DNA of 64,000 nucleotides, from the NCBI RefSeq assembly GCF_024464595.1, contig NZ_JANHAW010000002.1, forward strand, positions 1,302,001-1,366,000. Reading direction: 5' to 3'. The notes beneath the pieces were generated by a model that was not told where the DNA came from, made no database searches, and worked only from the letters and a program-made list of their open reading frames with translations. Each line of letters opens with the position of its first letter. Positions within the stretch are counted from its first letter, which is position 1. A program made the position numbers and the translations under genes. This document shows positions 1 through 64,000 of the stretch, piece by piece. The DNA is from Halobellus litoreus. Its GTDB lineage: Archaea > Halobacteriota > Halobacteria > Halobacteriales > Haloferacaceae.

Positions 1-200
1 CGCTCGCCGAGTTGCATCGGGATGTCTCCCGGCGTCGTGAGGTAGTGGGGCAGCGCGACCATCCCGACGGCGATGGCGACGGCCCCGCCGCCGATGAGGG
101 CGTCGCCGTCGAGGAGCCGCGTGAGCCCGAAGATCCCTACCGGCGCGGCGAAGATGAGCGTCGCCGCCAGTTGGATCGTTCCGAGGATACCGAGTCGCAT
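1..200 (-). CDS. Small haloarchaeal membrane protein, C-terminus cut by window edge
   Basis: Only the first 66 codons lie in the window. The ATG at 198-200 opens MRLGILGTIQLAATL and the frame runs to base 1 without a stop. Two hydrophobic stretches (about residues 5-25 and 35-52) are separated by a short polar turn, so this is probably a small integral membrane protein. The start is supported by a T-rich TATA-like element (TTTTGTT in minus sense, about 223-230) roughly 25 bases upstream, which fits a leaderless start. That promoter lies inside the first unit of the repeat at 219-305. I recognise the style of a small haloarchaeal DUF membrane protein but assign no function. Confidence 0.6.
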   Translation of the reverse strand, partial: MRLGILGTIQLAATLIFAAPVGIFGLTRLLDGDALIGGGAVAIAVGMVALPHYLTTPGDIPMQLGE

Positions 201-218
201 CGTGCCGTAGATGGCCGC

Positions 219-305
219 GTCGGAACAAAAGGGTCGCGGTCGGGCAAGTCGGAACAAAAGGGTCGCGGTCGGGCAAGTCGGAACAAAAGGGTCGCGGTCG
301 GGCAA
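219..305. repeat. Three perfect tandem copies of a 29-bp unit
   Basis: Units lie at 219-247, 248-276 and 277-305 and are identical; each begins GTCGGAACAAAAGGG and ends GGGCAA. The array sits between the end of nadE and the start of the minus-strand membrane protein. Read in minus sense, each unit carries a CCCTTTTGTTCC element. The copy nearest the gene stands at the right distance to be its TATA box, so the array looks like a tripled promoter or operator block. Confidence 0.9.
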
Positions 306-366
306 GGGAGTCGAGAGCGAGCGCCGACGGAGTCGAGGGTGAGCGGCCGACGGAGCCGACGGCTGC

Positions 367-1200
367 CTACCGGTGCAGCGGCTCGGGAGCGGGCGGCATC
401 CGCCGCTTGTGCGCGCTCCGCTCGTAGAGTTCGACGACGCGCTCGACCTGCGACTCGGTGACATCGAGGTGGCGGACGGTCGCGGCCGTCGACAGCGGTC
501 CGTCGACGTGGAGCGCGAGTACGGCGTCGAGGGTGTCGTAGTCGAGCCCCATCTCCTCCTCGTCGGTCTGGCCCGCCCACATCTCCGCGGAGGGCGTCTT
601 CGCGACCAGTCCGTCCGGGACGCCGAGCGAGCTCGCGAGCTGTCGGACCTGCTGTTTGTAGAGGTTGCCGATCGGGTTGCAGTCGACGGCCTGGTCGCCG
701 TACTTCGTGAAGTAGCCCGTCAGCGCCTCAGAGCGGTTGCCCGTCCCGAGGACGACCTTGTTCTCGTGGTTGGCGACGAAGTAATTCAGCACGGCGCGAG
801 TGCGGACGTAGACGTTGCCCGCGGCCGTCCGGTCGTCGGCCGCCTCCGGGAACGTGTCGAAGAACGTCTCGGCGATGGGCTGGATCTCGACGACGTCGTA
901 CTCGATTTCGAGTTCCTGAGCGACCCACTCGGCGTCGCTCATATTGTCCTCGGTGTTCACCACGCTCGGCATCACGAGGCCGTGGACGTTTTCGGCGCCG
1001 AGGGCCTCGACCGCGAGGTACGCGACTGTCGTGCTGTCGATACCGCCGGAGAGGCCGAGGACCGCGCCCTTCGCTCCCGCCTCGTCGACGACGTCGCGCA
1101 GGAACGAGACGAGGTGCTCCCTGGTCGATTCGAGTTCCGCCTCCGAGAGCCGAAGGTCGAGCGGTGCGTCCCCTTCGAGGACCGCCTGGTCCGTAGTCAT
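367..1200 (-). CDS. nadE: NAD synthetase, ammonia-dependent type
   Basis: Catalyses ATP-dependent amidation of nicotinate adenine dinucleotide to NAD+, the last step of NAD synthesis, in the cytoplasm. The 277-residue product has the PP-loop LGLSGGIDSTT (about residues 48-58) and the later GTGNRSE and YFTKYGD segments typical of NadE. There is no N-terminal glutaminase domain, so ammonia is the likely nitrogen donor. I chose the ATG at 1200 (MTTDQAVLEG); an upstream in-frame start at 1236 would add 12 atypical residues. It stands alone on the minus strand; panE starts divergently at 1443. Nicotinamidase (32763) and nicotinate phosphoribosyltransferase (35040) later in the window feed the same pathway. 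Confidence 0.95.
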   Translation of the reverse strand: MTTDQAVLEGDAPLDLRLSEAELESTREHLVSFLRDVVDEAGAKGAVLGLSGGIDSTTVAYLAVEALGAENVHGLVMPSVVNTEDNMSDAEWVAQELEIEYDVVEIQPIAETFFDTFPEAADDRTAAGNVYVRTRAVLNYFVANHENKVVLGTGNRSEALTGYFTKYGDQAVDCNPIGNLYKQQVRQLASSLGVPDGLVAKTPSAEMWAGQTDEEEMGLDYDTLDAVLALHVDGPLSTAATVRHLDVTESQVERVVELYERSAHKRRMPPAPEPLHR

Positions 1201-1442
1201 CAGGTATAGATACCGACTCAGCGCACTAATACTCACCCGTTTCCGCGGATCGGTGGACGAGCGTTCAGTTCTTTCGGTCTCCGGTGGCCCGCGACATCGG
1301 CAGCCATCGACGCCGAATCGGAAGATCTCACGCCGAATCGGGACGGTCGACGGTGCAGCGGGCGCGACGAACCGCCCCGGCCGTCCCGACCGTCTCCGAC
1401 GGCCAACACAACCACTTTCTCCGTCGCCGTCGTGGATTCCGT

Positions 1443-2372
1443 ATGGACATCGTCGTCTTCGGCGCGGGCAGCATCGGGAGCCTCTTCGGCGCGTTGCTCG
1501 CGCGGGTACCCGACCACAGCGTGACGCTCGTGGGGCGCGAGCCGCACGTCGCCGCCGTCCGCGACGCGGGGCTCCGCGTCACCGGGGTCGACGAGTTCGT
1601 CGTTCGACCGGCGGTGACGACGGACGGCACCGACCTCTCCGCCGATCTCGCGCTCGTGACCGTGAAGGCGTTCGACACCGAAACGGCCGCCGAAGAACTC
1701 GCGACGGGCGCGTTCCGGGCGGTCTGTTCGCTTCAGAACGGGATGGGAAACGAGGAGACGCTCGCGCGGCACCTCGAGTGCCCGGTGCTGGCGGGGACCA
1801 CGAGCTACGGCGCGGTCCGGGAATCGCCCGGAACGGTCGCCTGGAACGGACGCGGCGACGTCGTCGTCGGCCCGTGGGAGCCGACGGACGCAACGGGGGT
1901 CGCCGAGGAGGTCGGCGAGGCGTTCGCGGCCGCGGACCTCTCGACGGCGGTGGAGGACGCGGCGGGGATCCGCCGCCGGCTCTGGCGCAAACTCGCGGCG
2001 AACGCGGCGATCAATCCGACGACCGCGCTCGCCCGCGTGGAGAACGGCGCGCTCGGTGACCCGCCCGGGTCGGACCTCGTCGAGCCGATCGCTCGCGAGG
2101 TGGCCGCGACGGCCCGGGCGAGCGGCGTCGATCTCGACGCGGACGAGACCGCAGCGGCCGTCACCGAGGTCGTCGACGCGACCGCGGCGAACGAGTCGTC
2201 GATGTACCGCGACGTGGCGCGCGGGCGACGCACCGAGATCGACGTCATAAACGGATACGTCGTCGAGCAGGCGCGAGAACACGGAATCGACGTCCCGACG
2301 AACCGGACGCTCCGGACGCTGATCCGCACCTGGGAGGCGGCGCGGGGGCTCCGCGAGCCGGACCGATCGTAA
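1443..2372 (+). CDS. panE: 2-dehydropantoate 2-reductase
   Basis: Reduces ketopantoate to pantoate with NAD(P)H, in the route to coenzyme A. The 309-residue protein opens with the Rossmann glycine motif FGAGSIGSLFG (about residues 5-15). It carries the NGMGNEE segment after the first domain, and the C-terminal helical domain has KLAANAAINPTTAL with the conserved Lys and Asn region of the ApbA/PanE family. The ATG at 1443 was chosen because the Rossmann strand follows it directly; the upstream part of the open frame is basic and lacks homology features. panB follows 54 bases downstream on the same strand, so the two probably form a pantoate operon. Confidence 0.92.
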   Translation: MDIVVFGAGSIGSLFGALLARVPDHSVTLVGREPHVAAVRDAGLRVTGVDEFVVRPAVTTDGTDLSADLALVTVKAFDTETAAEELATGAFRAVCSLQNGMGNEETLARHLECPVLAGTTSYGAVRESPGTVAWNGRGDVVVGPWEPTDATGVAEEVGEAFAAADLSTAVEDAAGIRRRLWRKLAANAAINPTTALARVENGALGDPPGSDLVEPIAREVAATARASGVDLDADETAAAVTEVVDATAANESSMYRDVARGRRTEIDVINGYVVEQAREHGIDVPTNRTLRTLIRTWEAARGLREPDRS

Positions 2373-2426
2373 TCCGGACACCACAGACGGGGCCATTGAA
2401 GGTCCCGCGTGGCCGAGTGGGAAACG

Positions 2427-3224
2427 ATGACCACCGTTGCGAGCATACAGGAGCAGGAGACGCCGGTGACGATGCTCACGGCGTACGACGCCCCGACGGC
2501 CGAGTTGGTCGACGAGGCGGGCATCGACGTCGTGCTCGTCGGCGACAGCATCGGGAACGCCGTCTTCGGCTTCGATTCGACGCTGCCGGTGACGATGGAC
2601 GATATGATGCGGGCGACGACCTCTGTCGCGAGCGCCGTCGACGACGCGCTCGTCGTCACGGACCTCCCGTTCCTCAGTTACGGCGTCGAGCGGTCGCAGA
2701 GCATAGAAAACGCCGGGCGACTGCTGAAAGAGGCCGGCGGACACGCGGTCAAGATCGAATCCGGCCCGCACACGGTCGAGTTGACGGAGGCGATGACCCG
2801 CCTCGGCATTCCGGTGATGGCACACGTGGGCCTGACGCCGCAGCACGTCAACAGCGTCGGCGGGTACACGCGACAGGGGACCACGGCGGAACAGGCGGCG
2901 ACGATGCTCGACGTCGCGAGGGCCCACGAGGACGCCGGCGCGTTCGCGCTGGTGATCGAGCACGTTCCCCGGGAGGTCGGCGCGGCGGCGAGCGAGGAAC
3001 TCGACATCCCGGTCGTCGGCATCGGCGCGGGCCCGGACACCGACGGCCAGGTGCTCGTCGTCGACGACGCGGTCGGTCTCGCCGAACGAGTCCCGCCGTT
3101 CGCGGAAGCGTTCGGAGACGTCCGCGGAGAGATGCGACAGGCCATCGAGCGATACCGCGACGCGGTCGAATCGGGGTCCTTCCCCGCCGACGAACACAGC
3201 CACAGCGAAGGGCTCGACCTCTGA
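2427..3224 (+). CDS. panB: 3-methyl-2-oxobutanoate hydroxymethyltransferase
   Basis: Makes ketopantoate from 2-oxoisovalerate and methylene-tetrahydrofolate or tetrahydromethanopterin, just upstream of PanE. The 265 residues carry the family landmarks: LVGDSIGNAVFG with the metal-binding Asp near residue 40, AVKIESG, MAHVGLTPQ, and IGAGPDTDGQVLVVDD near residue 200. The length is normal. I prefer the ATG at 2427 (MTTVASIQ) over an in-frame GTG at 2409, because family members usually start just before this segment. It forms a putative operon with panE. In archaea pantoate then goes to pantoate kinase and phosphopantothenate synthetase, which are not in this window. Confidence 0.94.
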   Translation: MTTVASIQEQETPVTMLTAYDAPTAELVDEAGIDVVLVGDSIGNAVFGFDSTLPVTMDDMMRATTSVASAVDDALVVTDLPFLSYGVERSQSIENAGRLLKEAGGHAVKIESGPHTVELTEAMTRLGIPVMAHVGLTPQHVNSVGGYTRQGTTAEQAATMLDVARAHEDAGAFALVIEHVPREVGAAASEELDIPVVGIGAGPDTDGQVLVVDDAVGLAERVPPFAEAFGDVRGEMRQAIERYRDAVESGSFPADEHSHSEGLDL

Positions 3225-3330
3225 GGGCAGCCGAGGTCGGTGATTTCCGCAGCTTGACCGTTCCGATTCATCGTTCCGTCATCCTTAAGTCCGGGCTGTG
3301 GCTCTGTTTCGAGTGCAGGACGACATCTGC

Positions 3331-3401
3331 GCGCCGGTGGTCCAGTGGTAGGACAGTGGCTTCCCAAGCCACTAGCCCGGGTTCAATTCCCGGCCGGCGC
3401 A
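3331..3401 (+). tRNA. tRNA-Gly (CCC)
   Basis: The acceptor stem GCGCCGG (3331-3337) pairs with CCGGCGC (3394-3400) and A3401 is the discriminator. The D arm is GTCC/GGAC. The anticodon stem GTGGC/GCCAC encloses TTCCCAA, giving anticodon CCC. The T arm CCGGG TTCAATT CCCGG is complete. The length is 71 nt, no intron is visible and CCA is not encoded. A CCTTAAG element about 35 bases upstream may be its promoter. A strong hairpin follows directly. Confidence 0.96.
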
Positions 3402-3432
3402 TTTCTTCTGCGAACGAAGTGAGCAGAGAAAT
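3401..3432 (+). terminator. Hairpin with 11-nt GAACGAAGTGA loop directly after tRNA-Gly
   Basis: The arm starting at 3401 (ATTTCT-CTGC, with T3407 bulged) pairs with GCAGAGAAAT (3423-3432) to give about ten pairs. The loop is GAACGAAGTGA (3412-3422). The position behind the tRNA suggests 3'-end formation or processing. The same loop recurs in hairpins behind tRNA-Lys (24281-24308 and 24395-24421). Confidence 0.6.
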
Positions 3433-3496
3433 CGCTACGAAGATTCGGATCAGAGCGTGACGAGCGTTTATATGCGAGCGAGCGGCCAGCACCGCC

Positions 3497-3603
3497 GTGA
3501 TATAAGCGGGATCCCGCGTCGGGCCGCGGTTGCTCGACACGCCGGCGCGGGGACGAGCGGTCGCGATCGGAAATCGCGACTCTGTGTGTCGACTGTTAGC
3601 AAC
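3497..3603 (+). ncRNA. Structured RNA family, copy A
   Basis: A TATA box TTTATAT lies at 3467-3473 and the predicted transcript starts at the GTGA at 3497. Helix S1 is CCCGCG (3513-3518) with CGCGGG (3546-3551). The S1 loop holds GTTGC-TCGACAC (3529-3540), which pairs beyond S1 with GTGTCGA (3586-3592) and, after the bulge CTGTTA, with GCAAC (3599-3603). That makes an H-type pseudoknot. A perfect hairpin TCGCGAT/ATCGCGA (3561-3567/3573-3579) sits between the two 3' strands. The locus lies between tRNA-Gly and a small membrane protein. It overlaps no convincing open frame. Three more copies are at 28876, 46346 and 56929. The function is unknown. Confidence 0.72.
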
Positions 3604-3724
3604 CACTCGCGTCCGCTCGGAGCTCGGAATATTCCGTGCGCGTCAAAGCCTTCGATCTGACAGACTGGACTATCGAGGGCACAACAGCTTTGTCGCTGAC
3701 GGGAAAAGCGAGGGCCGACCCCCG

Positions 3725-3931
3725 ATGTTTCCCGGACTCTCCCGCTGGTTCGAGGCGAAGCCCTTCCAACAACAGATCGTCGTCCTCGCCCTGGTTCTGG
3801 ACCCGATCGGCTTCCTCGGCGGCTACCTGCTCGGTCCGTCGTTCGGCGTCGACCCGCTGATCGGCGGCGTCTACGGCCTCGTCGCGGCCAGCCTCCCGAT
3901 GTCGCTGTTCGTGATGCGGAGCGCGCAGTGA
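3725..3931 (+). CDS. Small two-helix membrane protein
   Basis: A 68-residue hydrophobic protein starting MFPGLSRWFEAKPFQQQ. A short amphipathic start is followed by two likely transmembrane segments (about residues 17-36 and 44-64) that are rich in Gly, Leu and Val. The ATG at 3725 was chosen because the hydrophobic domain follows it and because the longer in-frame extension runs back through RNA copy A with unlikely composition. No enzyme motif is visible and I do not recognise the family. It lies tail-to-tail with the Rieske gene. Confidence 0.65.
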   Translation: MFPGLSRWFEAKPFQQQIVVLALVLDPIGFLGGYLLGPSFGVDPLIGGVYGLVAASLPMSLFVMRSAQ

Positions 3932-3949
3932 CGACTGAGGCAGACGGGA

Positions 3950-4327
3950 TCAGTCCGCGGACTCGCCGTCCGTGACGTACAGGTTCCCGTCCGCTTCGAC
4001 GACGTCGAACGTCGGGAGCCGGATCCCCGCGTCGCCGACGTGGACCCCGCTTTCGAGGTCGTACTCCCAGCCGTGCAGCGGGCACGTGACCGACGGTTCG
4101 TCGCAGAACCGTTCGACGTCGCGCTCGCCCGGTTCCGTGACGTCCGCCACGAGCCGTCCGTGGACCTTGCCCTCGTCGAGCGACCCGCCGTCGTGGGCAC
4201 ACCGGTTCAGGATCGCGTAGCACTCGCCATCGTGATTGATGACGGCGACCTCGTGCCCGTTTAGCGTTACGACGGCACGTGAGCCGTCGTCGAAGGCGTC
4301 GGCGGCAGCGACGCGTACGCGGGTCAT
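3950..4327 (-). CDS. Rieske [2Fe-2S] ferredoxin-like protein
   Basis: A 125-residue soluble Rieske protein. The cluster ligands are C43-x-H45 (NRCAHDGG) and C82-x2-H85 (CPLHGWEYD), the standard two-His, two-Cys set. There is no membrane anchor, so it resembles ferredoxins that feed Rieske oxygenases rather than bc1-type subunits. Its ATG overlaps the stop of the amidohydrolase (4324-4327), so the two are translationally coupled. It is the last gene of the operon that starts with the ABC importer. No oxygenase partner is encoded nearby, which leaves its redox partner open. Confidence 0.9.
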   Translation of the reverse strand: MTRVRVAAADAFDDGSRAVVTLNGHEVAVINHDGECYAILNRCAHDGGSLDEGKVHGRLVADVTEPGERDVERFCDEPSVTCPLHGWEYDLESGVHVGDAGIRLPTFDVVEADGNLYVTDGESAD

Positions 4328-5412
4328 ATGCCGAACACCTCCTCGGCGTTCGCACCCAGGATCCGACCCTTCTCCGCGTCGGAGAGGAACGACTGGTCGG
4401 TGATCCGCGTCGGTCTGTCGAAGTCCCAGTGCGGGTAGTCCGAGGCGTACATCAGGCGACCGGCTCCGCCGATCATATCGATCACCGTCTCCAGGTATCG
4501 GGGGTCGACCTCGGTCTCCAGCGGCTGCGTCCCGAAGTAGAAGGACTCCTTGATGTACTCGCTCGGGCGCTGTTCGAGCACCGGCGCCTCGGAGGGACGC
4601 TTGAGGTACTCACAGTCCAACCGGCTCATCAGGAGCGAGACGTAGAAGATTCCCGCCTCCAGAAAGACGAAATCCAACTCCGGGAACTTCTCGGGGATCC
4701 CCTGGACGAGCACGCTCACCGCCTGCGCGAAGTTGTTCTCGACGAACCCCAGCGTGTGGGTCTCGATGAGCTTCTCGTACCCCTTGGTGTGGTAGTTGTC
4801 GATCCCCGCGCCGCTGGTGTGATAACAGACGGTCAGGTCCTTCTCGGCGGCCGCCCGGTAGACCGGTTCGTACTGTCGATTACCGAGCGGCGGCTCCGCC
4901 CCGCCGGTGATCATATAGACGCCCGCAATGCCCGCCTCGTCGCCGACGCGGTCGATCAGGTCGACGGCGTCGTCCGGATCGTCGAGGGGAATCGGAATCG
5001 CCGTGTAGATCCCCTCGCTGGGGTCGACGACCTGATCGAGCAGGTAGTCGGTCGCGCCGCTCGCGAACGTCGTCATCCGCGTGTCGTCGCCGCCGAGCGC
5101 GGGCGCTGCGGCGAGGATGAGATGCGAGAGGACGAGGCACTTGTCGACGCCGAGGTAGTCCATCGCCTCCGGAATCTCTTCGGGGCGCATCTCGCCGGGA
5201 TACGACGAGTCCATCCCGGCGACGTTGCGATCGAGTCGGCCGCCGACGAAGCGGTCGCCCGTTGACTTCGGGAAGAACGCCCGGCGGGCGAAGTCCTCCC
5301 AGCCGCGTTCGAGCCGCGTCTTCCACGGATCCTCGAAGTACTGTACCAGGTCTTCCATCGGTTCCCAGATGTGGACGTCCGTATCGACGACAGTGTGTCC
5401 GTCAGTGCTCAT
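4324..5412 (-). CDS. Metal-dependent amidohydrolase, ACMSD-like family
   Basis: A 362-residue TIM-barrel amidohydrolase of the family that includes aminocarboxymuconate-semialdehyde decarboxylase. The N-terminal TDVHIWEP keeps a single His where classical members have HxH. CYHTSG (middle) and YASDYPHWDF (near the C-terminus, with the conserved Asp) match later metal or catalytic positions. The start is the ATG at 5412, one base after the stop of the metallo-beta-lactamase gene. By family it may hydrolyse or decarboxylate a small ring or carboxylate compound; the substrate is unknown. The tight operon with an importer suggests it processes the imported compound. Confidence 0.85.
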   Translation of the reverse strand: MSTDGHTVVDTDVHIWEPMEDLVQYFEDPWKTRLERGWEDFARRAFFPKSTGDRFVGGRLDRNVAGMDSSYPGEMRPEEIPEAMDYLGVDKCLVLSHLILAAAPALGGDDTRMTTFASGATDYLLDQVVDPSEGIYTAIPIPLDDPDDAVDLIDRVGDEAGIAGVYMITGGAEPPLGNRQYEPVYRAAAEKDLTVCYHTSGAGIDNYHTKGYEKLIETHTLGFVENNFAQAVSVLVQGIPEKFPELDFVFLEAGIFYVSLLMSRLDCEYLKRPSEAPVLEQRPSEYIKESFYFGTQPLETEVDPRYLETVIDMIGGAGRLMYASDYPHWDFDRPTRITDQSFLSDAEKGRILGANAEEVFGI

Positions 5413-5413
5413 A

Positions 5414-6343
5414 TTATTGCTCTCGGGAGGCTCCCACAGGCGGTGATTCCGCGGGGAGCGATTCGCTTTGGTCGTCCGCCGGTACCGCGTTCGTGACGTC
5501 GAGTTCGAGTCCGTCGCGGCCGACGACGACCCGTCCGTCAAAGGCGTCTGCGGCCCCCCTCCGGATCGCGTCGGTGTCGCGGTACGGCGGGAAGTGGGTG
5601 AGGACGAGAGTCTCGACGCCCGCCGCGGCCGCGATCTCACCGGCCTGTTCGGGCGTGCAGTGCGTCTGTGCCAACTGCTCTGACATCTCGTCGGGGTACG
5701 GCGATTGATACCGCTCGTAGACGAACTCCTCGCCGGAGTCGTCGGGCGGGTCGCCGACGGGCGACATATGCGCGTCGTGGACGAGCACGTCGGCGTTCGC
5801 GGCGAAGTCGGCGAGGGCGTCGAGCTTTCGAGTGTCGCCCGAGAAGACGAAGCGTTCGCCGTTCGGTCCCTCGAAGCGGTACGCGTAGGTCTCGATCGAG
5901 TGTTCGACGGCGAGCGCGTCGATCGTGGTCCCGCTCCGCTCGAACTGCGAGCCGTCTTCGACGGGGATCCACTCGATGTCCTCGATCCCGCTCGCGTCGT
6001 AGCCGACCTCCGCACGGTAGGCGAGGTCCTCGTCGTAGACGGTGTAGAGCGCCTCGATCAGGTCGTCGGTGCCGTCGGGGCCGTACACGCGGAGGGACTC
6101 CCGACCCGCCGTCCACGAGGAGATGGCGAAGTGCGGGAACGCCGCGTTGTGGTCGACGTGATGGTGCGTGAACAGCAGCTCCGAGATGGATCCCGGATCG
6201 ATGCCGTTCCGGAGCAGTTCGTAGACGGTTCGCGGACCGCAGTCGACGAGGAACGTCTCGCCGTCGACGCTGACGGTCAGCGCGGTGCCGGCGCGGTCGA
6301 GGTTCGGCGCCGGACAGCCCGTTCCGAGGAGTGTCACCTCCAT
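5414..6343 (-). CDS. MBL-fold metallohydrolase, RNase Z/arylsulfatase-like
   Basis: A 309-residue metallo-beta-lactamase-fold enzyme. It has LLGTGCPAPNLDRAG at the start, the zinc motif THHHVDHN (about residues 59-66), VFSGDTRK for the bridging Asp, and a late HF motif (LTHFPPYRD). The layout resembles RNase Z-like small-molecule hydrolases rather than classical tRNase Z, because the exosite arm is missing. It lies one base from its neighbours in the operon (ABC ATPase above, amidohydrolase below). That position points to hydrolysis of an ester or sulfate-like metabolite, which is inference. Confidence 0.85.
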   Translation of the reverse strand: MEVTLLGTGCPAPNLDRAGTALTVSVDGETFLVDCGPRTVYELLRNGIDPGSISELLFTHHHVDHNAAFPHFAISSWTAGRESLRVYGPDGTDDLIEALYTVYDEDLAYRAEVGYDASGIEDIEWIPVEDGSQFERSGTTIDALAVEHSIETYAYRFEGPNGERFVFSGDTRKLDALADFAANADVLVHDAHMSPVGDPPDDSGEEFVYERYQSPYPDEMSEQLAQTHCTPEQAGEIAAAAGVETLVLTHFPPYRDTDAIRRGAADAFDGRVVVGRDGLELDVTNAVPADDQSESLPAESPPVGASREQ

Positions 6344-6344
6344 A

Positions 6345-7100
6345 TTAGCTCGTCGCCCCCGCTCGGGTTTCGAGCCGACCCACGAACTCCTCGGCGAGTT
6401 CGACGAGTTCGGGATCGTCGATGCTTCGCGGCCGATCGATGTCGATCTTCTCGTGAACGAGTACGTTCGAGGGACGGTGCGACATCACGAGGACGCGGTT
6501 CGCGAGGTACGTCGCCTCGATGGCGTCGTGCGTGACGAAGACGATCGTCCGCTTCTGCTCCTTCCAGATGTCGACGAGGTCGCTTCGGAGGTTCCGCGCC
6601 GTGATCTCGTCGACGCTGGAGAACGGCTCGTCCATCAGGATCACGTCGGGTTCGACCGCCATCGCGCGGGCGATGGAGACCCGTTGTTGCATTCCGCCCG
6701 AGAGCGATCGCGGATACTCGTCGGCGAAGTCGCCGAGACCGACGAGTTCGAGGTACGTCTCGATCCGCTCGTCCCACTCGTCTTTCGGCACGTCTTTGCC
6801 GTCCAGTGCGAACTCGATGTTCTCTCTGACCGTCCGCCAATCGAGCAGACGGGGCTCCTGAAAGACGAAACAGACGTCCGTCGGCGACGCCTCCGAGCCG
6901 ATCGAAACGGAGCCCGAAGAGGGCTCTTCGAGTTGGGCGATGATGTTGAGGAGCGTCGACTTCCCGCAGCCCGACGGGCCGAGGATACAGAGGAAGTCGT
7001 TCTCTTCGGTCTCGAAGTCGACGTTGTCGAGCACCCGGAGGTTCGTGCCGTTCATCTGCCGGTAGGCCTTGTCGACGCCGTCGATCTTGATCCGCGTCAT
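6345..7100 (-). CDS. ABC importer ATPase, nitrate/sulfonate/taurine type
   Basis: A 251-residue ATP-binding subunit of a TauB/SsuB-like importer. The Walker A GPSGCGKST is near residue 42. The Q-loop VFQEPRLLDW, signature LSGGMQQR, Walker B ILMDEPFSSVD and H-loop FVTHD are all intact. Its start overlaps the permease stop by four bases (7097-7100). It should energise uptake through the permease encoded at 7097-7933 with the binding protein at 7935. Confidence 0.93.
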   Translation of the reverse strand: MTRIKIDGVDKAYRQMNGTNLRVLDNVDFETEENDFLCILGPSGCGKSTLLNIIAQLEEPSSGSVSIGSEASPTDVCFVFQEPRLLDWRTVRENIEFALDGKDVPKDEWDERIETYLELVGLGDFADEYPRSLSGGMQQRVSIARAMAVEPDVILMDEPFSSVDEITARNLRSDLVDIWKEQKRTIVFVTHDAIEATYLANRVLVMSHRPSNVLVHEKIDIDRPRSIDDPELVELAEEFVGRLETRAGATS

Positions 7101-7933
7101 GCGGCTCTAGCACCCCCGGAGTGGCCGTCTCCGCGCCAGGCGGTCACGCGCTTTTCGATCCGTTTGATGATGCCGAACTCGATGGCCATCATCACGAACG
7201 TGAACTCGAGCGTCCAGGCGAAGACGCCGACGACGGAGTACAGCTGAAACTGTCGGTTGATCATAAACCCGATACCGCTGGTGAGGCCGAGGAGCTCGAC
7301 GATGACGATGATCTTCCAACTCATCGCGAGCCCGAACCGGGCCGCCGCGAGCAGGTGGGGAAGCAGCGAGGGCAGGACGACGTTGCGGATGAGACTTATG
7401 CGGGAGACCTCGAAGGAACGGCCCATCCGGATGAGGTCCTCGTCGATCGATTTGGTGCCCTGCCAGAAGTTGAAGACGATCATCGGCGTCGCCAGGAAAA
7501 ACACCGAGAAGTACGCCGCGAGATCCGAGAGTCCGAACCAGATGATCGCCACGATGGCGACCGCCAGCCCGGGCACGGAGATGCCGATGAGGATCGGGAG
7601 GTCGAAGAGGTACTCCGCGCGGTGATCGCGACCCATCGCGATTCCGAGCGGGATGCTCGTCCCGATTGCCAAGGCGAATCCGACCGCGACGCGGGAGAGC
7701 GTATCGAGGAGGTGGGTGAAGAACGCGCCGCTGACGGCGATGGCGACCATCTCGGTGGCGACCGGGACGATGCCCGGAAGCAGGTTCGCCGCGACCGAGC
7801 GGGCGACGACTTCCCACGCGATCAGGAATCCCACGATAGAGACGGCGTAGTAGACGTACCGCTGGTACCGGTGAAAGAGCCGTCCGAGCGGCGTCCCCCG
7901 ACCGAGCACCGAGTCCGCGACTCCGAGCGACAC
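7097..7933 (-). CDS. ABC importer permease, TauC/SsuC-like
   Basis: A 278-residue integral membrane protein with about six transmembrane segments. The cytoplasmic EAA-type loop is around GRSFEVSRISLIRNVVLPS-LLPHLL, as in binding-protein-dependent permeases of the nitrate/sulfonate/taurine group. The gene starts one base after the stop of the binding protein and overlaps the ATPase gene by four bases. That is a compact operon order of binding protein, permease, ATPase, then enzymes. The substrate cannot be read from the sequence. Confidence 0.92.
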   Translation of the reverse strand: MSLGVADSVLGRGTPLGRLFHRYQRYVYYAVSIVGFLIAWEVVARSVAANLLPGIVPVATEMVAIAVSGAFFTHLLDTLSRVAVGFALAIGTSIPLGIAMGRDHRAEYLFDLPILIGISVPGLAVAIVAIIWFGLSDLAAYFSVFFLATPMIVFNFWQGTKSIDEDLIRMGRSFEVSRISLIRNVVLPSLLPHLLAAARFGLAMSWKIIVIVELLGLTSGIGFMINRQFQLYSVVGVFAWTLEFTFVMMAIEFGIIKRIEKRVTAWRGDGHSGGARAA

Positions 7934-7934
7934 G

Positions 7935-9035
7935 TCACAGCACCTCGTTGAAGATGTCGTCGGTCGGTTCGGCCTCGATCAGCCCGAGGTCACGGGCCTT
8001 CTGGACCATCAGCCGCTCGGACTCCTGGAACGCCTCGATGTCCCACTCGCTGGGGTAGATATCGACGAGCCGTTCCGTCGCGAGGTCGATCTGTTCTTGA
8101 TTTTCCAGGCCGATAGAGTCGCTGTACTCCTCGACGACGGCGTCGATGTTCTCGTTCAGGTACTGTTGGGTGTCGATGAACGCCTCGGCCAGGCTGACGC
8201 CGGCGTCGGGGTTCGCGTCGTACCAGTCTTTCGTCCACGCCAGGTCGACCGTCGTCAGCGGCAGGTCCTCGGCCTCGCGCCACGCCTCCCGCGGCGAGAA
8301 GACCGTCTCGAAGTCGTACTGCAGCAGCGCCTTGGTCATCAGCGGTTCGTACGTGAGGATCGCGTCGAGTTCGCCCTTGTCGAGGAGTGACAGCGCCGCA
8401 GGCGGGGCTGCCTGCACGAACTCGTACTGGTCGCGGGAGACGCCGTGGGCCTCGTCGAGCATCACGACGAACTTCAACCAGGCGTCGGCCGCCTCGCTGG
8501 CGAAACTGATCTGCTTGCCGGCGAGGTCGGCCGGTCCTTCGATGTCGGTGTCGGAGCGCGTCACGATGTACGCGTGATACAGCATATACGGCCCGATGAG
8601 CTGCGGATTCTCGCCCTTGGAGTGCATCCGGGTCGCGACGATCGAACCCATATATCCCGTCGGAATGTCCTCGTTGAAGACGAGTTGCTGCTGGACCTTC
8701 GGCGGGCTCGCGAAGCCCTCGGCCTGCAGCGTGAACCCGTGGTCCTCGTCGAATCCCTGGTCGGCCATCACCGACGTGAGGATCCCCGTCGTCCCGCCGT
8801 TCGTCGCGCCGTGGACGATCGACGTCAGTTCCTCCGAACCGCCCGAGTCGGTCGCCGTGTCTCCGGATCCCCCCGAGTTGTCCGTCCCGCCCGATCCGTC
8901 CGTGGAGCCGCCGGAATCGTCCGACCCGCCCGTGCCGCCGGCGCAGCCGGCGAGCCCGGCGAGCCCCGACGTCGCGATGCCCCCGGTCAGTTTCAGCGCC
9001 GTCCGCCTGTCGAGTTCCGTGCTATTGCGTGGCAT
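7935..9035 (-). CDS. ABC importer solute-binding lipoprotein, NMT1/SsuA-like
   Basis: A 366-residue periplasm-side binding protein. The start MPRNSTELDRRTALKLTGG is a twin-arginine signal, followed by a lipobox ending LAGLAGC. A Ser/Gly/Asp/Thr linker (about residues 30-65) leads into an NMT1/THI5-like domain (residues 75-360). I used the ATG at 9035; an upstream in-frame ATG at 9065 would place ten residues in front and lies across the TATA element. A TTTTATTG TATA box 28-37 bases upstream supports a leaderless start. It heads the import/catabolic operon. The ligand is unknown; relatives bind sulfonates, nitrate, pyrimidines or aromatic acids. Confidence 0.92.
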   Translation of the reverse strand: MPRNSTELDRRTALKLTGGIATSGLAGLAGCAGGTGGSDDSGGSTDGSGGTDNSGGSGDTATDSGGSEELTSIVHGATNGGTTGILTSVMADQGFDEDHGFTLQAEGFASPPKVQQQLVFNEDIPTGYMGSIVATRMHSKGENPQLIGPYMLYHAYIVTRSDTDIEGPADLAGKQISFASEAADAWLKFVVMLDEAHGVSRDQYEFVQAAPPAALSLLDKGELDAILTYEPLMTKALLQYDFETVFSPREAWREAEDLPLTTVDLAWTKDWYDANPDAGVSLAEAFIDTQQYLNENIDAVVEEYSDSIGLENQEQIDLATERLVDIYPSEWDIEAFQESERLMVQKARDLGLIEAEPTDDIFNEVL

Positions 9036-9050
9036 CCTCGAAGTATAGAA

Positions 9051-9072
9051 TACAATGATGTACAATAAAACT
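9051..9072 (-). promoter_or_regulatory. TATA box and repeated TACAAT element before the import operon
   Basis: In minus sense TTTTATTG (about 9063-9070) stands about 30 bases before the ATG at 9035. TACAAT occurs twice in direct orientation (9051-9056 and 9061-9066), overlapping the core promoter. This would be a reasonable place for the neighbouring IclR protein to bind, which is inference. Confidence 0.45.
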
Positions 9073-9229
9073 ATTTATTTACTGATATTCGAGAGCGTAG
9101 AACGCATTACTGCGGCGGGTATTGATGTATTACTTTTCTTTAATAATTGAATCCAAATACCGTTATTCGGTGGATATCTCGAGGTGGAGCGGCCGACCCC
9201 CTGTGGTAGCACGGCGGACGATATCCGAG

Positions 9230-9255
9230 AATAATATAATTATTATTATATAATA
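9230..9255. promoter_or_regulatory. 26-base pure A+T tract with internal palindromes
   Basis: From 9230 to 9255 every base is A or T, in a genome that is otherwise very G+C rich. The tract contains the palindromes ATAATTAT (9237-9244) and ATTATATAAT (9245-9254). It lies in the 336-base gap (9036-9371) between the import operon and iclR, which otherwise holds only the operon promoter and no gene. It could be an operator, a promoter, or an easily melted region. Confidence 0.5.
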
Positions 9256-9371
9256 GTCGATTCAACGAACGGTGATCTGTTCGGACAGGCGGAACAGACG
9301 CGGGCGGCAGGGAGACCGAGAGGGCCACGAGCGATACGATCAGCCAGGGAGACGCTTGCGCTCGAACGCCG

Positions 9372-10178
9372 TCAGTCGTAGGTGAGGTTGACCTCGATCT
9401 CGTTCGCCACGCCGAGCAACATCTCGGGGAGTTCCTGTTCCAGATACGACCCCTTGAGCCGGTTCGCCGGCCCGGCGACGGTGAGCGAGCCGATCGGTTC
9501 GCCCGTCGGATCCATAATGGGCGCGGCGACGGCGTTGACCCCGCGAACGGACTCCTGGCGGTTGAATGCGACGCCACGTTCGCGGATCGCGTCGATCTCC
9601 TCGTACAGCGCGTCCCGGTCGGTGATCGTGTCCGGCGTCTCCGCCGGGAGCCCGCGCCGATCGAGGATGCGTTCGATCGCCGCGTCGTCCATAAACGCGA
9701 GGACGGCCTTCCCGGCGGCGAAGGCGTGAAGGTGGGCTCGATACCCGTCTCGGGTGTACGTCTCGACGGTCTCCTTGCCGGCGTTGTGATACAGGAAGAT
9801 CCCGTAGCCGTTCTCCTCGGCCATAATCCACACCTTCTCGTTGAGTTCGTCGGCGAGGTCGTCCACTTTCGGCTTCGCGATCCGGTAGAGTCGGTGTTCG
9901 TTCTGGGCGTGAACACCGTAATCCAGGAACAGGAGCCCGACCCGATAGCCGTCGTCGCCCTCGGCGACGTAGCCCGCCTCCGACAGCGTCGAGAGGTGTC
10001 GGTGCACGGTGCTCTTCGAGTAGCCGAGGCGGTCGGCGATCGCCGTCAGGGTCGCCGGTCCGTCCTCCTTGAGGCTCCGGAGTATCCTGATCGAGCGCTG
10101 CGTGGCCTCGACGCCCCTCGGCCCGTCGTCGCTCGGCCCGTCGTCGCCCGGTCCCCTCGTCCGATCTCCGGAATCCAT
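9372..10178 (-). CDS. IclR-family transcriptional regulator
   Basis: A 268-residue regulator. A polar 20-residue lead is followed by a winged HTH (GVEATQRSIRILRSL... IADRLGYSKSTVHRHLSTL, about residues 23-75). The IclR effector domain comes next, with FAAGKAVLAFM and the C-terminal APIMDPTGEPIGSLTVAG. IclR proteins sense small organic acids and control neighbouring catabolic genes. Here the adjacent same-strand importer, amidohydrolase and Rieske operon is the obvious target. The start at 10178 has a TTTTGTAC element about 30 bases upstream (10200-10208). Confidence 0.93.
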   Translation of the reverse strand: MDSGDRTRGPGDDGPSDDGPRGVEATQRSIRILRSLKEDGPATLTAIADRLGYSKSTVHRHLSTLSEAGYVAEGDDGYRVGLLFLDYGVHAQNEHRLYRIAKPKVDDLADELNEKVWIMAEENGYGIFLYHNAGKETVETYTRDGYRAHLHAFAAGKAVLAFMDDAAIERILDRRGLPAETPDTITDRDALYEEIDAIRERGVAFNRQESVRGVNAVAAPIMDPTGEPIGSLTVAGPANRLKGSYLEQELPEMLLGVANEIEVNLTYD

Positions 10179-10359
10179 CTTCCGTAACGATAGATGTGGA
10201 AGTACAAAAGTTCCGCCCTCGCGAACAGGCCGGCCGAGGCGTCCGTACCGACATCGACAGCGGAATCGGAGACGGTCGGATTCGCCCCCGGAGACGGGAA
10301 GACCGGACTCAACAAGGCCGGGCGCGACAATGCAAACGGGCAGCGGCCGGCGGGTCCGA

Positions 10360-11262
10360 TCACTCAGCCGGCGGGGAGCGGTCCCGCTGGAACTCGTCGA
10401 AGGCGTCGAGGTCGTCGGGGAGGTCGTAATCGATCCGCCGCTCGGACTGGCGGTGTTCGAGTCGGTCCTCGAGGGGGTCGGCGACGGACTCCCACCCGGG
10501 CTTGACTTTCAGGCTCTTGGCGGGGATCCCCGCCGCGATGTGGTGGTCGGGAACGTCGCCCTGGACGACTGATCGAGCGCCGACGACGGCGTTCTCGCCG
10601 ATCCGACAGCCGGCGCGGACCATCGCGTCGTAGGTCACGCGGGCGTCGTCGCCGACGATCGTGTGGTAGTTCTCGACGGCGGTCTGGTCGACGACGTCGT
10701 GGTCGTGGCTGTAGAGGTGGACGTTGTCGGAGATCGACGCGCGGTCGCCGATCGTGAGTTTCCCGCGGTCGTCGAGGTGGACGTCGTCGTGAATCACGAC
10801 GTTGTCACCGACGGAGATGTTGTGCCCGTAGGTGAACGTAATCCCCTTGAAGAATCGGCAGTCGTCGCCGCACTCCGCGAAGAGGTGGTTCGCGAGCATC
10901 CCCCGGAACCGGAGCGCGAACGCGACGTTGTCGGCCATCGGCGTCGCGTCGAACTGCCGCCAGAGCCACTGGAGGTACTTCGATTCGGGGAACCGCTCCT
11001 CGTCCTTCTCGGCGTAGTACTCCGACTCCAGCGTCGCGTTACAGGGATCGTAGCCCTGCAGCCGAACGCGTGCGGCGGGCGAGACGTCCTCGCCGGCCTG
11101 CCAGCGGTCGTACGCCTCGCGGTCCCCGTGGAGGTCGGCGAGCGTCTCCGTGACGACGCGACAGGTGTCCTCCGAGGAGGAGAGCCGCTCGTCTACCTCG
11201 TCGATGAAGGCCTGGACGTTCGCTTCCGCCTCCGCAGGGAGGGAGACGTTGACTTTTGTCAT
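10360..11262 (-). CDS. Left-handed beta-helix acyltransferase
   Basis: A 300-residue protein. A helical N-terminal part (residues 1-130) is followed by hexapeptide-repeat turns (about residues 135-245: ISVGDNVVIHDDVHLDD, LTIGDRASISDNV, IGENAVVGARSVVQG). It ends in DHHIAAGIPAKSLKVKPGW, the usual end of maltose/galactoside O-acetyltransferase-like beta-helices. It probably transfers an acetyl or other acyl group to a sugar or small molecule. The ATG at 11262 is preferred over a TTG one codon upstream. It is a single gene with no operon partners. Confidence 0.85.
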   Translation of the reverse strand: MTKVNVSLPAEAEANVQAFIDEVDERLSSSEDTCRVVTETLADLHGDREAYDRWQAGEDVSPAARVRLQGYDPCNATLESEYYAEKDEERFPESKYLQWLWRQFDATPMADNVAFALRFRGMLANHLFAECGDDCRFFKGITFTYGHNISVGDNVVIHDDVHLDDRGKLTIGDRASISDNVHLYSHDHDVVDQTAVENYHTIVGDDARVTYDAMVRAGCRIGENAVVGARSVVQGDVPDHHIAAGIPAKSLKVKPGWESVADPLEDRLEHRQSERRIDYDLPDDLDAFDEFQRDRSPPAE

Positions 11263-11386
11263 CAAAGACCGGTTCGGACGCCGCTGTCAAATCCGTTCGG
11301 TTATGCGAAGGTTTCGACAGACCGCCTCGAAGTCGCCGGGTCGGGAGCGCGCCACAGGCCAGTGACGCGTCGCCGATCGGACCGGT

Positions 11387-14281
11387 TCAGCGTCCGCCGC
11401 GGAGAAAGCCCAGAATCCGGTAGTCGTGGTCCGGGGTGTACCGTCGGAACAGCAGGCTGTTCGTCAGCACCGACACCGACGACAGCGCCATCGCGCCCGC
11501 CGCGAGGATCGGCTGGAGCAGACCGAGCGACGCCAGCGGGATCATCGCGGTGTTGTAGCCGAGCGCCCAGAAGAGGTTCTGCTTGATCTTCGCGAGCGTC
11601 CCGTCCGAGACGCGGATCGCCTTCACCACGTCGGTGGGATCGTCGCGCATCAGCGTCACGTCGGCGGCCTCGATGGCGACGTCGGTGCCGGAACCGAGGG
11701 CCGTGCCGACGAACGCCGCCGCCAGCGCCGGGGCGTCGTTGACGCCGTCGCCGACCATCATCGCCTTGCTGCCGTCTTCCTGGATCGCTTCGACCGCGTC
11801 GGCCTTGCCGTCCGGCAGGACCTCAGCGCGGACGTTGTCGGGGTCGATGCCGACCTGTTCGGCGACCGCGCGGGCGGTTCGCTCGTTGTCGCCGGTGATC
11901 ATCCGGACGTCGATGCCGCGCTCGCGGAGCGCGCTGACCGCCGCCGCGGAGGTTTCCTTGATCGTGTCGGCGTCGGCGACGACGCCGATCACCTCGCCGG
12001 CGGCGGACGTCTCGTCGGTCCCATCGCCTGCCCCGCCGGTCGCGTCGCTCGCCTCGGTCTCCGAACCGCCGGGGATCCGGCCGACGAGCATCGCGGTCTT
12101 CCCCTCCTCCTCCAACCGGTGCATCGTCTCCTCGGCTGGCGCGGGGTCGATGCCGGCGTCTTCGAGCAGCCGACGGTTGCCGACGAGGACCGTGTCGCCG
12201 CCGACGGTCGCGCGGACGCCGTGACCGGGAACGTTCTCGAAGTCCATAGCGTCGGGAACGTCGATGCCGCGCGCCGCCGCGCCGTCGACGACGGCCCGGG
12301 CGAGCGGGTGTTCGCTGTTCTGCTCGACCGCGGCCGCGAGTCGCAGGACGGTCGTCTCGGCGTCCGCTTCGACATCCGCGTCGGCAGACGCGTCTTCGCC
12401 GTCGTCGTCGGTTTCGCCGTCGTCGACTTCCCGGAGCGCGCCGCCGTCTGGCGCGGGGTCGGGCGTGTCGCCGTCCGCGGAGGGATCCAGCGCCCCGCCG
12501 TCCGTCGCCGGTCCGAGCGCGACGACGTCCGTCAGCGACATCTCGCCCTCGGTCAGCGTGCCGGTCTTGTCGAAGACGACCGTGTCGACGTCGCGGACGC
12601 GTTCGAGGATGTCGCCGCCCTTGAACAGCACGCCGTTCTGCGCGCCGATCGAGGTCCCGACCATCGTCGCCGCGGGGGTCGCCAGCCCGAGCGCGCACGG
12701 GCAGGCGATCAGGACGGCGGAGGCGAACACGAGCACGGCGAACTCCAGCGTCGAGACGGCCCCGCCGGCCGCCGCGGGGCCGCCGACCACGACGCCCCAC
12801 AGCGGCAGGGCCTCGACGAAGCCGGCGAGCTGAGCCGGGAACAGGGACCAGACCGTCGCCCAGACGAGGGCGTTGACGATCACCGCGGGGACGAAGTACG
12901 CCGAGATCCGGTCGGCGACGTTCTGGATCTCGGGCTGGCGGGACTGCGCCTCCTTGACCGTCTGGACGATCTGCTGGATCGCGGTGTCGGCGCCGACCTT
13001 CGTCGCCTCGACGATCAGCACGCCGTTCTGGTTCACCGTCGAGCCGACGACCTCGTCGCCCGCCTCCTTCGAGACGGGGACGGACTCGCCGGTCACCATC
13101 GACTCGTCGACCGCCGACTCGCCGTCGACGACGACGCCGTCGGTGGGGATCTTCTCGCCGGGGCGGACCTTCATCCGGTCGCCCACCTCGACCTCCTCCA
13201 GCGGGACCTCCCGCTCCTCGACGTCGTCGACGGCTTCGCCAGACTCCGTCTGGCGGGCTGCCGAGCTTTGCTCGGCAACTTCGCCGTCTGCGTGCGGCGT
13301 CTCCGACGCCGCTCTGTCGACGAGCGTGGCCGTGTCGGCCTCCATCTCCAGGAGCGAGCGAAGTGCCTCGGAGGCCTGCCCCTTCGAGCGCGCCTCGAGG
13401 TAGTTACCGAGCGTGATGAACACCAGGATCAGCGCGGCGGTGTCGAAGTACAGCCCCGCGTTCGGCAGGACGCCCAGGAGCGCGACCACCGAGTAGCCGT
13501 ACGCCGTGGTGGACCCGAGCGCGATCAGCACGTCCATATTCGCCGTCCGGTTCCGGACGATCGCCGTGTAGCTGTTCTCGTAGAACTCCCGGCCGAGGAC
13601 GACCTGCACCGGCGTCGCGAGCGCGAACGCGACCCACCCGAACGGGACGCCGGTCCCGGGGATCGTCTCCGGGACCGTCTCGGGCGCGAACAGGTGCAGC
13701 GCGAGCATCGCCAGAAGCGGCGTCGAGAGCGCCGCGCCGAACAGCGTCAGCCGCTTCTGGCGCTGGATTTCGGCTTTTCGGGCCGCATCGCGGGCGTCCT
13801 CTCGCCCGCCGCCCGATACGGACGCGTCGCGCTCGCCGTCGCCCGCGTCGCCGTCGTCCGTCTCGCGGACCGGCGTGTAGCCCGCCGACTCGACCGCGTC
13901 GTACAGCGCCTCGATCGAGACCTCGCCGGGGACGTACTCGACCTGCGCCTCGTCGGTTGCGAAGTTCACGTCCGCGCGGATCACGCCCGGATTCGACTCC
14001 AGCGACTCCCGGTTCGCCTCCGCGCAGTTCGCGCAGGACATATCGGTGATCGCTATCGAGACCGTCTCCGAGACGGGGTCGTAGCCGGACGCCTCGATGG
14101 CGTCGTAAATCTCCGACAGCGACGTCCGGTCGGGATCGTAGGTCACGCTGGCTTCGTCGGTCGCGAAGTTGACCGACGCCGATTCGACCCCCGCGAGGGA
14201 TTCGACCGTGTCCTGTACCGTCCCCGAGCAGTTGGCACAGGACATCCCCCTGACGTCGAGGTGGATAGTTCGCGTACTCAT
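11387..14281 (-). CDS. copA: Copper-exporting P1B-type ATPase
   Basis: A 964-residue membrane pump that exports Cu+ using ATP. Two N-terminal heavy-metal-associated domains carry GMSCANC (C15, C18) and DMSCANC (C83, C86). They are followed by the transmembrane domain with the ion-site CPC ([13 protein letters not shown]), the phosphorylation site DKTGTLT, the HP motif (NSEHPLARA) and [10 protein letters not shown]. Acidic, repeat-rich inserts interrupt the actuator segment (around residues 320-350) and the nucleotide-binding domain (around 590-640 and 730-750). The AsnC/TRASH regulator lies just upstream on the same strand. The start at 14281 has a TACTAGTA palindrome close by. Confidence 0.95.
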
Positions 14282-14387
14282 AGGTGAATACTAGTACGGG
14301 TCCCTCTCTTACCTCGGTTGTCCCTTTCGAATCCGTATTCTATTGGACATCGGACCTTCGAATCGAAAGTCGTAGCGGCGCGTCGAC

Positions 14388-14981
14388 TTAGGTCGCCTCG
14401 GCCTCGAACTGCTCGTAGCGCTCGCGGAACGTGGCGAGACAGGACGGACAACAGAAGTGGTACCGCTCCCCGCCGATGCGCTCGCTGCGCCCCTCGCTGG
14501 TGACGGTGTTGCCGCACTCCGCGCACGACAGCGCGAACTCCGCGCCGCCGACCGCCGGCGACCACTCGACGTCGCCGACGACGGTCACGTCGTAGTCGTC
14601 GACCCGGGAGAAGTCGACCAGGCGGCCGAGTTGCTCGCGGACGGCGTCGGCGCGGACCCGCGCGTGGAACACGACGTCCCCCTCGGCGGTGACGAAGACG
14701 TGCTCGACGGGATCGGCGGCGACGACGTCGTCTCGGATCTCGTCGACGGCGTCGGCGGGCAGTTCGAGCGTCACGAGCACGGGGACGCCCGCCCGGAGCT
14801 GTGAGCGGTCGATGTCGACCGTGAACCGTCGGATGACGCCGGACTCCTGCAGGCGGTCGATCCGATCGGAGACCGCCGGCGGCGAGAGGTCGACGATCTC
14901 GGCGATGTCGCTGTAGGATCGTCGGCCGTTCTCGACCAGGAGTTCGAGGATCCGAACGTCGGTCTCGTCGAGGGTGGACAT
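14388..14981 (-). CDS. AsnC/Lrp-type regulator with TRASH metal-binding domain
   Basis: A 197-residue regulator. The N-terminal AsnC winged HTH (residues 3-60: LDETDVRILELLVENGRRSY) is followed by an RAM-like ligand domain. A C-terminal TRASH domain carries SCAECGNTVTSEG and YHFCCPSCLATF, the Cys pairs that bind metal. In Halobacterium a protein of this type (VNG1179C) activates the copper ATPase gene. Here it stands directly upstream of copA on the same strand, with 106 bases between, so copper-responsive control of copA is the natural reading. Confidence 0.92.
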   Translation of the reverse strand: MSTLDETDVRILELLVENGRRSYSDIAEIVDLSPPAVSDRIDRLQESGVIRRFTVDIDRSQLRAGVPVLVTLELPADAVDEIRDDVVAADPVEHVFVTAEGDVVFHARVRADAVREQLGRLVDFSRVDDYDVTVVGDVEWSPAVGGAEFALSCAECGNTVTSEGRSERIGGERYHFCCPSCLATFRERYEQFEAEAT

Positions 14982-15082
14982 AGGAGTACTTGCTGCTCGA
15001 ACGAGAAGTAAGTTGGCTCCGTCGCTTTCGTTTCGAAGGGTTCGGAACCCGTGAGCCGAATATTACGAAGTCCGGAGCGGCG

Positions 15083-15451
15083 TCACTCTTCGAGCCGCTC
15101 GCGTCGCCGCTCGTACTCCTCCTCGGAGAGGTCTCCTCGCGCGTAGGCGCTGCGAACCTCCTCGATCGCGGGGTCGCGCCCCTCCCCGTCGCTCGCGGCC
15201 CGGTACAACAGATAGCCGCCGCCGACGAGGGCGGCCACGAAGAGCAGTCGCCACAGCGCGGCCAGGAACCACCAACCGGTTCCCGCGCCGCCGCCCGCGC
15301 CCATCCGGCCGTCGTGCATCGGCCCCCACATCCCGCCGGTCGCACCACCCATCATTCCGCCCGCCCCGAACAGGAGCGGACCGGCGAACAGGAGCACGCC
15401 GAGGACGACGAGGCCGCCGACGAGCCAGCGCGTGGTGTCGGTATCAGTCAT
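15083..15451 (-). CDS. Membrane protein with C-terminal SHOCT motif
   Basis: A 122-residue protein. One transmembrane helix (about residues 9-30) is followed by a Gly/Met-rich loop (GGMMGGATGGMWGPMHDGR), a second helix (about 62-85) and a SHOCT motif (EEVRSAYARGDLSEEEYERR) at the C-terminus. The Met/His-rich loop is suggestive of copper binding next to the copA cluster, but this is inference. The ATG at 15451 was chosen over a GTG at 15460. Its function is unknown. Confidence 0.8.
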   Translation of the reverse strand: MTDTDTTRWLVGGLVVLGVLLFAGPLLFGAGGMMGGATGGMWGPMHDGRMGAGGGAGTGWWFLAALWRLLFVAALVGGGYLLYRAASDGEGRDPAIEEVRSAYARGDLSEEEYERRRERLEE

Positions 15452-15618
15452 CGCGATCACCGTTCGAACGTACGACGTCCGTCCTTACCACGATTGCCAC
15501 TTCGAACGCGGCGTCGACGGGGGGACGGGAGTTCGATTTCGAAAGTATTCGCCGAGCAGATTTCGGAATCGCCGCCCCGCGAAACGTATATCCCCACGCC
15601 GGGAGACATCGAAAGAGT

Positions 15619-17541
15619 ATGCCGCTCGTCGAGGTCCCCGGCGTGGCCGTCGTCTTCGCGCTGGTCGGCCTCGCGCTGATCGCCTTCGTCACGGAGGTCG
15701 TCCCGAACGACGTCACCGCGATCGCGATCATCGCCGCGCTCGTCGTCCTGGAGCCGTGGACCGGCGTCGGTCCCCGGGCCGCCATCTCCGGGTTCGCCAA
15801 CCCCGCGACGGTCACGATCATCGCGATGTATATGCTGAGCGCCGGAATCCAGGAGACGGGGATCATCAGACGGCTCGGCGTGTTGCTCGCAGATTTCACC
15901 GGCGGGGACGAGTTCCGCGCGCTGGTTGCGACGGTCGGAACGACCGGGCCGATCGCGGGCGTGATCAACAACACGCCGGTCGTCGCGATCTTCATCCCGA
16001 TGATCACGGATCTGGCCGAGCGAACGAACACCAGTCCCTCGAAACTCCTGCTACCGCTCTCCTACGCCGCGATTCTCGGCGGGACGCTCACGCTCATCGG
16101 CACCGCGACGAACATCCTCGCCAGCGACTTCGCCCGCCTGCTCATCGACGGCCGCGACGGGATCGGGATGTTCGAGTTCACCGGTCTCGGGGTCGTGCTG
16201 CTCCTCGTCGGGAGCGCGTACCTCCTGACGGTCGGTCGGTGGCTGATTCCGGCGCGGATCCCCGTCGACGCGGACCGGGTCTCGGAGTTCGACCTCTCGG
16301 ACCACCTCGCGTTCGTCCGCGTCCGGTCGGAGTCACCCGCGGTGGGCGCGCCGCTCGACGCCTTCGACGCCGAACACGAGGACATCCGGATCCTCCAGTT
16401 GCGACGCGAGGGGGAGGCGCTCGCCGGCCCGCACGCGGACGTCCCGATCGAATCGGGCGACGTGCTCGTCGTCCACGGCTCGCTGCAGGCCGTCAACCGG
16501 TTCCGCGAGGACGCCGCCGTGAGCCACTTGGTCCGCGAGCCGGTCACCGCCGACACCTTCGAGACCGCGGCGACCGAGGGCAGGCTGGCACGAGCGCTCG
16601 TCCCGGAGCGCTCCAGCTACGTTGGCGAGACCGTCGCCGAGACCGGGATGGACGAGTACCACCGCACGACCGTCCTTGCGATCCGGCGGGGGAGCGACCT
16701 GATCCGCACGGACCTCCGCGAGCGAACGCTCCAGCCCGGCGACCTGCTTCTCGTCCGGACGACGCCGGCGTCGGCGCGCTACTTCCGCGACAGCGGCGAA
16801 CTCATCATCGCCGACGAACGCGCGTTGAAGGACCGGGACGCCGAGGACGCGTCGGCGGCGACCGCGGGCGTTCGGACCGCCGCGGGCGACGGGACGGCGA
16901 CCCGCGAACCCGACGCGGCCGACGACGCCGAGACGGGGCTGCCGCCGGTCTCGCCGAAGACGCCGCTGGCGGTCGGGATCCTGCTCGCCGTCGTCGCCGT
17001 CGCGGCGCTGGACCTGCTCCCCATCGTGATCGCCGCGCTCGGCGGCGTCGTTGCGATGGTCGTCACCGGCTGTCTCACCACCGCCGACGCCTACGACGCC
17101 GTCTCCTGGAACGTCGTCTTCCTGCTCGCCGGCGTCATCCCGCTCGGCCTCGCGCTGAACGCGACCGGCGGGGCGGCGCTCCTGGCGGACCTGCTGGTCG
17201 CCCTCGGCGGAGTCCTCCCGCTCGTCGCGGTCCTGTTCGTCCTCTACGTCGCCGTCGGGGCGCTCGCGAGCGTCATCACGCCGGTCGCGACGATCGTCCT
17301 CGCGATCCCCGTCGCCGTCGACGGGGCCGCCCGCCTCGGCGCGAACGAATTCGCGTTCCTCCTGGCGGCGATGTTCGCCTCCGCGACGTCGTTCGCGACG
17401 CCGGTCGGCTACCAGACGAACCTGATGGTGTACGGCCCGGGCGGCTACGAGTTCGCCGACTTCCTCCGCGTCGGCGGGCCGCTGCAGTTGCTTCTGGCCG
17501 TCGTCGCGACCGTCGGGATCACCGCGATCTGGGGACTCTGA
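15619..17541 (+). CDS. SLC13-type anion permease with two TrkA-C domains
   Basis: A 640-residue transporter. The N-terminal half of the permease (residues 1-215) has the NNTPVVAIF and GTATNILASD hairpin motifs of the DASS/CitMHS group. Two regulatory RCK_C (TrkA-C) domains (about 230-300 and 315-395) and a polar Ala/Asp linker come next. The second permease half (about 450-640) has a matching TSFATPVGYQTN motif. Proteins with this layout carry divalent anions such as sulfate or dicarboxylates. ACGTATAT about 30 bases before the ATG supports a leaderless start. Confidence 0.9.
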   Translation: MPLVEVPGVAVVFALVGLALIAFVTEVVPNDVTAIAIIAALVVLEPWTGVGPRAAISGFANPATVTIIAMYMLSAGIQETGIIRRLGVLLADFTGGDEFRALVATVGTTGPIAGVINNTPVVAIFIPMITDLAERTNTSPSKLLLPLSYAAILGGTLTLIGTATNILASDFARLLIDGRDGIGMFEFTGLGVVLLLVGSAYLLTVGRWLIPARIPVDADRVSEFDLSDHLAFVRVRSESPAVGAPLDAFDAEHEDIRILQLRREGEALAGPHADVPIESGDVLVVHGSLQAVNRFREDAAVSHLVREPVTADTFETAATEGRLARALVPERSSYVGETVAETGMDEYHRTTVLAIRRGSDLIRTDLRERTLQPGDLLLVRTTPASARYFRDSGELIIADERALKDRDAEDASAATAGVRTAAGDGTATREPDAADDAETGLPPVSPKTPLAVGILLAVVAVAALDLLPIVIAALGGVVAMVVTGCLTTADAYDAVSWNVVFLLAGVIPLGLALNATGGAALLADLLVALGGVLPLVAVLFVLYVAVGALASVITPVATIVLAIPVAVDGAARLGANEFAFLLAAMFASATSFATPVGYQTNLMVYGPGGYEFADFLRVGGPLQLLLAVVATVGITAIWGL

Positions 17542-17627
17542 GCCGAGAGCCGGTGCTCGGCCGAAGCCGCAGTCGGTGGTTGGCCGATGCCAGAAACCGA
17601 TGCGCCGGCCGCGGTCCGGAACTCTGC

Positions 17628-17927
17628 TTACTCGGCGTCCTCGCCGTCCGCCTCGGCCGCCTCGACCTTGGCGGCGTGGGAGTTCAGCGCGTCCGCGACG
17701 GTCCGGGCCTCCGCGGCCGAGAGCGTCACCTCGTCGGCGTGGGCGGGCACCGACTCCAGTCCGCTGTTATCGAGTTCGAGCTGAAGTTTCACGTGGTCGG
17801 GGTTCTCGCGGGGCGATGTGACGTTCAGGACGGCGACCGCCTCGTCCTGGAAGTCGTGGCCGCGGGCGGCGGCGTCGACGAGGTCGAGCGTCGTGTAGGC
17901 GTTGACCTTGAGCAGTCGGTTGGGCAT
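17628..17927 (-). CDS. Haloarchaeal conserved protein, DUF6360-like
   Basis: A 99-residue acidic protein starting MPNRLLKVNAYTTLDLVDAA. It has a compact alpha/beta look with no catalytic motif. It ends in a charged Ala/Glu/Asp tail. I recognise it as a haloarchaea-specific family (recalled as DUF6360) of unknown function. It is encoded 57 bases beyond the nitrite/sulfite reductase stop-to-start gap on the same strand, so it may be co-transcribed with that gene. Confidence 0.75.
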   Translation of the reverse strand: MPNRLLKVNAYTTLDLVDAAARGHDFQDEAVAVLNVTSPRENPDHVKLQLELDNSGLESVPAHADEVTLSAAEARTVADALNSHAAKVEAAEADGEDAE

Positions 17928-17984
17928 ACGTGAGATCAGGAGAGCGAGCGGGAAGTCTGTACCGCCGGGAGAGCGCAGCGGCGC

Positions 17985-19733
17985 TCAGTCGTCGGCCGGG
18001 GCCGGCGGCTGCGCGTCCATCGAGTCGTTCTCGGCGTAGGGGTACCACGTCATCTTCGTGTTGTGCATCATCGGATCCTCGTAGCTCGTCTCCTCGGGCT
18101 CGACGAAGGCGTCGAGTTCCTCGTCGTCGTGGCGGTCGACGAACGCGCGGAAGGACTCGCCCGCCTCGCGCTCTGCGGCGAAGCTCTCGATGAGGTTCGC
18201 GATCGCGCCCGGCACCTCGTCGACAGGGACGCGCTGGGTCACCCAGCGGGCGAACTGCGGCTCCTCGCCGAGGCCGCCGCCGAGGCCGACGTCGAGCGCC
18301 TCGACCGCCTCGCCGTCCTTGCGGGTCTTCATCCCGCGGAGGCTCACGTCGGCGATCTGCGGCTGCGCGCACGACGCGGTACAGCCGGAGAGGTGGATGT
18401 GGAACTCCTCGACGTCCTCGGGGAGGTCGACGTGCTCCTTCAGCCAGCGCGCGAAGCGCACTTGTCGATTTTTGGTCTCGACGATCGAGAGCGAACAGAA
18501 CTCGGTGCCGGTACACGCGATCGATCCGCGCATAAACGGCGAGGGGTCCGGCGAGTAGTGTTCGAGTAAGTCCTCCGCGAGGAAGTCGTCGAGTTCCGAG
18601 TCGGGCACGTCGGTGACGATGACGTTCTGCCGCTGGGAGAGCCGGACCTCGCCGGAGCCGTACTCCTCGGCGAGGTCGGCGAGTTCGAGAACGTCCTCGG
18701 CGCCCATCCGACCGACGAGGACGTTCAGCCCGACGAAGTTGTTTCCGTCCTTCTGTTCGTGGACGCCGACGAGGTCGTTGCGCTCGCCCTCGCCGGTGTT
18801 GTAGGTGTACTCCTCGCGGACGTCGCGGCCGGCGGTGCGGAGCTCGAAGTCGACGTACTCCGCCTGGAGCGTCTCGCGGACCTCCTCGGCCCCCCACTCG
18901 TCGACGAGGAACTTGATCCGGGCGTTGTAACGGTCCTCGCGGTCACCGTTGTCGCGGAAGAGCGCCGAGAGGCCGCCGGCGACGTCCGAGACGCGCTCGG
19001 GGGAAACCCACACGTCGATGTCGCGGGCGAAGCGCGGTTCGTTGCGGGCGAGGCCGCCGCCGACGCGGACGTTGAAGCCGACGACGTCTTCCCCGTCGAT
19101 TTCCTTGTACGCCGGTTCGAAGGCGAGGTCGTTGATGTCGCCCTGGCCGGAGCCGTCCGCCGACCCCGTGACGGAGACCTTCCACTTCCGCGGGAGGTTC
19201 GAGTGGTCCTCGTCGCCCTTGAACGTCTCGTTGAGGTCGCGGATGACCGGCCAGGCGTCTATGACTTCCTGTCCGTCCTTGCCGGCGACGGGATTGCCGA
19301 CGATGTTCCGCCAAGAGTCGCCACACGCCTGCTGGGTCGACAGCCCGTTGGATTCGAGTTTCTCGAAGACCGCCGGGACGTCCGAGAGTTCGATCCAGTG
19401 TAGCTGGATCGCCTGCCGGGTGGTGTAGTCGGCGTAGGCGTCGCCGAAGATCGGGTTCGTGCCCGGGCCGCGCGCATACTCGTCGGCGATCTCGCCGACG
19501 ACGCGCAGTTGCCCCGGTTCGAGTACGCCGTTCGGCGTCCCGATCCGCATCATGAAGTAGCCCTCCTGGCCGTTCCGCTGGTGGTACAGCCCCCACCACT
19601 TGAAGCGCTCGAACCACGCGTCCCGCTCGTCGTCGGGGATGGTCTCGTACCCCTCCTCGGCGAACCTGAAGAGGTGCTCGCGTATCTCGTTCCCGTAGAC
19701 CTCCGACTTCCAGTTCTCGACGTCCGATGGCAT
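17985..19733 (-). CDS. Siroheme nitrite/sulfite reductase
   Basis: A 582-residue ferredoxin-type assimilatory reductase that takes six electrons to ammonia (nitrite) or sulfide (sulfite). Two NiR/SiR ferredoxin-like half domains and two siroheme domains are visible. The [4Fe-4S]-siroheme ligands are C-x5-C (ACTGTEFC) and C-x3-C (SGCTASC). The sequence around the first pair, with ETKNR following, resembles assimilatory nitrite reductases, but I cannot exclude sulfite as substrate. The ATG at 19733 (MPSDVENWKS) is preferred; the ten-residue upstream extension is not family-like. No nitrate reductase or transporter lies next to it. Confidence 0.9.
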   Translation of the reverse strand: MPSDVENWKSEVYGNEIREHLFRFAEEGYETIPDDERDAWFERFKWWGLYHQRNGQEGYFMMRIGTPNGVLEPGQLRVVGEIADEYARGPGTNPIFGDAYADYTTRQAIQLHWIELSDVPAVFEKLESNGLSTQQACGDSWRNIVGNPVAGKDGQEVIDAWPVIRDLNETFKGDEDHSNLPRKWKVSVTGSADGSGQGDINDLAFEPAYKEIDGEDVVGFNVRVGGGLARNEPRFARDIDVWVSPERVSDVAGGLSALFRDNGDREDRYNARIKFLVDEWGAEEVRETLQAEYVDFELRTAGRDVREEYTYNTGEGERNDLVGVHEQKDGNNFVGLNVLVGRMGAEDVLELADLAEEYGSGEVRLSQRQNVIVTDVPDSELDDFLAEDLLEHYSPDPSPFMRGSIACTGTEFCSLSIVETKNRQVRFARWLKEHVDLPEDVEEFHIHLSGCTASCAQPQIADVSLRGMKTRKDGEAVEALDVGLGGGLGEEPQFARWVTQRVPVDEVPGAIANLIESFAAEREAGESFRAFVDRHDDEELDAFVEPEETSYEDPMMHNTKMTWYPYAENDSMDAQPPAPADD

Positions 19734-19801
19734 CGTTACCGGACACAATACCCCCACCTTCAAAGGGGAACGCGTGCCGTCAACCCTTCCCGCTGCTCCC
19801 G

Positions 19802-20134
19802 TTAATCAGAATTTGTTGCCGCTTCTTTGTCGTCGGTCACGCGGAGGACCCCCTCGCGGTCGAGATCGGCGAACTCGCCGTCGACGAGCCGGCCCACGGG
19901 GATCCACCCGGTGGTCGATTTCGTCCCGCAGACGATGCACTGCCCGTAGACGCGCACCTGCACGGTCCGCCCGTCGACGCCCGTCTCCAGGAAGTTCTCG
20001 ACGACCATATCCGCGAGGTCGCACTCGCAGAACCCCGGGGCGTCGAGCCGCCAGAGTTCGCTCACGCTCACCCGCCGCGTGTCGTCGACAGAGAGCCATG
20101 CACCGTCGTCGAGGATCCGAAGTCGGGTCGTCAT
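19802..20134 (-). CDS. Small haloarchaeal protein with paired Cys motifs
   Basis: A 110-residue acidic protein, start chosen at the ATG at 20134 (MTTRLRILDDGAWLSVDD). CECD near residue 34 and CIVCG near residue 67 could bind zinc. The family seems haloarchaea-specific and I cannot name a function. A longer version starting at 20260 (MTAIAGDD) is possible but adds 42 residues of less acidic sequence. It lies 68 bases past the start of the nitrite/sulfite reductase on the same strand and could lead that transcript. Confidence 0.65.
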   Translation of the reverse strand: MTTRLRILDDGAWLSVDDTRRVSVSELWRLDAPGFCECDLADMVVENFLETGVDGRTVQVRVYGQCIVCGTKSTTGWIPVGRLVDGEFADLDREGVLRVTDDKEAATNSD

Positions 20135-20352
20135 ACCGAGTGATACGCGCTCGACGACCCCGTCTCTGACGGCGGTCACAAACGGCGACGCTGTCCACGA
20201 CGGAGCGTCCCGCTTCGATCTCGACGCCGTCTGTCGATCGTCCCCCGCGATGGCCGTCATAGAAGCCGGAACTGACTTCCGCTATCCGGGAGTAGTGGTT
20301 CGATTTACTCCGGAAGGCGCCCTTATGCGGGGAGCCGCCATAGGGGAGTTCG

Positions 20353-20535
20353 ATGACCGATTCCGTTCGGACGTGCGACCTCGCTTCGATCACCGACGGG
20401 GAAGACGAGCGGCGGCAACACGCCTCTGCCGACGTCGCCCCGGAACTGTACGATGCCCCGAGAGGCGGAACGAATCGCAGGACAGCATCGCAACGAACGT
20501 CGACAGTAGACGAGGGGCCCACGGAGCAGCGATGA
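20353..20535 (+). CDS. Possible small protein, first of a coupled pair
   Basis: A 60-residue frame starting MTDSVRTCDLASITDGEDER. Support comes from a CCTTATGCG element about 30 bases upstream of the ATG and from an ATGA overlap with the next frame at 20532. The composition is mixed and becomes basic at the end, and there is no motif. It is a weak candidate that needs conservation or proteomic support. Confidence 0.4.
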   Translation: MTDSVRTCDLASITDGEDERRQHASADVAPELYDAPRGGTNRRTASQRTSTVDEGPTEQR

Positions 20536-20681
20536 CGCTGACGATGGACCCCGACACCGACGAGGAGGAGGCGGCGGCCGACGAACCCGACGCCGAAGAG
20601 TACGGGCATCTCGACGACCTCGCCGACGGTGCCGGGTGCACGGAGATCTGGGAGCACCTCTCAGACAGCCGCGAGGAGTGA
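20532..20681 (+). CDS. Small acidic haloarchaeal protein
   Basis: A 49-residue very acidic protein, MTLTMDPDTDEEEAAADEPD at its start, then EYGHLDDLADGAGCTEIWEHLS. The acidity is typical of real haloarchaeal proteins. It overlaps the stop of the 20353 frame as ATGA, so the two could be translationally coupled. No family was recognised with confidence; the single Cys and the Asp/Glu-rich start are the only notable features. Confidence 0.5.
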   Translation: MTLTMDPDTDEEEAAADEPDAEEYGHLDDLADGAGCTEIWEHLSDSREE

Positions 20682-20754
20682 CCCGGACGGCGTCCGCGCT
20701 CCGCGCGCGACGGGGTGAGGCTTTTACTCGCAGCCGCGTTACGTGGAGTCGAAG

Positions 20755-21447
20755 ATGACCGACGACGACGGCCGACCGAGACGACTCCCTGCAGACCGCG
20801 AAGAACCGGTCGGCGAGCCCGTCGTCCGCGCCGATCCCGCCGTCACCGGCGAGCGGGCCAAGGAGGCCGTCGGGTTCGACCCCGACGACCCCGAGAGCGT
20901 CGCCGAGGCCGCCGAGACGGTCCGCGCGTTCTCCGAGAACACGGTCGGCGCAGCCGACAACGTGTACATGCTCCGGGGCGCGGCCGCCTGCGCGGCGCTC
21001 GTCAGGGGCGTCGGCTCCTACAAGGAAGCGGTCGAACGCGCCGGCGGCGACGTCTCCGTCTCGTTCGTTCGCAAGTGGGCCCGCGTCCACGACCTCCCGC
21101 AGGCGATCCGCCGGCACGTCGCCCGCGGCGACATCGCGCCGACGGCCGCGAAGCACATCGCTCGCGTCTCCGGCGTCGACCGCTTCGACCTCGCGTGGGC
21201 GGTCGTCGACGCCGACCTCACGGTTCGGCAGGTGCGACGGATCGCGAGCGAGGTCGACGGCGACACGAGCGCCGCCGCGGCCCTCAGAGCGCGCGGGATC
21301 GAACTGGGGCGGATCGAACTGTCGCTCCCCCTCGACGTCTACCGGGAACTCCGGCGACGCGCGTCCATCGAGAACCGGGACCCCGGCGAGCTTGTCGCGG
21401 AGGCACTCGATTCGTACTTCGCCGAAGAGTCCGTTACGCCCGAGTGA
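20755..21447 (+). CDS. Haloarchaeal DNA-binding-like protein, DUF7119-type
   Basis: A 230-residue protein. A disordered acidic lead is followed by helical segments (residues 60-190), including KEAVERAGGDVSVSFVRKWARVHDLP and HIARVSGVDRFDLAWAVVDADLTVRQVRRI, which look like two ParB- or HTH-like helical units. A C-terminal part (PLDVYRELRRRASIENRDP-GELVAEAL) resembles a ribbon-helix-helix or antitoxin-like tail. I recall it as DUF7119. The ATG at 20755 follows a TTTTACT element about 25-30 bases upstream. The role is unknown, possibly nucleic-acid binding. Confidence 0.75.
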   Translation: MTDDDGRPRRLPADREEPVGEPVVRADPAVTGERAKEAVGFDPDDPESVAEAAETVRAFSENTVGAADNVYMLRGAAACAALVRGVGSYKEAVERAGGDVSVSFVRKWARVHDLPQAIRRHVARGDIAPTAAKHIARVSGVDRFDLAWAVVDADLTVRQVRRIASEVDGDTSAAAALRARGIELGRIELSLPLDVYRELRRRASIENRDPGELVAEALDSYFAEESVTPE

Positions 21448-21459
21448 ACCGCCTCGGGG

Positions 21460-23883
21460 TCAAGCCCCGAGGCGCTCGCCCTGCTCATCTGCAGACTCGT
21501 CCGCGGCCGGGAGATACAACACGACGACCGCGCCGCCCGTGCCGTCGGCGGCGGCGGACGCCGCTGTCTCGGAATCGGCGTCCGCCGCCTCGGAGACAGA
21601 TGCGCTCCCGCCGCCCGGCTTTTCGGCGTCGGTGCCGGCCACCGCCTCACCGCCGGTCGTAGCGGGGCGCAAGTCGGGGTCCGCGGTCCGGTGGTCGGAC
21701 GACCCGAACCGCAACGATCCCCCGGAGCGGCGTGCGACGTGGTTGACGAACTGGAGACCGAGTCCGGAGCCGTGGAACAGCGGCGTGATGTCGGTCTCGC
21801 TCCGGGCGGCCTTCCGTTCCATTTCGGGGATGCCGGGGCCGTCGTCGGCGACGGCGACGGCGACGGTGCCGTCCGCGCGCGTGACCCGCACCGAGACGGC
21901 GGGGTCGTCGCCGGTGTGGACGACGGCGTTGCGGAGGAGTTCGGTGAGCGCCTTGCGGACCTCCGGAATCGCTCGGACGTCGAACGACTCCGGACAGTCG
22001 ACGACGATGGACGCCTCGGGGTGCGACTCGCGGAGTTCGGCGGCGACGTCTTCGAGGAGTTCCCGGATGTCGATCCGACGGGGGGGCGAGTCGTCGGTGA
22101 GCAGTTCGACGATTCGCCGCTCTTTGTCCGCGAGTTCGACCAGGTCGTCGCCGGTCTCGATGATCTGCTGCACCGATGACTTCGCGTCGCCGGTCGTCCG
22201 GTTTTCGAGCAGCTCCGCGTGCCCGAGGATCAGGTTCATCTTGTTGTAGAGGTTGTGCCGCAGGATCCGATCGAGGACGCGGAGTTGGTGTTCGCGCTCG
22301 GATTGCTCCGTGATATCACGGCAGATGGCGACCGACCCGTCGACCGCACCCTCCTCGTCGTAGTGGGGATAGCGCGTCGTCGCGAACGAACGCTCGCCCT
22401 TCGTGGGGAACGTGGGGGTGACCTCGTAGGAGATCGAACGCTCCAGTTCGAGCACGCGGTCTTTGTGCTCCCGGATCGTCCGCGCGGCGGGTTCGTCCAT
22501 GAACGCGAACTCGTCGTCGCCGATCAGTTCTGACCGTGATAGGCCGGCGTACTCGGCGACGGCGTCGTTGACGACCTCGAAGGAGCCGTCGCGGTTCTGG
22601 AGCATAATCGGGTCGTCGAGGCGGTTGACCATCTCTCTGAACGTTTCGAGTCGTTCGCGCGCGTGGACTCGGTCGGTGATGTCCGTCTGGATCGCGACGA
22701 ACCCCTGAATCGCTCCGTCGTCGGTCGTGATCGGGGCGATCGTTTCGGAGGCGTGGTAGTGCTCGCCGGACTTCCGCCGATTGACGATCGGCTCGGACCA
22801 CACCTCCCCGTCGAGGACGGTGCTCCAGAGGTTCCTGTAGTACTCTTGATCCATCTGCCCGGACTTCAGGATCGACGGATCCCGACCGACCGCTTCCTCG
22901 GCCTCGTAGCCGGTGACGGCCTCGAAGGCCGGGTTGACGTACTCGATGGTGCCGTTCCGCTGGGTGATGAAGATCGCGTGGCCGGCGGCCTCGACGGCCT
23001 GTTTGAACTGCCGGATGTCGTCCTCCCGGCGTTTCTCTGCTGTGACGTCCTGGAACGAGCCGCGAACGCCGACGATCGACTCGTCTTCGACGATCGGGAC
23101 CCCCTTCGAACGGACCCAGCGAACGTCGCCGTCGGCCCGGTACAGTCGGTACGTCGAGTCGAACGGGTCGCCTCCCAGCGCGGCCTCGACGTCCGCGCGA
23201 ACCGACTCTCTGTCGTCGGGGTGGTAGAACTCGATCGCGTTGTCGACCGTCGGTTCGAAGGCCTCCGAGACGCCGTGGAGTCGGCGGGTCTCGGCGGTCC
23301 AGGTGAGGGCTTCTCCGTCGGCGTCGAGCTCCCAGCCGCCGACGTCGGCGAGCGACGACATTTGGACGAGAAGGTCGCGTTCGGCCGCGTGGGCCCGGAG
23401 CTCTCGTTCTTGCGCACGGCGTCCGACGGCTCCCTCGATGGCGTCGACGAGCAGCGCGTAGTCCCCCGTGTCGATCGACTGCGGGACGTACCGGACCGCT
23501 TCGGCGTCTGCGGACCGCCGCGCCAGCTCGGCGGTCGGCGTCGACGGGTAGAGCACCAACGGGACCGTCAGATCGCTCGGTTCCCCCGACGGGAGGACGC
23601 GCGAACCCGACCCGCTTTCCGCGTCGGCCGCCGGTTCGGGTCCCGAGTCGAAGACGGGCGATCCCGCGGGCCTGGCGAGAGCCCGCAACGCTTCCGGCGG
23701 GGGAAACTGGCGGGCGACGACGCAGTCGACCGGCCCGCGGTCGATCGCGTGGGCGTATTCGTCAGCGGTCGTCGAGAGAACGGTCATCGTCGTGGACGCG
23801 TCGGCGACGGCCGACCGGACCGCGGACGCGAGCGCGTCGTCGTCGAGAACGACGACAGCGGGGGATCCCGAGCGGTCACTCAT
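21460..23883 (-). CDS. PAS-domain sensor histidine kinase
   Basis: An 807-residue soluble sensor kinase. A degenerate receiver-like domain (1-150) is followed by three PAS/PAC units (about 200-310, 320-440, 445-555). A HisKA-like dimerisation box holds the phospho-accepting His (LRHNLYNKMNLILGHAELL), and a HATPase domain carries DDGPGIPEME and HGSGLGLQFVNH. A Ser/Ala/Asp/Gly-rich insert of about 45 residues splits the final beta strands (after GSLRFGSSD, before AVVVLYLPA). The ATG at 23883 was chosen. There is no transmembrane helix, so it should sense a cytoplasmic signal. No partner response regulator is next to it. Confidence 0.92.
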   Translation of the reverse strand: MSDRSGSPAVVVLDDDALASAVRSAVADASTTMTVLSTTADEYAHAIDRGPVDCVVARQFPPPEALRALARPAGSPVFDSGPEPAADAESGSGSRVLPSGEPSDLTVPLVLYPSTPTAELARRSADAEAVRYVPQSIDTGDYALLVDAIEGAVGRRAQERELRAHAAERDLLVQMSSLADVGGWELDADGEALTWTAETRRLHGVSEAFEPTVDNAIEFYHPDDRESVRADVEAALGGDPFDSTYRLYRADGDVRWVRSKGVPIVEDESIVGVRGSFQDVTAEKRREDDIRQFKQAVEAAGHAIFITQRNGTIEYVNPAFEAVTGYEAEEAVGRDPSILKSGQMDQEYYRNLWSTVLDGEVWSEPIVNRRKSGEHYHASETIAPITTDDGAIQGFVAIQTDITDRVHARERLETFREMVNRLDDPIMLQNRDGSFEVVNDAVAEYAGLSRSELIGDDEFAFMDEPAARTIREHKDRVLELERSISYEVTPTFPTKGERSFATTRYPHYDEEGAVDGSVAICRDITEQSEREHQLRVLDRILRHNLYNKMNLILGHAELLENRTTGDAKSSVQQIIETGDDLVELADKERRIVELLTDDSPPRRIDIRELLEDVAAELRESHPEASIVVDCPESFDVRAIPEVRKALTELLRNAVVHTGDDPAVSVRVTRADGTVAVAVADDGPGIPEMERKAARSETDITPLFHGSGLGLQFVNHVARRSGGSLRFGSSDHRTADPDLRPATTGGEAVAGTDAEKPGGGSASVSEAADADSETAASAAADGTGGAVVVLYLPAADESADEQGERLGA

Positions 23884-24076
23884 AACGCGGAGCGAACCTG
23901 TCGCTGGCACCCTCGCCAGTAGAATCGACGCCGTTTTTCTGTAGAGTCTCCAGCACGCAGTTAGCCGTCCGGTCACGGTCACGGAGGATATATCTTTTTT
24001 TACGTCGCTGTCACGACGCTGTCGTCGAACACCGAGAGTAAACGCTTATCACGGCCGGCCAGTTACCCCTCGGTGT

Positions 24077-24128
<52 letters not shown>

Positions 24129-24150
<22 letters not shown>

Positions 24151-24421
24151 TCCTTCTCGTCTCCGAGCGACAGCGAGGAGCGATAGACGACCTGGAGGGG
24201 CTTGAACCCTGCAAGTCGCAGCGCGCGAACGGAGTGAGCGCGACCGTCTTGCTTCGGTTCAAGTCCCTCCCGGCCCGTGAGCCGTCTCTGAACGAAGTGA
24301 AGAGCGGCGGTAGTACACGGGAGACTTGAACCAGGGAGCGACGCGAGTGGAACGAGCAGAGCGACTGTGGTTCAACGTCCCTCCCGGCCCGTGAGCCGTC
24401 TCTGAACGAAGTGAAGAGCGG
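24129..24421. repeat. Tandem, partly inverted repeats of the tRNA-Lys 3' end
   Basis: The 22-base tRNA 3' end starting GGTTCAAGTCCC (24129-24150) recurs exactly at 24256-24277 and, with one inserted base, at 24369-24391. Between them are inverted T-arm copies: 24194-24208 is complementary to 24129-24143 at 14 of 15 positions, and 24319-24332 partly so to the second copy. Copies two and three are both followed by the same 29 bases starting GAGCCGTCTCTG. The whole is three diverged tandem units of about 113-127 bp. It looks like repeated integration or duplication at the tRNA 3' end. Confidence 0.85.
24281..24308 (+). terminator. Hairpin with GAACGAAGTGA loop, repeat unit 2
   Basis: GCCG-CTCT (T24285 bulged) pairs with AGAGCGGC around the 11-nt loop GAACGAAGTGA (24290-24300). 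Almost the same hairpin follows at 24395-24421, and a shorter one, CGCGC/GCGCG around GAACGGAGTGA, is at 24222-24242. The loop matches the hairpin after tRNA-Gly (3401-3432). Confidence 0.6.
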
Positions 24422-24734
24422 TACATACGCGCAGGAGTTGGACGGGCTTCGTCGCGTCGTCTTGGTGCGAGCTGGTTCCTGCAAGCCCCCGGTCGCTCGA
24501 CTCGGGCCGCTCGCTGTGGTCCTCGTCGCTCACGCCGTTCGCTCCTGCGGTCCTTGCGTCGCGGTCCGTCGCCGAGCGACCGGCCCCTTGCGACCCGCCC
24601 GACGACACCGCTACGCCACGTCCTCCCCAGCCGACTCCTCGCTCGCGTCGCTCGCTCGTCGCCCCTCGCGTGCGTGTGCCGCGCGACAGAGCGCGCGGCA
24701 GCACGCACCGGTGGTTTTCCTCTCGGATCGTCGA
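24422..24734. other. Gene-free stretch after the tRNA-Lys repeats
   Basis: About 313 bases with no open frame of haloarchaeal (acidic) composition. The longer frames here are very basic or Ser/Arg-rich. The sequence is rich in CGCTCG-type words. The first 30 bases resemble a worn third copy of the repeat unit. I see no RNA gene or clear promoter. Confidence 0.5.
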
Positions 24735-26165
24735 CTACGGCAACGAGCCGTTCAGCACCTTCGCGGCGACGAGGACGGGGTCCCAGACGGGGCTGAACGG
24801 CGGCGCGTAGCCGAGGTCCTGGCGTTCGAGTTCCGCGACTGTCAGCTCGCCGCCGAGCGCCGTCGCGAGCGTGTCGATCCGGATCGCCGCGCGGTCGGTG
24901 CCGACGACGCTCCCGCCGAGGAGCCGGCCGGTGTCGCGGTCGGCGGTGAGCGTGACCGTCGTCTCGGCCGCGCCGGGGTAGTAGCCCGACCGCGATCCGG
25001 CCGTGATCGTCTCGGAGACGGGGTCGAAGCCGGCCCCGCGGGCGCGGGCGTGGTCCAGGATCCCCGTCCGGCCGCACTCGAGGTCGAACGCCTTCACCAT
25101 CGCCGTGCCCGCGACGGACCCGACCGGCGTGGGGTCGCCGCCGACCGTCGCGCCGATGGCCCGGCCGGCGCGGTTCGCGGGGAGGCCGAGCGGGTCCCAT
25201 ACCGCCTCGTCGGTAACCATATGGGGCATCTCCGCGACGTCGCCCGCGGCGTAGACGTCGTCGACGGTGGTTCGGCCGTAGGCGTCGGCGGCGACGGCCC
25301 CCGACGCGCCGAGTTCGACCGGCGTGTCGTCGAGGAGTTCCGTGTTCGGCCGGATGCCGATCCCGACGAGCGCGGCGTCGACCGCGAGTTCGGCACCGCT
25401 CTCGCAGACGAGGCCGTCGACGTGTCCCGCCTCGCCGTCGAGTCGGACGACCTCCTCGTCGAAGTGCAGCGTCACGCCCGCCTCGCGGAGGTGTTCCGTG
25501 ACCGCGTCGCCGACGGCGTCGCCGAACGCCGGGACCGGGCGGTCGGGCCGCTGGAACAGGTGGACGTCGAGGTCCCACGCGTCGAACGCCTCGGCCATCT
25601 CGACGCCGACGTAGCCCGCGCCGACGACCGCGACGGTCTCCGGCGGGGCGAGCGCGCCGTAGCGTTCGACCTCGGACTCGTCCAGCGCGTCGCCCCCGCC
25701 GAGGGCCGCGACTTCGAATTCGTCCGGGTCGGTCAGGTACGCCCGGATCGCCGCGGCGTGATCGAGGCCGTGGAGGGTGAAGACGCCGTCGAGCGTCGCC
25801 CCCTCGATCGGATCCGAGACGGCGCGGGCGCCGGTCGCGACGAGGAGGTCGCCGTAGGGCTGTTCGAACGTCGTCCCGCCGCCCTCGACGGTGACCGTCG
25901 CCGCGTCGGTGTCGACGGCGACGACCTCGTGGCCGCGCCGGAGGTCGATACCGCGCTCTTCGGCGGCCGCGGGCGACAGCGAGAGGAGGTCTTCGAGGCG
26001 GTCGACCTCGCCTTTCACGAAGTACGGCGTGCCGCAGTGTGCGTAGGAGACCCAGGAACCTTTCTCGAACACGATGACGTCGCGGTCGGGGTCGGTGCGT
26101 CGACACTTGCTCGCCGCGGAGAGTCCGGCGGCGTCACCGCCGACGACCACGAAGGGATCGGACAT
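24735..26165 (-). CDS. FAD-dependent NAD(P)H/disulfide oxidoreductase, CoA-disulfide reductase-like
   Basis: A 476-residue flavoprotein. The N-terminal VVVGGDAAGLSAA binds FAD. WVSYAHCGTPYFV near residue 43 holds the single redox Cys of the NADH oxidase/CoA-disulfide reductase group. VAVVGAGYVGVEMAEAF binds NAD(P)H, and VYAAGDVAEMPH is the second FAD motif. The C-terminal dimerisation domain is present, ending DPVLVAAKVLNGS. Likely substrates are a low-molecular-weight disulfide or oxygen; which one is not decided by sequence. It is divergent from glpK with 245 bases between. The ATG at 26165 is used rather than an Arg-rich upstream extension. Confidence 0.9.
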   Translation of the reverse strand: MSDPFVVVGGDAAGLSAASKCRRTDPDRDVIVFEKGSWVSYAHCGTPYFVKGEVDRLEDLLSLSPAAAEERGIDLRRGHEVVAVDTDAATVTVEGGGTTFEQPYGDLLVATGARAVSDPIEGATLDGVFTLHGLDHAAAIRAYLTDPDEFEVAALGGGDALDESEVERYGALAPPETVAVVGAGYVGVEMAEAFDAWDLDVHLFQRPDRPVPAFGDAVGDAVTEHLREAGVTLHFDEEVVRLDGEAGHVDGLVCESGAELAVDAALVGIGIRPNTELLDDTPVELGASGAVAADAYGRTTVDDVYAAGDVAEMPHMVTDEAVWDPLGLPANRAGRAIGATVGGDPTPVGSVAGTAMVKAFDLECGRTGILDHARARGAGFDPVSETITAGSRSGYYPGAAETTVTLTADRDTGRLLGGSVVGTDRAAIRIDTLATALGGELTVAELERQDLGYAPPFSPVWDPVLVAAKVLNGSLP

Positions 26166-26410
26166 ACGCCTACGTGCACCCGCCGGGGGTAGATACTTTT
26201 CGCCGGACAGCGTGGGCAACGCACGAGCGACGTCGCGCGGGCGGCGTCGGGTCGACAACGCCGGGTTTTAGCACCTCCCGCCTCCGACGTGCACCGACAA
26301 CCCGCATCTCGGAGCGTTCGGGTCCGGCGTCGGTCCGACGAACGCGGACGGCTCCGTCCCGGCGGCCGAACAGCCAGCAGAACACGAGCGACACGACAGC
26401 AACCACGAGT

Positions 26411-27946
26411 ATGAAAGAACGCACGTACGTCGGCGCGATCGATCAGGGAACGACCGGAACGCGGTTCATCGTCTTCGATCACGGCGGGCAGCCGGTCGCG
26501 AACGCCTACGAAACGCACGAACAGATCTACCCCGAACCGGGCTGGGTGGAACACGACCCCGAAGAGATCTGGGAGAACACCACCGTCACGATTCGGCGCG
26601 CGCTCGACGACGCCGGCATCGACGCCTCGCAGTTGGCGGCGATCGGCATCACCAACCAACGCGAGACGACCGTCGTCTGGGACCGCGAGTCGGGGACGCC
26701 GGTGTACAATGCCATCGTGTGGCAGGATCGGCGGACGACGGAACGAGTCGAAGCGCTCGAACGGGAAGGCAAGGACGCGTGGATCCGCGAGACGACCGGG
26801 CTCGAACCCGACGCGTACTTTTCGGCGACGAAAGCCGAGTGGCTCCTCGACAACGCCGACCCGATCAAACTCCAGCGGATGCGCCCCGAGGACGTCCGCG
26901 ACCGCGCAGAGGCCGGCGAACTCTGCTTCGGCACGATCGACTCCTGGCTGATCTACAAACTGACCGGCGCGCACGTCACCGACGTCACGAACGCCTCGCG
27001 GACGATGCTGTTCGACATCCACGACCTGTCGTGGGACGACGAACTGCTCGACGAGTTCCGCGTTCCCGCGGCGATGCTGCCGGAGGTGCGTCCCTCCGCC
27101 GACGACGACCACTACGGAACGACCGACCCCGACGGGTTCCTCGGAGCGTCCGTCCCCGTCGCGGGCGCGCTCGGCGACCAGCAGTCGGCGCTGTTCGGCC
27201 AGACGTGCTTCGACGCCGGCGATGCGAAGAACACCTACGGAACGGGGTCGTTTATGCTGATGAACACGGGAAGCGAGGCCGTCGCCTCCGAGAACGGCCT
27301 GCTCACGACGGTCGGGTTCCAGCGCTCCGGCGAACCGGCTCAGTACGCCCTCGAGGGATCGATATTCATCACCGGCGCGGCAATCGAGTGGCTGGAGGAC
27401 CTGACGCTCATCGACGACCCCGCCGAGAGCGAGGCGCTCGCCCGGTCGGTCGACTCGACCGACGGCGTCTACGTCGTCCCCGCGTTCACCGGCCTCGGCG
27501 CGCCGCACTGGGACCAGCGCGCCCGCGGCACCATCGTCGGGATGACGCGCGGGACGCGGCGCGAACACATCGTCCGCGCGACGCTCGAATCGATCGCCTA
27601 CCAGACGCGCGACGTCGCCGAGGCGATGACCGAGGACAGCGGGATCGAACTCACGGACCTGCGGGTCGACGGCGGCGCGGTGAAGAACAACTTCCTCTGC
27701 CAGTTGCAGGCGGACGTCGTCGGCGCGGACATCGTCCGGCCGGAGGTCGACGAGACGACCGCGCTCGGCGCGGCCTACGCCGCCGGGCTCGCGGTCGACT
27801 ACTGGGCCTCGCTGGACGAACTCCGCGAGAACTGGCGGGTCGACCGCGAGTTCGAGCCGGACCGCGCGGACGACGTCGAAGAACGCTACGGGCGCTGGCA
27901 GGAGGCCGTCGAGCGCTCGCTCGATTGGGCCAGCGACGAGGAGTGA
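26411..27946 (+). CDS. glpK: Glycerol kinase
   Basis: Phosphorylates glycerol to glycerol 3-phosphate, the entry step for glycerol, which haloarchaea meet in algal brines. The 511 residues include the N-terminal phosphate-binding GAIDQGTTGTR (residues 8-18), NQRETTVVWD, the catalytic-region GTIDSWL, GDQQSALFGQ, YGTGSFMLMNTG and LRVDGGAVKNNFL. The length is standard. The FGGY signature region is intact. It is followed six bases later by a nitrilase-like gene, so the two may be co-transcribed. No glpA or glycerol facilitator genes are adjacent. Confidence 0.96.
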   Translation: MKERTYVGAIDQGTTGTRFIVFDHGGQPVANAYETHEQIYPEPGWVEHDPEEIWENTTVTIRRALDDAGIDASQLAAIGITNQRETTVVWDRESGTPVYNAIVWQDRRTTERVEALEREGKDAWIRETTGLEPDAYFSATKAEWLLDNADPIKLQRMRPEDVRDRAEAGELCFGTIDSWLIYKLTGAHVTDVTNASRTMLFDIHDLSWDDELLDEFRVPAAMLPEVRPSADDDHYGTTDPDGFLGASVPVAGALGDQQSALFGQTCFDAGDAKNTYGTGSFMLMNTGSEAVASENGLLTTVGFQRSGEPAQYALEGSIFITGAAIEWLEDLTLIDDPAESEALARSVDSTDGVYVVPAFTGLGAPHWDQRARGTIVGMTRGTRREHIVRATLESIAYQTRDVAEAMTEDSGIELTDLRVDGGAVKNNFLCQLQADVVGADIVRPEVDETTALGAAYAAGLAVDYWASLDELRENWRVDREFEPDRADDVEERYGRWQEAVERSLDWASDEE

Positions 27947-27951
27947 GAGGA

Positions 27952-28740
27952 ATGAACGTCGCTGTCGTCCAGCTACCGGCACGAAACGAGCCGGACGCGA
28001 ATCTGGAGCAGGCGGTGTCGGAGGTCCGCGCGGCCGCGGCCGACGGCGCGGATCTGGTCGTCCTCCCGGAGATGTGGCCGGTCGGCTACTTCGCGTTCGA
28101 CGCCTACCGCGACGCCGCGGAACCGGTCCCGGGGCCGACGACCGACCGTCTCGCCGCGCTCGCCGACGACCTCTCGATTCACCTCCACGGCGGGAGTCTC
28201 GTCGAGCGCGACGGCGACGCCGACGGGGGCGACTCGGACCTCTACAACACCTCCGTGCTGTTCGGTCCCGACGGGACGCTCCTCGACACCTACCGGAAGA
28301 TCCACCTGTTCGGTTACGAATCGAAGGAATCCGAGCTACTCACATCCGGAGCGGAACCCTGCGCAGTCGAAACCGACCTCGGAACGGTCGGACTGACGAC
28401 CTGCTACGACCTCCGGTTCCCGGAACTCTACCGCTCGCTCGTCGATCGCGGCGTCGAGATCTTGCTCGTCGCCTCCGCGTGGCCTCGCGAGCGGATCGAT
28501 CACTGGCACCTGTTCGCCCGAACGCGGGCCGTCGAGAACCAGACGTTCCTAGTCGCCGCCAACCTCGTCGGATCGATCGACGGCGTCGATCTCGGCGGCG
28601 AGAGCGTCGTCGTCGATCCCTGGGGCGTCGAACGAGCGAACGCCGGAACCGCAGCGGGGACGGCGCACGCGACCGTCGATCTCGACGAGGTTCGGGAGAC
28701 GCGCGCGTCGTTTCCGGCGCTCGCGGACCGGAAGCTCTGA
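27952..28740 (+). CDS. Carbon-nitrogen hydrolase, nitrilase superfamily
   Basis: A 262-residue amidase-type enzyme. The Glu-Lys-Cys catalytic triad is visible as VLPEMW (about residue 42), YRKIHLFGY (about 109) and TTCYDLRFPELYR (about 145). Members hydrolyse omega-amides or small carbamoyl compounds; YRKIHLF and CYDLRFPE are shared with omega-amidase/Nit2-like enzymes. The start is the ATG at 27952, six bases after the glpK stop. RNA copy B lies 135 bases downstream. Confidence 0.92.
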   Translation: MNVAVVQLPARNEPDANLEQAVSEVRAAAADGADLVVLPEMWPVGYFAFDAYRDAAEPVPGPTTDRLAALADDLSIHLHGGSLVERDGDADGGDSDLYNTSVLFGPDGTLLDTYRKIHLFGYESKESELLTSGAEPCAVETDLGTVGLTTCYDLRFPELYRSLVDRGVEILLVASAWPRERIDHWHLFARTRAVENQTFLVAANLVGSIDGVDLGGESVVVDPWGVERANAGTAAGTAHATVDLDEVRETRASFPALADRKL

Positions 28741-28875
28741 TCGGCTCCACGCTCGCGGACCGGTTCGACGGCACTGTTCGGACCGACGGCTCTGATCGGT
28801 TCGACGCTCACTGACCGCCGTCGAGAGTCGCGATCGGGACGAGCGTTTATACCCGATGACGGGACCATCGCCGCC

Positions 28876-28990
28876 GTGACGTGAGTTCCACCCCGCGTCG
28901 GGAAGCGGTTGTCCGGCACGTCGGCGCGGGGGACGCGAGGACGGCTGGGACATCAGCCCGTATTCGCAGCGAGTGCCGGCTGTTCGCAAC
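28876..28990 (+). ncRNA. Structured RNA family, copy B
   Basis: TATA box TTTATA at 28846-28851; transcript expected from GTGACGTGAG at 28876. Helix S1 is CCCCGCG (28891-28897) with CGCGGGG (28925-28931). The pseudoknot helix S2 is GTTGT-CCGGCAC (28908-28919) with GTGCCGG (28973-28979), bulge CTGTTC, then GCAAC (28986-28990). The variable hairpin is GGCTG/CAGCC (28943-28947/28954-28958). This is the cleanest copy and the best seed for a search model. It sits in the gap between the nitrilase gene and the convergent dihydroorotase gene. Confidence 0.75.
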
Positions 28991-29024
28991 TGCCAGCGAC
29001 TGAGAGGCGTCGCTGCCGACCTCC

Positions 29025-30326
29025 CTACCGGCGGACGTTCTCGCCACTCGGTTCGCCCAGGACCGCCTCGCCGTCGTAGACGATTTCGCCACGGGAAAGC
29101 GTCAGCGACGGGAAAACGCCGATCATTCCCTCGAACGGCGTCCACCCGCACTTCGAGTGGAGATCGTCGCCGCGGATCTCCCGCTCGTCCTCGGGGTCGA
29201 CGAGCACCAGGTCTGCGTCGTAGCCCTCGGCGACGCGGCCCTTGGCGGGGAGATCGAAGATTTCGGCCGGATTCGTCGCCGTGAGGTCGCGGACGCGTTC
29301 GTAGGTGATCGCTCCCCGTCGCGCTCGCTCCAAGAGCAGCGGCAGCATCGTCTCGACGCCGGGGACGCCGCTCGGCGCATCCCACAGACTCGTCTCCTTC
29401 TCCTCGACGGTGTGCGGGGCGTGATCGGTCGCGACGATGTCGACATCGCCGTCGACGAGCCGCTGCCACAGCGCTTCGCGACGCTCCTCGCTCCGAAGCG
29501 GGGGGTTCATTCGCCCGTACGTGCCGAGTTCGGTCGCGTTCTCACGGGAGAGAAACAGGTGATGCGGCGTCACCTCGCAGGTCGCACCGCCCGCGACGGC
29601 GGCGTCGACGCCCTCGGGCGTGCTCGTGTGCGCGATGTGGATCGCGGCGTCGGTCTCGGCGCCGACCTCGACGGCGCGTTCGACCGCCGCTGCCTCGGCC
29701 TCGGCGCGGCGGTACTGGCTCCAGACGTCGGCGTCGGCGTCGCGACCGACGCCGCCGGCATCGCGCTCGCGCGCCGTCTCGTCGAACAGGTCGGCGTCTT
29801 CGGCGTGGACAGTGACGACGACGTCCGCCTCGGCCGCCCGCTCGACGGCCTCGGCGAACAGGTCGGCGTCGATGCCCATATCGCCCGTCGAGTCGGCGAG
29901 GAACACCTCACCGAGGGCGAACAGCGGCCGGTCGAACAGCGAGTCGGGGTCCCAGTCGGGCGTCACGCCGCCGTTGATACCGTAGTCGACGTGCGAGTCG
30001 GCAGCGAGCGACGACTTTTCGTCGAACGCGTCGCCGGTGACCGTCGGCGGCGACGTGTTCGGCTGGTCGACGACGGTCGTCACGCCGCCGGCCGCGGCGC
30101 TCGACGAGCCCGTGCGCCAGGTTTCTTTCTGGGAGTGACCCGGTTCCCGGAAGTGAACGTGGGCGTCGATCGCACCGGGAAGCAACAGCCGTTCGTCGGC
30201 GTCGACGACGCGGTCGGCCGGCCCGTCGTCGGTCACGTCCCCGACGTCGGTGATACTGCCGGACTCGGTCCGGACGTCGCAGATTCGACCGTCGGCGAGT
30301 CTCGCGTCGCGGAAGAGCGTCGACAT
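29025..30326 (-). CDS. pyrC: Dihydroorotase
   Basis: Cyclises carbamoyl-aspartate in pyrimidine synthesis. The 433-residue protein is a class I amidohydrolase. The metal motif DAHVHFREPGH lies near residue 55. VDQPNTSPP, CEVTPHHLFLS, NPPLRSEERR and ATDHAPHTVEEK follow in family order. Both metal-site His pairs and the catalytic Asp of ATDHAP are present. It stands alone on the minus strand, convergent with nitrilase and RNA copy B. Confidence 0.95.
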   Translation of the reverse strand: MSTLFRDARLADGRICDVRTESGSITDVGDVTDDGPADRVVDADERLLLPGAIDAHVHFREPGHSQKETWRTGSSSAAAGGVTTVVDQPNTSPPTVTGDAFDEKSSLAADSHVDYGINGGVTPDWDPDSLFDRPLFALGEVFLADSTGDMGIDADLFAEAVERAAEADVVVTVHAEDADLFDETARERDAGGVGRDADADVWSQYRRAEAEAAAVERAVEVGAETDAAIHIAHTSTPEGVDAAVAGGATCEVTPHHLFLSRENATELGTYGRMNPPLRSEERREALWQRLVDGDVDIVATDHAPHTVEEKETSLWDAPSGVPGVETMLPLLLERARRGAITYERVRDLTATNPAEIFDLPAKGRVAEGYDADLVLVDPEDEREIRGDDLHSKCGWTPFEGMIGVFPSLTLSRGEIVYDGEAVLGEPSGENVRR

Positions 30327-30381
30327 ACGCAGCCGTCTCGCGCGGTCGACCTAAGCGCGACGGTTCAGCGCGGTCCCGAAG

Positions 30382-31125
30382 CTACCGGTGTCCGTCGCCG
30401 TACTCCGCGAGCAACGCGGAGACCGAAACCGTCCGTCGCCCGAGATCGCCGCAGAGGGAGTCACGGAGCGACTCCGCGACGGCGTCGGGGTCCGCCGGAC
30501 CACCGCTTCGGGCGACGCTTCCCACCGAATCGGGATCGAACGGCACGTCGAGCGCCTCGTAGACGGGAGCGAGTACGGACGCGAGTTCCTCGTGGGCGTC
30601 GACCACGACGACGCCGGCGACGAGCGCCGTCTCGCGTCGGATCCGCTGGGCGATGCCCGAGATCTTCCCGCGGGCCTGCACGGAGTGGTCGCCCGGACAG
30701 AACGACGCCTCGGGCTCGCCGCGCCGGGCGGGGACGCCGAGCGACCGCAACGCCCGGACGACGGCCGTCGTCGCGGCGTCGTACCGCGCTTCGAGCCCGC
30801 GCCGGCTGTCTTCCGTCGGGACCGCGACGGCGAACGCGAGCGTCGTCCCCGAGTACGCGACTGCACGGCCGCCGACGCTCCGCTCGACGGCCGGATAGCC
30901 GTGGGACTCGGCCGCGGTTATCGCTCGCTCGTACCCCTCAGCGCGCGCGTCGCGGCGGCCGAACGCCACGTGGCGGTGCGGCGCCCACACGCGGACCGTG
31001 GGAACGCCGGTCTCGGCTGTCGAAACGAGCATCGCGTCGGTGCCGGTCCGGTCGGCGTCGAGCTGCGACGCCCGCCCGCGAACGACTCGGACGTCGGCCG
31101 CGTCGGGTGCGATCTCTTCGAGCAC
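30382..31125 (-). CDS. Lipoate-protein ligase A-like protein
   Basis: A 247-residue biotin/lipoate A/B ligase-fold protein. VERSVGGRAVAYSGTTLAFAV corresponds to the RxxGGGAVxH segment of LplA, and QARGKISGIAQRI contains the conserved Lys that contacts the lipoyl-adenylate. I chose the GTG at 31125 because an upstream extension would run into the divergent gene; the TTAGGTT element about 25 bases before it fits a leaderless start. It may attach lipoate to 2-oxoacid dehydrogenase or glycine-cleavage proteins. A separate C-terminal accessory domain is absent, so activity may need a partner. Confidence 0.8.
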   Translation of the reverse strand: MLEEIAPDAADVRVVRGRASQLDADRTGTDAMLVSTAETGVPTVRVWAPHRHVAFGRRDARAEGYERAITAAESHGYPAVERSVGGRAVAYSGTTLAFAVAVPTEDSRRGLEARYDAATTAVVRALRSLGVPARRGEPEASFCPGDHSVQARGKISGIAQRIRRETALVAGVVVVDAHEELASVLAPVYEALDVPFDPDSVGSVARSGGPADPDAVAESLRDSLCGDLGRRTVSVSALLAEYGDGHR

Positions 31126-31196
31126 TGAGTGAGAGGATGGAGCCGACGAACCTAAGCGCTCTCGGTCCTCCGGGAGCGTATGATCGGTGGTCGCGA

Positions 31197-32168
31197 GTGA
31201 GGGCCGACGCCGCCGTCCGCGTCCCGGCGTCGACGCTCCGCGGGTACGGGCGCTTCTCGCTGTACAATTCCCCGTATCCCGCACACGATTCCGGGTGTGC
31301 GGTCGACCTCTACCCCGAGGACAACGTGGGACGCTCGCCGGTCGCGGGCGTCGTTCGGGAGACCCGGACCGTGCGGGCGCCGGGGAAACCGTACGCGGCC
31401 GACGAGGAGTACCTCCTCCTCATCGACGTCGACCGCGAGCGGAGCGGGATCAGGGTCGATCGAAAGGGCGGAGCGAACCTAGTGGCTCGGATCCTTCACG
31501 TCCGGCCGCGGGTCGAACCGGGCGAGGAGGTCGCCGTCGGCGACCCGCTCGGCCCGATGATTCGTTCCGGATTCTTCGCGCCCTGGGTCGCGAACCACGT
31601 CCACCTGGGGTTCCGCGAGGCGGGACAGAATCTCCACCGCGCGGGTGGCTCGCTTCGAGTCGTCGCCGATGTCGACGTCGAGCCGCTGGCCTGGGACGGA
31701 ACCGGGAGCGTGATCGACGTCGGAGACACGTACGCGCTCCTCGACAGCCCCACGCACCCGGCTCCGGGCGAGCGCTTCGCCGGCATCGGCGGGACCGTCG
31801 CCGGGGCGGCAGAGACGGAGCCGAGGGAGCCGATGCGGGGAGACCGCGTCGCCGAACGGCAGGTCGCCCTCGACGGCGGACTGACCCACTACGCGGGCGG
31901 AGGCACACTAGACGGCGATCGCGTCGCCTCCGAACAGGGTGCCGTGTCGTTTCTCGGCCGTCACGTCGGCGACGCCGACGGACGCGACGTCGCCTGGCGC
32001 GACGTCGACGTCGTCGCGAACGGCGATCGGATCACCGGGCTCTCGCTCTTCGCCGGTCTCGGCCCGGCCGTCGGCGTGAAGCTCGTCTGCCCCGAGCGGG
32101 AGTTCGAGATCGGCGATCGCGTCGAGGTATCCGTCCGGGAGAGCGACGACCCGATCCGCCTCGGATAG
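31197..32168 (+). CDS. Protein with M23 peptidase-like metal-site layout
   Basis: A 323-residue protein of unknown function. Near the N-terminus SPYPAHDSGCAVDLYPED is followed by SPVAGVV, and about 80 residues later by NHVHLGF. The order H-x5-D, PVxAxxxG-like turn and HxH is that of LytM/M23 peptidases, although archaea lack murein. The C-terminal half (about 165-323) shows no known motif and ends in a beta-rich part. The start is uncertain: GTG at 31197 leaves a 71-base divergent promoter gap to the ligase gene, while an ATG at 31137 would add 20 residues. There is no signal peptide, so it is probably cytoplasmic. Confidence 0.7.
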   Translation: MRADAAVRVPASTLRGYGRFSLYNSPYPAHDSGCAVDLYPEDNVGRSPVAGVVRETRTVRAPGKPYAADEEYLLLIDVDRERSGIRVDRKGGANLVARILHVRPRVEPGEEVAVGDPLGPMIRSGFFAPWVANHVHLGFREAGQNLHRAGGSLRVVADVDVEPLAWDGTGSVIDVGDTYALLDSPTHPAPGERFAGIGGTVAGAAETEPREPMRGDRVAERQVALDGGLTHYAGGGTLDGDRVASEQGAVSFLGRHVGDADGRDVAWRDVDVVANGDRITGLSLFAGLGPAVGVKLVCPEREFEIGDRVEVSVRESDDPIRLG

Positions 32169-32234
32169 CTGTCGCGAGGCGGACGGGGACGATCGAACCG
32201 CTGGCTACATACCCGCTCCGCGTGCGATTCTGGT

Positions 32235-32738
32235 ATGGCCGACGAGGATCCGGACCGGTCGGCGCTTCCGGAGGACGCCGCCGCGTTCGTCCAGGAGTAC
32301 ATCGAACAGGAGCACGGCTACCTGTCGTGGCTCGGAACGCGCGTCGACGCGCTCGAACCCGGGCGCGTCGTGATGACGATACCGTACGACGAGAAACTCA
32401 CCAACACCACGGACCCGCCGACGGTCCACGGCGGCATCGCGGCGACGCTCATCGACACCGCGGGCGGGATCGCTCAGCGGACGCTGCTCGAAGACCCCGT
32501 CGGGGGCGGCATCGCGACCGTCAACCTCAACGTCAACTACCTGCGCCGCGCGTCGGGTGACCTGACCGCGACGGCGGAGGTCGTCCGCTCCGGCGGGACG
32601 ATCGGGGTGAGCACGGTCACGGTCGTCAGCCGGATCCCCGAGGACGTCGACGACGAGGCGTCACGACGCTGGGAGGGGACCGAATCGGGCGAAGCCGTCG
32701 CGACCGGACAGGCCTCTTATCGGCTGTTTCGGGAGTGA
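32235..32738 (+). CDS. Hotdog-fold thioesterase, PaaI-like
   Basis: A 167-residue acyl-CoA thioesterase-like protein. PPTVHGGIAATLIDTAGGIA (about residues 65-84) is the HGG-helix signature of the PaaI/YbgC group, with the conserved Asp in the helix. The ATVNLNVNYLRRASG strand follows. It probably hydrolyses aromatic or short acyl-CoA thioesters. A CTACATACC element about 30 bases upstream fits the ATG. It stands alone, tail-to-tail with the isochorismatase-family gene. Confidence 0.9.
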   Translation: MADEDPDRSALPEDAAAFVQEYIEQEHGYLSWLGTRVDALEPGRVVMTIPYDEKLTNTTDPPTVHGGIAATLIDTAGGIAQRTLLEDPVGGGIATVNLNVNYLRRASGDLTATAEVVRSGGTIGVSTVTVVSRIPEDVDDEASRRWEGTESGEAVATGQASYRLFRE

Positions 32739-32762
32739 ACGGGAGCACGGGTCCCCGGACGG

Positions 32763-33344
32763 CTACTCGAAAGCGACCGCGTCGCGGGTCGCGACCTCGC
32801 CGAAGAGCCAGTCGGCGTGTTCTAGGGCGTACTCCTTGTGCTCCGCCTCGATGGCGCCGATAGCGTCCTCGACGAGCACCGGCCGGTAATCCCGAAGCCC
32901 GGCGCTCCCGGCGGTGTGGAGGACGCAGACGTTCGCGAGCGTCCCGCAGAAGAGGAGGTCGTCGACCCTGTGGGCCGTGAGCCAGCCGTCGAGTTCGGTC
33001 TCGTAAAAGGCGTCGTAGGTGTGTTTCTCGACCACGTGGTCGGCGTCGCGCACGTCGAGGTCGTCGACGATCTCCGCCTCCCAGTCCCCCTCGACGACGT
33101 GTTCGCCCCAGCGGTCGAACTCGTCGTAGTAGTGCGCGTCCGCGAACTGCTCGGGCGGGTGCACGTCGCGGGTGTAGACGATCCGTGCGCCGGCGTCGCG
33201 GGCGGCGTCGACCAGATCGCCCACGTCGTCGACCACGGCCTCGCTCGCGGGCGCGTGGAGGGTCCCGTCGGGGTGACAGAACCCGTTCTGCATATCGACG
33301 ACGACGACGGCCGTGCGCTCGGGATCGAACGAATCGATCGACAT
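32763..33344 (-). CDS. Isochorismatase-family hydrolase, probable nicotinamidase
   Basis: A 193-residue cysteine hydrolase. The triad is visible as VVVDMQNGFCHPDG (Asp), VEKHTYDAFYET (Lys) and GTLANVCVLHTA (Cys). The long DVHPPEQFADAHYYDEFDRWG segment has the His-rich metal region of pyrazinamidase/nicotinamidase proteins. Haloarchaea use nicotinamidase to convert nicotinamide to nicotinate, which the phosphoribosyltransferase encoded at 35040 would take on to NAD. The substrate is inferred from family and context. Start ATG at 33344. Confidence 0.85.
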   Translation of the reverse strand: MSIDSFDPERTAVVVVDMQNGFCHPDGTLHAPASEAVVDDVGDLVDAARDAGARIVYTRDVHPPEQFADAHYYDEFDRWGEHVVEGDWEAEIVDDLDVRDADHVVEKHTYDAFYETELDGWLTAHRVDDLLFCGTLANVCVLHTAGSAGLRDYRPVLVEDAIGAIEAEHKEYALEHADWLFGEVATRDAVAFE

Positions 33345-33476
33345 ACTCGAACGTAGTGCTGCGGGCGACAAATGCGTTCGCCCGGTGTGTACAGAAGTCG
33401 TCGGGATGGAGGACAGTAGGAGAGAGCGAGGTGCGACGCGGAAAGGTACTTCCGCACGTGGGCCTTCCCCTCGACA

Positions 33477-34928
33477 ATGACGCGGAAACGCGGCCTCGCC
33501 GCCGCGGCGGTCGCGCTGGTGATCGTCCTGGCGGGATGTGGCGCCCCGGTGTTAGACTCCGGTTCGTCGGTCCCGCCCGCGGGCGGAAGCGACGCCGCCG
33601 CGACGCCGAACGCCGACTTCGACGACCCCGAGCGCGACGTCCTCGGGTGGGAGGACGGGTACTGGTACAACGAGTCGGTCGACGTCGACCAGTCCGACGG
33701 CCTCTCCGACGAGGAACTGGACGCCTACGTCGGGCGGGCGATGGCCAGGGTCGAGTACGTCCGCGGCGAGGAGTTCGACTCGCGCGTCCCGGTCAACGTG
33801 ATTTCGCGCGAGGAGTACCGGAACCGGTCGTCCGGCGGGTCGGGTAGTGGGGAAATCAGCGACTACGAACGCTGGAACGACCAGGTGTGGGAGGCGCTGT
33901 TCGTCACCGGCGAGAGCGAGAGCAGCGGCGAGGCGATCGGTGAGACCCGAAGCTCCGCCGTCGCGGGCTTTTACTCCCCGTCGGACGACGAGATCAAGAT
34001 CATCACCGACTCGCCCGAGTCGCCGACGATCAACAACGCGACGCTCGTCCACGAACTCGTCCACGCCCTCCAGGACCAGCGGTACGATCTGACGGACGCG
34101 AAGTACGGCGGCGACACCCAGGACGAACAGCTCGCCGTCGACGGCCTCGTCGAGGGCGACGCGAAGTACGTCGAACAGCGGTACGCCGACCGCTGCGGCG
34201 AGTCGTGGGAGTGCGTCGCCACGCCGTCGAGCGGTGGTGGCGGCGGCGGGGGCGGCTCGCCGAACCTGGGGATCTTCCTGACGATCTTCCAGCCGTACTC
34301 CGACGGTCCGGTCTACGTCCACGACCTCGTGGACCGCGAGGGCTGGAACGCGATCGACGAGCGGTTCGAGAACCCGCCGGCCTCCTCCGAGCAGATCATC
34401 CACCGGACCGACGAGGAACCCGTTCCCATCGACTACCGCGACAGAGCGCGTAACGGCTGGGAGACGTTCCCCGAGCAGGGCGAGGACGGCTCCGACACCG
34501 TCGGCGAGGCGTCGATGTACGTGATGTTCTGGTACCAGGCGCGGAACGCCGGGGCCGACACGATCGATCCGCGGAGCATCGGGAACGTCGAGAACCGATA
34601 CGACACGTACAACTACGACGCCGAGCCCTCGGCGGGATGGGGTAACGACCGGCTCTACCCCTACCAGAAGGGGACCGACGCCGAGGCCGAGTACGGCTAC
34701 GTCTGGGCGACCGAGTGGGACACCGAAGCCGACGCCAGAGAGTTCCAGCGGGCCTACCGAGCGATCCTCGACGCTCACGACGCGGAACAGCGCGCTGAAA
34801 ACACCTACGTCGTTCCCGACGGCCAGTTCGCGGACGCGTTCCGCGTCACGCGCTCGGGGACACGGGTGACGATCGTGAACGGACCGACCGTCGCCGACCT
34901 CGACGACATCCGACCGCGGCAGTCCTGA
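33477..34928 (+). CDS. Hvo_1808-type surface lipoprotein with HExxH motif
   Basis: A 483-residue exported protein. The signal peptide ends in a lipobox (VLAGC at residues 18-22) and is followed by a Ser/Gly/Pro/Ala linker. The conserved domain has VHELVHALQDQRYD (H192, E193, H196), a gluzincin-like zinc motif. Later, EASMYVMFWYQARN may hold another ligand. A GSGGGGGGGGS-like run around residue 250 is probably a loop. It matches the haloarchaeal Hvo_1808 surface protein family. It likely sits on the outer membrane face as a lipid-anchored peptidase-like protein; activity is unproven. Confidence 0.88.
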   Translation: MTRKRGLAAAAVALVIVLAGCGAPVLDSGSSVPPAGGSDAAATPNADFDDPERDVLGWEDGYWYNESVDVDQSDGLSDEELDAYVGRAMARVEYVRGEEFDSRVPVNVISREEYRNRSSGGSGSGEISDYERWNDQVWEALFVTGESESSGEAIGETRSSAVAGFYSPSDDEIKIITDSPESPTINNATLVHELVHALQDQRYDLTDAKYGGDTQDEQLAVDGLVEGDAKYVEQRYADRCGESWECVATPSSGGGGGGGGSPNLGIFLTIFQPYSDGPVYVHDLVDREGWNAIDERFENPPASSEQIIHRTDEEPVPIDYRDRARNGWETFPEQGEDGSDTVGEASMYVMFWYQARNAGADTIDPRSIGNVENRYDTYNYDAEPSAGWGNDRLYPYQKGTDAEAEYGYVWATEWDTEADAREFQRAYRAILDAHDAEQRAENTYVVPDGQFADAFRVTRSGTRVTIVNGPTVADLDDIRPRQS

Positions 34929-35039
34929 GCCGGGAGAACCGCTCGGACTCGACGGACAGGCCCGGCTTTGAAGAGGAATCCCCTTCGGAGATCGGAGCCG
35001 AACGAGTGAGTTTTTCAGCGCGCGCCGCGAACGCCGCGT

Positions 35040-36206
35040 ATGGAGTTCGACATCGTCGGTCCCGACGCCATCGCCGAGGGGTCGGCGACCGACGCGTACT
35101 TCGATCGGACGGAGACGACGCTCCGCCACGCGGGCCGGAATCCTCGCGTCGTCGCCGAGGTGACCGCCGACCAGTTTCCCGACGGCGACTTCGAACTGCT
35201 GGCGGGCGTGAAAGACGCCGCGGCGCTGCTTGAGGGTCGCGACGTCGACGTCGACGCCATCCCGCCGGGACGGCTGTTCGACGGCGGTCCCGTGATGCGG
35301 GTCGAGGGCGACTACCTCGAGTTCGCCCGGCTGGAAACGTCGCTTTTGGGCTTTCTCTCGCACGCCTCGGGCGTCGCGACCGCCGCCCTCGACGTGCGGC
35401 GAGCGGCCCCCGAGTCGACGGTGCTCTCCTTCGGCGCGCGGCACGTCCACCCGTCCGTCGCCGCGATGATCGAACGCGGCGCGCTCGTCGCCGGTCTCGA
35501 CGGGTTCTCGCACGTCGCCGCCGGCGAGGTCCTCGGCCGGGAAGCGGGCGGGACGATGCCGCACGCGCTGCTCATCTGCTTCGGCCGCGGCAACCAGGAA
35601 CAGGCGTGGCGGGCGTTCGACGAGGCGGTCGACGAGGACGTGCCCCGCGTGGCGCTGTGTGACACCTACTCCGACGAGGCCGACGAGGCGCTCCGCGCCG
35701 CCGAGGCACTCGGCGACCGACTCGACAGCGTCAGACTCGACACGACCGGATCGCGCCGGGGCGATTTCCGACACATACTCAGAGAGGTACGCTGGACGCT
35801 GGACGCGCACGGACACGAGGACGTCGACATCTTCGCCTCCGGGGGCCTCGGACCCGCAGAACTGCGCGAACTCCGCGACGTCGCCGACGGGTTCGGCGTC
35901 GGCGGCTACGTCTCGAACGCCGACCCCGTCGACTTCGCGCTCGACATCGTCGAGGTCGACGGCGAACCGGCGGCCAAGCGCGGCAAGCTCACCGGCGCGA
36001 AGTCCGTCTACCGGACGCCCGACGGCGGCCACCACGTCGGGCTGCGGGACCGTGCGGGTCCCGAGAACGGCGAGGCGCTGCTGGAACCGCTGGTCCGCGG
36101 CGGGGAGATCGTCGACGACGTCGATCTCGGGATCGACGCGGCCGCCGAGCGGGCCGCTCGGGACGCAGAGCTGTGTGAGTACGGCGTCGGCGAAACCAGC
36201 GAGTAA
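35040..36206 (+). CDS. Nicotinate phosphoribosyltransferase
   Basis: Joins nicotinate and PRPP to form nicotinate mononucleotide for NAD salvage. The 388 residues show the type II fold: the N-terminal YFDRTETTLRHAG, the LETSLLGFLSHASGVAT helix, SFGARHVHPSVA, LDTTGSRRGDF for PRPP, and DIFASGGLGPAELREL followed by the GVGGYVSNADP phosphate-binding end. The length matches archaeal NAPRTases. With the nicotinamidase-like gene 1.7 kb upstream and nadE at 367, it supports an active deamidating NAD salvage route. Confidence 0.93.
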   Translation: MEFDIVGPDAIAEGSATDAYFDRTETTLRHAGRNPRVVAEVTADQFPDGDFELLAGVKDAAALLEGRDVDVDAIPPGRLFDGGPVMRVEGDYLEFARLETSLLGFLSHASGVATAALDVRRAAPESTVLSFGARHVHPSVAAMIERGALVAGLDGFSHVAAGEVLGREAGGTMPHALLICFGRGNQEQAWRAFDEAVDEDVPRVALCDTYSDEADEALRAAEALGDRLDSVRLDTTGSRRGDFRHILREVRWTLDAHGHEDVDIFASGGLGPAELRELRDVADGFGVGGYVSNADPVDFALDIVEVDGEPAAKRGKLTGAKSVYRTPDGGHHVGLRDRAGPENGEALLEPLVRGGEIVDDVDLGIDAAAERAARDAELCEYGVGETSE

Positions 36207-36247
36207 CGAGTCGGTGCGAACGCGGATCGGATCGATCGGGTCGGTGA

Positions 36248-36850
36248 CTACAGTTCTTCGACGCTGCCGCCGTCGGCGCGCTCGCGGAACACCTGTCCGT
36301 CGAACAGCGTGACGGTCGTATCGTCGTCCTGCCACGCGAGCGGGGAGATTCCCGCTTTCCGGCAGGCGTGCGTGAGAAATTGTTGTTCGTTCCAGCCGTT
36401 CTCGACGGGGATCGTCGGGTAGAGCCAGCCGTGGTCGTTGCCGTTGTCCACCACGACGCCGTGTGTCCCCAGTTCCACGTCGTCGAGCGGGTTGTCGGTC
36501 TGGACGTAGTCGCAGACGACGCAGACCGAGATGGTGAGATTCGAGAGTTCGGGCTGTTCGATCTCCGAACCACAGGAGTTCTCCGAGGCCGCCTGAATCG
36601 CGGCGTCGACGATCGCGTGTCCGAGTTGGTCGCTGCCGCGGTAGGCGCCCGCACAGCCTCGGAGACGGCCGCGTCCGCGAGTCGATCGTATTCTGACGAA
36701 CGCGCCGGTTCGCGCGTAGAACGCGTCGCGCATACTGCCCGGCTGTTCGCGTTGACCGTGTAAAACGTACGATTCGACCGACTCACGCGCTAATTCGACC
36801 GCCCTCGCCCCATCGTCGTAGGAGAGACGAACGGTCTGCGCCTCGGACAT
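36248..36850 (-). CDS. AMMECR1-domain protein
   Basis: A 200-residue protein of the AMMECR1/TIGR00296 family. LRGCAGAYR (about residues 60-70) corresponds to the invariant LRGCIG core. VSVCVVCDYVQTDNP and TTHGVVVDNG-like strands (LGTHGVVVDNGNDHG) follow, then WNEQQFLTHACRKAGISPLAW, the typical C-terminal part. The function is unsettled; the fold suggests a catalytic or ligand pocket around the conserved Cys. Start ATG at 36850. It lies divergently to the RNase P RNA gene, 198 bases away. Confidence 0.92.
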   Translation of the reverse strand: MSEAQTVRLSYDDGARAVELARESVESYVLHGQREQPGSMRDAFYARTGAFVRIRSTRGRGRLRGCAGAYRGSDQLGHAIVDAAIQAASENSCGSEIEQPELSNLTISVCVVCDYVQTDNPLDDVELGTHGVVVDNGNDHGWLYPTIPVENGWNEQQFLTHACRKAGISPLAWQDDDTTVTLFDGQVFRERADGGSVEEL

Positions 36851-37048
36851 ATCTCCGTACAAGCGCTCGCCTGACTTGAACGCTTCCCTTCTTTCCGCGC
36901 GGTATACGGCCGCAGCGGTGCGTTCGGACGGTCCAGTACGGTCGATGATGATACTGTCTCGGTGGATCCGTCGTCCACTGCGTTCTCGACGAGTCGACCT
37001 CGAACCGAACGACCGAACGGCTTATTGGACTCAGCCGCCTCGGATCGA

Positions 37049-37545
37049 ACGGCAGAGAGAGCTCGGCTCCCGTCGGTCCGATTCGGACTGACGAGGAAAG
37101 TCCCCCCACCGTCCGGACGGGTGACCGGGCGCAAGCCCGGAGTCGGAGACGGCTGGCTCTGGAACAGAGACGAGACCCCTCGACCCGACCGATGAGACGC
37201 GAGCGGCGGTCTCCGCCGCCGGCGCACGCGGGGCGACCCGCGAGCGCGCGAACCGACCCGTAAGGGAAGGGAGTTGACCCGTCGAGGGCAGCGCAGTCGC
37301 GCTACGACTGCGAAACGTGAGCGGCGTCAGCCGCGAACGGCGCGGTCGTAGCGCGATCGCCCGAGATGGCGGCAGCCATCTCGTCGCGTACGAGCGCAGT
37401 GCGCCCGTGCGCCGACGGTCGAGAACGGATGGAACGGCGAATCCTCACCGGTGCAAGTCCGCGCCGCCAAGGTAGTCCGGACAGGGCGCGGCCGCTCAGC
37501 CGAATGCCGAGACGAACAGAAGGGGGCTTACTCCTCTCAGCCGCT
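37049..37545 (+). ncRNA. rnpB: RNase P RNA
   Basis: The catalytic RNA of RNase P, which trims tRNA 5' ends. The universal 5' core GAGGAAAGTCC is at 37093-37103 and its P4 partner ACAGAAGGGGGCTTA at 37516-37530. The ends pair as helix P1: GGCAGAGAG (37051-37059) with CTCTCAGCC (37534-37542), with one A-A mismatch. A GCTTATTGG element at about 37019-37027 lies the right distance upstream for transcription from about 37049. The frames crossing this region are not genes. The ends are accurate to about five bases, and the length near 497 nt is somewhat long. Confidence 0.94.
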
Positions 37546-37636
37546 TTCGACGCCCGAGTGCCGACTGCGGTCTGTGACCGCGCGGAAGCGGGTCACCGTG
37601 CAAACATTCTTGAGCGTCTCAGTCGTCCACGCACCT

Positions 37637-38731
37637 GTGTCGACTCGGTCGTCTCGGCTCGTCGTGATCGCACTCGCGCTTCTCCTGGCGCTGTCGGGTT
37701 GCGTCGGCCCCGTCGTCGAGACCCCGTCGAGCGACGCAGCCGAAAGCGACCCCCGATCGACGACCCCGGGTGATTCGGACGTCCGGACGACGGGGACCCC
37801 GTCCGCCACGACGGCTTCGACGGCGACGGCCACGGCGGCCCCCGAAACGGCGAACCCCTGGGGAGCCGATCCGATCGTCGTCGGCGTCCGCGACGCCGCG
37901 GCCACGGGGAGGGAGTGGACGCCGCTCGTGCGCGAAGCCACCGACTACTGGGAGTCCAACGCGGAGCGCTTCGCGGGCTATGCGGTCGATTACGAGGTCC
38001 GCCCCGACGCCTCGGATCCAGATCTGATCGTCGAATTCGTCGACGAGGTCCCCGAGTGCGACGGAGCGGCGGACGCGGCGGGCTGTGCGCCGCTGATCGA
38101 CGACCGCCGGCAGATCGATCGCCCGGAGACCGTGTTCGTCCAGACAGGTTTCGCCGACGACTCGACCGTGCTGGTGACCGAACACGAACTCGGGCACACG
38201 CTCGGGCTCACCCACGAGGACGCTCCCGAGGGAGTGATGGCCAGTCGGTCGGTGCTCTACACCGAACCGCGGCCGAACGCGACCGAGCGCGCGTTCCCCT
38301 GGGACGACGCCGAATTCACGGTTTACGTCGACGCCGCGAACGCGACCGATCCCGCGGGCGCGCGGCGGCAGGTCGACCACGCGCTGGCGTACTACGAGGA
38401 CGGCGTCGAGGGGATGCCGACGAACCTCTCGTTCACGACGGTCGACGACCCGGAAGCGGCCGACGTCGTCGTTCGCTCGGTCGAAACCTCGCCGTGCGGC
38501 GAGGGCGCCGCCTCCTGCGGTGCGACCACGGGCCCGGATCCGGACGGCGACGGTGCGATCGAGACCTACTCGCGGCTGCGGATCTCGCTCGTCGATCTCG
38601 ACACCGACGCGGTCGCCTGGCACGTCGGCTACTGGCTGGCCTACGGCTTCGGGGCCGAGGACGACGCCGAGAAGCCGCCGCCGTTCCGCGACGCCTCCTA
38701 CGAGGACCGACGCAGCGAGTGGTGGGAGTGA
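37637..38731 (+). CDS. Exported metzincin-type metallopeptidase-like lipoprotein
   Basis: A 364-residue protein with a GTG start at 37637. A hydrophobic signal ends in a lipobox (ALSGC, residues 18-22), followed by a 50-residue Ser/Thr/Ala linker. The zinc motif HELGHTLGLTH is complete (H183, E184, H187, H193), as in archaemetzincin/matrixin-like enzymes, with a downstream Met (GVMAS). A second, similar alpha/beta module (PWDDAEFTVYVDAAN onward) lacks the HExxH. The start was chosen because the frame upstream lies inside rnpB; AACATTCTT about 28 bases before the GTG is a plausible TATA box. It is probably lipid-anchored on the cell surface. Confidence 0.85.
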   Translation: MSTRSSRLVVIALALLLALSGCVGPVVETPSSDAAESDPRSTTPGDSDVRTTGTPSATTASTATATAAPETANPWGADPIVVGVRDAAATGREWTPLVREATDYWESNAERFAGYAVDYEVRPDASDPDLIVEFVDEVPECDGAADAAGCAPLIDDRRQIDRPETVFVQTGFADDSTVLVTEHELGHTLGLTHEDAPEGVMASRSVLYTEPRPNATERAFPWDDAEFTVYVDAANATDPAGARRQVDHALAYYEDGVEGMPTNLSFTTVDDPEAADVVVRSVETSPCGEGAASCGATTGPDPDGDGAIETYSRLRISLVDLDTDAVAWHVGYWLAYGFGAEDDAEKPPPFRDASYEDRRSEWWE

Positions 38732-38830
38732 GTCGCGTGAGGGAGTGAATCGAGTGAGGGAGTGAATCGAGTGAGGTAGCGAGTGAGTCGCGTGAGGGAG
38801 TGAGAACGAGTCGCGCGGTGGAGTGAGCGC
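38725..38830. repeat. Degenerate 17-bp tandem repeats
   Basis: Units such as GGAGTGAATCGAGTGAG occur at 38742-38758 and 38759-38775 (identical), with a variant at 38725-38741 and further partial units to about 38830. The array starts in the last codons of the metallopeptidase gene and fills most of the gap to the next gene. It looks like slippage-type expansion. Confidence 0.8.
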
Positions 38831-38900
38831 GGCGTCGGGTCGGGCGAGACGCGCGGGCATCACCGGCGGATTCTTTTCGCTCGGGAACGAAGCGTCGGGT

Positions 38901-39230
38901 ATGACGGGGAACAGCAACGCCGGCGACGTCCCGCTGGAGACGGCGGGCTTCACCGCCGAGGAACTGGTCGAAGCGCTCGAAGCGGCGTTCGAGGACGAGT
39001 CCGCGGAGAACCGTGTCGTCGCCCGACAGGCGCGTGATCTCGCCGACGCCGGAATCGTCGCCGACGACCGGGGCGCGCCGCTCACGGTCGAGGAGATCGT
39101 GCGGAACCTGAAGGACGCCCCCGACGAGTCGAGCGTCGCGGACCGCTGGAACTGGTGGCTCGGCGCGCTGGAGACGGCCTACGGCGGCTACCGCGAGTTC
39201 GAGGTCCGAGCGATTCCGTCCGAGGAGTGA
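38901..39230 (+). CDS. Conserved haloarchaeal hypothetical protein
   Basis: A 109-residue acidic protein starting MTGNSNAGDVPLETAGFT. It is mostly helical, with a C-terminal WNWWLGALETAYGGYREFEVR that looks conserved. No enzyme or DNA-binding motif is visible and I cannot name the family. The ATG at 38901 was picked because the upstream extension enters the tandem repeats. A GGATTCTTTTCGC element 25-30 bases upstream fits. It converges on the beta-CASP gene through a shared hairpin. Confidence 0.7.
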   Translation: MTGNSNAGDVPLETAGFTAEELVEALEAAFEDESAENRVVARQARDLADAGIVADDRGAPLTVEEIVRNLKDAPDESSVADRWNWWLGALETAYGGYREFEVRAIPSEE

Positions 39231-39271
39231 CGCGCCCGCGGCGGCGACCGCGCCGCGTCGTACCGCCGGGT

Positions 39272-39297
39272 CCGCGCCGGCAGCGACCCCGGCGCGG
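39272..39297. terminator. Perfect 9-bp hairpin between convergent genes
   Basis: CCGCGCCGG (39272-39280) and CCGGCGCGG (39289-39297) pair around the loop CAGCGACC. The hairpin lies between two genes that end towards each other (38901-39230 plus, 39321-40553 minus), so it may end both transcripts. No T-run follows. Confidence 0.45.
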
Positions 39298-39320
39298 TAC
39301 GCCGCGATCCCAGCGCTTTC

Positions 39321-40553
39321 TCACACGACGACCGTCTCACCGATCTCGGGAGCGGTCGCCGCGAACCCGTCGGCGACGAGTTCGTCGGCGAACGCCGCAC
39401 AGCGGTCGCCGTGATCGACGAGGATCGTCGCGTCCCCGTAGTCGTTCAGGAACCGACGGAGGCCCGCTCGATCGGCGTGCGCCGAGAAGTCGTACTGTTC
39501 GACCCGCGCGGCCACGGGCAGTATGCGACCGTCGATCTCGGCGCTGCCCGTCTCCACGAGGTCGCGGCCGGGGGTCCCGTCCACCTGATAGCCGGTCATC
39601 GTCACCTTGTTCGTCGGGTTCGATCGGATCTCGGGGACGTAGGTCATCGCGGGACCGCCGGAGAGCATCCCGCTCGTGGTGACGATCGCCGCGTTCTGCT
39701 CGGCGATTCGCTTCCGTTGCCCGTCGCGACCGGTGACGAACCGAGCGTGCGACTTCGCCCGCCGAAGCGCGTCGGCGTCGCGGACGAACTCGGGGTGTTC
39801 GAGCAGCATCCGCGTCACGTCTTTCCCCATCCCGTCGACGTAACAGGGGATGTCGTGGGCCTCGCAGACGAGCAGCATCTCCTGGGTGCGCCCGATGGCG
39901 AAGGCGGGGACGACGACGGTCCCGCCCTCCCAGAGCGTCGTCTCGACGCTCTGGGCGAACTGTTCCTCGACGTTGGCTCGGTCCTCGTGTTCGACATCGG
40001 CGTACGTACTCTCGCAGATGACGACGTCCGCGTCAGGTCGCGCAGTCGTTCCCGAGACGAGGCGTTGGTCGTCAGTGTGGAAATCGCCCGTGTAGAGGAG
40101 CAGGGTCTCGCCATCGTCGACGAGAACGTGCGCGCTGCCGGGTATGTGGCCAGCGTTGTGAAACGTCACCTCGTGCCCGGCGGCCTCGAACGTCTCCCCG
40201 TAGCCGTGCGTCTCCGAGATCTGCGTGACGCGTCGGACGTCGGTCTCGGTGAACGGGCACTGCAGCGTGCCGCCGTGTAACTTCAGCGTGTCGCGGGCGA
40301 GCGTCAGGGCGAGTTCGCGCGTCGGCGGCGTCCAGTGGATCGGCGGCCGTTCGGAACCGGAGAGCAGCGCCGGAACCGCCCCGGCGTGATCGAGGTGACC
40401 GTGGCTCACCACGACCGCGTCCGGGTCCGGCGTGTCGACGGGGAACCGCGGCGGCGTTCCCGCGAGCATCCCGAAATCGAGGAGCAGCGAGTCGTTGACG
40501 AGGATCGCGCTGCGTCCGACCTCGCGAGCGCCGCCCAGAAACCGGATGTCCAT
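39321..40553 (-). CDS. Beta-CASP family ribonuclease-like MBL protein
   Basis: A 410-residue metallo-beta-lactamase/beta-CASP protein. FLGGAREVGRSA is followed by the zinc motif SHGHLDHAGAVP (about residues 53-64), GHIPGSAHVLV, YTGDFH, a beta-CASP middle domain (VVVPAFAIGRTQEMLL, TTSGMLSGGPA) and the late SAHADRAGL and VDHGD motifs. It lacks the KH domains of archaeal CPSF1, so it is closer to the shorter aCPSF2/YsHa-like exonucleases. It probably acts in RNA processing or decay. The ATG at 40553 is used; the upstream extension is not family-like. Confidence 0.88.
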   Translation of the reverse strand: MDIRFLGGAREVGRSAILVNDSLLLDFGMLAGTPPRFPVDTPDPDAVVVSHGHLDHAGAVPALLSGSERPPIHWTPPTRELALTLARDTLKLHGGTLQCPFTETDVRRVTQISETHGYGETFEAAGHEVTFHNAGHIPGSAHVLVDDGETLLLYTGDFHTDDQRLVSGTTARPDADVVICESTYADVEHEDRANVEEQFAQSVETTLWEGGTVVVPAFAIGRTQEMLLVCEAHDIPCYVDGMGKDVTRMLLEHPEFVRDADALRRAKSHARFVTGRDGQRKRIAEQNAAIVTTSGMLSGGPAMTYVPEIRSNPTNKVTMTGYQVDGTPGRDLVETGSAEIDGRILPVAARVEQYDFSAHADRAGLRRFLNDYGDATILVDHGDRCAAFADELVADGFAATAPEIGETVVV

Positions 40554-40698
40554 CGGTGGGGAGTAGCGGAGCCGACCGTTTGACGCCGTCGATCGGGGCG
40601 CTCTTTCCGACAGCGACGTACGCGCGGCGCGGCCCACTCCCACGGCGACGCGGTTCCACGCGAACGCTTAACCAATTTCAAACGAAAGATGATTTACG

Positions 40699-42003
40699 AT
40701 GTCTCAGCAAGTCGTTTCCGAACTCCACGTCGACGAGTACACGCTCGGGCTGGTCGGCCCGGACCAGGAGTGGGCCGGCACCGTCGCCGACGGCGGCACC
40801 GTCCGCACGCACACCCCGCCCGCGTGCTGGGGGCCGATGATCACGCCGAAGTTCCGCGGCGGCCACGAGGTCACCAAACCCATCGCCGTCGAGGGCGCGG
40901 AAGTCGGCGACGCCGTCGCGATCAAGATCCGTGACGTCGAGGTGACGAGCGTCGCGACGAGCACCGGGTCGATGGACGAACGAGAGGGAGCCTTCGGCGA
41001 CGACCCCTTCGTCGATCACAAGTGTCCCGAGTGCGGCGCGGCGTGGCCCGAGAGCGTCGTCGAGGGGACGGGCGAGGAGTCGATCCGGTGTGCCGAATGC
41101 GGCGCGAACGCCTCGTCGTTCGCCTTCGAGTACGGCATCACGACCGTTTTCGACGACGACTACGAGGTCGGGATCACGGTCGACGAGGACGCAGCCCACG
41201 GCCTCGCAGAGCGCGCGGAGGAGGCGAGCGCGCTCCCCGAGAACTCGCGGCAGCACCCGATTCTCCTGTACGAACCCTCGGAGATGCCCGGCACGCTCGG
41301 CCACCTGCGGCCGTTCGTCGGGAACATCGGGACGACGCCGCCGATCGAACTCCCGGACTCGCACAACGCCGGCGACTTCGGACAGTTCCTCATCGGGGCC
41401 GAGCACGACTGGGGGCTCGACAGCGAAGACGAACTCGACGCCCGCACCGACGGCCACATGGACATCAACGCGGTTCGGGAGGGTGCGATCCTGATCTGTC
41501 CGGTGAAAGTCGACGGCGGCGGCATCTACGTCGGCGATATGCACGCCAACCAGGGCGACGGCGAACTCGCCTTACACACCACGGACGTCAGCGGACACAC
41601 CGAGTTCGAGGTCGAACTCATCAAAGACCTCGACATCGGGGGCCCGCTCCTCCTTCCCAACGAGGACGACCTCTCGCACATCAGCAAACCGTACACGGAC
41701 GAGGACAAAGCGCGCGGCCGTGAGCTCGGCGCAGAGTACGGCGTCGACGTCGAGACCGATATGGGGCCAATCCAGGTGATCGGGTCGGGCGCGACCGTCA
41801 ACGACGCTACCGACAACGCCTTCGACCGCGCCGGCGACCTCCTCGGGATGAGCGAGGGCGAGGTCCGCACCCGCTGTACGTTCACCGGCGGCGTCGAGAT
41901 CGGCCGACTCCCGGGCGTCGTGCAACTCACGATGCTCGCGCCGATGGACGTCCTCGACGACCGCGGAGTGGCGCACCTCGTGCGCGAACAGTACGGACTC
42001 TGA
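40699..42003 (+). CDS. Acetamidase/formamidase-family protein with zinc-ribbon insert
   Basis: A 434-residue amidohydrolase that releases ammonia from small amides. The FmdA-like core includes GHEVTKPIAVEGAEVGDAV, PFVGNIGTTPP, DINAVREGAILICPV and GIYVGDMHANQGDGE, holding the conserved Asp/His metal region. A CPEC...CAEC zinc ribbon (about residues 109-136) interrupts the N-terminal half, which shorter bacterial members lack. Upstream TTAACCAATTTCAAA bases offer a promoter about 25-30 bases before the ATG. It is divergent from the beta-CASP gene. Confidence 0.9.
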   Translation: MSQQVVSELHVDEYTLGLVGPDQEWAGTVADGGTVRTHTPPACWGPMITPKFRGGHEVTKPIAVEGAEVGDAVAIKIRDVEVTSVATSTGSMDEREGAFGDDPFVDHKCPECGAAWPESVVEGTGEESIRCAECGANASSFAFEYGITTVFDDDYEVGITVDEDAAHGLAERAEEASALPENSRQHPILLYEPSEMPGTLGHLRPFVGNIGTTPPIELPDSHNAGDFGQFLIGAEHDWGLDSEDELDARTDGHMDINAVREGAILICPVKVDGGGIYVGDMHANQGDGELALHTTDVSGHTEFEVELIKDLDIGGPLLLPNEDDLSHISKPYTDEDKARGRELGAEYGVDVETDMGPIQVIGSGATVNDATDNAFDRAGDLLGMSEGEVRTRCTFTGGVEIGRLPGVVQLTMLAPMDVLDDRGVAHLVREQYGL

Positions 42004-42058
42004 GAAGACAGGAGGGTCTGAGAAGGCAGCGCGGCCGAGGTCCTGTCGCGACGGCGGA

Positions 42059-42319
42059 TCAGCCGCCGCGCATCGCGGGGTGGATCCGAAGCGACGCGTC
42101 GGCCGGGCACGGATCGTCGGGATCGGCGGCGGTCCCGTCGACCGCGAGGCGGACGCTGGCTGCGAGCCGCCCGTCGGCGCCGAACAGGTGCCCCTCGGCG
42201 CGCGGGTACGCGGCGACGACCGCGTCGACGGCGTCGCGAACGGTGCCTCCCTCGAAGTCGACGCTGACGCGTTTGCCGCCGGTCGCGCTCCGGAGCGGTC
42301 CGTACACGGTGACGTCCAT
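42059..42319 (-). CDS. Ubiquitin-like MoaD/ThiS-family protein (SAMP-like)
   Basis: An 86-residue beta-grasp protein, MDVTVYGPLRSATGGKRVSV at the start, ending AMRGG. The C-terminal diglycine is the site that is adenylated and either thiocarboxylated (molybdopterin or tRNA thiolation) or joined to lysines of target proteins in haloarchaeal sampylation. Which role applies cannot be told from sequence. Start ATG at 42319. No moaE or E1-like ubaA gene is adjacent. Confidence 0.88.
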   Translation of the reverse strand: MDVTVYGPLRSATGGKRVSVDFEGGTVRDAVDAVVAAYPRAEGHLFGADGRLAASVRLAVDGTAADPDDPCPADASLRIHPAMRGG

Positions 42320-42429
42320 AGCTAGTCTCTCACGTTCGAGACAGTTGGATGCTTCCACGTCGCCACCGCTGGAATGCTATGTCGAAGCCGATCAATCGAG
42401 AAGCGCGGTTCGGCGGCGAGCCGGAGGCA

Positions 42430-42735
42430 TCAAAAAGAGACGTTGGCGTCGTCCGTGGGGCCCGACTCGCCCTCGGCGGGGTTGCTTCCCCTGTCGTCGT
42501 AGAACTTGCGACCGATGTACTCGTCGCTCACGTTACCGATGATCGTTTTGTACAACTCGTCGGCCGAGCCGTACGTCTCCTGACCGACGGCGTTAACGAT
42601 CGTCGAAACAGTGTTGCTCTTTTGATCAGCGGGCGTCCCGACTTCGACGTCTCCGATTCGTTCGACCATCTCGTCGTGGTCGATCGGATACTCGAGTTCG
42701 TCGTCGAGAAAGTCGGACAGCTCGTTAATTTTCAT
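42430..42735 (-). CDS. DUF5789-like haloarchaeal protein
   Basis: A 101-residue acidic protein starting MKINELSDFLDDELEYPI. It is helical, with DEMVERIGDVEVGTP and TYGSADELYKTIIGNVSDEYIGRK, which match my memory of the haloarchaeal DUF5789 family. Function unknown. In minus sense an AT-rich ATAAACGATTAATTATG sequence leads into the ATG, giving a leaderless promoter. It uses slightly more A+T than its neighbours. Confidence 0.8.
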   Translation of the reverse strand: MKINELSDFLDDELEYPIDHDEMVERIGDVEVGTPADQKSNTVSTIVNAVGQETYGSADELYKTIIGNVSDEYIGRKFYDDRGSNPAEGESGPTDDANVSF

Positions 42736-42826
42736 AATTAATCGTTTATCTATGCGGGAATAACCCTTGTGGTGTCGAGACCCGACCGGACCTCAGAAGA
42801 GAGAGCCGACAGTACGACAGTTCTTC

Positions 42827-43510
42827 TCAATCGTCGTCGGGATCCGCGTCTGAGCCGATCCCCTCCTCGTCGGCCAGTTCCTCCGCGCGGAGATCCGCGC
42901 TCGCCTCTCTGACCTCCCGCATCACGCTGGAGATCCGCTCTTCGGTCTCCATCTCCTCCTCGACGGAGAGGTCGACGCCCTCGACTTCGAGGAGGAACTT
43001 CGCGATCTCCGTCACCTCGTACATCAGTTCGTCGAGTTCCTCGGCGGTGAAGAACCCCGACATCGCCCCGTAGAGGAACGTCGCTCCCGACTTCCGGATC
43101 TTGTCCTCGAACGAGGACCGCGCCTGATTGACGGCCTGCGGCGTGTACGTATCGGTCATAAACGGCACGAGTTCCGGGAGGTTCTCGCCGATCTTGGTCA
43201 TCTCGACGCCGGTCTCCGTCCGGAAGTCCGCACACAGTCGGGCGATGGCCCACTCCCGCGCGGTGATGTACGTTCGGTCGCGCAGGAAGTCGTTGACGCG
43301 GTCGTACTGCGCGCCGTCGACCTTCTTGAACCGGGCGTACTTCCGAACGTCGGCCGGGGTTTCGGAACCGTCGGCGGCGGGTTCGGACTCGGGGTCGGCG
43401 GCGGCGGTCGTCTCCGCGGGGTCGTCGCTCGCGGGGCCGGCGTCCCCGAACCCGTCGTCGCCGTCCTCGCCCGGGTCGTCGTCGCTGCCCTCAACCGAGT
43501 CGTCGTCCAT
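42827..43510 (-). CDS. DUF5806-like haloarchaeal protein
   Basis: A 227-residue protein. About 55 residues of disordered Asp/Ala/Glu-rich sequence are followed by a folded domain (60-215): KYARFKKVDGAQYDRVNDFL, REWAIARLCADFRTETG, QAVNQARSSFEDKIRKSGAT, then a helical acidic end. I recall it as DUF5806; the function is unknown. The ATG at 43510 was chosen because the upstream extension is Arg/Pro-rich and un-haloarchaeal. A GCTTTTTGA element lies about 25-30 bases before the ATG, and a perfect palindrome sits just above it. Confidence 0.82.
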   Translation of the reverse strand: MDDDSVEGSDDDPGEDGDDGFGDAGPASDDPAETTAAADPESEPAADGSETPADVRKYARFKKVDGAQYDRVNDFLRDRTYITAREWAIARLCADFRTETGVEMTKIGENLPELVPFMTDTYTPQAVNQARSSFEDKIRKSGATFLYGAMSGFFTAEELDELMYEVTEIAKFLLEVEGVDLSVEEEMETEERISSVMREVREASADLRAEELADEEGIGSDADPDDD

Positions 43511-43544
43511 ACTGGCGCGTGTCGCGCCGACGTCAAAAAGCGTT

Positions 43545-43554
43545 CTGTCGACAG
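43545..43554. promoter_or_regulatory. Palindrome CTGTCGACAG upstream of the DUF5806 promoter
   Basis: A perfect 10-bp palindrome located directly upstream (minus sense) of the GCTTTTTGA core promoter of the 42827-43510 gene. The placement at the BRE/TATA edge suits a repressor or activator site. Confidence 0.35.
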
Positions 43555-43644
43555 ATTTGTCGTCGATCCGGGCGGGTGACGGGCCCTGTTCCGCGGCGCT
43601 GGTGAAAGAAATTTCACCGCGTTTATTTCCGTCGGGAGGTGGTT

Positions 43645-43740
43645 GATTCCGATGCCGGGGTGTCAACTCGGCGAATCGCCACCCGGTGTTGGTGCCTCTG
43701 CACCGGGTGGCAGACGCGTCTGTTACCGGGCCCGATCGCC
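43645..43740 (+). ncRNA. Possible structured RNA or long 5' leader
   Basis: GTTTATTT at 43621-43628 resembles a TATA box and predicts a start near 43650. The following sequence folds strongly: GCCACCCGGTG (43678-43688) with CACCGGGTGGC (43701-43711), a perfect 11-bp hairpin with a 12-nt loop, then the palindromes CAGACGCGTCTG (43711-43722) and CGGGCCCG (43727-43734). It occupies the 310-base gap 43511-43820. It is either a small RNA or an unusually long leader of the HTH gene at 43821, which has its own promoter nearby. It is not a member of the four-copy family. Confidence 0.35.
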
Positions 43741-43820
43741 GAGCAGTTGCGGTCACAGTCCGGGGCGTCTACGGTGCCGATGCCAGTACGGTTTTCATTC
43801 TCGATGAAATATTCGACTGT

Positions 43821-44741
43821 GTGACAGAAGAGCCGACCGCTCACGTCGAACTCGACGACGAAGCGCTGAAGGCGGTTGCCAACGAGACGCGGCTTCGAAT
43901 CGTCGTCGACCTCGGAGCGACCGTTCGAGACGGCGCGTACGGCACGCGCCGGTTCTCCGAGCTACTGGACGCGGTCGGCGTGACCGACAGCGGACAGTTG
44001 ACCTACCACCTCGATAAGCTCCGCGAGCAGGAGTACGTCGAGCGGACCGACGAGGGGTATCGCTTGACGCTCCGCGGGCTGCGAGTCTACCAGTTCGTCC
44101 GCTCCGGTGTCCTGAGTCGAGCGCCGGACATCGGGCCCCTGACGATCGACCTCACGCACGACGACTGCGGCGAGCCGCTGTCGGTCCGCTACGAGGACCA
44201 GCGGATGTACGGCGAGTGCGAGGCGTGCGACGAGATCATCGGCGTCAACCCGGTCCAACCGAGTGCGTTCGATCCGGGGGACCGGGAGTCGATGTCGGAC
44301 GCGTACCGACAGCGGTTCTGGATGGACAACTTCGCGATGACGCAGGGGTTCTGTCCGTACTGCGGCGGCGACGTGACGACGCGGATCGATTACCGCCACA
44401 CGGAGGCGGTCCCCACCGAGTCGCAGGGCGAGGACCCCGCGATCACGTTCACCTGCGAGGTCTGTCGATGGTTTATCAACACGACGATCGAATTCCCGGG
44501 CTACCTGCACCCGGCGGTCGTCGCCTTCTGTCACGAGCGCGGCCTGGACATTCGCGAACACAACCCGGTGAATCTGCCGCTGGAGTTTCCCGAGTACGTC
44601 GTCCACTCCGAGGATCCCTGGCGCGTCGCCGTCACCTACGCCTACGACGACGACGAGATCACGCTCACGTTCGACGACGACCTGACGGTCCACGACGTCA
44701 CGGTCGGAGCGGACGAATCCGGACGACCGGAGTCGGAGTAG
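43821..44741 (+). CDS. Winged-HTH (ArsR-like) protein with C-terminal zinc-binding region
   Basis: A 306-residue regulator with a GTG start at 43821. The N-terminal winged HTH (ALKAVANETRLRIVVDL, ELLDAVGVTDSGQLTYHLDKL, about residues 12-80) is of ArsR type. Residues 105-306 form a haloarchaeal C-terminal domain with the Cys pairs CEACD, CPYCGG and CEVCRW that probably bind zinc. I recall this as the DUF7351 layout. The start is supported by a TTTTCATTC element 25-30 bases upstream; the longer upstream frame crosses the hairpin region. No metabolic neighbour suggests its target. Confidence 0.82.
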   Translation: MTEEPTAHVELDDEALKAVANETRLRIVVDLGATVRDGAYGTRRFSELLDAVGVTDSGQLTYHLDKLREQEYVERTDEGYRLTLRGLRVYQFVRSGVLSRAPDIGPLTIDLTHDDCGEPLSVRYEDQRMYGECEACDEIIGVNPVQPSAFDPGDRESMSDAYRQRFWMDNFAMTQGFCPYCGGDVTTRIDYRHTEAVPTESQGEDPAITFTCEVCRWFINTTIEFPGYLHPAVVAFCHERGLDIREHNPVNLPLEFPEYVVHSEDPWRVAVTYAYDDDEITLTFDDDLTVHDVTVGADESGRPESE

Positions 44742-44787
44742 TACCACACCCGACGATTTTTCTACTCCGGCGGTGACATCCGGGCAT

Positions 44788-45156
44788 ATGAGAATCCTCT
44801 TGGGTGTCGGCGGCTCGGACGACTCCCTCCGGGCGCTGGAACGGACGATCAAGCGGGCGCGCGAGGCGGGCGACGAACTCACGGTGGCCATCCTCGACGA
44901 GGGCGGGACGGACCGGTCCGTCGACGACGTCGAAGCTGACGTCAGGGACGCACTCGACGCCGGCGGCGTCGACGCCGAGATCCGTTCCGTCGAGGGCGAT
45001 CCCGGCAGCGAACTCGTCGACATCGCCGAATCGGAGGGCTTCGATCGGATCGCGCTCAGCGGCGGGACGACGAGCCCGATGGGGAAGATCCAGCTCGGCA
45101 GCACCGCGGAGTTCGTTCTGTTGAACTCTCACGTCAGCGTCTCACTCATCCGATGA
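44788..45156 (+). CDS. Universal stress protein (UspA family), short form
   Basis: A 122-residue single Usp domain starting MRILLGVGGSDDSLRALERT. The ATP-site loop near the C-terminus reads SGGTTSPMGKIQLGSTAEFVL, close to G-2x-G-9x-G(S/T) but not exact, so nucleotide binding is uncertain. Its stop overlaps the start of the GNAT gene as ATGA (45153-45156), meaning translational coupling. ACGATTTTTCTAC about 25-30 bases upstream of the ATG is a plausible promoter. Confidence 0.88.
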   Translation: MRILLGVGGSDDSLRALERTIKRAREAGDELTVAILDEGGTDRSVDDVEADVRDALDAGGVDAEIRSVEGDPGSELVDIAESEGFDRIALSGGTTSPMGKIQLGSTAEFVLLNSHVSVSLIR

Positions 45157-45707
45157 GCCGAGATCGACGGTTCCCCGACCAGGTCGCCGGACCGTTCGAC
45201 GGCCCCCCGCGGCGGTTCGAGGACCGAGAGGGTCGCGAGATCGAGATCCGTGCACACGACGGGGGCGACGCGGAGTACGAGGCGCTCGCGTCGATGTACG
45301 ACGAGTTCGATCCGGCCGACCGCGCCCAGGGGATTCCGCCGAGCGACGAGCGACGCATCCGCGAGTGGCTCGACAACATCTTCTGTGAGACGTGTCTGAA
45401 CGTCATCGCGTGGGACGGCGAGACGGCCGCCGGACACGCGACGCTCGTCCCCGACGGCGACGCCTACGAGCTCGCGATTTTCGTGTTGCAGGCGTACCAG
45501 GAGGCCGGGATCGGAACGCATCTGTTGGAGGTGCTGCTCGGCTACGGCGTAGAGTCGGGCGTCGAGAAGGTGTGGCTCACGGTCGAACGGTGGAACCAGC
45601 CCGCCGTGGGACTCTACAAGAAGATCGGCTTCGAGGTCAGCGACTCGGAGAGCTTCGAGATGGAGATGGCGATCCGGCTGACGGACGGCAGCGACGAGGG
45701 CGGCTAG
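45153..45707 (+). CDS. GNAT-family N-acetyltransferase coupled to Usp
   Basis: A 184-residue acetyltransferase. A 30-residue polar lead is followed by the GNAT fold: GHATLVPDGDAYELAIFVLQAYQEAG with the acetyl-CoA loop QEAGIGTHLLEVLL, then VWLTVERWNQPAVGLYKKIGFEV. Coupling to a Usp protein is reminiscent of Usp-regulated protein acetyltransferases such as mycobacterial Pat, where a stress-sensing partner controls acetylation. Whether it acetylates proteins is not shown by sequence. Confidence 0.88.
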   Translation: MSRDRRFPDQVAGPFDGPPRRFEDREGREIEIRAHDGGDAEYEALASMYDEFDPADRAQGIPPSDERRIREWLDNIFCETCLNVIAWDGETAAGHATLVPDGDAYELAIFVLQAYQEAGIGTHLLEVLLGYGVESGVEKVWLTVERWNQPAVGLYKKIGFEVSDSESFEMEMAIRLTDGSDEGG

Positions 45708-45747
45708 GCGGACGGAGCCGTCGGAGCGCCCCTCGCGGAGCCCGAAA

Positions 45748-46206
45748 TCAGACCGACAGCACCGGCTGGCTCGCGTACAGGAGCACGTATTCTGCGGCCT
45801 TCGCGAGCACTTCGCCCGGATCGCCCGAAACCGGCTCGCGGGGAACGACGAGGAAGTCGGCGTCGAGTTCCTCGGCGGTGTCGAGGACGACGCTCCCGGG
45901 GTGTCTGAGCTTCATCTTCGTCGAGAAGCCGTACGCGACGGAGGTCGACAGCGGGACGTCGTGTTCGGCGGCGATCCGCTCGGCCGCCTCCATAATCGCC
46001 TCGCCGTCGGCGGCGACCTGCGCGTCGTCGACGACGCCGTTCTCGATCTCTCGAACGACTTCCTCGCCCAGCACGTGAACGACGTGGACCGTCGCGTCGT
46101 ACTTTGAAGCGATCGCAGCGGCGTACGCTACCGCGTCGGCCGACTCGTCGCTCGCGTCCACCGGGGCGAGCACGAGGTCGACGGACAGCGGTCGGCGTTC
46201 GGTCAT
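45748..46206 (-). CDS. Universal stress protein without the ATP loop
   Basis: A 152-residue Usp-fold protein starting MTERRPLSVDLVLAPVDASD. The alpha/beta pattern is intact (VHVVHVLGEEV, DFLVVPREP). The expected G-2x-G-9x-G(S/T) loop is replaced by VPREPVSGDPGEVLAKAAEY, so it probably does not bind ATP. The ATG at 46206 was chosen. It converges on the GNAT gene 40 bases away. RNA copy C lies upstream in the opposite direction. Confidence 0.85.
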   Translation of the reverse strand: MTERRPLSVDLVLAPVDASDESADAVAYAAAIASKYDATVHVVHVLGEEVVREIENGVVDDAQVAADGEAIMEAAERIAAEHDVPLSTSVAYGFSTKMKLRHPGSVVLDTAEELDADFLVVPREPVSGDPGEVLAKAAEYVLLYASQPVLSV

Positions 46207-46345
46207 ACCCGCACCTGCAACGCCCGACGGCAAAAATCCTCACTTCGACGACGGCCGGGTCGAACCGGCCGCATCGGGCGGCCGTGGCACCCTCGGGAGT
46301 CGCGGCCGGCGAGGGTTTATCACCGATCGGGAGGCCAGCCCCGCC

Positions 46346-46465
46346 GTGACGTGAGACGCGCCCCGCGTCGAAACGCGGTCGTTCGGCACGGCGACGGGGG
46401 ATCACGGCCGTCAGCGGGACGACGAGGCTGATCGGCCGGCCGGCGGTGTGCCGACTGCTCGCCAA
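46346..46465 (+). ncRNA. Structured RNA family, copy C
   Basis: TATA box TTTATC at 46316-46321; predicted start at GTGACGTGAG, 46346. S1 is CCCCGCG (46361-46367) with CG-A-CGGGG (46392-46399), one bulged A. S2 is TCGGCAC (46383-46389) with GTGCCGA (46448-46454), then bulge CTGCTC; the distal GTCGT/GCCAA part is weak (three of five pairs). A longer variable hairpin uses TCAGC/GCTGA plus GGCCG/CGGCC. It lies in the 340-base gap 46207-46546, which otherwise holds only the promoters of the flanking genes. Confidence 0.7.
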
Positions 46466-46546
46466 TTCCGCATTCGGTCCGGGGCGGGACCGTCGCCCAG
46501 TCGGGCGGAGCGACACGCTAATTATTCTCACGGGTGATGGATAGCC

Positions 46547-47791
46547 GTGCGGTATCGCTGGCCACTCGCGTTCGTCCTCCTCGTCGTCGCCGGTGCGCTG
46601 GGGAGCGCGTTCGTCGGCCCCGGGGGAGTCGCGAACGGCGAAGATCCGGCGCCGGAACGGCTGCTCCAGCCGAGCGAGAGAGAGGGCTACGTCTGGCCGT
46701 ACACGAGCCGAAGCCGCTCGGTCGAGGGGCGGACGCTCGCGCTGAACGTCGTTGTCGTCGGGACGCCGGAGGCGGTCCGAACCGTGCTCACTGACCGGTC
46801 CGAACTGGAATGGACCCCCGCAGAGAACGATCAGAGGCTCGACGAGTCGGTGTCACAGCTCGACGAATCGATCTCACAGTTCGACGACTCGGGGTCGATC
46901 TCACCCTGGCGGTCCGCGCGCGGGGCCGCACGCTACACCTACGTGGCCGACAGCCGCGGCGCCGGCGAGTGGGTCGAGCCCGACTACCAACTCGCGACCG
47001 GAACGTATCTCGGCAGCCGGACGCACATTCGCGCGTATCCCGGTCCGTCCAGCGACTGGACAGCGCTGCAGGCGCACGCCGAGTACTGGGACTGGTTCCG
47101 GTTGCGCCACACGGTCACCGGCGTCGCGGAGGGGAGCCGAACCGTCGAGCGCGACCTCCGCGACGAACCGTTCGTCGACGACGTCAGCCGAGCCTACCAC
47201 GGCTACGAGGGCGGCGGTAGCGACGGCTGGATCTCGGTGATCAGGCTCTCGTCCGCGACGGAGTCGGCCGCGATGTCCGCCGTCGGTGCCGCTGACGCGG
47301 CGAAGCTGACGCTGCTCGGCGTCGTCCCCGCAGCGGCCGTTCTGGCCGCCGCGGTGCCACCGGTTCGACGACGGGACCTCAGAGACACCGCGCTCCCGCT
47401 GGCACTCGTCGCGATCGTTCTCGGCGTTCGGTCGGTCGGGATCGCCGCGGAGGGGCTGTCGCCGGCGACGAATCCGAAAGTGTTCGCGGGAATTCTCTAT
47501 CCGCTGTTGGCGATCGGACCGCTCGTCGTCACCGCACTCCTGGCTCGAAACCGGCCATCGATGCGGATCTCCCTCCTCGCCGCCGCCGGGTTGGGAGCCG
47601 CGTTCGTCCTCGATTTCGGCGCGATCGGCGTGCGAGTGGTCCCGGTTCGGCTCGTCCTCCATCGGACGGCGCTGATCGGGGTTCTCGGCCTGTTCGCGTT
47701 CGGCGTCGCCGACGCGAATCGTCGGATCGCCGGGGGCGGTGCGATCCTGTGGCTTGCGATGCTCGTCGGGACGCTCCTCGGAATGGTGTGA
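46547..47791 (+). CDS. Membrane protein with LssY_C-like extracellular domain
   Basis: A 414-residue protein with a GTG start. An N-terminal signal anchor (residues 5-25) is followed by an outside domain (about 40-240). It includes RSVEGRTLALNVVVVGTPEAVRTVL, which resembles the LssY C-terminal domain, and ARYTYVADSRGAGEWV...YLGSRTHIRAYPGP. The C-terminal part (255-414) has about five transmembrane helices. TAATTATTC about 25-30 bases before the GTG is the likely promoter. LssY-type domains often accompany PAP2 phosphatases, and one is encoded 4 kb downstream; the function is unknown. Confidence 0.75.
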   Translation: MRYRWPLAFVLLVVAGALGSAFVGPGGVANGEDPAPERLLQPSEREGYVWPYTSRSRSVEGRTLALNVVVVGTPEAVRTVLTDRSELEWTPAENDQRLDESVSQLDESISQFDDSGSISPWRSARGAARYTYVADSRGAGEWVEPDYQLATGTYLGSRTHIRAYPGPSSDWTALQAHAEYWDWFRLRHTVTGVAEGSRTVERDLRDEPFVDDVSRAYHGYEGGGSDGWISVIRLSSATESAAMSAVGAADAAKLTLLGVVPAAAVLAAAVPPVRRRDLRDTALPLALVAIVLGVRSVGIAAEGLSPATNPKVFAGILYPLLAIGPLVVTALLARNRPSMRISLLAAAGLGAAFVLDFGAIGVRVVPVRLVLHRTALIGVLGLFAFGVADANRRIAGGGAILWLAMLVGTLLGMV

Positions 47792-47826
47792 TCGCGCGCG
47801 GCCTCGGCCACCGTACGCAGGCCGAC

Positions 47827-49545
47827 TCAGGTCGTCCCGCCCTCGGCTGCGCGGTAGATCACGACGCCGTCGTTCTCGTAGACGCGTCTCCAGCCGTCGG
47901 CCCGCTCGAACGACCGTTCGAGCCGGCCGGACTGCGCGGCGTGCTCCCCGCGGATCGTGTACTGCCCCTTCGGCACGTAGACGTGCGTCGGTCGCTCGGT
48001 CTCGACCCGGGCCGCAGTGCGCTCGACGCAGTCGGCGCTCTGACACCTCGAAAGCGACTCGTACGCCGCGGCCTGCCGCGCGAAGGTCTCCGCGTCCACC
48101 CACTCGACGCCCCAGTGGCCGACGAGCAGCGTTCGGTCGGTCAGCGCGGGGAGCCACTCGGCGGCGTCGCCGATCACGACGAACCGCGCGTCGGGATCGG
48201 TTTCCGTCGCAATCCACTCCATCGCCTCGGCCGACTCGGCGTCCAGGAACTCCGGCGTGGAGGGATCGGTCACGAGCGTCGCTTCGTAGGCGAAATACCC
48301 GCCGCCGACGAGCGTTCCCAGGAGGATCACGGCCGCGGCCGCCGCCGCGCGGCGATCCATACCGACGCCGGTCGCGTCGTCGCCGTCGTGGTTCACCTCG
48401 TTGCCGTCGTCGTCCACGCCGGGAGAGACCAAGTTTCGGCGACGAACCCAGTCGGGCTCGGCGTCCCGAGCGCGCAGGAGCGTCACGACGACCGTGGGGA
48501 CGAGCACTGCGACCACCGTGTAGGCGAACCGGGGCTGTTCGAACAGCAGTTCGACGAGGACCAGCCAGACGGGGAGGAGGTACTCGCGACGAATTACCAG
48601 ATAGACCGCGGGCACGAGCGCGAGGACGATTCCCGGCGAGACCGACCCCGCGAGCGCGTTGGCGCCGCCGCCGACGCCGCCGTGGGTTCCCGACGCCGCG
48701 GTGAAGACGCCGACCCCGTGGGTCGTGAGCGCCCACGCTAACCACGGCGACGCGAGCAGCGCACCGCCGAGACCGACAGCCAGTCCCGACAGGAATCCCG
48801 ACGCCGACCGGTCAGAGAGGAGCCAGAAGAGGAGATGGCTCGCGACGACGAAAAGCGAGTACACCGGGTGCGTGAGCACCGTCAGGCCGAACGCGACCCC
48901 ACCGAGGCCGATCGCACCGCGCCGCGATGTCGGCGATGAGGCACGAACCGCTCCGTCCCGCGCGAACAGCTGGTATCCGGCGTAGATCGCGACCATCGCG
49001 TAGCAGAACCCGAACGCGCGGACGACGCCACCGGCCGAGAGGTGCCACTCCAGGAGCTGCGGGTTCAGCGCCACCAGCCCGACCGCCGCCGTCCCCGCCG
49101 GCCGCGAGTCAGCGACGTCGCGACCGAGCAGATAGACCGGGAGCAGCGCGGCCACGAACCCGACGCTGGGAAGGAACCTGGAGACCGCGACCGGATCGAA
49201 GCCGAGGTCGAGGAGCGCGGCGTACAGGTAGAACTGCAGCGGCGGGTAGGCGAACGGGATCCCGTCGGCGGTGTACCCTGGGATTCGCACTGGGAGCGCG
49301 TACCCGTTGACGACGATCTCGGCCGATATCTTCGCGTACAGCCCCGCGCCGTACGCGGGGTAGGGATTCGTCGCCAGGTAGACCGCGACGGCGACGACAC
49401 CGGGGAGGAGGGCGAGTACGCACCAGGGTCGATCGCGGGCGTCGAACGGGACGGCCCTTCGCACGTCGTCGGCGACGGCCCGAGCGCGGGCGGACAGCGA
49501 GCGGGCCCGACGATCGGACGCCGGATCAGGTGGCTTCGAGTTCAT
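47827..49545 (-). CDS. Polytopic membrane glycosyltransferase, GT39/ArnT-like
   Basis: A 572-residue protein. An N-terminal cytoplasmic lead is followed by about ten transmembrane helices (45-420). The first outside loop (NPYPAYGAGLYAKISAEIV) and YPPLQFYLYAALLDLGFDP resemble GT39/PMG-type lipid-linked sugar transferases, where an acidic residue in the first loop is catalytic. Residues 430-560 form a soluble outside domain with a Cys pair (RCQSADC). It probably glycosylates surface proteins or lipids using polyprenyl-phosphate sugar. It converges with the LssY-like gene, 35 bases apart. Confidence 0.78.
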   Translation of the reverse strand: MNSKPPDPASDRRARSLSARARAVADDVRRAVPFDARDRPWCVLALLPGVVAVAVYLATNPYPAYGAGLYAKISAEIVVNGYALPVRIPGYTADGIPFAYPPLQFYLYAALLDLGFDPVAVSRFLPSVGFVAALLPVYLLGRDVADSRPAGTAAVGLVALNPQLLEWHLSAGGVVRAFGFCYAMVAIYAGYQLFARDGAVRASSPTSRRGAIGLGGVAFGLTVLTHPVYSLFVVASHLLFWLLSDRSASGFLSGLAVGLGGALLASPWLAWALTTHGVGVFTAASGTHGGVGGGANALAGSVSPGIVLALVPAVYLVIRREYLLPVWLVLVELLFEQPRFAYTVVAVLVPTVVVTLLRARDAEPDWVRRRNLVSPGVDDDGNEVNHDGDDATGVGMDRRAAAAAAVILLGTLVGGGYFAYEATLVTDPSTPEFLDAESAEAMEWIATETDPDARFVVIGDAAEWLPALTDRTLLVGHWGVEWVDAETFARQAAAYESLSRCQSADCVERTAARVETERPTHVYVPKGQYTIRGEHAAQSGRLERSFERADGWRRVYENDGVVIYRAAEGGTT

Positions 49546-49705
49546 AGCTGTTCGAATCGAACTGGTGCTCCGAGTTCGGCCTGTGCGCGAGGATCCACGA
49601 TCGGTGATCGATCACCGCTCGGAAGCGCCTGTCGACGCCCGGGTCGCCGGTCACCTGGTCGTTCGTCCGTTCGATCCGGACGTCTTCCCGAGCGAGCGCG
49701 GCCAC
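49526..49705 (-). CDS. Possible small protein overlapping the glycosyltransferase start
   Basis: A 59-residue frame from a GTG at 49705, reading VAALAREDVRIERTNDQVTG and ending NSYELEAT. The composition is more haloarchaeal than either competing frame, which are Arg/Pro-rich. It overlaps the first 20 bases of the glycosyltransferase gene, and the frame is open back to about 49760 without an ATG. It could be a small coupled gene or the remnant of a longer one. Low confidence. Confidence 0.3.
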   Translation of the reverse strand: MAALAREDVRIERTNDQVTGDPGVDRRFRAVIDHRSWILAHRPNSEHQFDSNSYELEAT

Positions 49706-49844
49706 CGAGAGGACGGCGAGTGGGCGCAGCGTCCGCGGCTGGTTCGACGTGAGGGGACCATACCACTACCGGTCACCTAGTGTGATAGACGCTGTGGGCG
49801 CGGCGACCCAAGCGCTATTACCGTCGTGCGGCTATCAAAAAGAT

Positions 49845-51686
49845 ATGGCGGAGTCGTCGAAGGGGTGCGGGGTTCGACGCCGGGAGATGCTCGGAGCGCT
49901 CGGAGCGGGAGCGGCAGCGAGCGTCGGCGGCTGTCTCCGTCGCGCCCGTTCGATCGCGGGGTGGGAGTCGATGGAGCGCGTCTCACTCCGGATCAAGACC
50001 CTCCCCGCCGACGCGGACCCGTACGCCCTCCACACGGCGCGGGCACTCACGTCGTGGTACCAGGCGGCCGGCATCGACGCGCAGGTGGTTCCGGTGTCGG
50101 AGGAAGAACTCCTCCGCCAGGTGCTCTTGAGCAAGGACTTCGACATCTTTCTGATCCGGACGGCGACGATCCAGCGGGATCCAGATATCTTCTATCCACT
50201 GTTGCACTCGCGGTTCGCCGACGCTCGTGGGAGGCAAAACCCCTTCGGATACACAGATCTCGACGTCGACGAGTGGCTGGAGCGACAGCGACGCGCGACC
50301 GGCGAGCGGAGGCGAGAAATCGTCGCCGAGTTACAGCGATCGATCGCTCGGTCACAGCCGTTCACCGTTATCGGGTTCCCCGACGAGATCCGGGCCGCAC
50401 GGCGGGCGAACTACACGAACTGGCGGAGCGCGAACCTCAGAGCACCGCAGGGCTATCTGACGCTTAAACGGGGTGGCGAAGGCCCGTCTGAGACGAACGA
50501 GGCGAACGCGGGCGACGAAGAGGCGGTCCTCAGGGTGGTCGGGACCGATCGTCGTGCGACGGAGAACCTGAATCCGCTCTCCGTGGAGTATCGACGGTCC
50601 GGCGTGCTGACTGGCCTGTTGTACGACTCCCTCGGGCGGGTCACCTCCGAAGGGACGACACCGTGGCTCGCAGCGTCCTGGGCGTTCTCCGAGACCGGCG
50701 ACGACCCCCGAGCAGCGGTGCGGTTGCGTTCGGGACAGACGTGGCACGACGGAGAACCGCTGACGGCCGAGGACATCGCCTTCACCTACGCGCTGCTGGC
50801 GGACACGTCGCTCGGTTCCTCGGAAGGACAGGACGGTGAGACGGCGGCGGAGACGCGGGTGCCCGCCCCCCGGTTTCAGGGTCGAAGCGGACTCGTCGAG
50901 GACGTCCAGGCCGCGGAGTCGGACGTCGCAGTCTTCCGGTTCCGCGACTGTTCTCCCCGAGTGGCGACGCGTGCGTTCACCGTGCCGATCCTGCCGAAGC
51001 ACGTCTGGCAGGCGCGGACGGGTCCGGCCTCGATCAGCGGGATCGAAGTCGGGAGTGCGACGGAGGCGCTCGTGACGAACAACATCCCACCCGTCGGAAG
51101 CGGACCGCTCCGGTTCGTACAGAACACGCCTCGGGAATCGCTAGTCCTCGAGACCACGGGGAACCACTTCCTCTTCGACGAAAGGGATGCGGGCGAGCGG
51201 GAGGTGGTCGGTCCGCCAGAATTCGATCGCTTGGAGATACAGGTGGTCGGGTCCGACGACGCCGCCGTCGGCGTCGTCGCCGAGGGCGATGCCGACGTGA
51301 CCGGCACGCCCGTCGGCGCGGACACGGTGCCCCGTATCGGTCGCACGGGCGGGCTCGAACTCCTCGTAAACCGGTCGGCGGCACCGTACATCGTCGGCTA
51401 CAACACGCAGATTCCACCGCTCACGAACCCGCGGTTCAGGCACACTCTCGCGCGTCTGGTGGACCGCTCACACATCGCCGCCGACGTGTTCAACGGCTAC
51501 GCGCGTCCCGCAGTGAGCCTTCTCGAAGGGACCGAGTGGGTGCCGGACGATCTCCGGTGGGACGGGACCGATCCGGTGACGCCGTTCCTCGGGACGGAGG
51601 GCGAACTGAACATCCCGCAGGTCAGATCGGAGTTTCGAAACGCCGGATTCCAGTACGAAGCGGAGAAACTCGTGAGGATGACATAA
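49845..51686 (+). CDS. Family-5 solute-binding protein with permuted lobes
   Basis: A 613-residue Tat-exported lipoprotein-like binding protein (RRREMLGALGAGAAASVGGC signal). The domain order is unusual. Residues 40-220 (LRIKTLPADADPYALHTARA... GYTDLDVDEWLERQRRATG) correspond to the C-terminal lobe of dipeptide-binding (SBP_bac_5) proteins. Residues 245 to the end (LNPLSVEYRRSGVLTGLLYD, LRSGQTWHDGEPLTAEDIAF ... FRHTLARLVDRSHIA) correspond to the N-terminal lobe. The stop overlaps the PAP2 gene start as TAATG. No permease or ATPase genes are next to it. GCTATTA about 29 bases upstream supports the ATG. Confidence 0.88.
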   Translation: MAESSKGCGVRRREMLGALGAGAAASVGGCLRRARSIAGWESMERVSLRIKTLPADADPYALHTARALTSWYQAAGIDAQVVPVSEEELLRQVLLSKDFDIFLIRTATIQRDPDIFYPLLHSRFADARGRQNPFGYTDLDVDEWLERQRRATGERRREIVAELQRSIARSQPFTVIGFPDEIRAARRANYTNWRSANLRAPQGYLTLKRGGEGPSETNEANAGDEEAVLRVVGTDRRATENLNPLSVEYRRSGVLTGLLYDSLGRVTSEGTTPWLAASWAFSETGDDPRAAVRLRSGQTWHDGEPLTAEDIAFTYALLADTSLGSSEGQDGETAAETRVPAPRFQGRSGLVEDVQAAESDVAVFRFRDCSPRVATRAFTVPILPKHVWQARTGPASISGIEVGSATEALVTNNIPPVGSGPLRFVQNTPRESLVLETTGNHFLFDERDAGEREVVGPPEFDRLEIQVVGSDDAAVGVVAEGDADVTGTPVGADTVPRIGRTGGLELLVNRSAAPYIVGYNTQIPPLTNPRFRHTLARLVDRSHIAADVFNGYARPAVSLLEGTEWVPDDLRWDGTDPVTPFLGTEGELNIPQVRSEFRNAGFQYEAEKLVRMT

Positions 51687-52549
51687 TGGCACTCGCCGAC
51701 GTGGTGTTCCAGCTCGGTCTCGTGGTGGTTGCCGGTCATCTACTCGCGATGCTGTTCGTGGTCGAGCGGAGCGGTCGACGGCGGAGTCGCGGACTCGTCT
51801 CGCTGGTCGATCGGATCCGATCGAATCTGACCGCGGTCGCGCCCACCCTCGGCGCCCTCGCCGCCGTCCTCGCCGTCAACAAGGTCGTCCGCGACGTCGG
51901 GGTCGAGCTGTCGTGGCTCATCGGGATCAACCTGACCGGGAACATCTACCTGCTCGAATCGCAGTTCGTCGCGACGATCCAGCGCTTCGCACACCCGGCG
52001 CTGACGGCGTACTTCGGGTTCGTGTACGTGTTCGGCTACACGTTCCTCCTGACGTTCCCCGTGCTCGCGTACGCGATCTGCGAACGGGCTCGACCGCTGC
52101 GAGTGCTGTTTCGCGCGTACATCCTCAACTACGGGATCGGCCTCCTCTGCTACGTCCTGTTCGTCGCGTACGGCCCGCGGAACTTTATGCCGGAACTGGT
52201 CGAACCGCTGCTGTACGCGAGTTGGCCGCAGTCGCAGTTGCTCGTTCAACAGGTCAACGTGAACACGAACGTGTTCCCGTCGCTGCACGCCTCGCTGTCT
52301 GCGACGGTCGCGCTCCTCGCGTACCGGTTCCGCGCGGTGTATGCCCGCTGGCTTCCGGTCGCGACGGCGCTTGCGGTCTCGATCACCGTCTCGACGATGT
52401 ATCTCGGCATCCATTGGGCGACCGACGTCGTCGCCGGAATCGTCGTCGCGTGGGTGAGCGTCGAGCTCGCCGAGCGGACCGAGGAGGGGACGATCCGCGA
52501 ACCGCTACGCCGACTGCAGGGGCGCGAAAGTGAGGCGGTTCGGCGGTGA
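51686..52549 (+). CDS. PAP2-superfamily membrane phosphatase
   Basis: A 287-residue integral membrane protein with about six transmembrane helices. The catalytic elements are visible as FPSLHASLSATVALL (SxxH of motif 2) and YLGIHWATDVVAG (H-x3-D of motif 3). Motif 1 is degenerate (YGPRNFMPE region). This is the inositolphosphotransferase/PAP2_3 type rather than a classical acid phosphatase. It may dephosphorylate polyprenyl pyrophosphate or transfer a lipid head group. It shares one base with the preceding binding-protein gene, so the pair is translated together. Confidence 0.87.
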   Translation: MALADVVFQLGLVVVAGHLLAMLFVVERSGRRRSRGLVSLVDRIRSNLTAVAPTLGALAAVLAVNKVVRDVGVELSWLIGINLTGNIYLLESQFVATIQRFAHPALTAYFGFVYVFGYTFLLTFPVLAYAICERARPLRVLFRAYILNYGIGLLCYVLFVAYGPRNFMPELVEPLLYASWPQSQLLVQQVNVNTNVFPSLHASLSATVALLAYRFRAVYARWLPVATALAVSITVSTMYLGIHWATDVVAGIVVAWVSVELAERTEEGTIREPLRRLQGRESEAVRR

Positions 52550-52786
52550 AGGGGTCGTCGCAACTCGCGCGCGAGGACGGGATGCCTCGCGAACAGGTGG
52601 CAAAGGGAGATGGAGATTGCGCGTGGCGAAGTCGGAGCACGCGACAAACTCGGAAGTGGGGTTTCACGACGAACGCCGTCGTCCGATCCGACTGCCACCC
52701 AGTTCGGTCATCGACTCCGTAGAAGGCCGTCTACAGCAGTTCTTCGACCTCGCGTCAGGAATCCGACTGGGTCCGTTACCGGAGAG

Positions 52787-54787
52787 TCACGTGAGCCAAT
52801 CGCGTATCTTGGACACCGCCTTCCAGACGAGCCATATGACTCCACCGACGGCCATCATTCCCGCTGCCGGCAGAGTCACGCCAACGAGGGCGAGCGGATC
52901 GATCGACGGTTCGACGAAGCCGTTCCCCGTCGAGACGGCCCACGTCGCTGAAAACGAGAGAAGGAACGCGGTGATGAAAGACCAAGACCAGAGGAATTCA
53001 CCGGGTCCTCGAAGTAGAAAGGCCCCAACCAAGAAGGCGACGAGGCCGTTCGCCCACGATCGGAGAAGTCCCTCGTCCACGCTGACGTCCACCGGGGGAG
53101 CATCGTCTCGCGCACTGAGAACGACAGTTGGGAACCAGTCCTCGAAGACCTCCATATCGAGGTCTTCGAGTTCGTACGAGCCGTCTTCGGTTCGCTCATA
53201 CCGTGTCGCCAGAACCGGATTCTCCCGGTCGTCAGCGACGACGATGACGTCCGCGTCGTTGTTCCAAACGGCTCGGGACTTCCCCCAGAAGAGGTGTCTT
53301 TCCGTTTCCGAATCTTCGAACTGCTCTCCTTCGCCCGGTTCAGGTCCGGTGTGAACCGTGACCGTGGTGCCGGGTTCGAGATGGAAGCCCGGATCGAAGG
53401 TAAAGGCGTGTTCACCCGCTCGCACGCGACCCGCTTCCTCCGCAGCGTCAGAGATCGTCCAGCCCTCGAGATCGAGGGGTTCGTCACCCGCGTTCTCGAA
53501 TGACAGATACTCCTGTTCGGGGTTCGTGTGGTCGTCGCCCGGCGAATCGGGGTTGATCCGACCGAGCACGAGTTCGCCCTTGTGGGATTCGACCGTGACC
53601 GTCTCGGTTTTGGTGTCGGTAGTTTGCTGACGATCCGTGACCGTCAGCGTGACGTCGTACTCGTCGGCTTTGGCGAACGAGTGGACGAACCGCGGCGTGA
53701 CCTCGTCGTCGCCGTCGATCGACCAGTGATAATTGGTGATCAGATCACCCGGATCGGGGTCGGAGGATCGCCGTCCATCGAAGACGATCGGCCTTCCCGG
53801 CTCCGGTTCCGACGGGGAATACCAGATCTTGGCGTCCGGCGGGTGATTATCGTTATTGTTATCATTCCATCGTTTCCGAACTTCCCGGAGAAACACCGTC
53901 CCGAGGACCCCACCGGCCCCTCCCACAACGATGTCCATCGGGGGCTCCGCACCGTCTCTTTCCGGCGTGTCGGGTAGTGTCGGCGGCGCTGTCGTCCGCG
54001 TCGGTCCCTCACTCGTCTGCGTCGGCTCGACCGCTTCTGTCGTCGTGGACGGTGATGTGGCGTCCCGAACGATCGCCTCGTCGATAACTCGCTCACCGTC
54101 GGCAGTGTAGGGTTGATCCCGAGACGGGTCGAAGGTCCGGTCGCGGTCGGTGTCGAGGTGTGGCGTCGCCACCAGCGTCGTTCGGCCGCTGATTCCTCGG
54201 TCGAGTGAGACTTCGAGTTGCGAGTAGGTTTGATCCGGCTCCAGGAACCGACTCACGCCGATGATCGGTCCCTCGGCGGTTCCCTCGTGGACCGAGACGA
54301 ACCCGCCGACTTCCAGCGAGACGGCTTCGAGAGAGACGATCGTCCCAGACGCCTGCGCAATCTGATCGTCGAACTCGAGCGACGCCGTCACCGTTCGAAC
54401 GACGCCCGGTGCCCTGGCAAGCGGTTCGTTCTGGTAGCTCACCACTATCACGAATTCGAGCCCCTCATCGAATCCAGAGAGGTCGAAGCTCGCCGACCAG
54501 ATTCCAGCGTCGGTTACCGCCGTTTCGCTCGTCAAGAGGAGGGGAGTGGCTCCAGTGGACTCGATCCTCACGGTAAACTCCGCTCCCGGATTGAACGTCG
54601 ACGTTCCAGTGACGGTGGCATCCGGTATGGGAGGAAGGAACACCTCGTCACCGAGCGTACGGTCGATCGTGACGGCGTCAGCGGACTGGGCTCCAGTCTC
54701 GGTTGAATACTGGGTGGCCGCGATGACGCCGCCGCTCACGGCCCCCGCGGTCACGAGCAGGTCGCGGCGGGTTACCCTGAACGGCAT
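52787..54787 (-). CDS. Large Tat-exported surface protein with PKD and lamin-tail-like domains
   Basis: A 666-residue cell-surface protein. A twin-arginine signal (VTRRDLLVTAGAVSGGV) is followed by two DUF7282-like beta domains (about 40-240) and a Thr/Pro linker. A PKD domain (PDAKIWYSPSEPEPGRPIVF ... FAKADEYDVTLTVTD) and a lamin-tail-like domain (QEYLSFENAGDEPLDLEGW) come next, then C-terminal membrane helices (about 575-655). By eye the gene is less G+C rich than its neighbours and uses more A/T third positions, so it may be a recent arrival. TTTTATAATG lies about 26-35 bases upstream of the ATG. Probably an S-layer-associated or adhesion protein. Confidence 0.85.
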   Translation of the reverse strand: MPFRVTRRDLLVTAGAVSGGVIAATQYSTETGAQSADAVTIDRTLGDEVFLPPIPDATVTGTSTFNPGAEFTVRIESTGATPLLLTSETAVTDAGIWSASFDLSGFDEGLEFVIVVSYQNEPLARAPGVVRTVTASLEFDDQIAQASGTIVSLEAVSLEVGGFVSVHEGTAEGPIIGVSRFLEPDQTYSQLEVSLDRGISGRTTLVATPHLDTDRDRTFDPSRDQPYTADGERVIDEAIVRDATSPSTTTEAVEPTQTSEGPTRTTAPPTLPDTPERDGAEPPMDIVVGGAGGVLGTVFLREVRKRWNDNNNDNHPPDAKIWYSPSEPEPGRPIVFDGRRSSDPDPGDLITNYHWSIDGDDEVTPRFVHSFAKADEYDVTLTVTDRQQTTDTKTETVTVESHKGELVLGRINPDSPGDDHTNPEQEYLSFENAGDEPLDLEGWTISDAAEEAGRVRAGEHAFTFDPGFHLEPGTTVTVHTGPEPGEGEQFEDSETERHLFWGKSRAVWNNDADVIVVADDRENPVLATRYERTEDGSYELEDLDMEVFEDWFPTVVLSARDDAPPVDVSVDEGLLRSWANGLVAFLVGAFLLRGPGEFLWSWSFITAFLLSFSATWAVSTGNGFVEPSIDPLALVGVTLPAAGMMAVGGVIWLVWKAVSKIRDWLT

Positions 54788-54797
54788 CCATTTGATA

Positions 54798-54822
54798 GTA
54801 CATTATTGTACATTATAAAATA
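54798..54822 (-). promoter_or_regulatory. TATA box and TGTAC repeat before the surface protein gene
   Basis: TTTTATAAT (minus sense, about 54813-54821) is the core promoter. Beside it the inverted repeat GTACA-TTAT-TGTAC (54798-54811) overlaps a direct repeat of GTACATTAT (54798-54806 and 54808-54816). A related TACAAT/TGTAC arrangement lies in front of the import operon at 9051-9066. Confidence 0.4.
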
Positions 54823-55075
54823 TGGTAAATGTATGACTGCCGTCCGTTCAACCGCTCGGATTTCGAGGATTTCCGATCGATACCCGCTCGGATAGCCAGA
54901 CGCAGCGCTTCACAGTGGTCGAATCGACGACTGGTTCGGGGATCCCGGTAACAGCGTCGACGGGCGTTCGTTCGACGAACGGACTCATATTCGCCAGCAG
55001 CGTAACTGCGCCGCGGAGTGAGCGAAGCGAACGAACCCGACGGGATTTATCCCGGACCGAAGCGAACGAACGGCT

Positions 55076-55543
55076 ATGTTCGAGACGATCGTCATCGCGA
55101 CGGACGGCTCCGAGAGCGTCAGGCGAGCCGTCGACGTGGCGCTCGATCTCGCGGACCGCTTCGACGCCGAAGTGCACTGCCTGTACGTGGTCGACGAGGG
55201 CGACGTGGCGTCCTCGCCGGAACGCCTCCGCGACGAGATGGAAGACGCGCTGGTCGAACGGGGCGAAGAGGCGATCGACGAGGTCCGTGGATCGACCGAT
55301 CGGGACGTCGTCGCCGCGGTCGAGGAGGGGCGACCGGAGTCGGAGATCGACGAGTACGCCCGCGGCGTCGACGCCGACGTCGTCGTGATGGGCACCCGCG
55401 GACGGCACGGAGAGAACCGGTTCCTCCTCGGATCGGTGGCCGAGCGCGTTGTCAGGACGTGTCCGATCCCGGTGTTGACCGTCCGCCAGCTCGCCGAGGA
55501 CGAGGGTGAAGCGGAGCTGACTGGGACGCCGGAGACGGCCTGA
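55076..55543 (+). CDS. Universal stress protein, ATP-binding type
   Basis: A 155-residue Usp protein, MFETIVIATDGSESVRRAV at the start. The ATP loop is canonical: GTRGRHGENRFLLGSVAE matches G-2x-G-9x-G(S/T). A GGGATTTATCCCGG element about 30 bases before the ATG gives a leaderless promoter. It stands alone before the DHH gene, with 92 bases between. Confidence 0.92.
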   Translation: MFETIVIATDGSESVRRAVDVALDLADRFDAEVHCLYVVDEGDVASSPERLRDEMEDALVERGEEAIDEVRGSTDRDVVAAVEEGRPESEIDEYARGVDADVVVMGTRGRHGENRFLLGSVAERVVRTCPIPVLTVRQLAEDEGEAELTGTPETA

Positions 55544-55634
55544 GCCGTCCCGACCGCCGATCGGATCCGACCGCGGAGGCTCCAGCGAGTACGGAACCAC
55601 GGCGGTTTTCACGCGGGCCCCCGTCGGTCCGGCT

Positions 55635-56879
55635 ATGGAAGACGAACTCATCGACAGCGCGAGCCTCTCGCTTTCCCGGAAGTCGCAACTCCCCGGGACG
55701 GGCTTCTTCTACCCCGACTCGCTCGACGAGGATCGAACCGAGGAACGCGTCGCGGAAGCCGTCGACGGCGCGGAGGCGGTCGTCGTCGCCGACACCGACG
55801 CCGACGGCCTCGGATGCGTCGCGCTGATCCGCGAACTGTACGATGCGACCCTCGAGTGGGCGACCTTCGAAGACGACATCTCCGAGCGCGTCGAGCGGTG
55901 GGGGAGCGACGGGGCGACCGAAGAGTCCGATTCCGAGAATGCGGACGACGACGACGAAGACGACGAGCGCGCCACGTCGACCGTCGCCCTCGTCGGCGCC
56001 GGCCCCTACTCGCTGGACGAGGCGCTCGAAAACGTCGCCGAGCACGCTCCGGAAGGGGTCGACCTCTACGTCTGCGACCTCTGTCCCGACGAGTACGCGT
56101 GGATCGCCGAGGAACTCGCGGCCGCCGTCGAGATCGCGTCGTCGGTGGCGTGGTACGATCACCACCAGTGGAGCGACGAGACCGCGGCGGCGGTTCGCGA
56201 GGCGGGCGTCGACCTCGTCGTCGGCGAGTCCGACGAGGAGTGTACCGTCGACGTGACGCTGCGGTCCCTCGATTACGACTTCGACGAGCGGTGGGCCGAA
56301 CTCGCGGCGGTCACGCGGGATCACGACCTCTGGCTGAAGGAGGATCCCCGGAGCGACGACCTCGCGGACTACGCCTACTGGACGGACCCCGAGGAGTACG
56401 TCACGGTCGTCGGCCGGTTCGGCGTCGACCTCCCCGCAGTCGTCGAGGAGTACATCGAACTCCGCCGCGTCGAGAAGGAGGAACTGATCGAGGCGGCCGT
56501 CTCCCGCGCCGAGACGAAGCAGGTCGGCCCCTGGACGGTCGGCGTCACCTACGGCCGCTGTTCGCAGAACGAGGTCGCCGAAGCGTTGCGACAGGACGGA
56601 GCAGACGCCGCGGTCGTCGTCAAACCCGCCGGCAGCGCGAGCATCCGCGGGTCCGAGGGGTTCGAACGCGCCCACGAGGTCGCCGGCCACGTCAACGGCG
56701 GCGGCCACCCGAAAGCCGCGGGCTGCAAGCCGGACATCTACGACGATATGCTGGATTACGCCCACCACTGGACGACGCAGGGCGCGACGGCGAAACGGGT
56801 CATCCTCCGAGCGTTCGAACGGGTCGCCGCGGAGGTCGAAGCCGAGGGGGACGGAGACGAGTCCGACGAAAGCGAGTGA
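55635..56879 (+). CDS. DHH-family phosphoesterase (RecJ-like)
   Basis: A 414-residue single-domain-pair DHH/DHHA1 protein. VVVADTDADGLGCVAL (motif I, about residue 50), CDLCPDE (motif II), AWYDHHQWSD (DHH, motif III) and a downstream RDHDLWLKEDP (motif IV) build the metal site. The C-terminal DHHA1 core is HVNGGGHPKAAGC. An Asp/Glu run (residues 95-120) interrupts the first domain. Archaeal relatives degrade oligonucleotides or partner with GINS in replication; this one is not clearly either. RNA copy D begins 50 bases downstream. Confidence 0.9.
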   Translation: MEDELIDSASLSLSRKSQLPGTGFFYPDSLDEDRTEERVAEAVDGAEAVVVADTDADGLGCVALIRELYDATLEWATFEDDISERVERWGSDGATEESDSENADDDDEDDERATSTVALVGAGPYSLDEALENVAEHAPEGVDLYVCDLCPDEYAWIAEELAAAVEIASSVAWYDHHQWSDETAAAVREAGVDLVVGESDEECTVDVTLRSLDYDFDERWAELAAVTRDHDLWLKEDPRSDDLADYAYWTDPEEYVTVVGRFGVDLPAVVEEYIELRRVEKEELIEAAVSRAETKQVGPWTVGVTYGRCSQNEVAEALRQDGADAAVVVKPAGSASIRGSEGFERAHEVAGHVNGGGHPKAAGCKPDIYDDMLDYAHHWTTQGATAKRVILRAFERVAAEVEAEGDGDESDESE

Positions 56880-56928
56880 GGCGTTCTTCGGGCTGACGTT
56901 TATATACGATCGCGGGCCCAGAGCCCGC

Positions 56929-57006
56929 GTGACGTAGCACCCGGCCCGCGCCGGTCAGCGGTTGCCCGACACGCCGTCGCGGGATCGTCCCTGTCGGCTG
57001 TTCGCC
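56929..57006 (+). ncRNA. Structured RNA family, copy D (short form)
   Basis: TATA box TTTATATA at 56899-56906; predicted start at GTGACGTAGC, 56929. S1 is CCCGCG (56945-56950) with CGCGGG (56978-56983). S2 is CCGACA (56966-56971) with TGTCGG (56992-56997), followed by the conserved bulge CTGTTC and GC. The variable hairpin found in the other copies is gone; only eight bases join the two 3' strands. It fills the gap between the DHH gene and the convergent gene that ends at 57007. Confidence 0.68.
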
Positions 57007-57528
57007 CTATTCGGTCCCTTCGATCGGCTCCGAGCCGCCGGGCTGGACGCCGGTCTCGGTCTCCTCGCCGACGACCCACTTGTCGGAGTAACTCGCGCCG
57101 CAGGCGCAATGGGCGTACGCGTGGATCACCGCGCCGCGAGCGTAGAGTCCGCCGACTTCCTCGTTCTGCGCCTCCGAGAACGCGAAGATGAACTCGACGT
57201 CGTGTGCCCCGGAGATTTCGCCGTCGGCGGCGTCCGTCTCCGCGGGGCCGTCGGCAGCGCCGGCCTCGGGACACTCGCCGCCGTCGAGATCGCGGGAGAT
57301 GTGACCCCGCGAGTCCATCGCCCCGCGGGCGAACTCCATCGCGTCCATTCCGGTCCCGGCGGCGAACGCCCGCCGGCCGTCGTCGCCGGGAACGACGAGC
57401 ACGTAGCCCGAGTCGACCGTCTCGCCGAGCTTCGGGAGTTTCCCCTGGCTGTCGAGGTACTCGTCGGTCAGAAACAGCGCGACGTCGTCGTGACGCTCGC
57501 CCGCGAGAAACGCGTCGAGTTGGCTCAT
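57007..57528 (-). CDS. DUF5807-like haloarchaeal protein
   Basis: A 173-residue acidic protein starting MSQLDAFLAGERHDDVALFL. An alpha/beta domain (1-75) is followed by a disordered Ala/Asp/Gly linker and a C-terminal beta part (HDVEFIFAFSEAQNEEVGGLY, HAYAHCACGASYSDKW) with a Cys-x-Cys that may bind metal. I recall it as DUF5807; the function is unknown. Its 3' end abuts RNA copy D. Confidence 0.8.
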   Translation of the reverse strand: MSQLDAFLAGERHDDVALFLTDEYLDSQGKLPKLGETVDSGYVLVVPGDDGRRAFAAGTGMDAMEFARGAMDSRGHISRDLDGGECPEAGAADGPAETDAADGEISGAHDVEFIFAFSEAQNEEVGGLYARGAVIHAYAHCACGASYSDKWVVGEETETGVQPGGSEPIEGTE

Positions 57529-57603
57529 AGCGTCGAGACGACGCCAAGAGGTAAAAGCCGCGTGAAATCCGCCCTCACTCTCGATCCCACCGCGGTAGGA
57601 GTC

Positions 57604-57759
57604 TCAGTGTCTCGTCGCGCGCGCTTCGCGGACGTCGGCACCGTCGCGAACCTTGTCCTCGCAGTTCGGACAGACCCGCGGATGGTCCATCCCGTTCGGT
57701 GCGAACACCCGGACGTACTCCGCAGTAACGAACGATCCGCAGTTCTCGCATGTCGGCAT
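57604..57759 (-). CDS. Small zinc-finger protein, DUF7563-like
   Basis: A 51-residue protein, MPTCENCGSFVTAEYVRVFA at its start, then HPRVCPNCEDKVRDGADV. Two CxxC pairs (C4/C7 and C30/C33) form a zinc ribbon. This type of tiny zinc-finger protein is common in haloarchaea and often affects regulation, but this one is uncharacterised. An AT-rich promoter (AATATTATTTTGATTC in minus sense) lies about 25-45 bases upstream of the ATG at 57759. Confidence 0.8.
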   Translation of the reverse strand: MPTCENCGSFVTAEYVRVFAPNGMDHPRVCPNCEDKVRDGADVREARATRH

Positions 57760-57848
57760 CAGTCAGATATTTGTATTGAATCAAAATAATATTTCGGGGG
57801 AAATATCGCGACTGATTCCATCCGCGTCGGCGACTCTCGACGCCCGAA

Positions 57849-58121
57849 TCAGGAATCGCTCGCGGCCCCCGGTCGCCGTTCGCCCGTCTCGCTGAGCGCG
57901 TGGCGGACGAGGAGGTCGATCCCGCGAGCGACTTCGATCCCGCCGTAGTAGACGCCGACCAGCGAGACGAGAACGCTCACGACGACGCCGTATGGACCGA
58001 AGAGCAGCGCGACGAGCGAGCCGAGGCCCGAGACGACGGCGAAGTAGAACGCGCCGACGGCGAAGCGGTAGGCCGCGTCGCGGTGCGCCTGTGCAGTCGA
58101 CGGGAGGGTCGCGGACGACAT
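57849..58121 (-). CDS. Small membrane protein
   Basis: A 90-residue protein with a 20-residue polar start (MSSATLPSTAQAHRDAAYRF). Two transmembrane helices follow (about 22-42 and 47-68), then a short tail ending GERRPGAASDS. No family was recognised. The ATG at 58121 is preferred over the longer frame start at 58148, which adds nine residues. The gene ends in the same direction as its neighbours truA and the zinc-finger gene. Confidence 0.7.
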   Translation of the reverse strand: MSSATLPSTAQAHRDAAYRFAVGAFYFAVVSGLGSLVALLFGPYGVVVSVLVSLVGVYYGGIEVARGIDLLVRHALSETGERRPGAASDS

Positions 58122-58173
58122 ACCTCCGAGGTCGGTCACGGCCCGCATAAGTGTTCAGTCGTCGCGTCCGTCG

Positions 58174-59100
58174 TCACTGTCGTCGGGGTCGGCCGTCGCT
58201 CTCGTCGCGTCGACCGGTCCCATCGTCGACGACGCCGCCGACGGCGTCGACGATTCGGCCGGTCACGCGAGAACGGACGAGCGCGTCGCGCCGCCGGGCG
58301 TCGAACACCTCGACCGCGCTCTCGACGCCCCGGGGGTCGCGCTCGAAGTCGAGCCCCGGGTAGTCGACGTCCGCGAGCAGGAGCGGTCCGGGCGGGGCGG
58401 CGGGGACGCCGTCGGGGCCGTCGAGCGGTTCCGGCCCGAGGAGCCGGCGGACGTTCTCGACGGTCCGATCGCCGCCGGCGACGCCCCGGATCACCGACAC
58501 GAGTCGACGGACGAGCGACCGCGGGAAGCCGCCGGCGGCGACGCGCAGCGACAGGAAGTCGCCGTCGCGGTCGATCGAGATCGACACGTCGCGAACCGTG
58601 CCCCGGTCGTCGGGCGTGAGGTTGTGGAAGTCGTGTTCCCCGCCGAGCGTCGCGGCGGCCTCGGCGGCGCGCTCGTCGTCGAGCGCCGGCCCGTAGAGGT
58701 CGTAGACGTACTCGCGGCGAACCGCGTCGTGCGTGGCGTGGAAGTCGCCGGGTGCGTCCGCGGCGGCCCAGGCGCGGACGTGCCCCGGCAGTTCGCCGTT
58801 CAGCGCTCGCGGCGAGCACCACTCGGGACATTCGAACGCGACCGTCTGCGCGAGCGCGGAGACGCCCGCGTCCGTTCGACCGGCGGCGGCGTACCCCCGC
58901 GGTCGGTCTCGCGCTCCTCGGTCGAACACGTCGAGGGCGTCGAGCGCGTCGAAGACGGCGTCCTCGACGGTCGGAACGGACGGCTGTCGCTGGAACCCGT
59001 GGAACGGCCGACCGTCGTAGGCGACGCGAAAGGCGCGCACTCGTCCGGGACGGTCGGGATCCCGGCTCACACCGCCTCCGTCGCCGTCGCCGCTACCCAT
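58174..59100 (-). CDS. truA: tRNA pseudouridine synthase A
   Basis: Converts uridines in the tRNA anticodon arm (positions 38-40) to pseudouridine. The 308-residue protein has VAYDGRPFHGFQRQP, the catalytic-Asp motif AAAGRTDAGVSALAQ (Asp of RTD), NGELPGHVRAW and RREYVYDLYG, then the C-terminal PRSLVRRLVSVIRGVAGG. The start ATG at 59100 overlaps the Usp gene stop by eight bases, so translation is coupled. The first 18 residues are Gly/Asp-rich and probably disordered. Confidence 0.94.
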   Translation of the reverse strand: MGSGDGDGGGVSRDPDRPGRVRAFRVAYDGRPFHGFQRQPSVPTVEDAVFDALDALDVFDRGARDRPRGYAAAGRTDAGVSALAQTVAFECPEWCSPRALNGELPGHVRAWAAADAPGDFHATHDAVRREYVYDLYGPALDDERAAEAAATLGGEHDFHNLTPDDRGTVRDVSISIDRDGDFLSLRVAAGGFPRSLVRRLVSVIRGVAGGDRTVENVRRLLGPEPLDGPDGVPAAPPGPLLLADVDYPGLDFERDPRGVESAVEVFDARRRDALVRSRVTGRIVDAVGGVVDDGTGRRDESDGRPRRQ

Positions 59101-59566
59101 CGGTCGAGTCGGCTCGTTCGTCCGCCTCGGGGGGTCGGTAGTCCCGGTCCTCGCCGCGGAGGACGAGCACGGGGGCCGGCGAGAGCCTGAGGACGCGCGC
59201 TGTCGTGCTGCCGAGGAGGTAGCGTTCGAGGCCACGGCGACCGTGACTGCCCATCACGACGAGGTCGGCGTCGGCGGCCCGGTCGACGATGGCCCGGTAC
59301 GGCGTGCCGCGGACGACGGCGGTTTCGACGTCGACGCCGGACTCGCGGGCGCGCTCGGCGACGGCCGCAACGTGGCGTTCGGCCTCGGCCTCGTAGCCGT
59401 CGAGCAGCGCCTCCGTATCGAGTTTGGCCGCCGAAAGCGTCTGGACGTCGACGACGGAGACGACAGACAGCGTCGCGTCGGCGTCCCGGGCCAGTTGGAT
59501 CGCGTGGTCAGCGGCCGCCTCGCTCGGCGCGCTCCCGTCGACGGGCGTGAGGATCGTGTCGTACAT
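59093..59566 (-). CDS. Universal stress protein, ATP-binding type
   Basis: A 157-residue Usp protein starting MYDTILTPVDGSAPSEAAAD. GSHGRRGLERYLLGSTTARV is a perfect ATP loop (G-2x-G-9x-GS). The end (DRDYRPPEADERADSTDG) is polar. It is the fourth Usp protein in this window and is co-transcribed with truA through an eight-base overlap, an odd pairing of stress protein and tRNA modification. Confidence 0.93.
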   Translation of the reverse strand: MYDTILTPVDGSAPSEAAADHAIQLARDADATLSVVSVVDVQTLSAAKLDTEALLDGYEAEAERHVAAVAERARESGVDVETAVVRGTPYRAIVDRAADADLVVMGSHGRRGLERYLLGSTTARVLRLSPAPVLVLRGEDRDYRPPEADERADSTDG

Positions 59567-59653
59567 ACGTGTAGATTCGCGAGCAGTCGTAAAACATCAC
59601 CGCGCGTTCGCGGCGCGAGTCGCGGCCGGCGCGGTCCGCCGGAGCCGTCGCGT

Positions 59654-60949
59654 TCAGACCAGGTCCTCGAACGTGGGCGACGCGCGGTCGCCGGGGAACT
59701 CCTCGACGGGAGCGGTCGTCTGGTCGCCCGAGTCCATGTCCTTCACCGTCACCTCGCCGTTCGCCAGGTCCTGCTCGCCGACGATCACGACCGTCTCGGC
59801 GTTGACGCTGTCGGCGTAGCCCATCTGCGCGCCGAAACTGCGGTCCGAGACGTCGACCTCGACGACGTTCCCGGCGGCGCGGAGGTCGCGGGCGATCCGG
59901 GCGGCGACGTCGCGAGTGTCGCCGACGGTCAGGACGTAGTAGTCCGTCGAGAGCGCCTCTTCGGGCCACACGCCGGCGCGCTGACAGAGCAGCGAGAGCG
60001 GCGCGAGGCCGGGGGCGACGCCGACGGCGGGGGTCGGCTGTCCCCCGAAGCTCTCGATGAGGTCGTCGTAGCGGCCGCCGCCGAACACGGCGCGGGAGAT
60101 TTCGCCGGTCGAGTCGAAGCACTCGAAGACGACGCCCGTGTAGTAATCCAGTCCGCGCGCGGTCGTCAGCGACACCTCGCAGTACTCGCGCGCCCCGAAG
60201 TCCTCGGCGGCCGCGAGCACCTCGCGGAGGTTCTCGACGGCGCTCGCGACGTCGTCCCCGCCGAAGTCGGCGATCTCTTCGAGGTCGCCCGTCGCCACGA
60301 GGTCGTCGAACGACTCGGCCTGCTCGTAAGAGAGGCCGGCGTCGGAGAGAAGCCCCAGGTACTCCGTCTCCTCGACCTTCGCGCGCTTGTCGACCGCGCG
60401 GATCGCCGCGCGGGTGTCGACGTCGGCGTCGAACGCGCGGAGCAGGCCGCCGAGAATGTCGCGGTGAGAGACGCGGAACTCGAAGTCCTCGCCCGTGAGT
60501 CCCAGATCGGTGAGCGAATCGGCCGCGTAGGCGAGGATCTCCGCGTCGGCCTCCGGTTCCGCGGAGCCGAAGATGTCGACGTTCGTCTGGTAGAACTCCC
60601 TGAACCGCCCCTGCTGGACCTGCTCGAAGCGCCAGAACGGCCGCGTCGAGTACCACTTGATCGGCTTCGACAGTTCCTGCTGCTTCGCGACGACCATCCG
60701 CGCGACCGTCGGCGTCAGTTCCGGCGTCAGCGACACCTCGCGGCCGCCCTTGTCCTCGAAGGCGTACAGTTCCTCGACGATCTCCTCGCCGCTCTTGTCG
60801 ACGTACATCTCCGTCCGTTCGAGCGCGGGCGTGGATATCTCGCGGAACCCGTAGCGCGCGGCGGCGTCTTCCAGCGCGTCGATGACCTGCCGCCTGGGGG
60901 TCATCTCCTCGGGGTAGAAGTCCCGAAAGCCCTTGAGTCGGTCGTACAT
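59654..60949 (-). CDS. hisS: Histidyl-tRNA synthetase
   Basis: Charges tRNA-His. A 431-residue class II synthetase: motif 1 region (LKGFRDFYPEEMTPRRQVIDAL), TPELTPTVARM, motif 2 (RPFWRFEQVQQGRFREFYQTNVDIFG), the histidine signature TARGLDYYTGVVFE, GGGRYDDLIESFGG and motif 3 (GVAPGLAPLSL). The C-terminal anticodon-binding domain ends at FEDLV. The ATG at 60949 was used; the upstream extension is not conserved. It stands alone, divergent from the alcohol dehydrogenase gene. Confidence 0.96.
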   Translation of the reverse strand: MYDRLKGFRDFYPEEMTPRRQVIDALEDAAARYGFREISTPALERTEMYVDKSGEEIVEELYAFEDKGGREVSLTPELTPTVARMVVAKQQELSKPIKWYSTRPFWRFEQVQQGRFREFYQTNVDIFGSAEPEADAEILAYAADSLTDLGLTGEDFEFRVSHRDILGGLLRAFDADVDTRAAIRAVDKRAKVEETEYLGLLSDAGLSYEQAESFDDLVATGDLEEIADFGGDDVASAVENLREVLAAAEDFGAREYCEVSLTTARGLDYYTGVVFECFDSTGEISRAVFGGGRYDDLIESFGGQPTPAVGVAPGLAPLSLLCQRAGVWPEEALSTDYYVLTVGDTRDVAARIARDLRAAGNVVEVDVSDRSFGAQMGYADSVNAETVVIVGEQDLANGEVTVKDMDSGDQTTAPVEEFPGDRASPTFEDLV

Positions 60950-61076
60950 ACCGACGGATTCGGCGGTGCCGCGCTTGAAACTGTTGAAGCCGCGGCGCGC
61001 GCGATCGCCCGGTCGTGAAAGCCCGCGACTCACCCGGAAGGAACGCTTATGCGTTTCGCCTCGTTGATACGTATCG

Positions 61077-62189
61077 ATGGAGATCGAAGCCGCCGTCATC
61101 GATGAGGAGGGAGGACCGTTCACGATCGAGCGCGTCGAGTTGAGCGAGCCACAGGCCAACGAGGTACTCGTTCGGATCGTCGGTGCCGGCGTGTGCCACA
61201 CGGATATGATCGTCCGAGACCAGCTGTATCCGACGCCGCTGCCGGCAGTGCTCGGCCACGAGGGGTCGGGCGTCGTGGAGGCGGTCGGCGAGGGAGTCAC
61301 CGAGGTCGAACCGGGCGACCGCGTGGTGCTGAGCTTCGACTACGACGACGAGTGCCAGAGCTGCCACGCCGGTCATCCCGCCTACTGCGAGGACTTCTTC
61401 GCGCACAACTTCGGCGGGAGGCGGCCGGAGGACGGGACCTCGCCGCTTTCCCGCGGTGACGAAGCGCTCAGCGGCCGCTTCTTCGGACAGTCGTCGTTCG
61501 CGACGCACGCGATCGCCACCGAACGCAACGTCGTCGTCGTCGAGGACGACGTTCCGCTCGAACTCCTCGGCCCGCTGGGATGCGGGGTCCAGACCGGGGC
61601 CGGTGCGGTGATCAACACGCTGGACCCGCAGGCGGGATCGTCGATCGCCGTGTTCGGCGCTGGATCGGTCGGTCTCTCGGCGGTGATGGCGGCCAATCTC
61701 GTCGGCTGCACCGAGATCGTCTCGATCGACATCAAGGGGAACCGTCTGGAGAAGGCCGCAGAGTTAGGTGCGACGGCGACCGTCAATCCGCAGTCCGTCG
61801 ACGACGCCGTCGAGGCGGTCCGAGAGGTCACCGACGGCGGCCCCGACTACGCCGTGGAGACGACCGGCGTCGCCGACGTCGCCGAGCAGGCCGTCGACAC
61901 GCTCACGCAGCGCGGCACGCTCGCCGTCGTCGGGGCCCCCGCGCTGGGGACGCGCGCGAGCTACGACGTCAACGACCTCATTCTGAACGGTCGGTCGATC
62001 ACGGGCGTCGTCGAGGGCGACAGCAACCCGAAGGAGTTCATTCCGGACCTGATCGAACTGTACCGACAGGGGAAGTTCCCCTTCGACGAACTCGTCACGT
62101 ACTACGACTTCGAGGAGATCCAACAGGCCGTCGAGGACTCCGAGGAGGGCAGCAGTATCAAGCCGGTGCTCCGCGTGAGCGAGCCCTGA
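61077..62189 (+). CDS. Zinc-dependent alcohol dehydrogenase, MDR family
   Basis: A 370-residue medium-chain dehydrogenase. The catalytic zinc site is GVCHTDMIVRD and GHEGSGVVEAVG. The structural-zinc loop (DDECQSCHAGHPAYCEDFF) has the CxxC and a further Cys. The NAD site is VFGAGSVGLSAVMAAN, with an Asp (IVSIDIK) that favours NAD+. The sequence resembles aryl- or benzyl-alcohol dehydrogenases. A GCTTATGCG element 25-30 bases before the ATG is the promoter. The natural substrate is unknown. Confidence 0.92.
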   Translation: MEIEAAVIDEEGGPFTIERVELSEPQANEVLVRIVGAGVCHTDMIVRDQLYPTPLPAVLGHEGSGVVEAVGEGVTEVEPGDRVVLSFDYDDECQSCHAGHPAYCEDFFAHNFGGRRPEDGTSPLSRGDEALSGRFFGQSSFATHAIATERNVVVVEDDVPLELLGPLGCGVQTGAGAVINTLDPQAGSSIAVFGAGSVGLSAVMAANLVGCTEIVSIDIKGNRLEKAAELGATATVNPQSVDDAVEAVREVTDGGPDYAVETTGVADVAEQAVDTLTQRGTLAVVGAPALGTRASYDVNDLILNGRSITGVVEGDSNPKEFIPDLIELYRQGKFPFDELVTYYDFEEIQQAVEDSEEGSSIKPVLRVSEP

Positions 62190-62217
62190 GCGGGGCGGTC
62201 GGGGTCGACCCGATCCC

Positions 62218-63099
62218 TCACGCCGCGATCAGCCCCACGCCGACGACGGCGAGTCCGGCGGCAGCGAGACGAATCCGGAACGAGTCCTCGCGGAGCAAGA
62301 CCCCGCCGAGGAGGACCGCGACGACGGCCTGGGTGTTGATGATCGGCGACGCGATCGACGCCGGGACGGTCGAGAAGGCCAGCGACGTGACGTGCTCGCC
62401 GAGCGCGACGCCGCCGCCCGCGAGGGCGAACTTCGGCAGCGCGTCGCGGATCGGGACCCACTCGCGGAGCGCGAGCGGCAGCACGACGACGAGCACGCCA
62501 CCGAGCACCGTCGGGACCCACAGTTCGAGCGGGAGCGCCAGTTCCTGCAGCGCGACGCGCTTTCCCACGTCGCTGACGGCGAAGAACGCCGCGCTCAACA
62601 GTCCGAACTGCGCCGCCCGCGACGACGCCGCCTTCCGGATCGGATCCAAGAGCGACCCGGTCCGGTAGTTCGCGACGTAGACGGCGAGCGTCGCGACGAC
62701 GACGCCGGTGACCTGGATCGGGGTGAGTCGTTCCTGCAGGAAGAGCACCTCGATCGGGAGGACGAAGACGGGGACCACCTTGCTGATCGGCGCGACGTAC
62801 GAGACGTCGCCGCGGCCGAGCGCCCAGAGGAACACGAGAAACGCCGCCGCGGTCGCGACGATCGTCCCGACGACGAGCACGCCTTCGGCGACGCTGAACC
62901 CCGAGAGCGAGGGAACGTCGGCGGGGGCCGTGCGCTGTATCGTGAGCGGCAGGTACCACAGCACGGCGGCGGCGTTGACGCCGACGGTCACGACCGTGCT
63001 CGGATACTCCTCGAAGTACTGCTTGAGGACGAAGATGTACGTCCCCCAGACGACCGCCGCCGCGAGGGAGTAGCCGATGCCGGGAGGGAGGGAGAACAC
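62218..63099 (-). CDS. EamA/DMT-superfamily transporter
   Basis: A 293-residue membrane protein from a GTG start. It has ten predicted transmembrane helices in two EamA repeats (residues 8-142 and about 158-290), starting LAAAVVWGTYIFVLKQYF. VAPISKVVPVFVLPIEVLFLQERLTPIQVTG and the matching second-half IINTQAVVAVLLGGVLLRED are the repeat signatures. It probably exports or imports a metabolite; the substrate is not predictable. It converges on the alcohol dehydrogenase gene with 28 bases between. Confidence 0.9.
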   Translation of the reverse strand: MFSLPPGIGYSLAAAVVWGTYIFVLKQYFEEYPSTVVTVGVNAAAVLWYLPLTIQRTAPADVPSLSGFSVAEGVLVVGTIVATAAAFLVFLWALGRGDVSYVAPISKVVPVFVLPIEVLFLQERLTPIQVTGVVVATLAVYVANYRTGSLLDPIRKAASSRAAQFGLLSAAFFAVSDVGKRVALQELALPLELWVPTVLGGVLVVVLPLALREWVPIRDALPKFALAGGGVALGEHVTSLAFSTVPASIASPIINTQAVVAVLLGGVLLREDSFRIRLAAAGLAVVGVGLIAA

Positions 63100-63235
63100 G
63101 TGCGGAGGTCGCCGTCACCGAGAGAAATGTGTTCGGATTCCGATCGGGGCGGGCAGAGTCGGGTCCAGGCGTGATCAGAGCGGCGAGAGCACGGTGCGCC
63201 TCAATCGGATCCGACCGGCGCAGCCGCCTCCCGTG

Positions 63236-63835
63236 TCAGTCCTCGGTTCGCAGGCCGCGCACGTACGACTGTTCGTGGGCGGGGAACACCGATTCGACCG
63301 CGTCCGCGCCGCCGCGGTCGGCGATCAGCGCCCGGAGTTCCGCCTCGTAGTCGCCCTTCGGGATCGTCTCGGAGGGGCCGGTCTCGACGGTCAGCGTCTC
63401 CTCGACCAGCCGGTCGACCGCGTTCCGTCCCAGTCCCGCGAGCGGCGAGAGGTAGTCCACGCCGTGTCTGTCTTCGAGGCTCTGCGCCTGCGCCCGCGAA
63501 ATCGTCGGGACTCTGTCGTCGCGGCGACTCCCGTCGGCGACGGCGTCGACGTCGAGTCCCGCCACCGATTCGAGCGCGTGCTCGTGGACCCGCTGGATGC
63601 CGTGTCGGGGGTAGCCGTCCTCGATCATCTCGTCGACGGCCGCCTCGGCGACGGATCGGTCCAGATCGACGGCCTCGAAGGGATAGCCCAGGCGATCGGC
63701 CGCGGCCTCGGCGTGCTCCCAGTCGTCGGTGACGCCGAACCGGCCGGTCACGAGCGTCACGTCGTAGAAGGAGTCGAGAAACAGCGCCGCGAGCGTCGAG
63801 TCTTTGCCGCCGCTGTAGAGAAGCGCGAGGTCCAC
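63236..63835 (-). CDS. PP-loop ATP pyrophosphatase-like protein
   Basis: A 199-residue protein from a GTG start at 63835. LALLYSGGKDSTLAAL is a perfect PP-loop, as in asparagine synthase, MnmA and TtuA-like enzymes that adenylate a substrate. Later VADGSRRDDRVPTISR and YLSPLAGLGRNAVDRLVEE complete the fold. The C-terminal HEQSYVRGLRTED is conserved-looking. The substrate is unknown; tRNA modification is one possibility. It lies seven bases beyond the TFAR19 gene stop on the same strand. Confidence 0.85.
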   Translation of the reverse strand: MDLALLYSGGKDSTLAALFLDSFYDVTLVTGRFGVTDDWEHAEAAADRLGYPFEAVDLDRSVAEAAVDEMIEDGYPRHGIQRVHEHALESVAGLDVDAVADGSRRDDRVPTISRAQAQSLEDRHGVDYLSPLAGLGRNAVDRLVEETLTVETGPSETIPKGDYEAELRALIADRGGADAVESVFPAHEQSYVRGLRTED

Positions 63836-63842
63836 GAGTCCG

Positions 63843-64000
63843 CTATCGCCGACGGATGTCGAAGCTCTTCGATTCCGGCTGCAGCTCGCGGAGCAGGTCC
63901 TTCATCTGGTCCTCGTCGATGCGGTCCTGGATCCGGCCGCTCTGGGCGAGCGCGACGATCTGTTTCTTCACCGACTCCGCGAAGTCGGGTTTCGACATCT
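63843..64000 (-). CDS. TFAR19/PDCD5-family DNA-binding protein, C-terminal part
   Basis: The last 52 codons of a gene that enters from the right edge. The sequence reads [20 protein letters not shown], then [20 protein letters not shown] and DIRRR, the typical C-terminal helix bundle and basic tail of archaeal PDCD5/TFAR19 proteins. The ATG at 63998 is probably internal rather than the true start, because family members have about 60 further residues upstream. It runs into the PP-loop gene on the same strand. Confidence 0.85.

Follow-up and report, generated by a model that had tools for sequence, protein, structure and literature searches.

The window analysed here is a stretch of 64,000 nucleotides of the Halobellus litoreus genome. 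It contains four loci on the plus strand (3467-3603, 28846-28990, 46316-46465 and 56899-57006, below copies A, B, C and D), for which the original prediction had proposed a dispersed, structured RNA gene with a common series of sequence blocks. All four carried the blocks at the predicted positions. The core pattern had four exact matches in the window, all on the plus strand, while 0.33 ± 0.59 were expected from shuffled sequences; a fifth match has three mismatches. The pattern that runs from the promoter to GTGA likewise had four matches, against 0 expected. An archaeal RNase P RNA at 37051-37542, also in the window, carries a large insertion (about 210 nt at one gap of the model).

Each copy begins with its own TATA box and a promoter element of the consensus CGnGRCCA at -16 to -9. 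For copy A, the sequence gives the TATA box TTTATATG at 3467-3474 and the element AGCGGCCA at 3481-3488. The same pair of features was found in copy B (TTTATACC, 28846-28853; CGGGACCA, 28860-28867), copy C (TTTATCAC, 46316-46323; an element with the 3' end GGCCA, 46330-46337) and copy D (TTTATATA, 56899-56906; CGGGCCCA, 56913-56920). In 4 of 4 loci the first T of the TATA box lies 30 nt upstream of the G of GTG, as had been claimed. The box that follows had been described as GTGACGT, which was wrong. The conserved box is RTG-NNN-(TGA/TAG/TAA), and it reads GTG ATA TAA in copy A (3497-3505), GTG ACG TGA in copies B (28876-28884) and C (46346-46354), and GTG ACG TAG in copy D (56929-56937).

Downstream of the box lie the arms of two helices, S1 and S2. 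Copy A contains the S1 5' arm CCCGCGTCG (3513-3521), the S2 5' arm GCGGTTGCTCGACAC (3526-3540), the S1 3' arm CGGCGCGGG (3543-3551) and the S2 3' arm with the tail GTGTCGACTGTTAGC (3586-3600), and its predicted RNA extends over about 3497-3602. In copy B the core occupies 28892-28930 (S1 28892-28900 with 28922-28930; S2 5' arm 28905-28919), and the S2 3' arm and tail are GTGCCGGCTGTTCGC (28973-28987). The core of copy C lies at 46362-46400 (S1 46362-46370 with 46392-46400; S2 5' arm 46375-46389; S2 3' arm and tail GTGCCGACTGCTCGC, 46448-46462) and that of copy D at 56945-56983 (S1 56945-56953 with 56975-56983; S2 5' arm 56958-56972; S2 3' arm and tail CTGTCGGCTGTTCGC, 56991-57005). By inspection, S1 forms 8 of 9 pairs in copy C and also in copy D. 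Copy D has a short L3 loop of 7 nt and a total length of about 77 nt. Predicted RNAs of the family range from about 77 to 200 nt, which supports the minimal length near 80 nt in the original prediction.

We counted the copies in the whole genome (3.86 Mb). The core pattern gave 27 exact copies, 14 with one mismatch and four genuine ones with two mismatches, while the reversed pattern, used as a control, gave 2 + 2 matches. Two weaker matches (L046, L047) proved false on inspection, and one copy (L018) appears degenerate. The family therefore comprises 45 copies by pattern and 49 matches by covariance model, and the expectation of dozens per genome was borne out.

The fold of the RNA is an H-type pseudoknot. 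It consists of S1 (9-10 bp), S2 (7 bp and an imperfect lower part) and the constant tail CUGUUCGC. The elements follow one another in a set order: TATA box, CGnGRCCA, RTG-NNN-stop, 6-7 nt, S1 5' arm, 4-5 nt, S2 5' arm (which starts GCGRNNG), 2 nt, S1 3' arm, the L3 loop, and the S2 3' arm ending in CTGTTCGC. L3 varies from 7 to over 100 nt among copies. S1 is formed by CCCGCGTCG and CGACGCGGG, so that the CCCGCG and CGCGGG blocks are partners of each other. The CGRCAC block pairs in S2 with the GTGYCG block just before CTGTTCGC; the upper part of S2 joins YCGGCAC with GTGCCGR, and the lower part joins GCGRNYG with CTGTTCGC by G-C and G-U pairs, two positions being mismatched. S1 is interlocked with S2. 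A linker of 4-5 nt would have to bridge the lower part of S2; this is tight, and S1 may therefore be unable to form together with the complete S2.

Single-sequence folding of the copies missed the pseudoknot and performed no better than on shuffles. Such programs do not predict pseudoknots and are blind to this fold, therefore comparative evidence was needed. Within Halobellus, S1 was paired in 97.8%, 4 of its 9 pairs showed double changes, and the covariation of S1 plus S2 was 0.143 (shuffled: 0.106 ± 0.005). We further analyzed 30 members outside the Halobellus type in an alignment of the 57-nt core joined to the 15-nt tail, with L3 omitted. In this set 90.6% of cells were paired, compared with 79.4 ± 0.6 in shuffles, a percentage that is inflated because members were chosen partly on S1/S2 pairing. 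Such a choice does not explain the variety of S1 and S2 pair types. There were 81 doubly changed cells (shuffled: 20.4 ± 4.3), and covariation was 0.379, compared with 0.150 ± 0.011 in shuffles and at most 0.138 in slid structures. Across the order S1 was paired in 99.3%, and double changes affected 7 of the 9 pairs of S1 and 4 of the 15 pairs of S2. The copy number and the comparative evidence for the fold thus bear out a multicopy structured RNA family, and it is practically certain that the four loci are members of a real RNA gene family.

The position of the box relative to the promoter points to the 5' end of the RNA. Exact TATA spacing was found in 40 of 45 copies, where the first T of TTTATA is located 59 nt before the GCGG anchor and 30 nt before RTG. 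Among 336 ATG-start ORFs of the same genus, TATA-like motifs peak at -30, and nearly all lie between -35 and -27. The family has the arrangement of a leaderless unit, with the TATA box about 30 nt before the start codon, and the identical spacing at leaderless protein genes supports GTG as the predicted start site. Of the protein-coding transcripts of Haloferax volcanii, 72% lack a leader, and GUG is the first codon of 118 leaderless transcripts (PMC4983044). Because of the TATA peak at -30 and these statistics, RUG is most probably the 5' end of the predicted RNA. Weak translation of leaderless GUG has been reported in haloarchaea (PMC4983044), which counts against the ribosome docking proposed below.

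We observed that the 5' box has the form of a minimal leaderless ORF, RUG-NNN-stop, in which all three stop codons are used. For its analysis, 148 members were gathered by S1, S2 and tail only, with the box unused. Codon 1 was GTG in 139 and ATG in three of them; the frame was displaced by 1 nt in four members, and two read ACG ATG TGA. After re-registration of the displaced ones, codon 3 was TGA, TAG or TAA in 148 of 148. TGG at codon 3 was found in 0 of 148, while about 19 would be expected if purines were free at both positions (Fisher p = 1.4e-20, a value that overstates the strength of the avoidance because related copies are not independent). Codon 2 is free; Halobellus mostly has ACG, ATC or ACC there, and members outside the genus have diverse codons. 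S1 begins at +16 to +18 from RUG, a nearly fixed distance. The original statement that no protein frame explains the conservation thus stands for the body of the RNA and fails for its first nine nucleotides. The RNA as a small protein gene was rejected: the stop is at codon 3, the body is conserved as helices with compensatory changes, and L3 lengths are arbitrary.

Some loci had been retrieved with models or patterns that contain the box. Therefore we made a second test which did not depend on the RNA. A structure-free search for the promoter followed by RTG-NNN-TRA gave 178 exact matches, spread over 58 of the 195 order genomes searched (summed by hand), and the reversed pattern gave 0 in the same 195 genomes. 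When TRA was replaced by TGB (three codons), there were 11 matches in 195 genomes, several of which resemble protein starts (ATG GAC TG.). Most of the structure-free loci examined had the same geometry (S1 at +16 to +18, an S2 about 7 bp long, tail CTGTTCGC), with entirely different sequences in S1 and S2. A few loci were without a clear S1 in a simple helix scan. Two loci of genus g49 (L340, L341) carry start-X-TAA under the promoter and no clear S1, with GTGCTAGC in place of CTGTTCGC; they are possibly a diverged subfamily. We consider start-X-stop to be, with high confidence, a genuine feature of the family.

The covariance model, whose use had been suggested in the original prediction, recovered further copies in the genome and in the order. 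Members were found in at least 122 of 392 genomes and at least 37 of 95 genera. Outside Halobellus the usual count was 1-7 per genome, as a lower bound, since the broad search scored 14 candidates per genome. Halomarina halobia had 31 members, apparently a separate expansion. A match is also present on the Halobellus limi plasmid NZ_CP031312.1. No copies were found in five genomes of the same genus (G001, G008, G010, G012 and G016; G001 and G010 were partly masked). Sampled stretches of four of these five had a GC content of about 43-54%, compared with about 68-70% in copy-rich genomes. Viral contigs gave a single match, which is without the TATA/CGnGRCCA promoter and resembles coding sequence; it was taken as chance.

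The copies are old and positionally stable. Among 40 sampled copies of two other Halobellus species, 30 share flanks with a Halobellus litoreus copy (blastn); for one of the unmatched copies, the Halobellus litoreus site holds a small ORF instead of the RNA. An amidohydrolase gene, dihydroorotase-like in our own reading, has copy B at its 3' end. The DNA downstream of three copies from another taxonomic family (L080, L081, L087) was read as the same gene end, which suggests that this locus is old. Identity between orthologues was 87% in the core, 96% in the tail and 61% in L3 (global alignment). In Halobellus the same type of L3 is seen at separate loci, and orthologues differ in type; exchange among copies is likely, which suggests gene conversion.

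These observations bear on the possibility that the family is a non-autonomous, MITE-like element spread by transposition. The high copy numbers in Halobellus and in Halomarina halobia (31), as well as the recurrence of L3 types at different loci, would fit such an element. We consider it very unlikely, since copies mostly occupy orthologous sites between species, a small ORF and no clean empty insertion site stands in place of the RNA in the sole absence examined, and the unit is under structural selection. Separately, MITE-like insertions with inverted repeats were seen inside L3 of one copy (L042, C1:394586) and just 3' of two others (L067, L069).

Whereas the original prediction had inferred an RNA acting in trans, the constancy of the chromosomal positions is also compatible with local action. 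In such a cis role, a copy whose regulon is active could act on its surroundings through antisense transcription that reaches the 3' end of the gene downstream, through promoter interference, or as a DNA or R-loop mark for the HerA/pilus machinery. Orthologous positions in 30 of 40 sampled copies speak for it, and so does the orientation bias: between same-direction gene pairs the RNA was antisense in 23 cases and sense in 5 (p = 0.0009), and the downstream gene lies on the opposite strand in 31 of 45 copies. Because gene calling relied on a simple GC-frame rule, individual assignments may be wrong. The neighbour genes are diverse, however, and what is conserved is the RNA structure and the ORF, not complementarity to neighbours, while plain inheritance would equally yield positional stability. 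A locus-specific role in cis thus seems unlikely. The orientation also bears on a 5' leader, riboswitch or attenuator of the downstream gene. Some copies, for example copy C, precede a co-directional gene, but the opposite-strand position of that gene in 31 of 45 copies already contradicts this reading for most copies. We rejected it as extremely improbable.

We compared the family with known RNAs. Rfam 15 at gathering score identified in the window only the RNase P RNA and two tRNAs, and at copies A and D only chance-level scores were obtained. C/D or H/ACA guide RNAs were rejected, as the conserved columns have no such boxes and there was no real match to an Rfam snoRNA. An HDV-like ribozyme was rejected too: the nested double pseudoknot with a P3 hairpin is absent, and there is no room for P3 because only 2 nt separate the S2 5' arm from the S1 3' arm. 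A guide RNA with a variable target region was also rejected; L3 is not a guide because it is poorly conserved between orthologues (61%, compared with 87% for the core and 96% for the tail) and its types recur elsewhere. The family is undescribed in Rfam and in the openly searchable full-text literature.

In the Halobellus litoreus genome the promoter pattern is also found in front of protein genes whose ATG has the same offset. There were four protein matches with zero mismatches: DUF7310, a T2SSE (TadA/VirB11-like) ATPase, DUF7283 and DUF7382. The first three genes lie together at C2:816-821 kb (816000-821040, L247), adjoined by a weak T2SSF match, and DUF7382 is on C1. A HerA-like ATPase gene is divergent from the DUF7382 gene and has a slightly offset promoter element. 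Two MinD-like ATPase genes match the promoter with one mismatch. Promoter-bearing protein-gene sites besides L247 are C2:854242, C1:991722 and C1:1311039. Across the order, the ATG form had matches in 107 of 195 genomes, while the reversed pattern had about nine matches (hand count). The proteins include HerA-like proteins, MinD-like proteins with DUF7125, DUF7310, DUF7857 and DUF6735, and the remaining matches were ATG-X-stop RNAs or could not be interpreted. It is very probable that an order-wide promoter class is common to the RNAs and the protein genes. Neither this promoter shared with genes of the pilus and DNA-transfer type nor the start-X-stop ORF and the pseudoknot had been part of the original prediction. 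From the sequences we infer that these genes and the RNAs may form a regulon around a machine of the type-IV-pilus or DNA-transfer type.

Measured from the first base of the start codon, an initiating ribosome has its leading edge at about 15-17 nt. S1 begins at this distance, and therefore we propose that the ribosome would be seated with the pseudoknot intact. Transcription from TATA and CGnGRCCA would start at RUG, and the ribosome would bind the 5'-terminal RUG as on leaderless mRNAs. It would make at most one peptide bond before the stop and could dock without unfolding the pseudoknot. The RNA would then be a decoy for leaderless initiation or a ribosome-borne regulator, expressed alongside the pilus/DNA-transfer-type genes when the regulon is active, and its high copy number would provide dosage. 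That docking is the function, and the RNA a ribosome-associated regulator or decoy, is a tentative reading of the sequence features, to which we give slightly less than an even chance.

The main rival to ribosome docking is an ordinary structured trans-acting (protein-binding) sRNA, in which RUG-X-stop merely shields the body from ribosomes. RUG might be kept merely as transcription-start context, with the stop added against translation: the promoter class serves ATG leaderless genes at the same position, so the RNAs would inherit RUG, and a stop would protect the fold from unfolding by ribosomes. However, a superfluous start would be expected to drift, whereas virtually all members retain it, with exchange of G and A. 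The stop could also sit at codon 2, 4 or 5, yet it is always at codon 3, and the distance to S1 is nearly fixed. We regard a shielding role as rather unlikely. Ribosome docking, taken together with the promoter, may define a new class of regulatory RNA, in which a ribosome on a two-codon ORF rests against a pseudoknot and which is maintained in tens of dispersed copies and switched together with a pilus/HerA machine; this broader proposal is possible and still more tentative.

Several known systems share single features with the family. The bar RNA of phage lambda is a two-codon minigene that engages ribosomes and is linked to a single codon and the tRNA of that codon. It has the same ORF of start, one codon and stop, but it is no dispersed structured-RNA family, whereas the present family is leaderless, has a free codon 2 and continues into a pseudoknot. 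In retroviral stop-codon readthrough an H-type pseudoknot lies a few nt after the stop codon, as it does here; unlike such recoding elements, the present family has no conserved downstream frame, and L3 lengths ignore the frame. LhrC of Listeria has far fewer copies than the present family. It is likewise one sRNA in several copies, and the text consulted mentions neither a start-stop ORF nor a promoter shared with a machine (PMC4132741). The Ups/Ced systems of Sulfolobales are co-regulated archaeal pili and DNA transfer, analogous to the protein genes of the promoter, but they consist of other proteins, and the portion of the source consulted mentions no RNA family (PMC11868833). In Haloferax volcanii, noncoding sRNAs show ribosome occupancy with no product detected (PMC12482152). 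They are also haloarchaeal, intergenic, noncoding and ribosome-associated, the last being only proposed for the present family, but no multicopy family, start-X-stop or pseudoknot was described for them (PMC12482152). A family that unites dispersed copies, a leaderless two-codon ORF at a fixed distance from a pseudoknot and a promoter shared with pilus/HerA/MinD genes is not otherwise known.

In summary, the family offers one testable explanation for the unexplained ribosome-occupied noncoding sRNAs of haloarchaea. Through the promoter class, the RNAs are connected with genes for pili and for HerA-like and MinD-like proteins, which makes them part of a candidate regulon that could serve DNA exchange or attachment to surfaces. 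With one to some fifty copies per genome, the family is also a natural experiment in the expansion of an RNA gene family.

Follow-up and report, generated by a model that had tools for sequence, protein, structure and literature searches.

Lambda bar is a bacterial two-codon minigene, and riboswitches of the preQ1-II type are H-type pseudoknots whose third loop carries an inserted hairpin. The axe-txe minigene mg2 reads ATG-ACT-TAA and has a Shine-Dalgarno site, and both mg2 and the LEE1 minigene sit in the leaders of protein genes (PMC8708949, in excerpt). In murine leukaemia virus, the readthrough pseudoknot follows the gag UAG after an unstructured spacer of 8 nt (PMC4178896, in excerpt). 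In Haloferax volcanii, 72% of the protein transcripts are leaderless and the leaderless route of translation predominates; GUG is found as a start on leaderless transcripts, where it was weak in tests of mutated genes (PMC4983044, in excerpt). Also, ribosomes occupy 42 of 56 H. volcanii sRNAs, most of which lack coding potential (PMC12482152, in excerpt).

The predicted small RNAs that we describe here resemble gag-pol of murine leukaemia virus, as far as the excerpted account goes, in having a stop codon, a short spacer (8 nt in the virus, 6–7 nt here), and an H-type pseudoknot formed by two helices, S1 and S2. In that account the viral stop closes a long ORF, and readthrough carries ribosomes on into pol, whereas the haloarchaeal RNA has two sense codons (start included) at its 5' end and conserves no ORF downstream. 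The start-X-stop layout is that of the bacterial minigenes, and the last sense codon is often threonine (91 of 169 copies), as in the excerpted mg2. Unlike the bacterial minigenes, however, the haloarchaeal RNA is free-standing, apparently leaderless, multi-copy, and pseudoknotted. The layout of the fold is like that of the preQ1-II type, but the RNA is not a leader of the next gene, and the downstream gene is usually convergent. Finally, the H. volcanii sRNAs are likewise small RNAs of a haloarchaeon that occur on ribosomes although no ORF is recognised in them; the available sections of their description (PMC12482152) mention neither a start-X-stop nor a pseudoknot.

Four copies in the window and a family across the order

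The window, a 64,000-nt stretch of contig C2 of the Halobellus litoreus genome, contains four copies of the RNA (A to D):

3467–3602, +, copy A: TATA at 3467, GTG-ATA-TAA at 3497–3505, 3' box to 3602
3512–3521 and 3543–3552, +, strands of S1 in copy A
3534–3540 (TCGACAC) and 3586–3592 (GTGTCGA), +, strands of S2 in copy A
28846–28989, +, copy B
28846–28851, +, TATA box TTTATA of copy B, with the BRE immediately upstream (assigned from a 100-copy profile)
28860–28867, +, promoter block of copy B, CGGGACCA, conserved at up to 1.7 bits, with the start codon 8 nt downstream
28876–28884, +, putative leaderless mini-ORF of copy B, GTG-ACG-TGA (start-X-stop)
28891–28900, +, 5' strand of S1 in copy B, CCCCGCGTCG, with the stop codon 6 nt upstream
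28913–28919, +, 5' strand of S2 in copy B, CCGGCAC
28922–28931, +, 3' strand of S1 in copy B, CGGCGCGGGG
28932–28972, +, variable insert of copy B (S3 hairpin region, loop L3)
28973–28979, +, 3' strand of S2 in copy B, GTGCCGG
28980–28989, +, 3' box of copy B, CTGTTCGCAA (consensus CTGTTCGCCA), after which conservation stops
29025–30326, −, dihydroorotase-like amidohydrolase (Pfam Amidohydro_1), convergent with copy B, its stop about 35 nt past the 3' box
46316–46464, +, copy C: TATA at 46316, GTG-ACG-TGA at 46346–46354, 3' box to 46464
46361–46370 and 46392–46400, +, strands of S1 in copy C
46383–46389 (TCGGCAC) and 46448–46454 (GTGCCGA), +, strands of S2 in copy C
56899–57007, +, copy D: TATA at 56899, GTG-ACG-TAG at 56929–56937, 3' box to 57007, L3 of only 7 nt
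56945–56953 and 56975–56983, +, strands of S1 in copy D
56966–56972 (CCGACAC) and 56991–56997 (CTGTCGG), +, strands of S2 in copy D

No Rfam 15 family reaches its gathering score at copies A to D. The matches within the window are two tRNAs and the archaeal RNase P RNA (37051–37542, +; RF00373, 122.9 bits). We also saw an identical pair of 45-nt segments (24263–24307 and 24377–24421), 114 nt apart, directly after a tRNA-Lys gene (24076–24153).

Copy B matched 31 loci in the 3.86 Mb H. litoreus genome by BLASTN. A covariance model of the 56-nt core, built from 31 copies (R1), had 48 matches in the same genome at E ≤ 1e-4, one of which (L114) is a decayed copy without TATA box, stop, or 3' box. 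A search with the promoter block found two further, more divergent copies (L180 and L182). By eye, the R1 matches appear clumped along the chromosome rather than evenly spaced. The genus was represented by 16 other genomes: 13–55 copies are present in 11 of them, and five (G001, G008, G010, G012, and G016) have no match at E ≤ 0.01. In G008, the stretch that we read has a low GC content (48%), and the dihydroorotase gene has no adjoining copy. The five copy-free genomes and their sisters with 13–55 copies make a natural contrast of gain or loss.

A second model (R2), built from 41 diverse copies and applied with 25 candidates scored per genome, matched 120 of 194 genomes and 36 of 64 genera of the order Halobacteriales; one low-copy genus (g29) shows two or three copies. 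There was no match outside the order: in a sample of 246 genomes from the phylum, the 24 with a match all belong to the order. Among plasmids there was one copy, on a plasmid of Halobellus limi, where it is unannotated. We found no family match in phages and no exact match to the pattern in viral contigs, and the literature that we searched held no description of a start-stop pseudoknot family.

By comparison of the copies, this is a family of small RNAs across haloarchaea, typically about 78–150 nt long, in which each copy has its own predicted BRE/TATA promoter and scattered copies number up to about fifty per genome. An earlier note on this DNA, which had described the pseudoknot in the four copies, had missed the size of the family, the promoter, the 3' box, and the start-X-stop ORF.

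The pseudoknot

In the window, the four copies lie where the earlier note had implied, and the S2 strands have the sequences that it had given them. (In copy D six of the seven pairs form, the end pair being C/C.) Its observation that positions 1 and 4 of S2 occur in all four combinations in copies A to D, each with a matching partner, is also correct. The note had taken this to be independent covariation. Four copies alone are insufficient to show independence, but the larger set does show it.

For the larger set, the S2 strands were located by the neighbouring loop motif and the 3' box only, and pairing was not used. All seven pairs form in 80 of 101 copies; 2000 shuffles gave 25.8 such copies on average and 38 at most. 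(Ten of 112 rows were undefined, and L151, which is copy B again, was left out of this all-copies count.) The result holds for copies from H. litoreus (43 of 46; shuffled mean 31.6, maximum 37) and for those from other genomes (27 of 45; shuffled mean 6.2, maximum 14), and part of the failures are due to the use of the first 3' box. At position 1, T-A occurs 35 times, G-C 27, C-G 25, and A-T 3. In a mutual-information scan of 104 copies (boxes, upstream block, and S2), S2 pairs take the first three ranks among the column pairs, although the scan is biased towards S2 because the 3' box was selected by at least 5 pairs. In the same scan we found no long-range partner for the loop motif or the 3' box, both of which are conserved.

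S1 is supported separately. Across the 41 diverse copies, 91.3% of cells pair, two-sided changes occur at 9 of the 10 pairs, and none of 500 shuffles reached the observed covariation. Furthermore, G-U outnumbers A-C in both alignments, by 12 to 0 in A2 (28 of 31 copies) and by 22 to 7 in A3 (41 of the 62 copies with coordinates). An excess of G-U over A-C speaks for this strand acting as RNA and against a DNA palindrome. The two-sided changes in S1, the covariation in S2, and this excess together bear out the earlier proposal of an H-type pseudoknot under selection at the RNA level.

The geometry is compatible with such a fold. S1 is mostly 10–11 bp and S2 is 7 bp, while L1 is mostly 11–12 nt and L2 mostly 1–2 nt. 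L3 ranges from 3 to 146 nt among the copies, with a mode of 7–9 nt in other genomes. An L3 that at its short end is mostly 7–9 nt fits an H-type pseudoknot with an S1 of 10–11 bp and an L2 of 1–2 nt. Minimum-free-energy folds of copies A to D were not better than shuffles (z of −1.22, −1.09, 0.18, and 0.88) with a program that cannot form pseudoknots. Inserts of at least 25 nt do fold better than shuffles (mean z −1.84, n = 59). We considered whether the S3 hairpin is a guide and rejected this, as the insert is unconserved even among the relatives of copy B (6–55 nt). By eye, the insert after S1 in another H. litoreus copy (L108) has a perfect 15-nt terminal inverted repeat (ATACTGATTACTCTC / GAGAGTAATCAGTAT), and so it looks like a small transposon-derived insertion within a tolerant loop.

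The earlier note had also extended the fold by a distal helix, GTTGC/GCAAC. The match is there in copy A (GTTGC/GCAAC) and in copy B (GTTGT/GCAAC). However, all five pairs form in only 2 of 46 H. litoreus copies and 1 of 48 copies from other genomes, which is the level of shuffled partners, and we therefore rejected the distal helix as a feature of the family. What is well supported by the comparison is the anatomy of an H-type pseudoknot that tolerates a variable hairpin in L3.

A minimal start-X-stop ORF

The 5' box, CGTGAYCTGA, reads as a start, one codon, and a stop. This start-X-stop is present in 103 of 111 scored copies. Two copies that failed the box search (L087 and L114) lie outside the 111, and if they are counted as failures the figure is 103 of 113. 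(Dropped before the counts were L118, a chance match, and the false hits L084, L089, L092, L093, L095, and L099. L151 was excluded from the ORF counts, as it was from the mutual-information scan and from the counts for geometry and the distal helix.) Among the 111, the third codon is TGA in 87, TAG in 13, TAA in 8, and TGC in 1 (L129). It is never TGG, despite G being common at both places (Fisher test, 1e-11). The shifted frames have 0–6 starts and 0–1 stops.

As a test set we used 60 of the best matches listed for the 11 other genomes of the genus with copies. These were found with the model of the H. litoreus copies, which is blind to which letters form a stop. All 60 have the start-X-stop, with TGA in 40, TAG in 15, and TAA in 5. 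When S1 and S2 were found without the box (in low-copy and other genomes), 14 of 16 distinct structured copies had a stop 5–7 nt ahead of S1. The spacer between the stop and S1 is 6–7 nt in 92 of the 111 scored copies and in 56 of the 60 test copies; its sequence is variable, and its length is nearly fixed.

GTG is the start codon in 157 of 169 copies (about 93%), and T and G at its positions 2 and 3 are conserved in nearly all copies. After threonine, the middle codon (n = 169) is most often isoleucine (47), arginine (12), or serine (10). Among the relatives of copy B, the stop is retained while switching between TGA and TAA. In six copies (L079, L113, L115, L128, L139, and L172) the canonical start is lost, with near-cognate or other codons in its place, and the stop is retained. 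L087 retains the structure with neither start nor stop, L138 has no clear ORF, and L130, if read from its structure, is ATG-CGC-TAA, contrary to its reading among the 111. Past the stop codon, openness is not clearly greater in frame 0 than in frame 2. As judged from these comparisons, the 5' end has the form of a minigene (a start, one sense codon, and a stop), and the mini-ORF may be translated.

Promoter and transcript ends

A profile of 100 copies has C/G of the BRE at −35/−34 and the TATA box at −29 to −24, relative to the 5' box. A GNGNCCA block lies at −14 to −8, and some of its positions are more conserved than the TATA box. At the other end, conservation ceases beyond the CTGTTCGCCA box, and the profile has no T tract after it.

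The block is not confined to the RNA. In the H. litoreus genome it has 78 matches at up to 2 mismatches, and the reversed pattern has 0. We read 13 stretches with the block that were not among the known copies, and two of these contain RNAs. At 7 of 10 further (non-RNA) sites with a nearby start codon, an ATG or GTG begins exactly 8 nt past the CCA. The GTG of the RNA thus occupies the position that leaderless start codons take. The spacing of the promoter and the block in common with leaderless genes both fit a transcript whose predicted 5' end is the start codon.

The protein genes that bear the block encode a T2SSE ATPase, DUF7310, DUF7283, DUF7382, and DUF7857 proteins (Pfam), a MinD/ParA-like ATPase, a NucS-like protein, a DEAD_2 helicase, and a phosphohexomutase. 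At L175 (C2:814000-823000), L176, and L183, GNGRCCA precedes leaderless protein genes whose ATG is exactly 8 nt past the CCA, and three of the genes that it precedes sit in one T2SSE/DUF7310/DUF7283 cluster. GNGRCCA may define a class of haloarchaeal promoters, or a regulon, that has yet to be described.

Across the 194 genomes of the order, DUF7283 and the RNA are both found in 108, the RNA only in 12, DUF7283 only in 26, and neither in 48 (Fisher test, 1e-15, uncorrected for phylogeny). Because the test is uncorrected and there are exceptions in both directions (G012 and G070), we do not claim that DUF7283 is a partner of the RNA.

Neighbourhood and evolution of the copies

The downstream gene is on the opposite strand for 64 of the 94 copies where a downstream gene was called (30 of 44 in H. 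litoreus and 34 of 50 elsewhere, with a crude in-house gene caller), as compared with an expectation of 0.44–0.48 for gaps of at least 100 nt in the window. A riboswitch or leader RNA does not match this arrangement, and we rejected that candidate. By eye, a promoter-like TATA stands between the RNA and the gene at L077, L132, and L138. The neighbours, mostly named by eye from sequence, are mixed housekeeping genes. The largest recurrent cluster of neighbours has 5 loci (with flanking genes partly annotated), and no neighbour family recurs widely. For an omega RNA of the IS605/TnpB type, which would have tnpB next to it or a guide past its conserved 3' end, this lack of a widely recurring neighbour is the observation that bears on the matter.

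In another 11 genomes of the genus, a relative occupies the place of copy B next to dihydroorotase. The S2 helices of these relatives (CTGGCAC/GTGCCAG, CCGACAC/GTGTCGG, CCGGTAC/GTACCGG, and one G-U) show compensated changes at one position in the genome, and the insert after S1 is not retained among them. Copies in a different genus (L081) and a different family (L123) likewise adjoin dihydroorotase.

In H. litoreus, a single S1 is common to most copies. Copy A of the window (L023) and another copy (L025) are nearly identical in the promoter and 5' half and have unrelated 3' halves, which makes gene conversion between dispersed copies likely. As copies are homogenised inside one genus, the counts do not represent independent events.

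What the RNA may do

The family, its fold, and the start-X-stop are established by comparison of sequences; a stalling or decoy function is what we infer from them. We lean towards the view that this is a leaderless minigene RNA that engages the ribosome. The RNA opens with the shortest possible protein message, which suggests that it acts by engaging a ribosome. Because the copies have one common core and no copy-specific guide segment, they probably share the same job. We propose that a ribosome would load at the very 5' end, on the start codon, in the manner of the leaderless mRNAs that are usual in haloarchaea, and would form one peptide bond before the stop codon enters the A site. As the spacing from the stop to S1 is like that of murine leukaemia virus, the pseudoknot would meet the mRNA entry at that moment. 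The RNA would then engage and delay the terminating ribosome, as a ribosome-bound decoy or a stalling RNA. Loading may be rare, given that about 93% of the starts are GTG, which is reported to be weak on leaderless transcripts.

The layout invites comparison with readthrough. A stop at a fixed short distance before the pseudoknot (6–7 nt in 92 of 111 copies) is much like the stop, 8-nt spacer, and H-type pseudoknot of murine leukaemia virus (PMC4178896, in excerpt), and a readthrough or frameshift cassette would let ribosomes pass the stop to make a longer product. This seems very improbable as the purpose of the RNA, because frame 0 has no clear excess of openness over frame 2, and also because L3 varies from 3 to 146 nt irrespective of frame. 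We find it harder still to credit a dispersed mobile or palindromic repeat (MITE- or REP-like) that is structured as DNA only. There are many dispersed copies, S1 is homogenised in the genus, and L023 and L025 have half-copies in common, but a promoter at fixed spacing, G-U in excess of A-C, synonymy among stop codons, and compensated changes at a fixed position all point to RNA. We also considered HDV-like ribozymes, K-turn/L7Ae RNAs, tmRNA, and Ro-type RNAs, and set these aside, as helix order or boxes do not seem to fit.

The alternative that we take most seriously, though we think it somewhat unlikely, is that the RNA acts on a partner via the loop motif and the 3' box and that the mini-ORF only protects it from translation. 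As this class of promoter starts transcription on RTG, an immediate stop would discard ribosomes before they unwind the pseudoknot. The promoter class is indeed common to leaderless protein genes, the start is mostly GTG (weak, according to the excerpted PMC4983044), and strong conservation marks both the loop motif and the 3' box, which have no long-range partner. However, it would be simpler to avoid RTG, yet T and G at positions 2 and 3 are kept in nearly all copies. Also, the stop is retained in copies with a degenerate start, and the spacer from the stop to S1 is nearly fixed in length though its sequence varies. An action in cis, in which each copy runs towards the 3' end of its neighbour and locally tunes the neighbour's termination or 3' end, is improbable in our judgement. 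It would explain the excess of convergent downstream genes (64 of 94) and the retention of positions such as the dihydroorotase site across genera. On the other hand, the neighbours are mixed housekeeping genes, nothing is conserved past the 3' box, and about a third of the copies have another arrangement (by a crude gene caller). Moreover, an RNA without a terminator would likewise favour convergent sites.

A ribosome-engaging minigene RNA could have a wider role. In the broadest form of this proposal, which is possible but on the doubtful side, the family would be a new ribosome-directed class of RNA: the pseudoknot would hold the ribosome at the stop, and the many redundant copies would titrate or sense terminating ribosomes and so tune leaderless translation, under a promoter element in common with a pilus-like secretion ATPase cluster.

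Minimal start-X-stop ORFs and pseudoknots close to a stop are each already known, but neither Rfam 15 nor the literature that we searched showed us multi-copy free RNAs that unite both at a leaderless 5' end. The family suggests that a noncoding RNA can be selected for the "translation" of a single codon. Haloarchaea with tractable genetics permit a direct test of this, in part with existing Ribo-seq data. If ribosomes do park on this RNA, then haloarchaea would own a dedicated RNA device that acts on initiation or termination.
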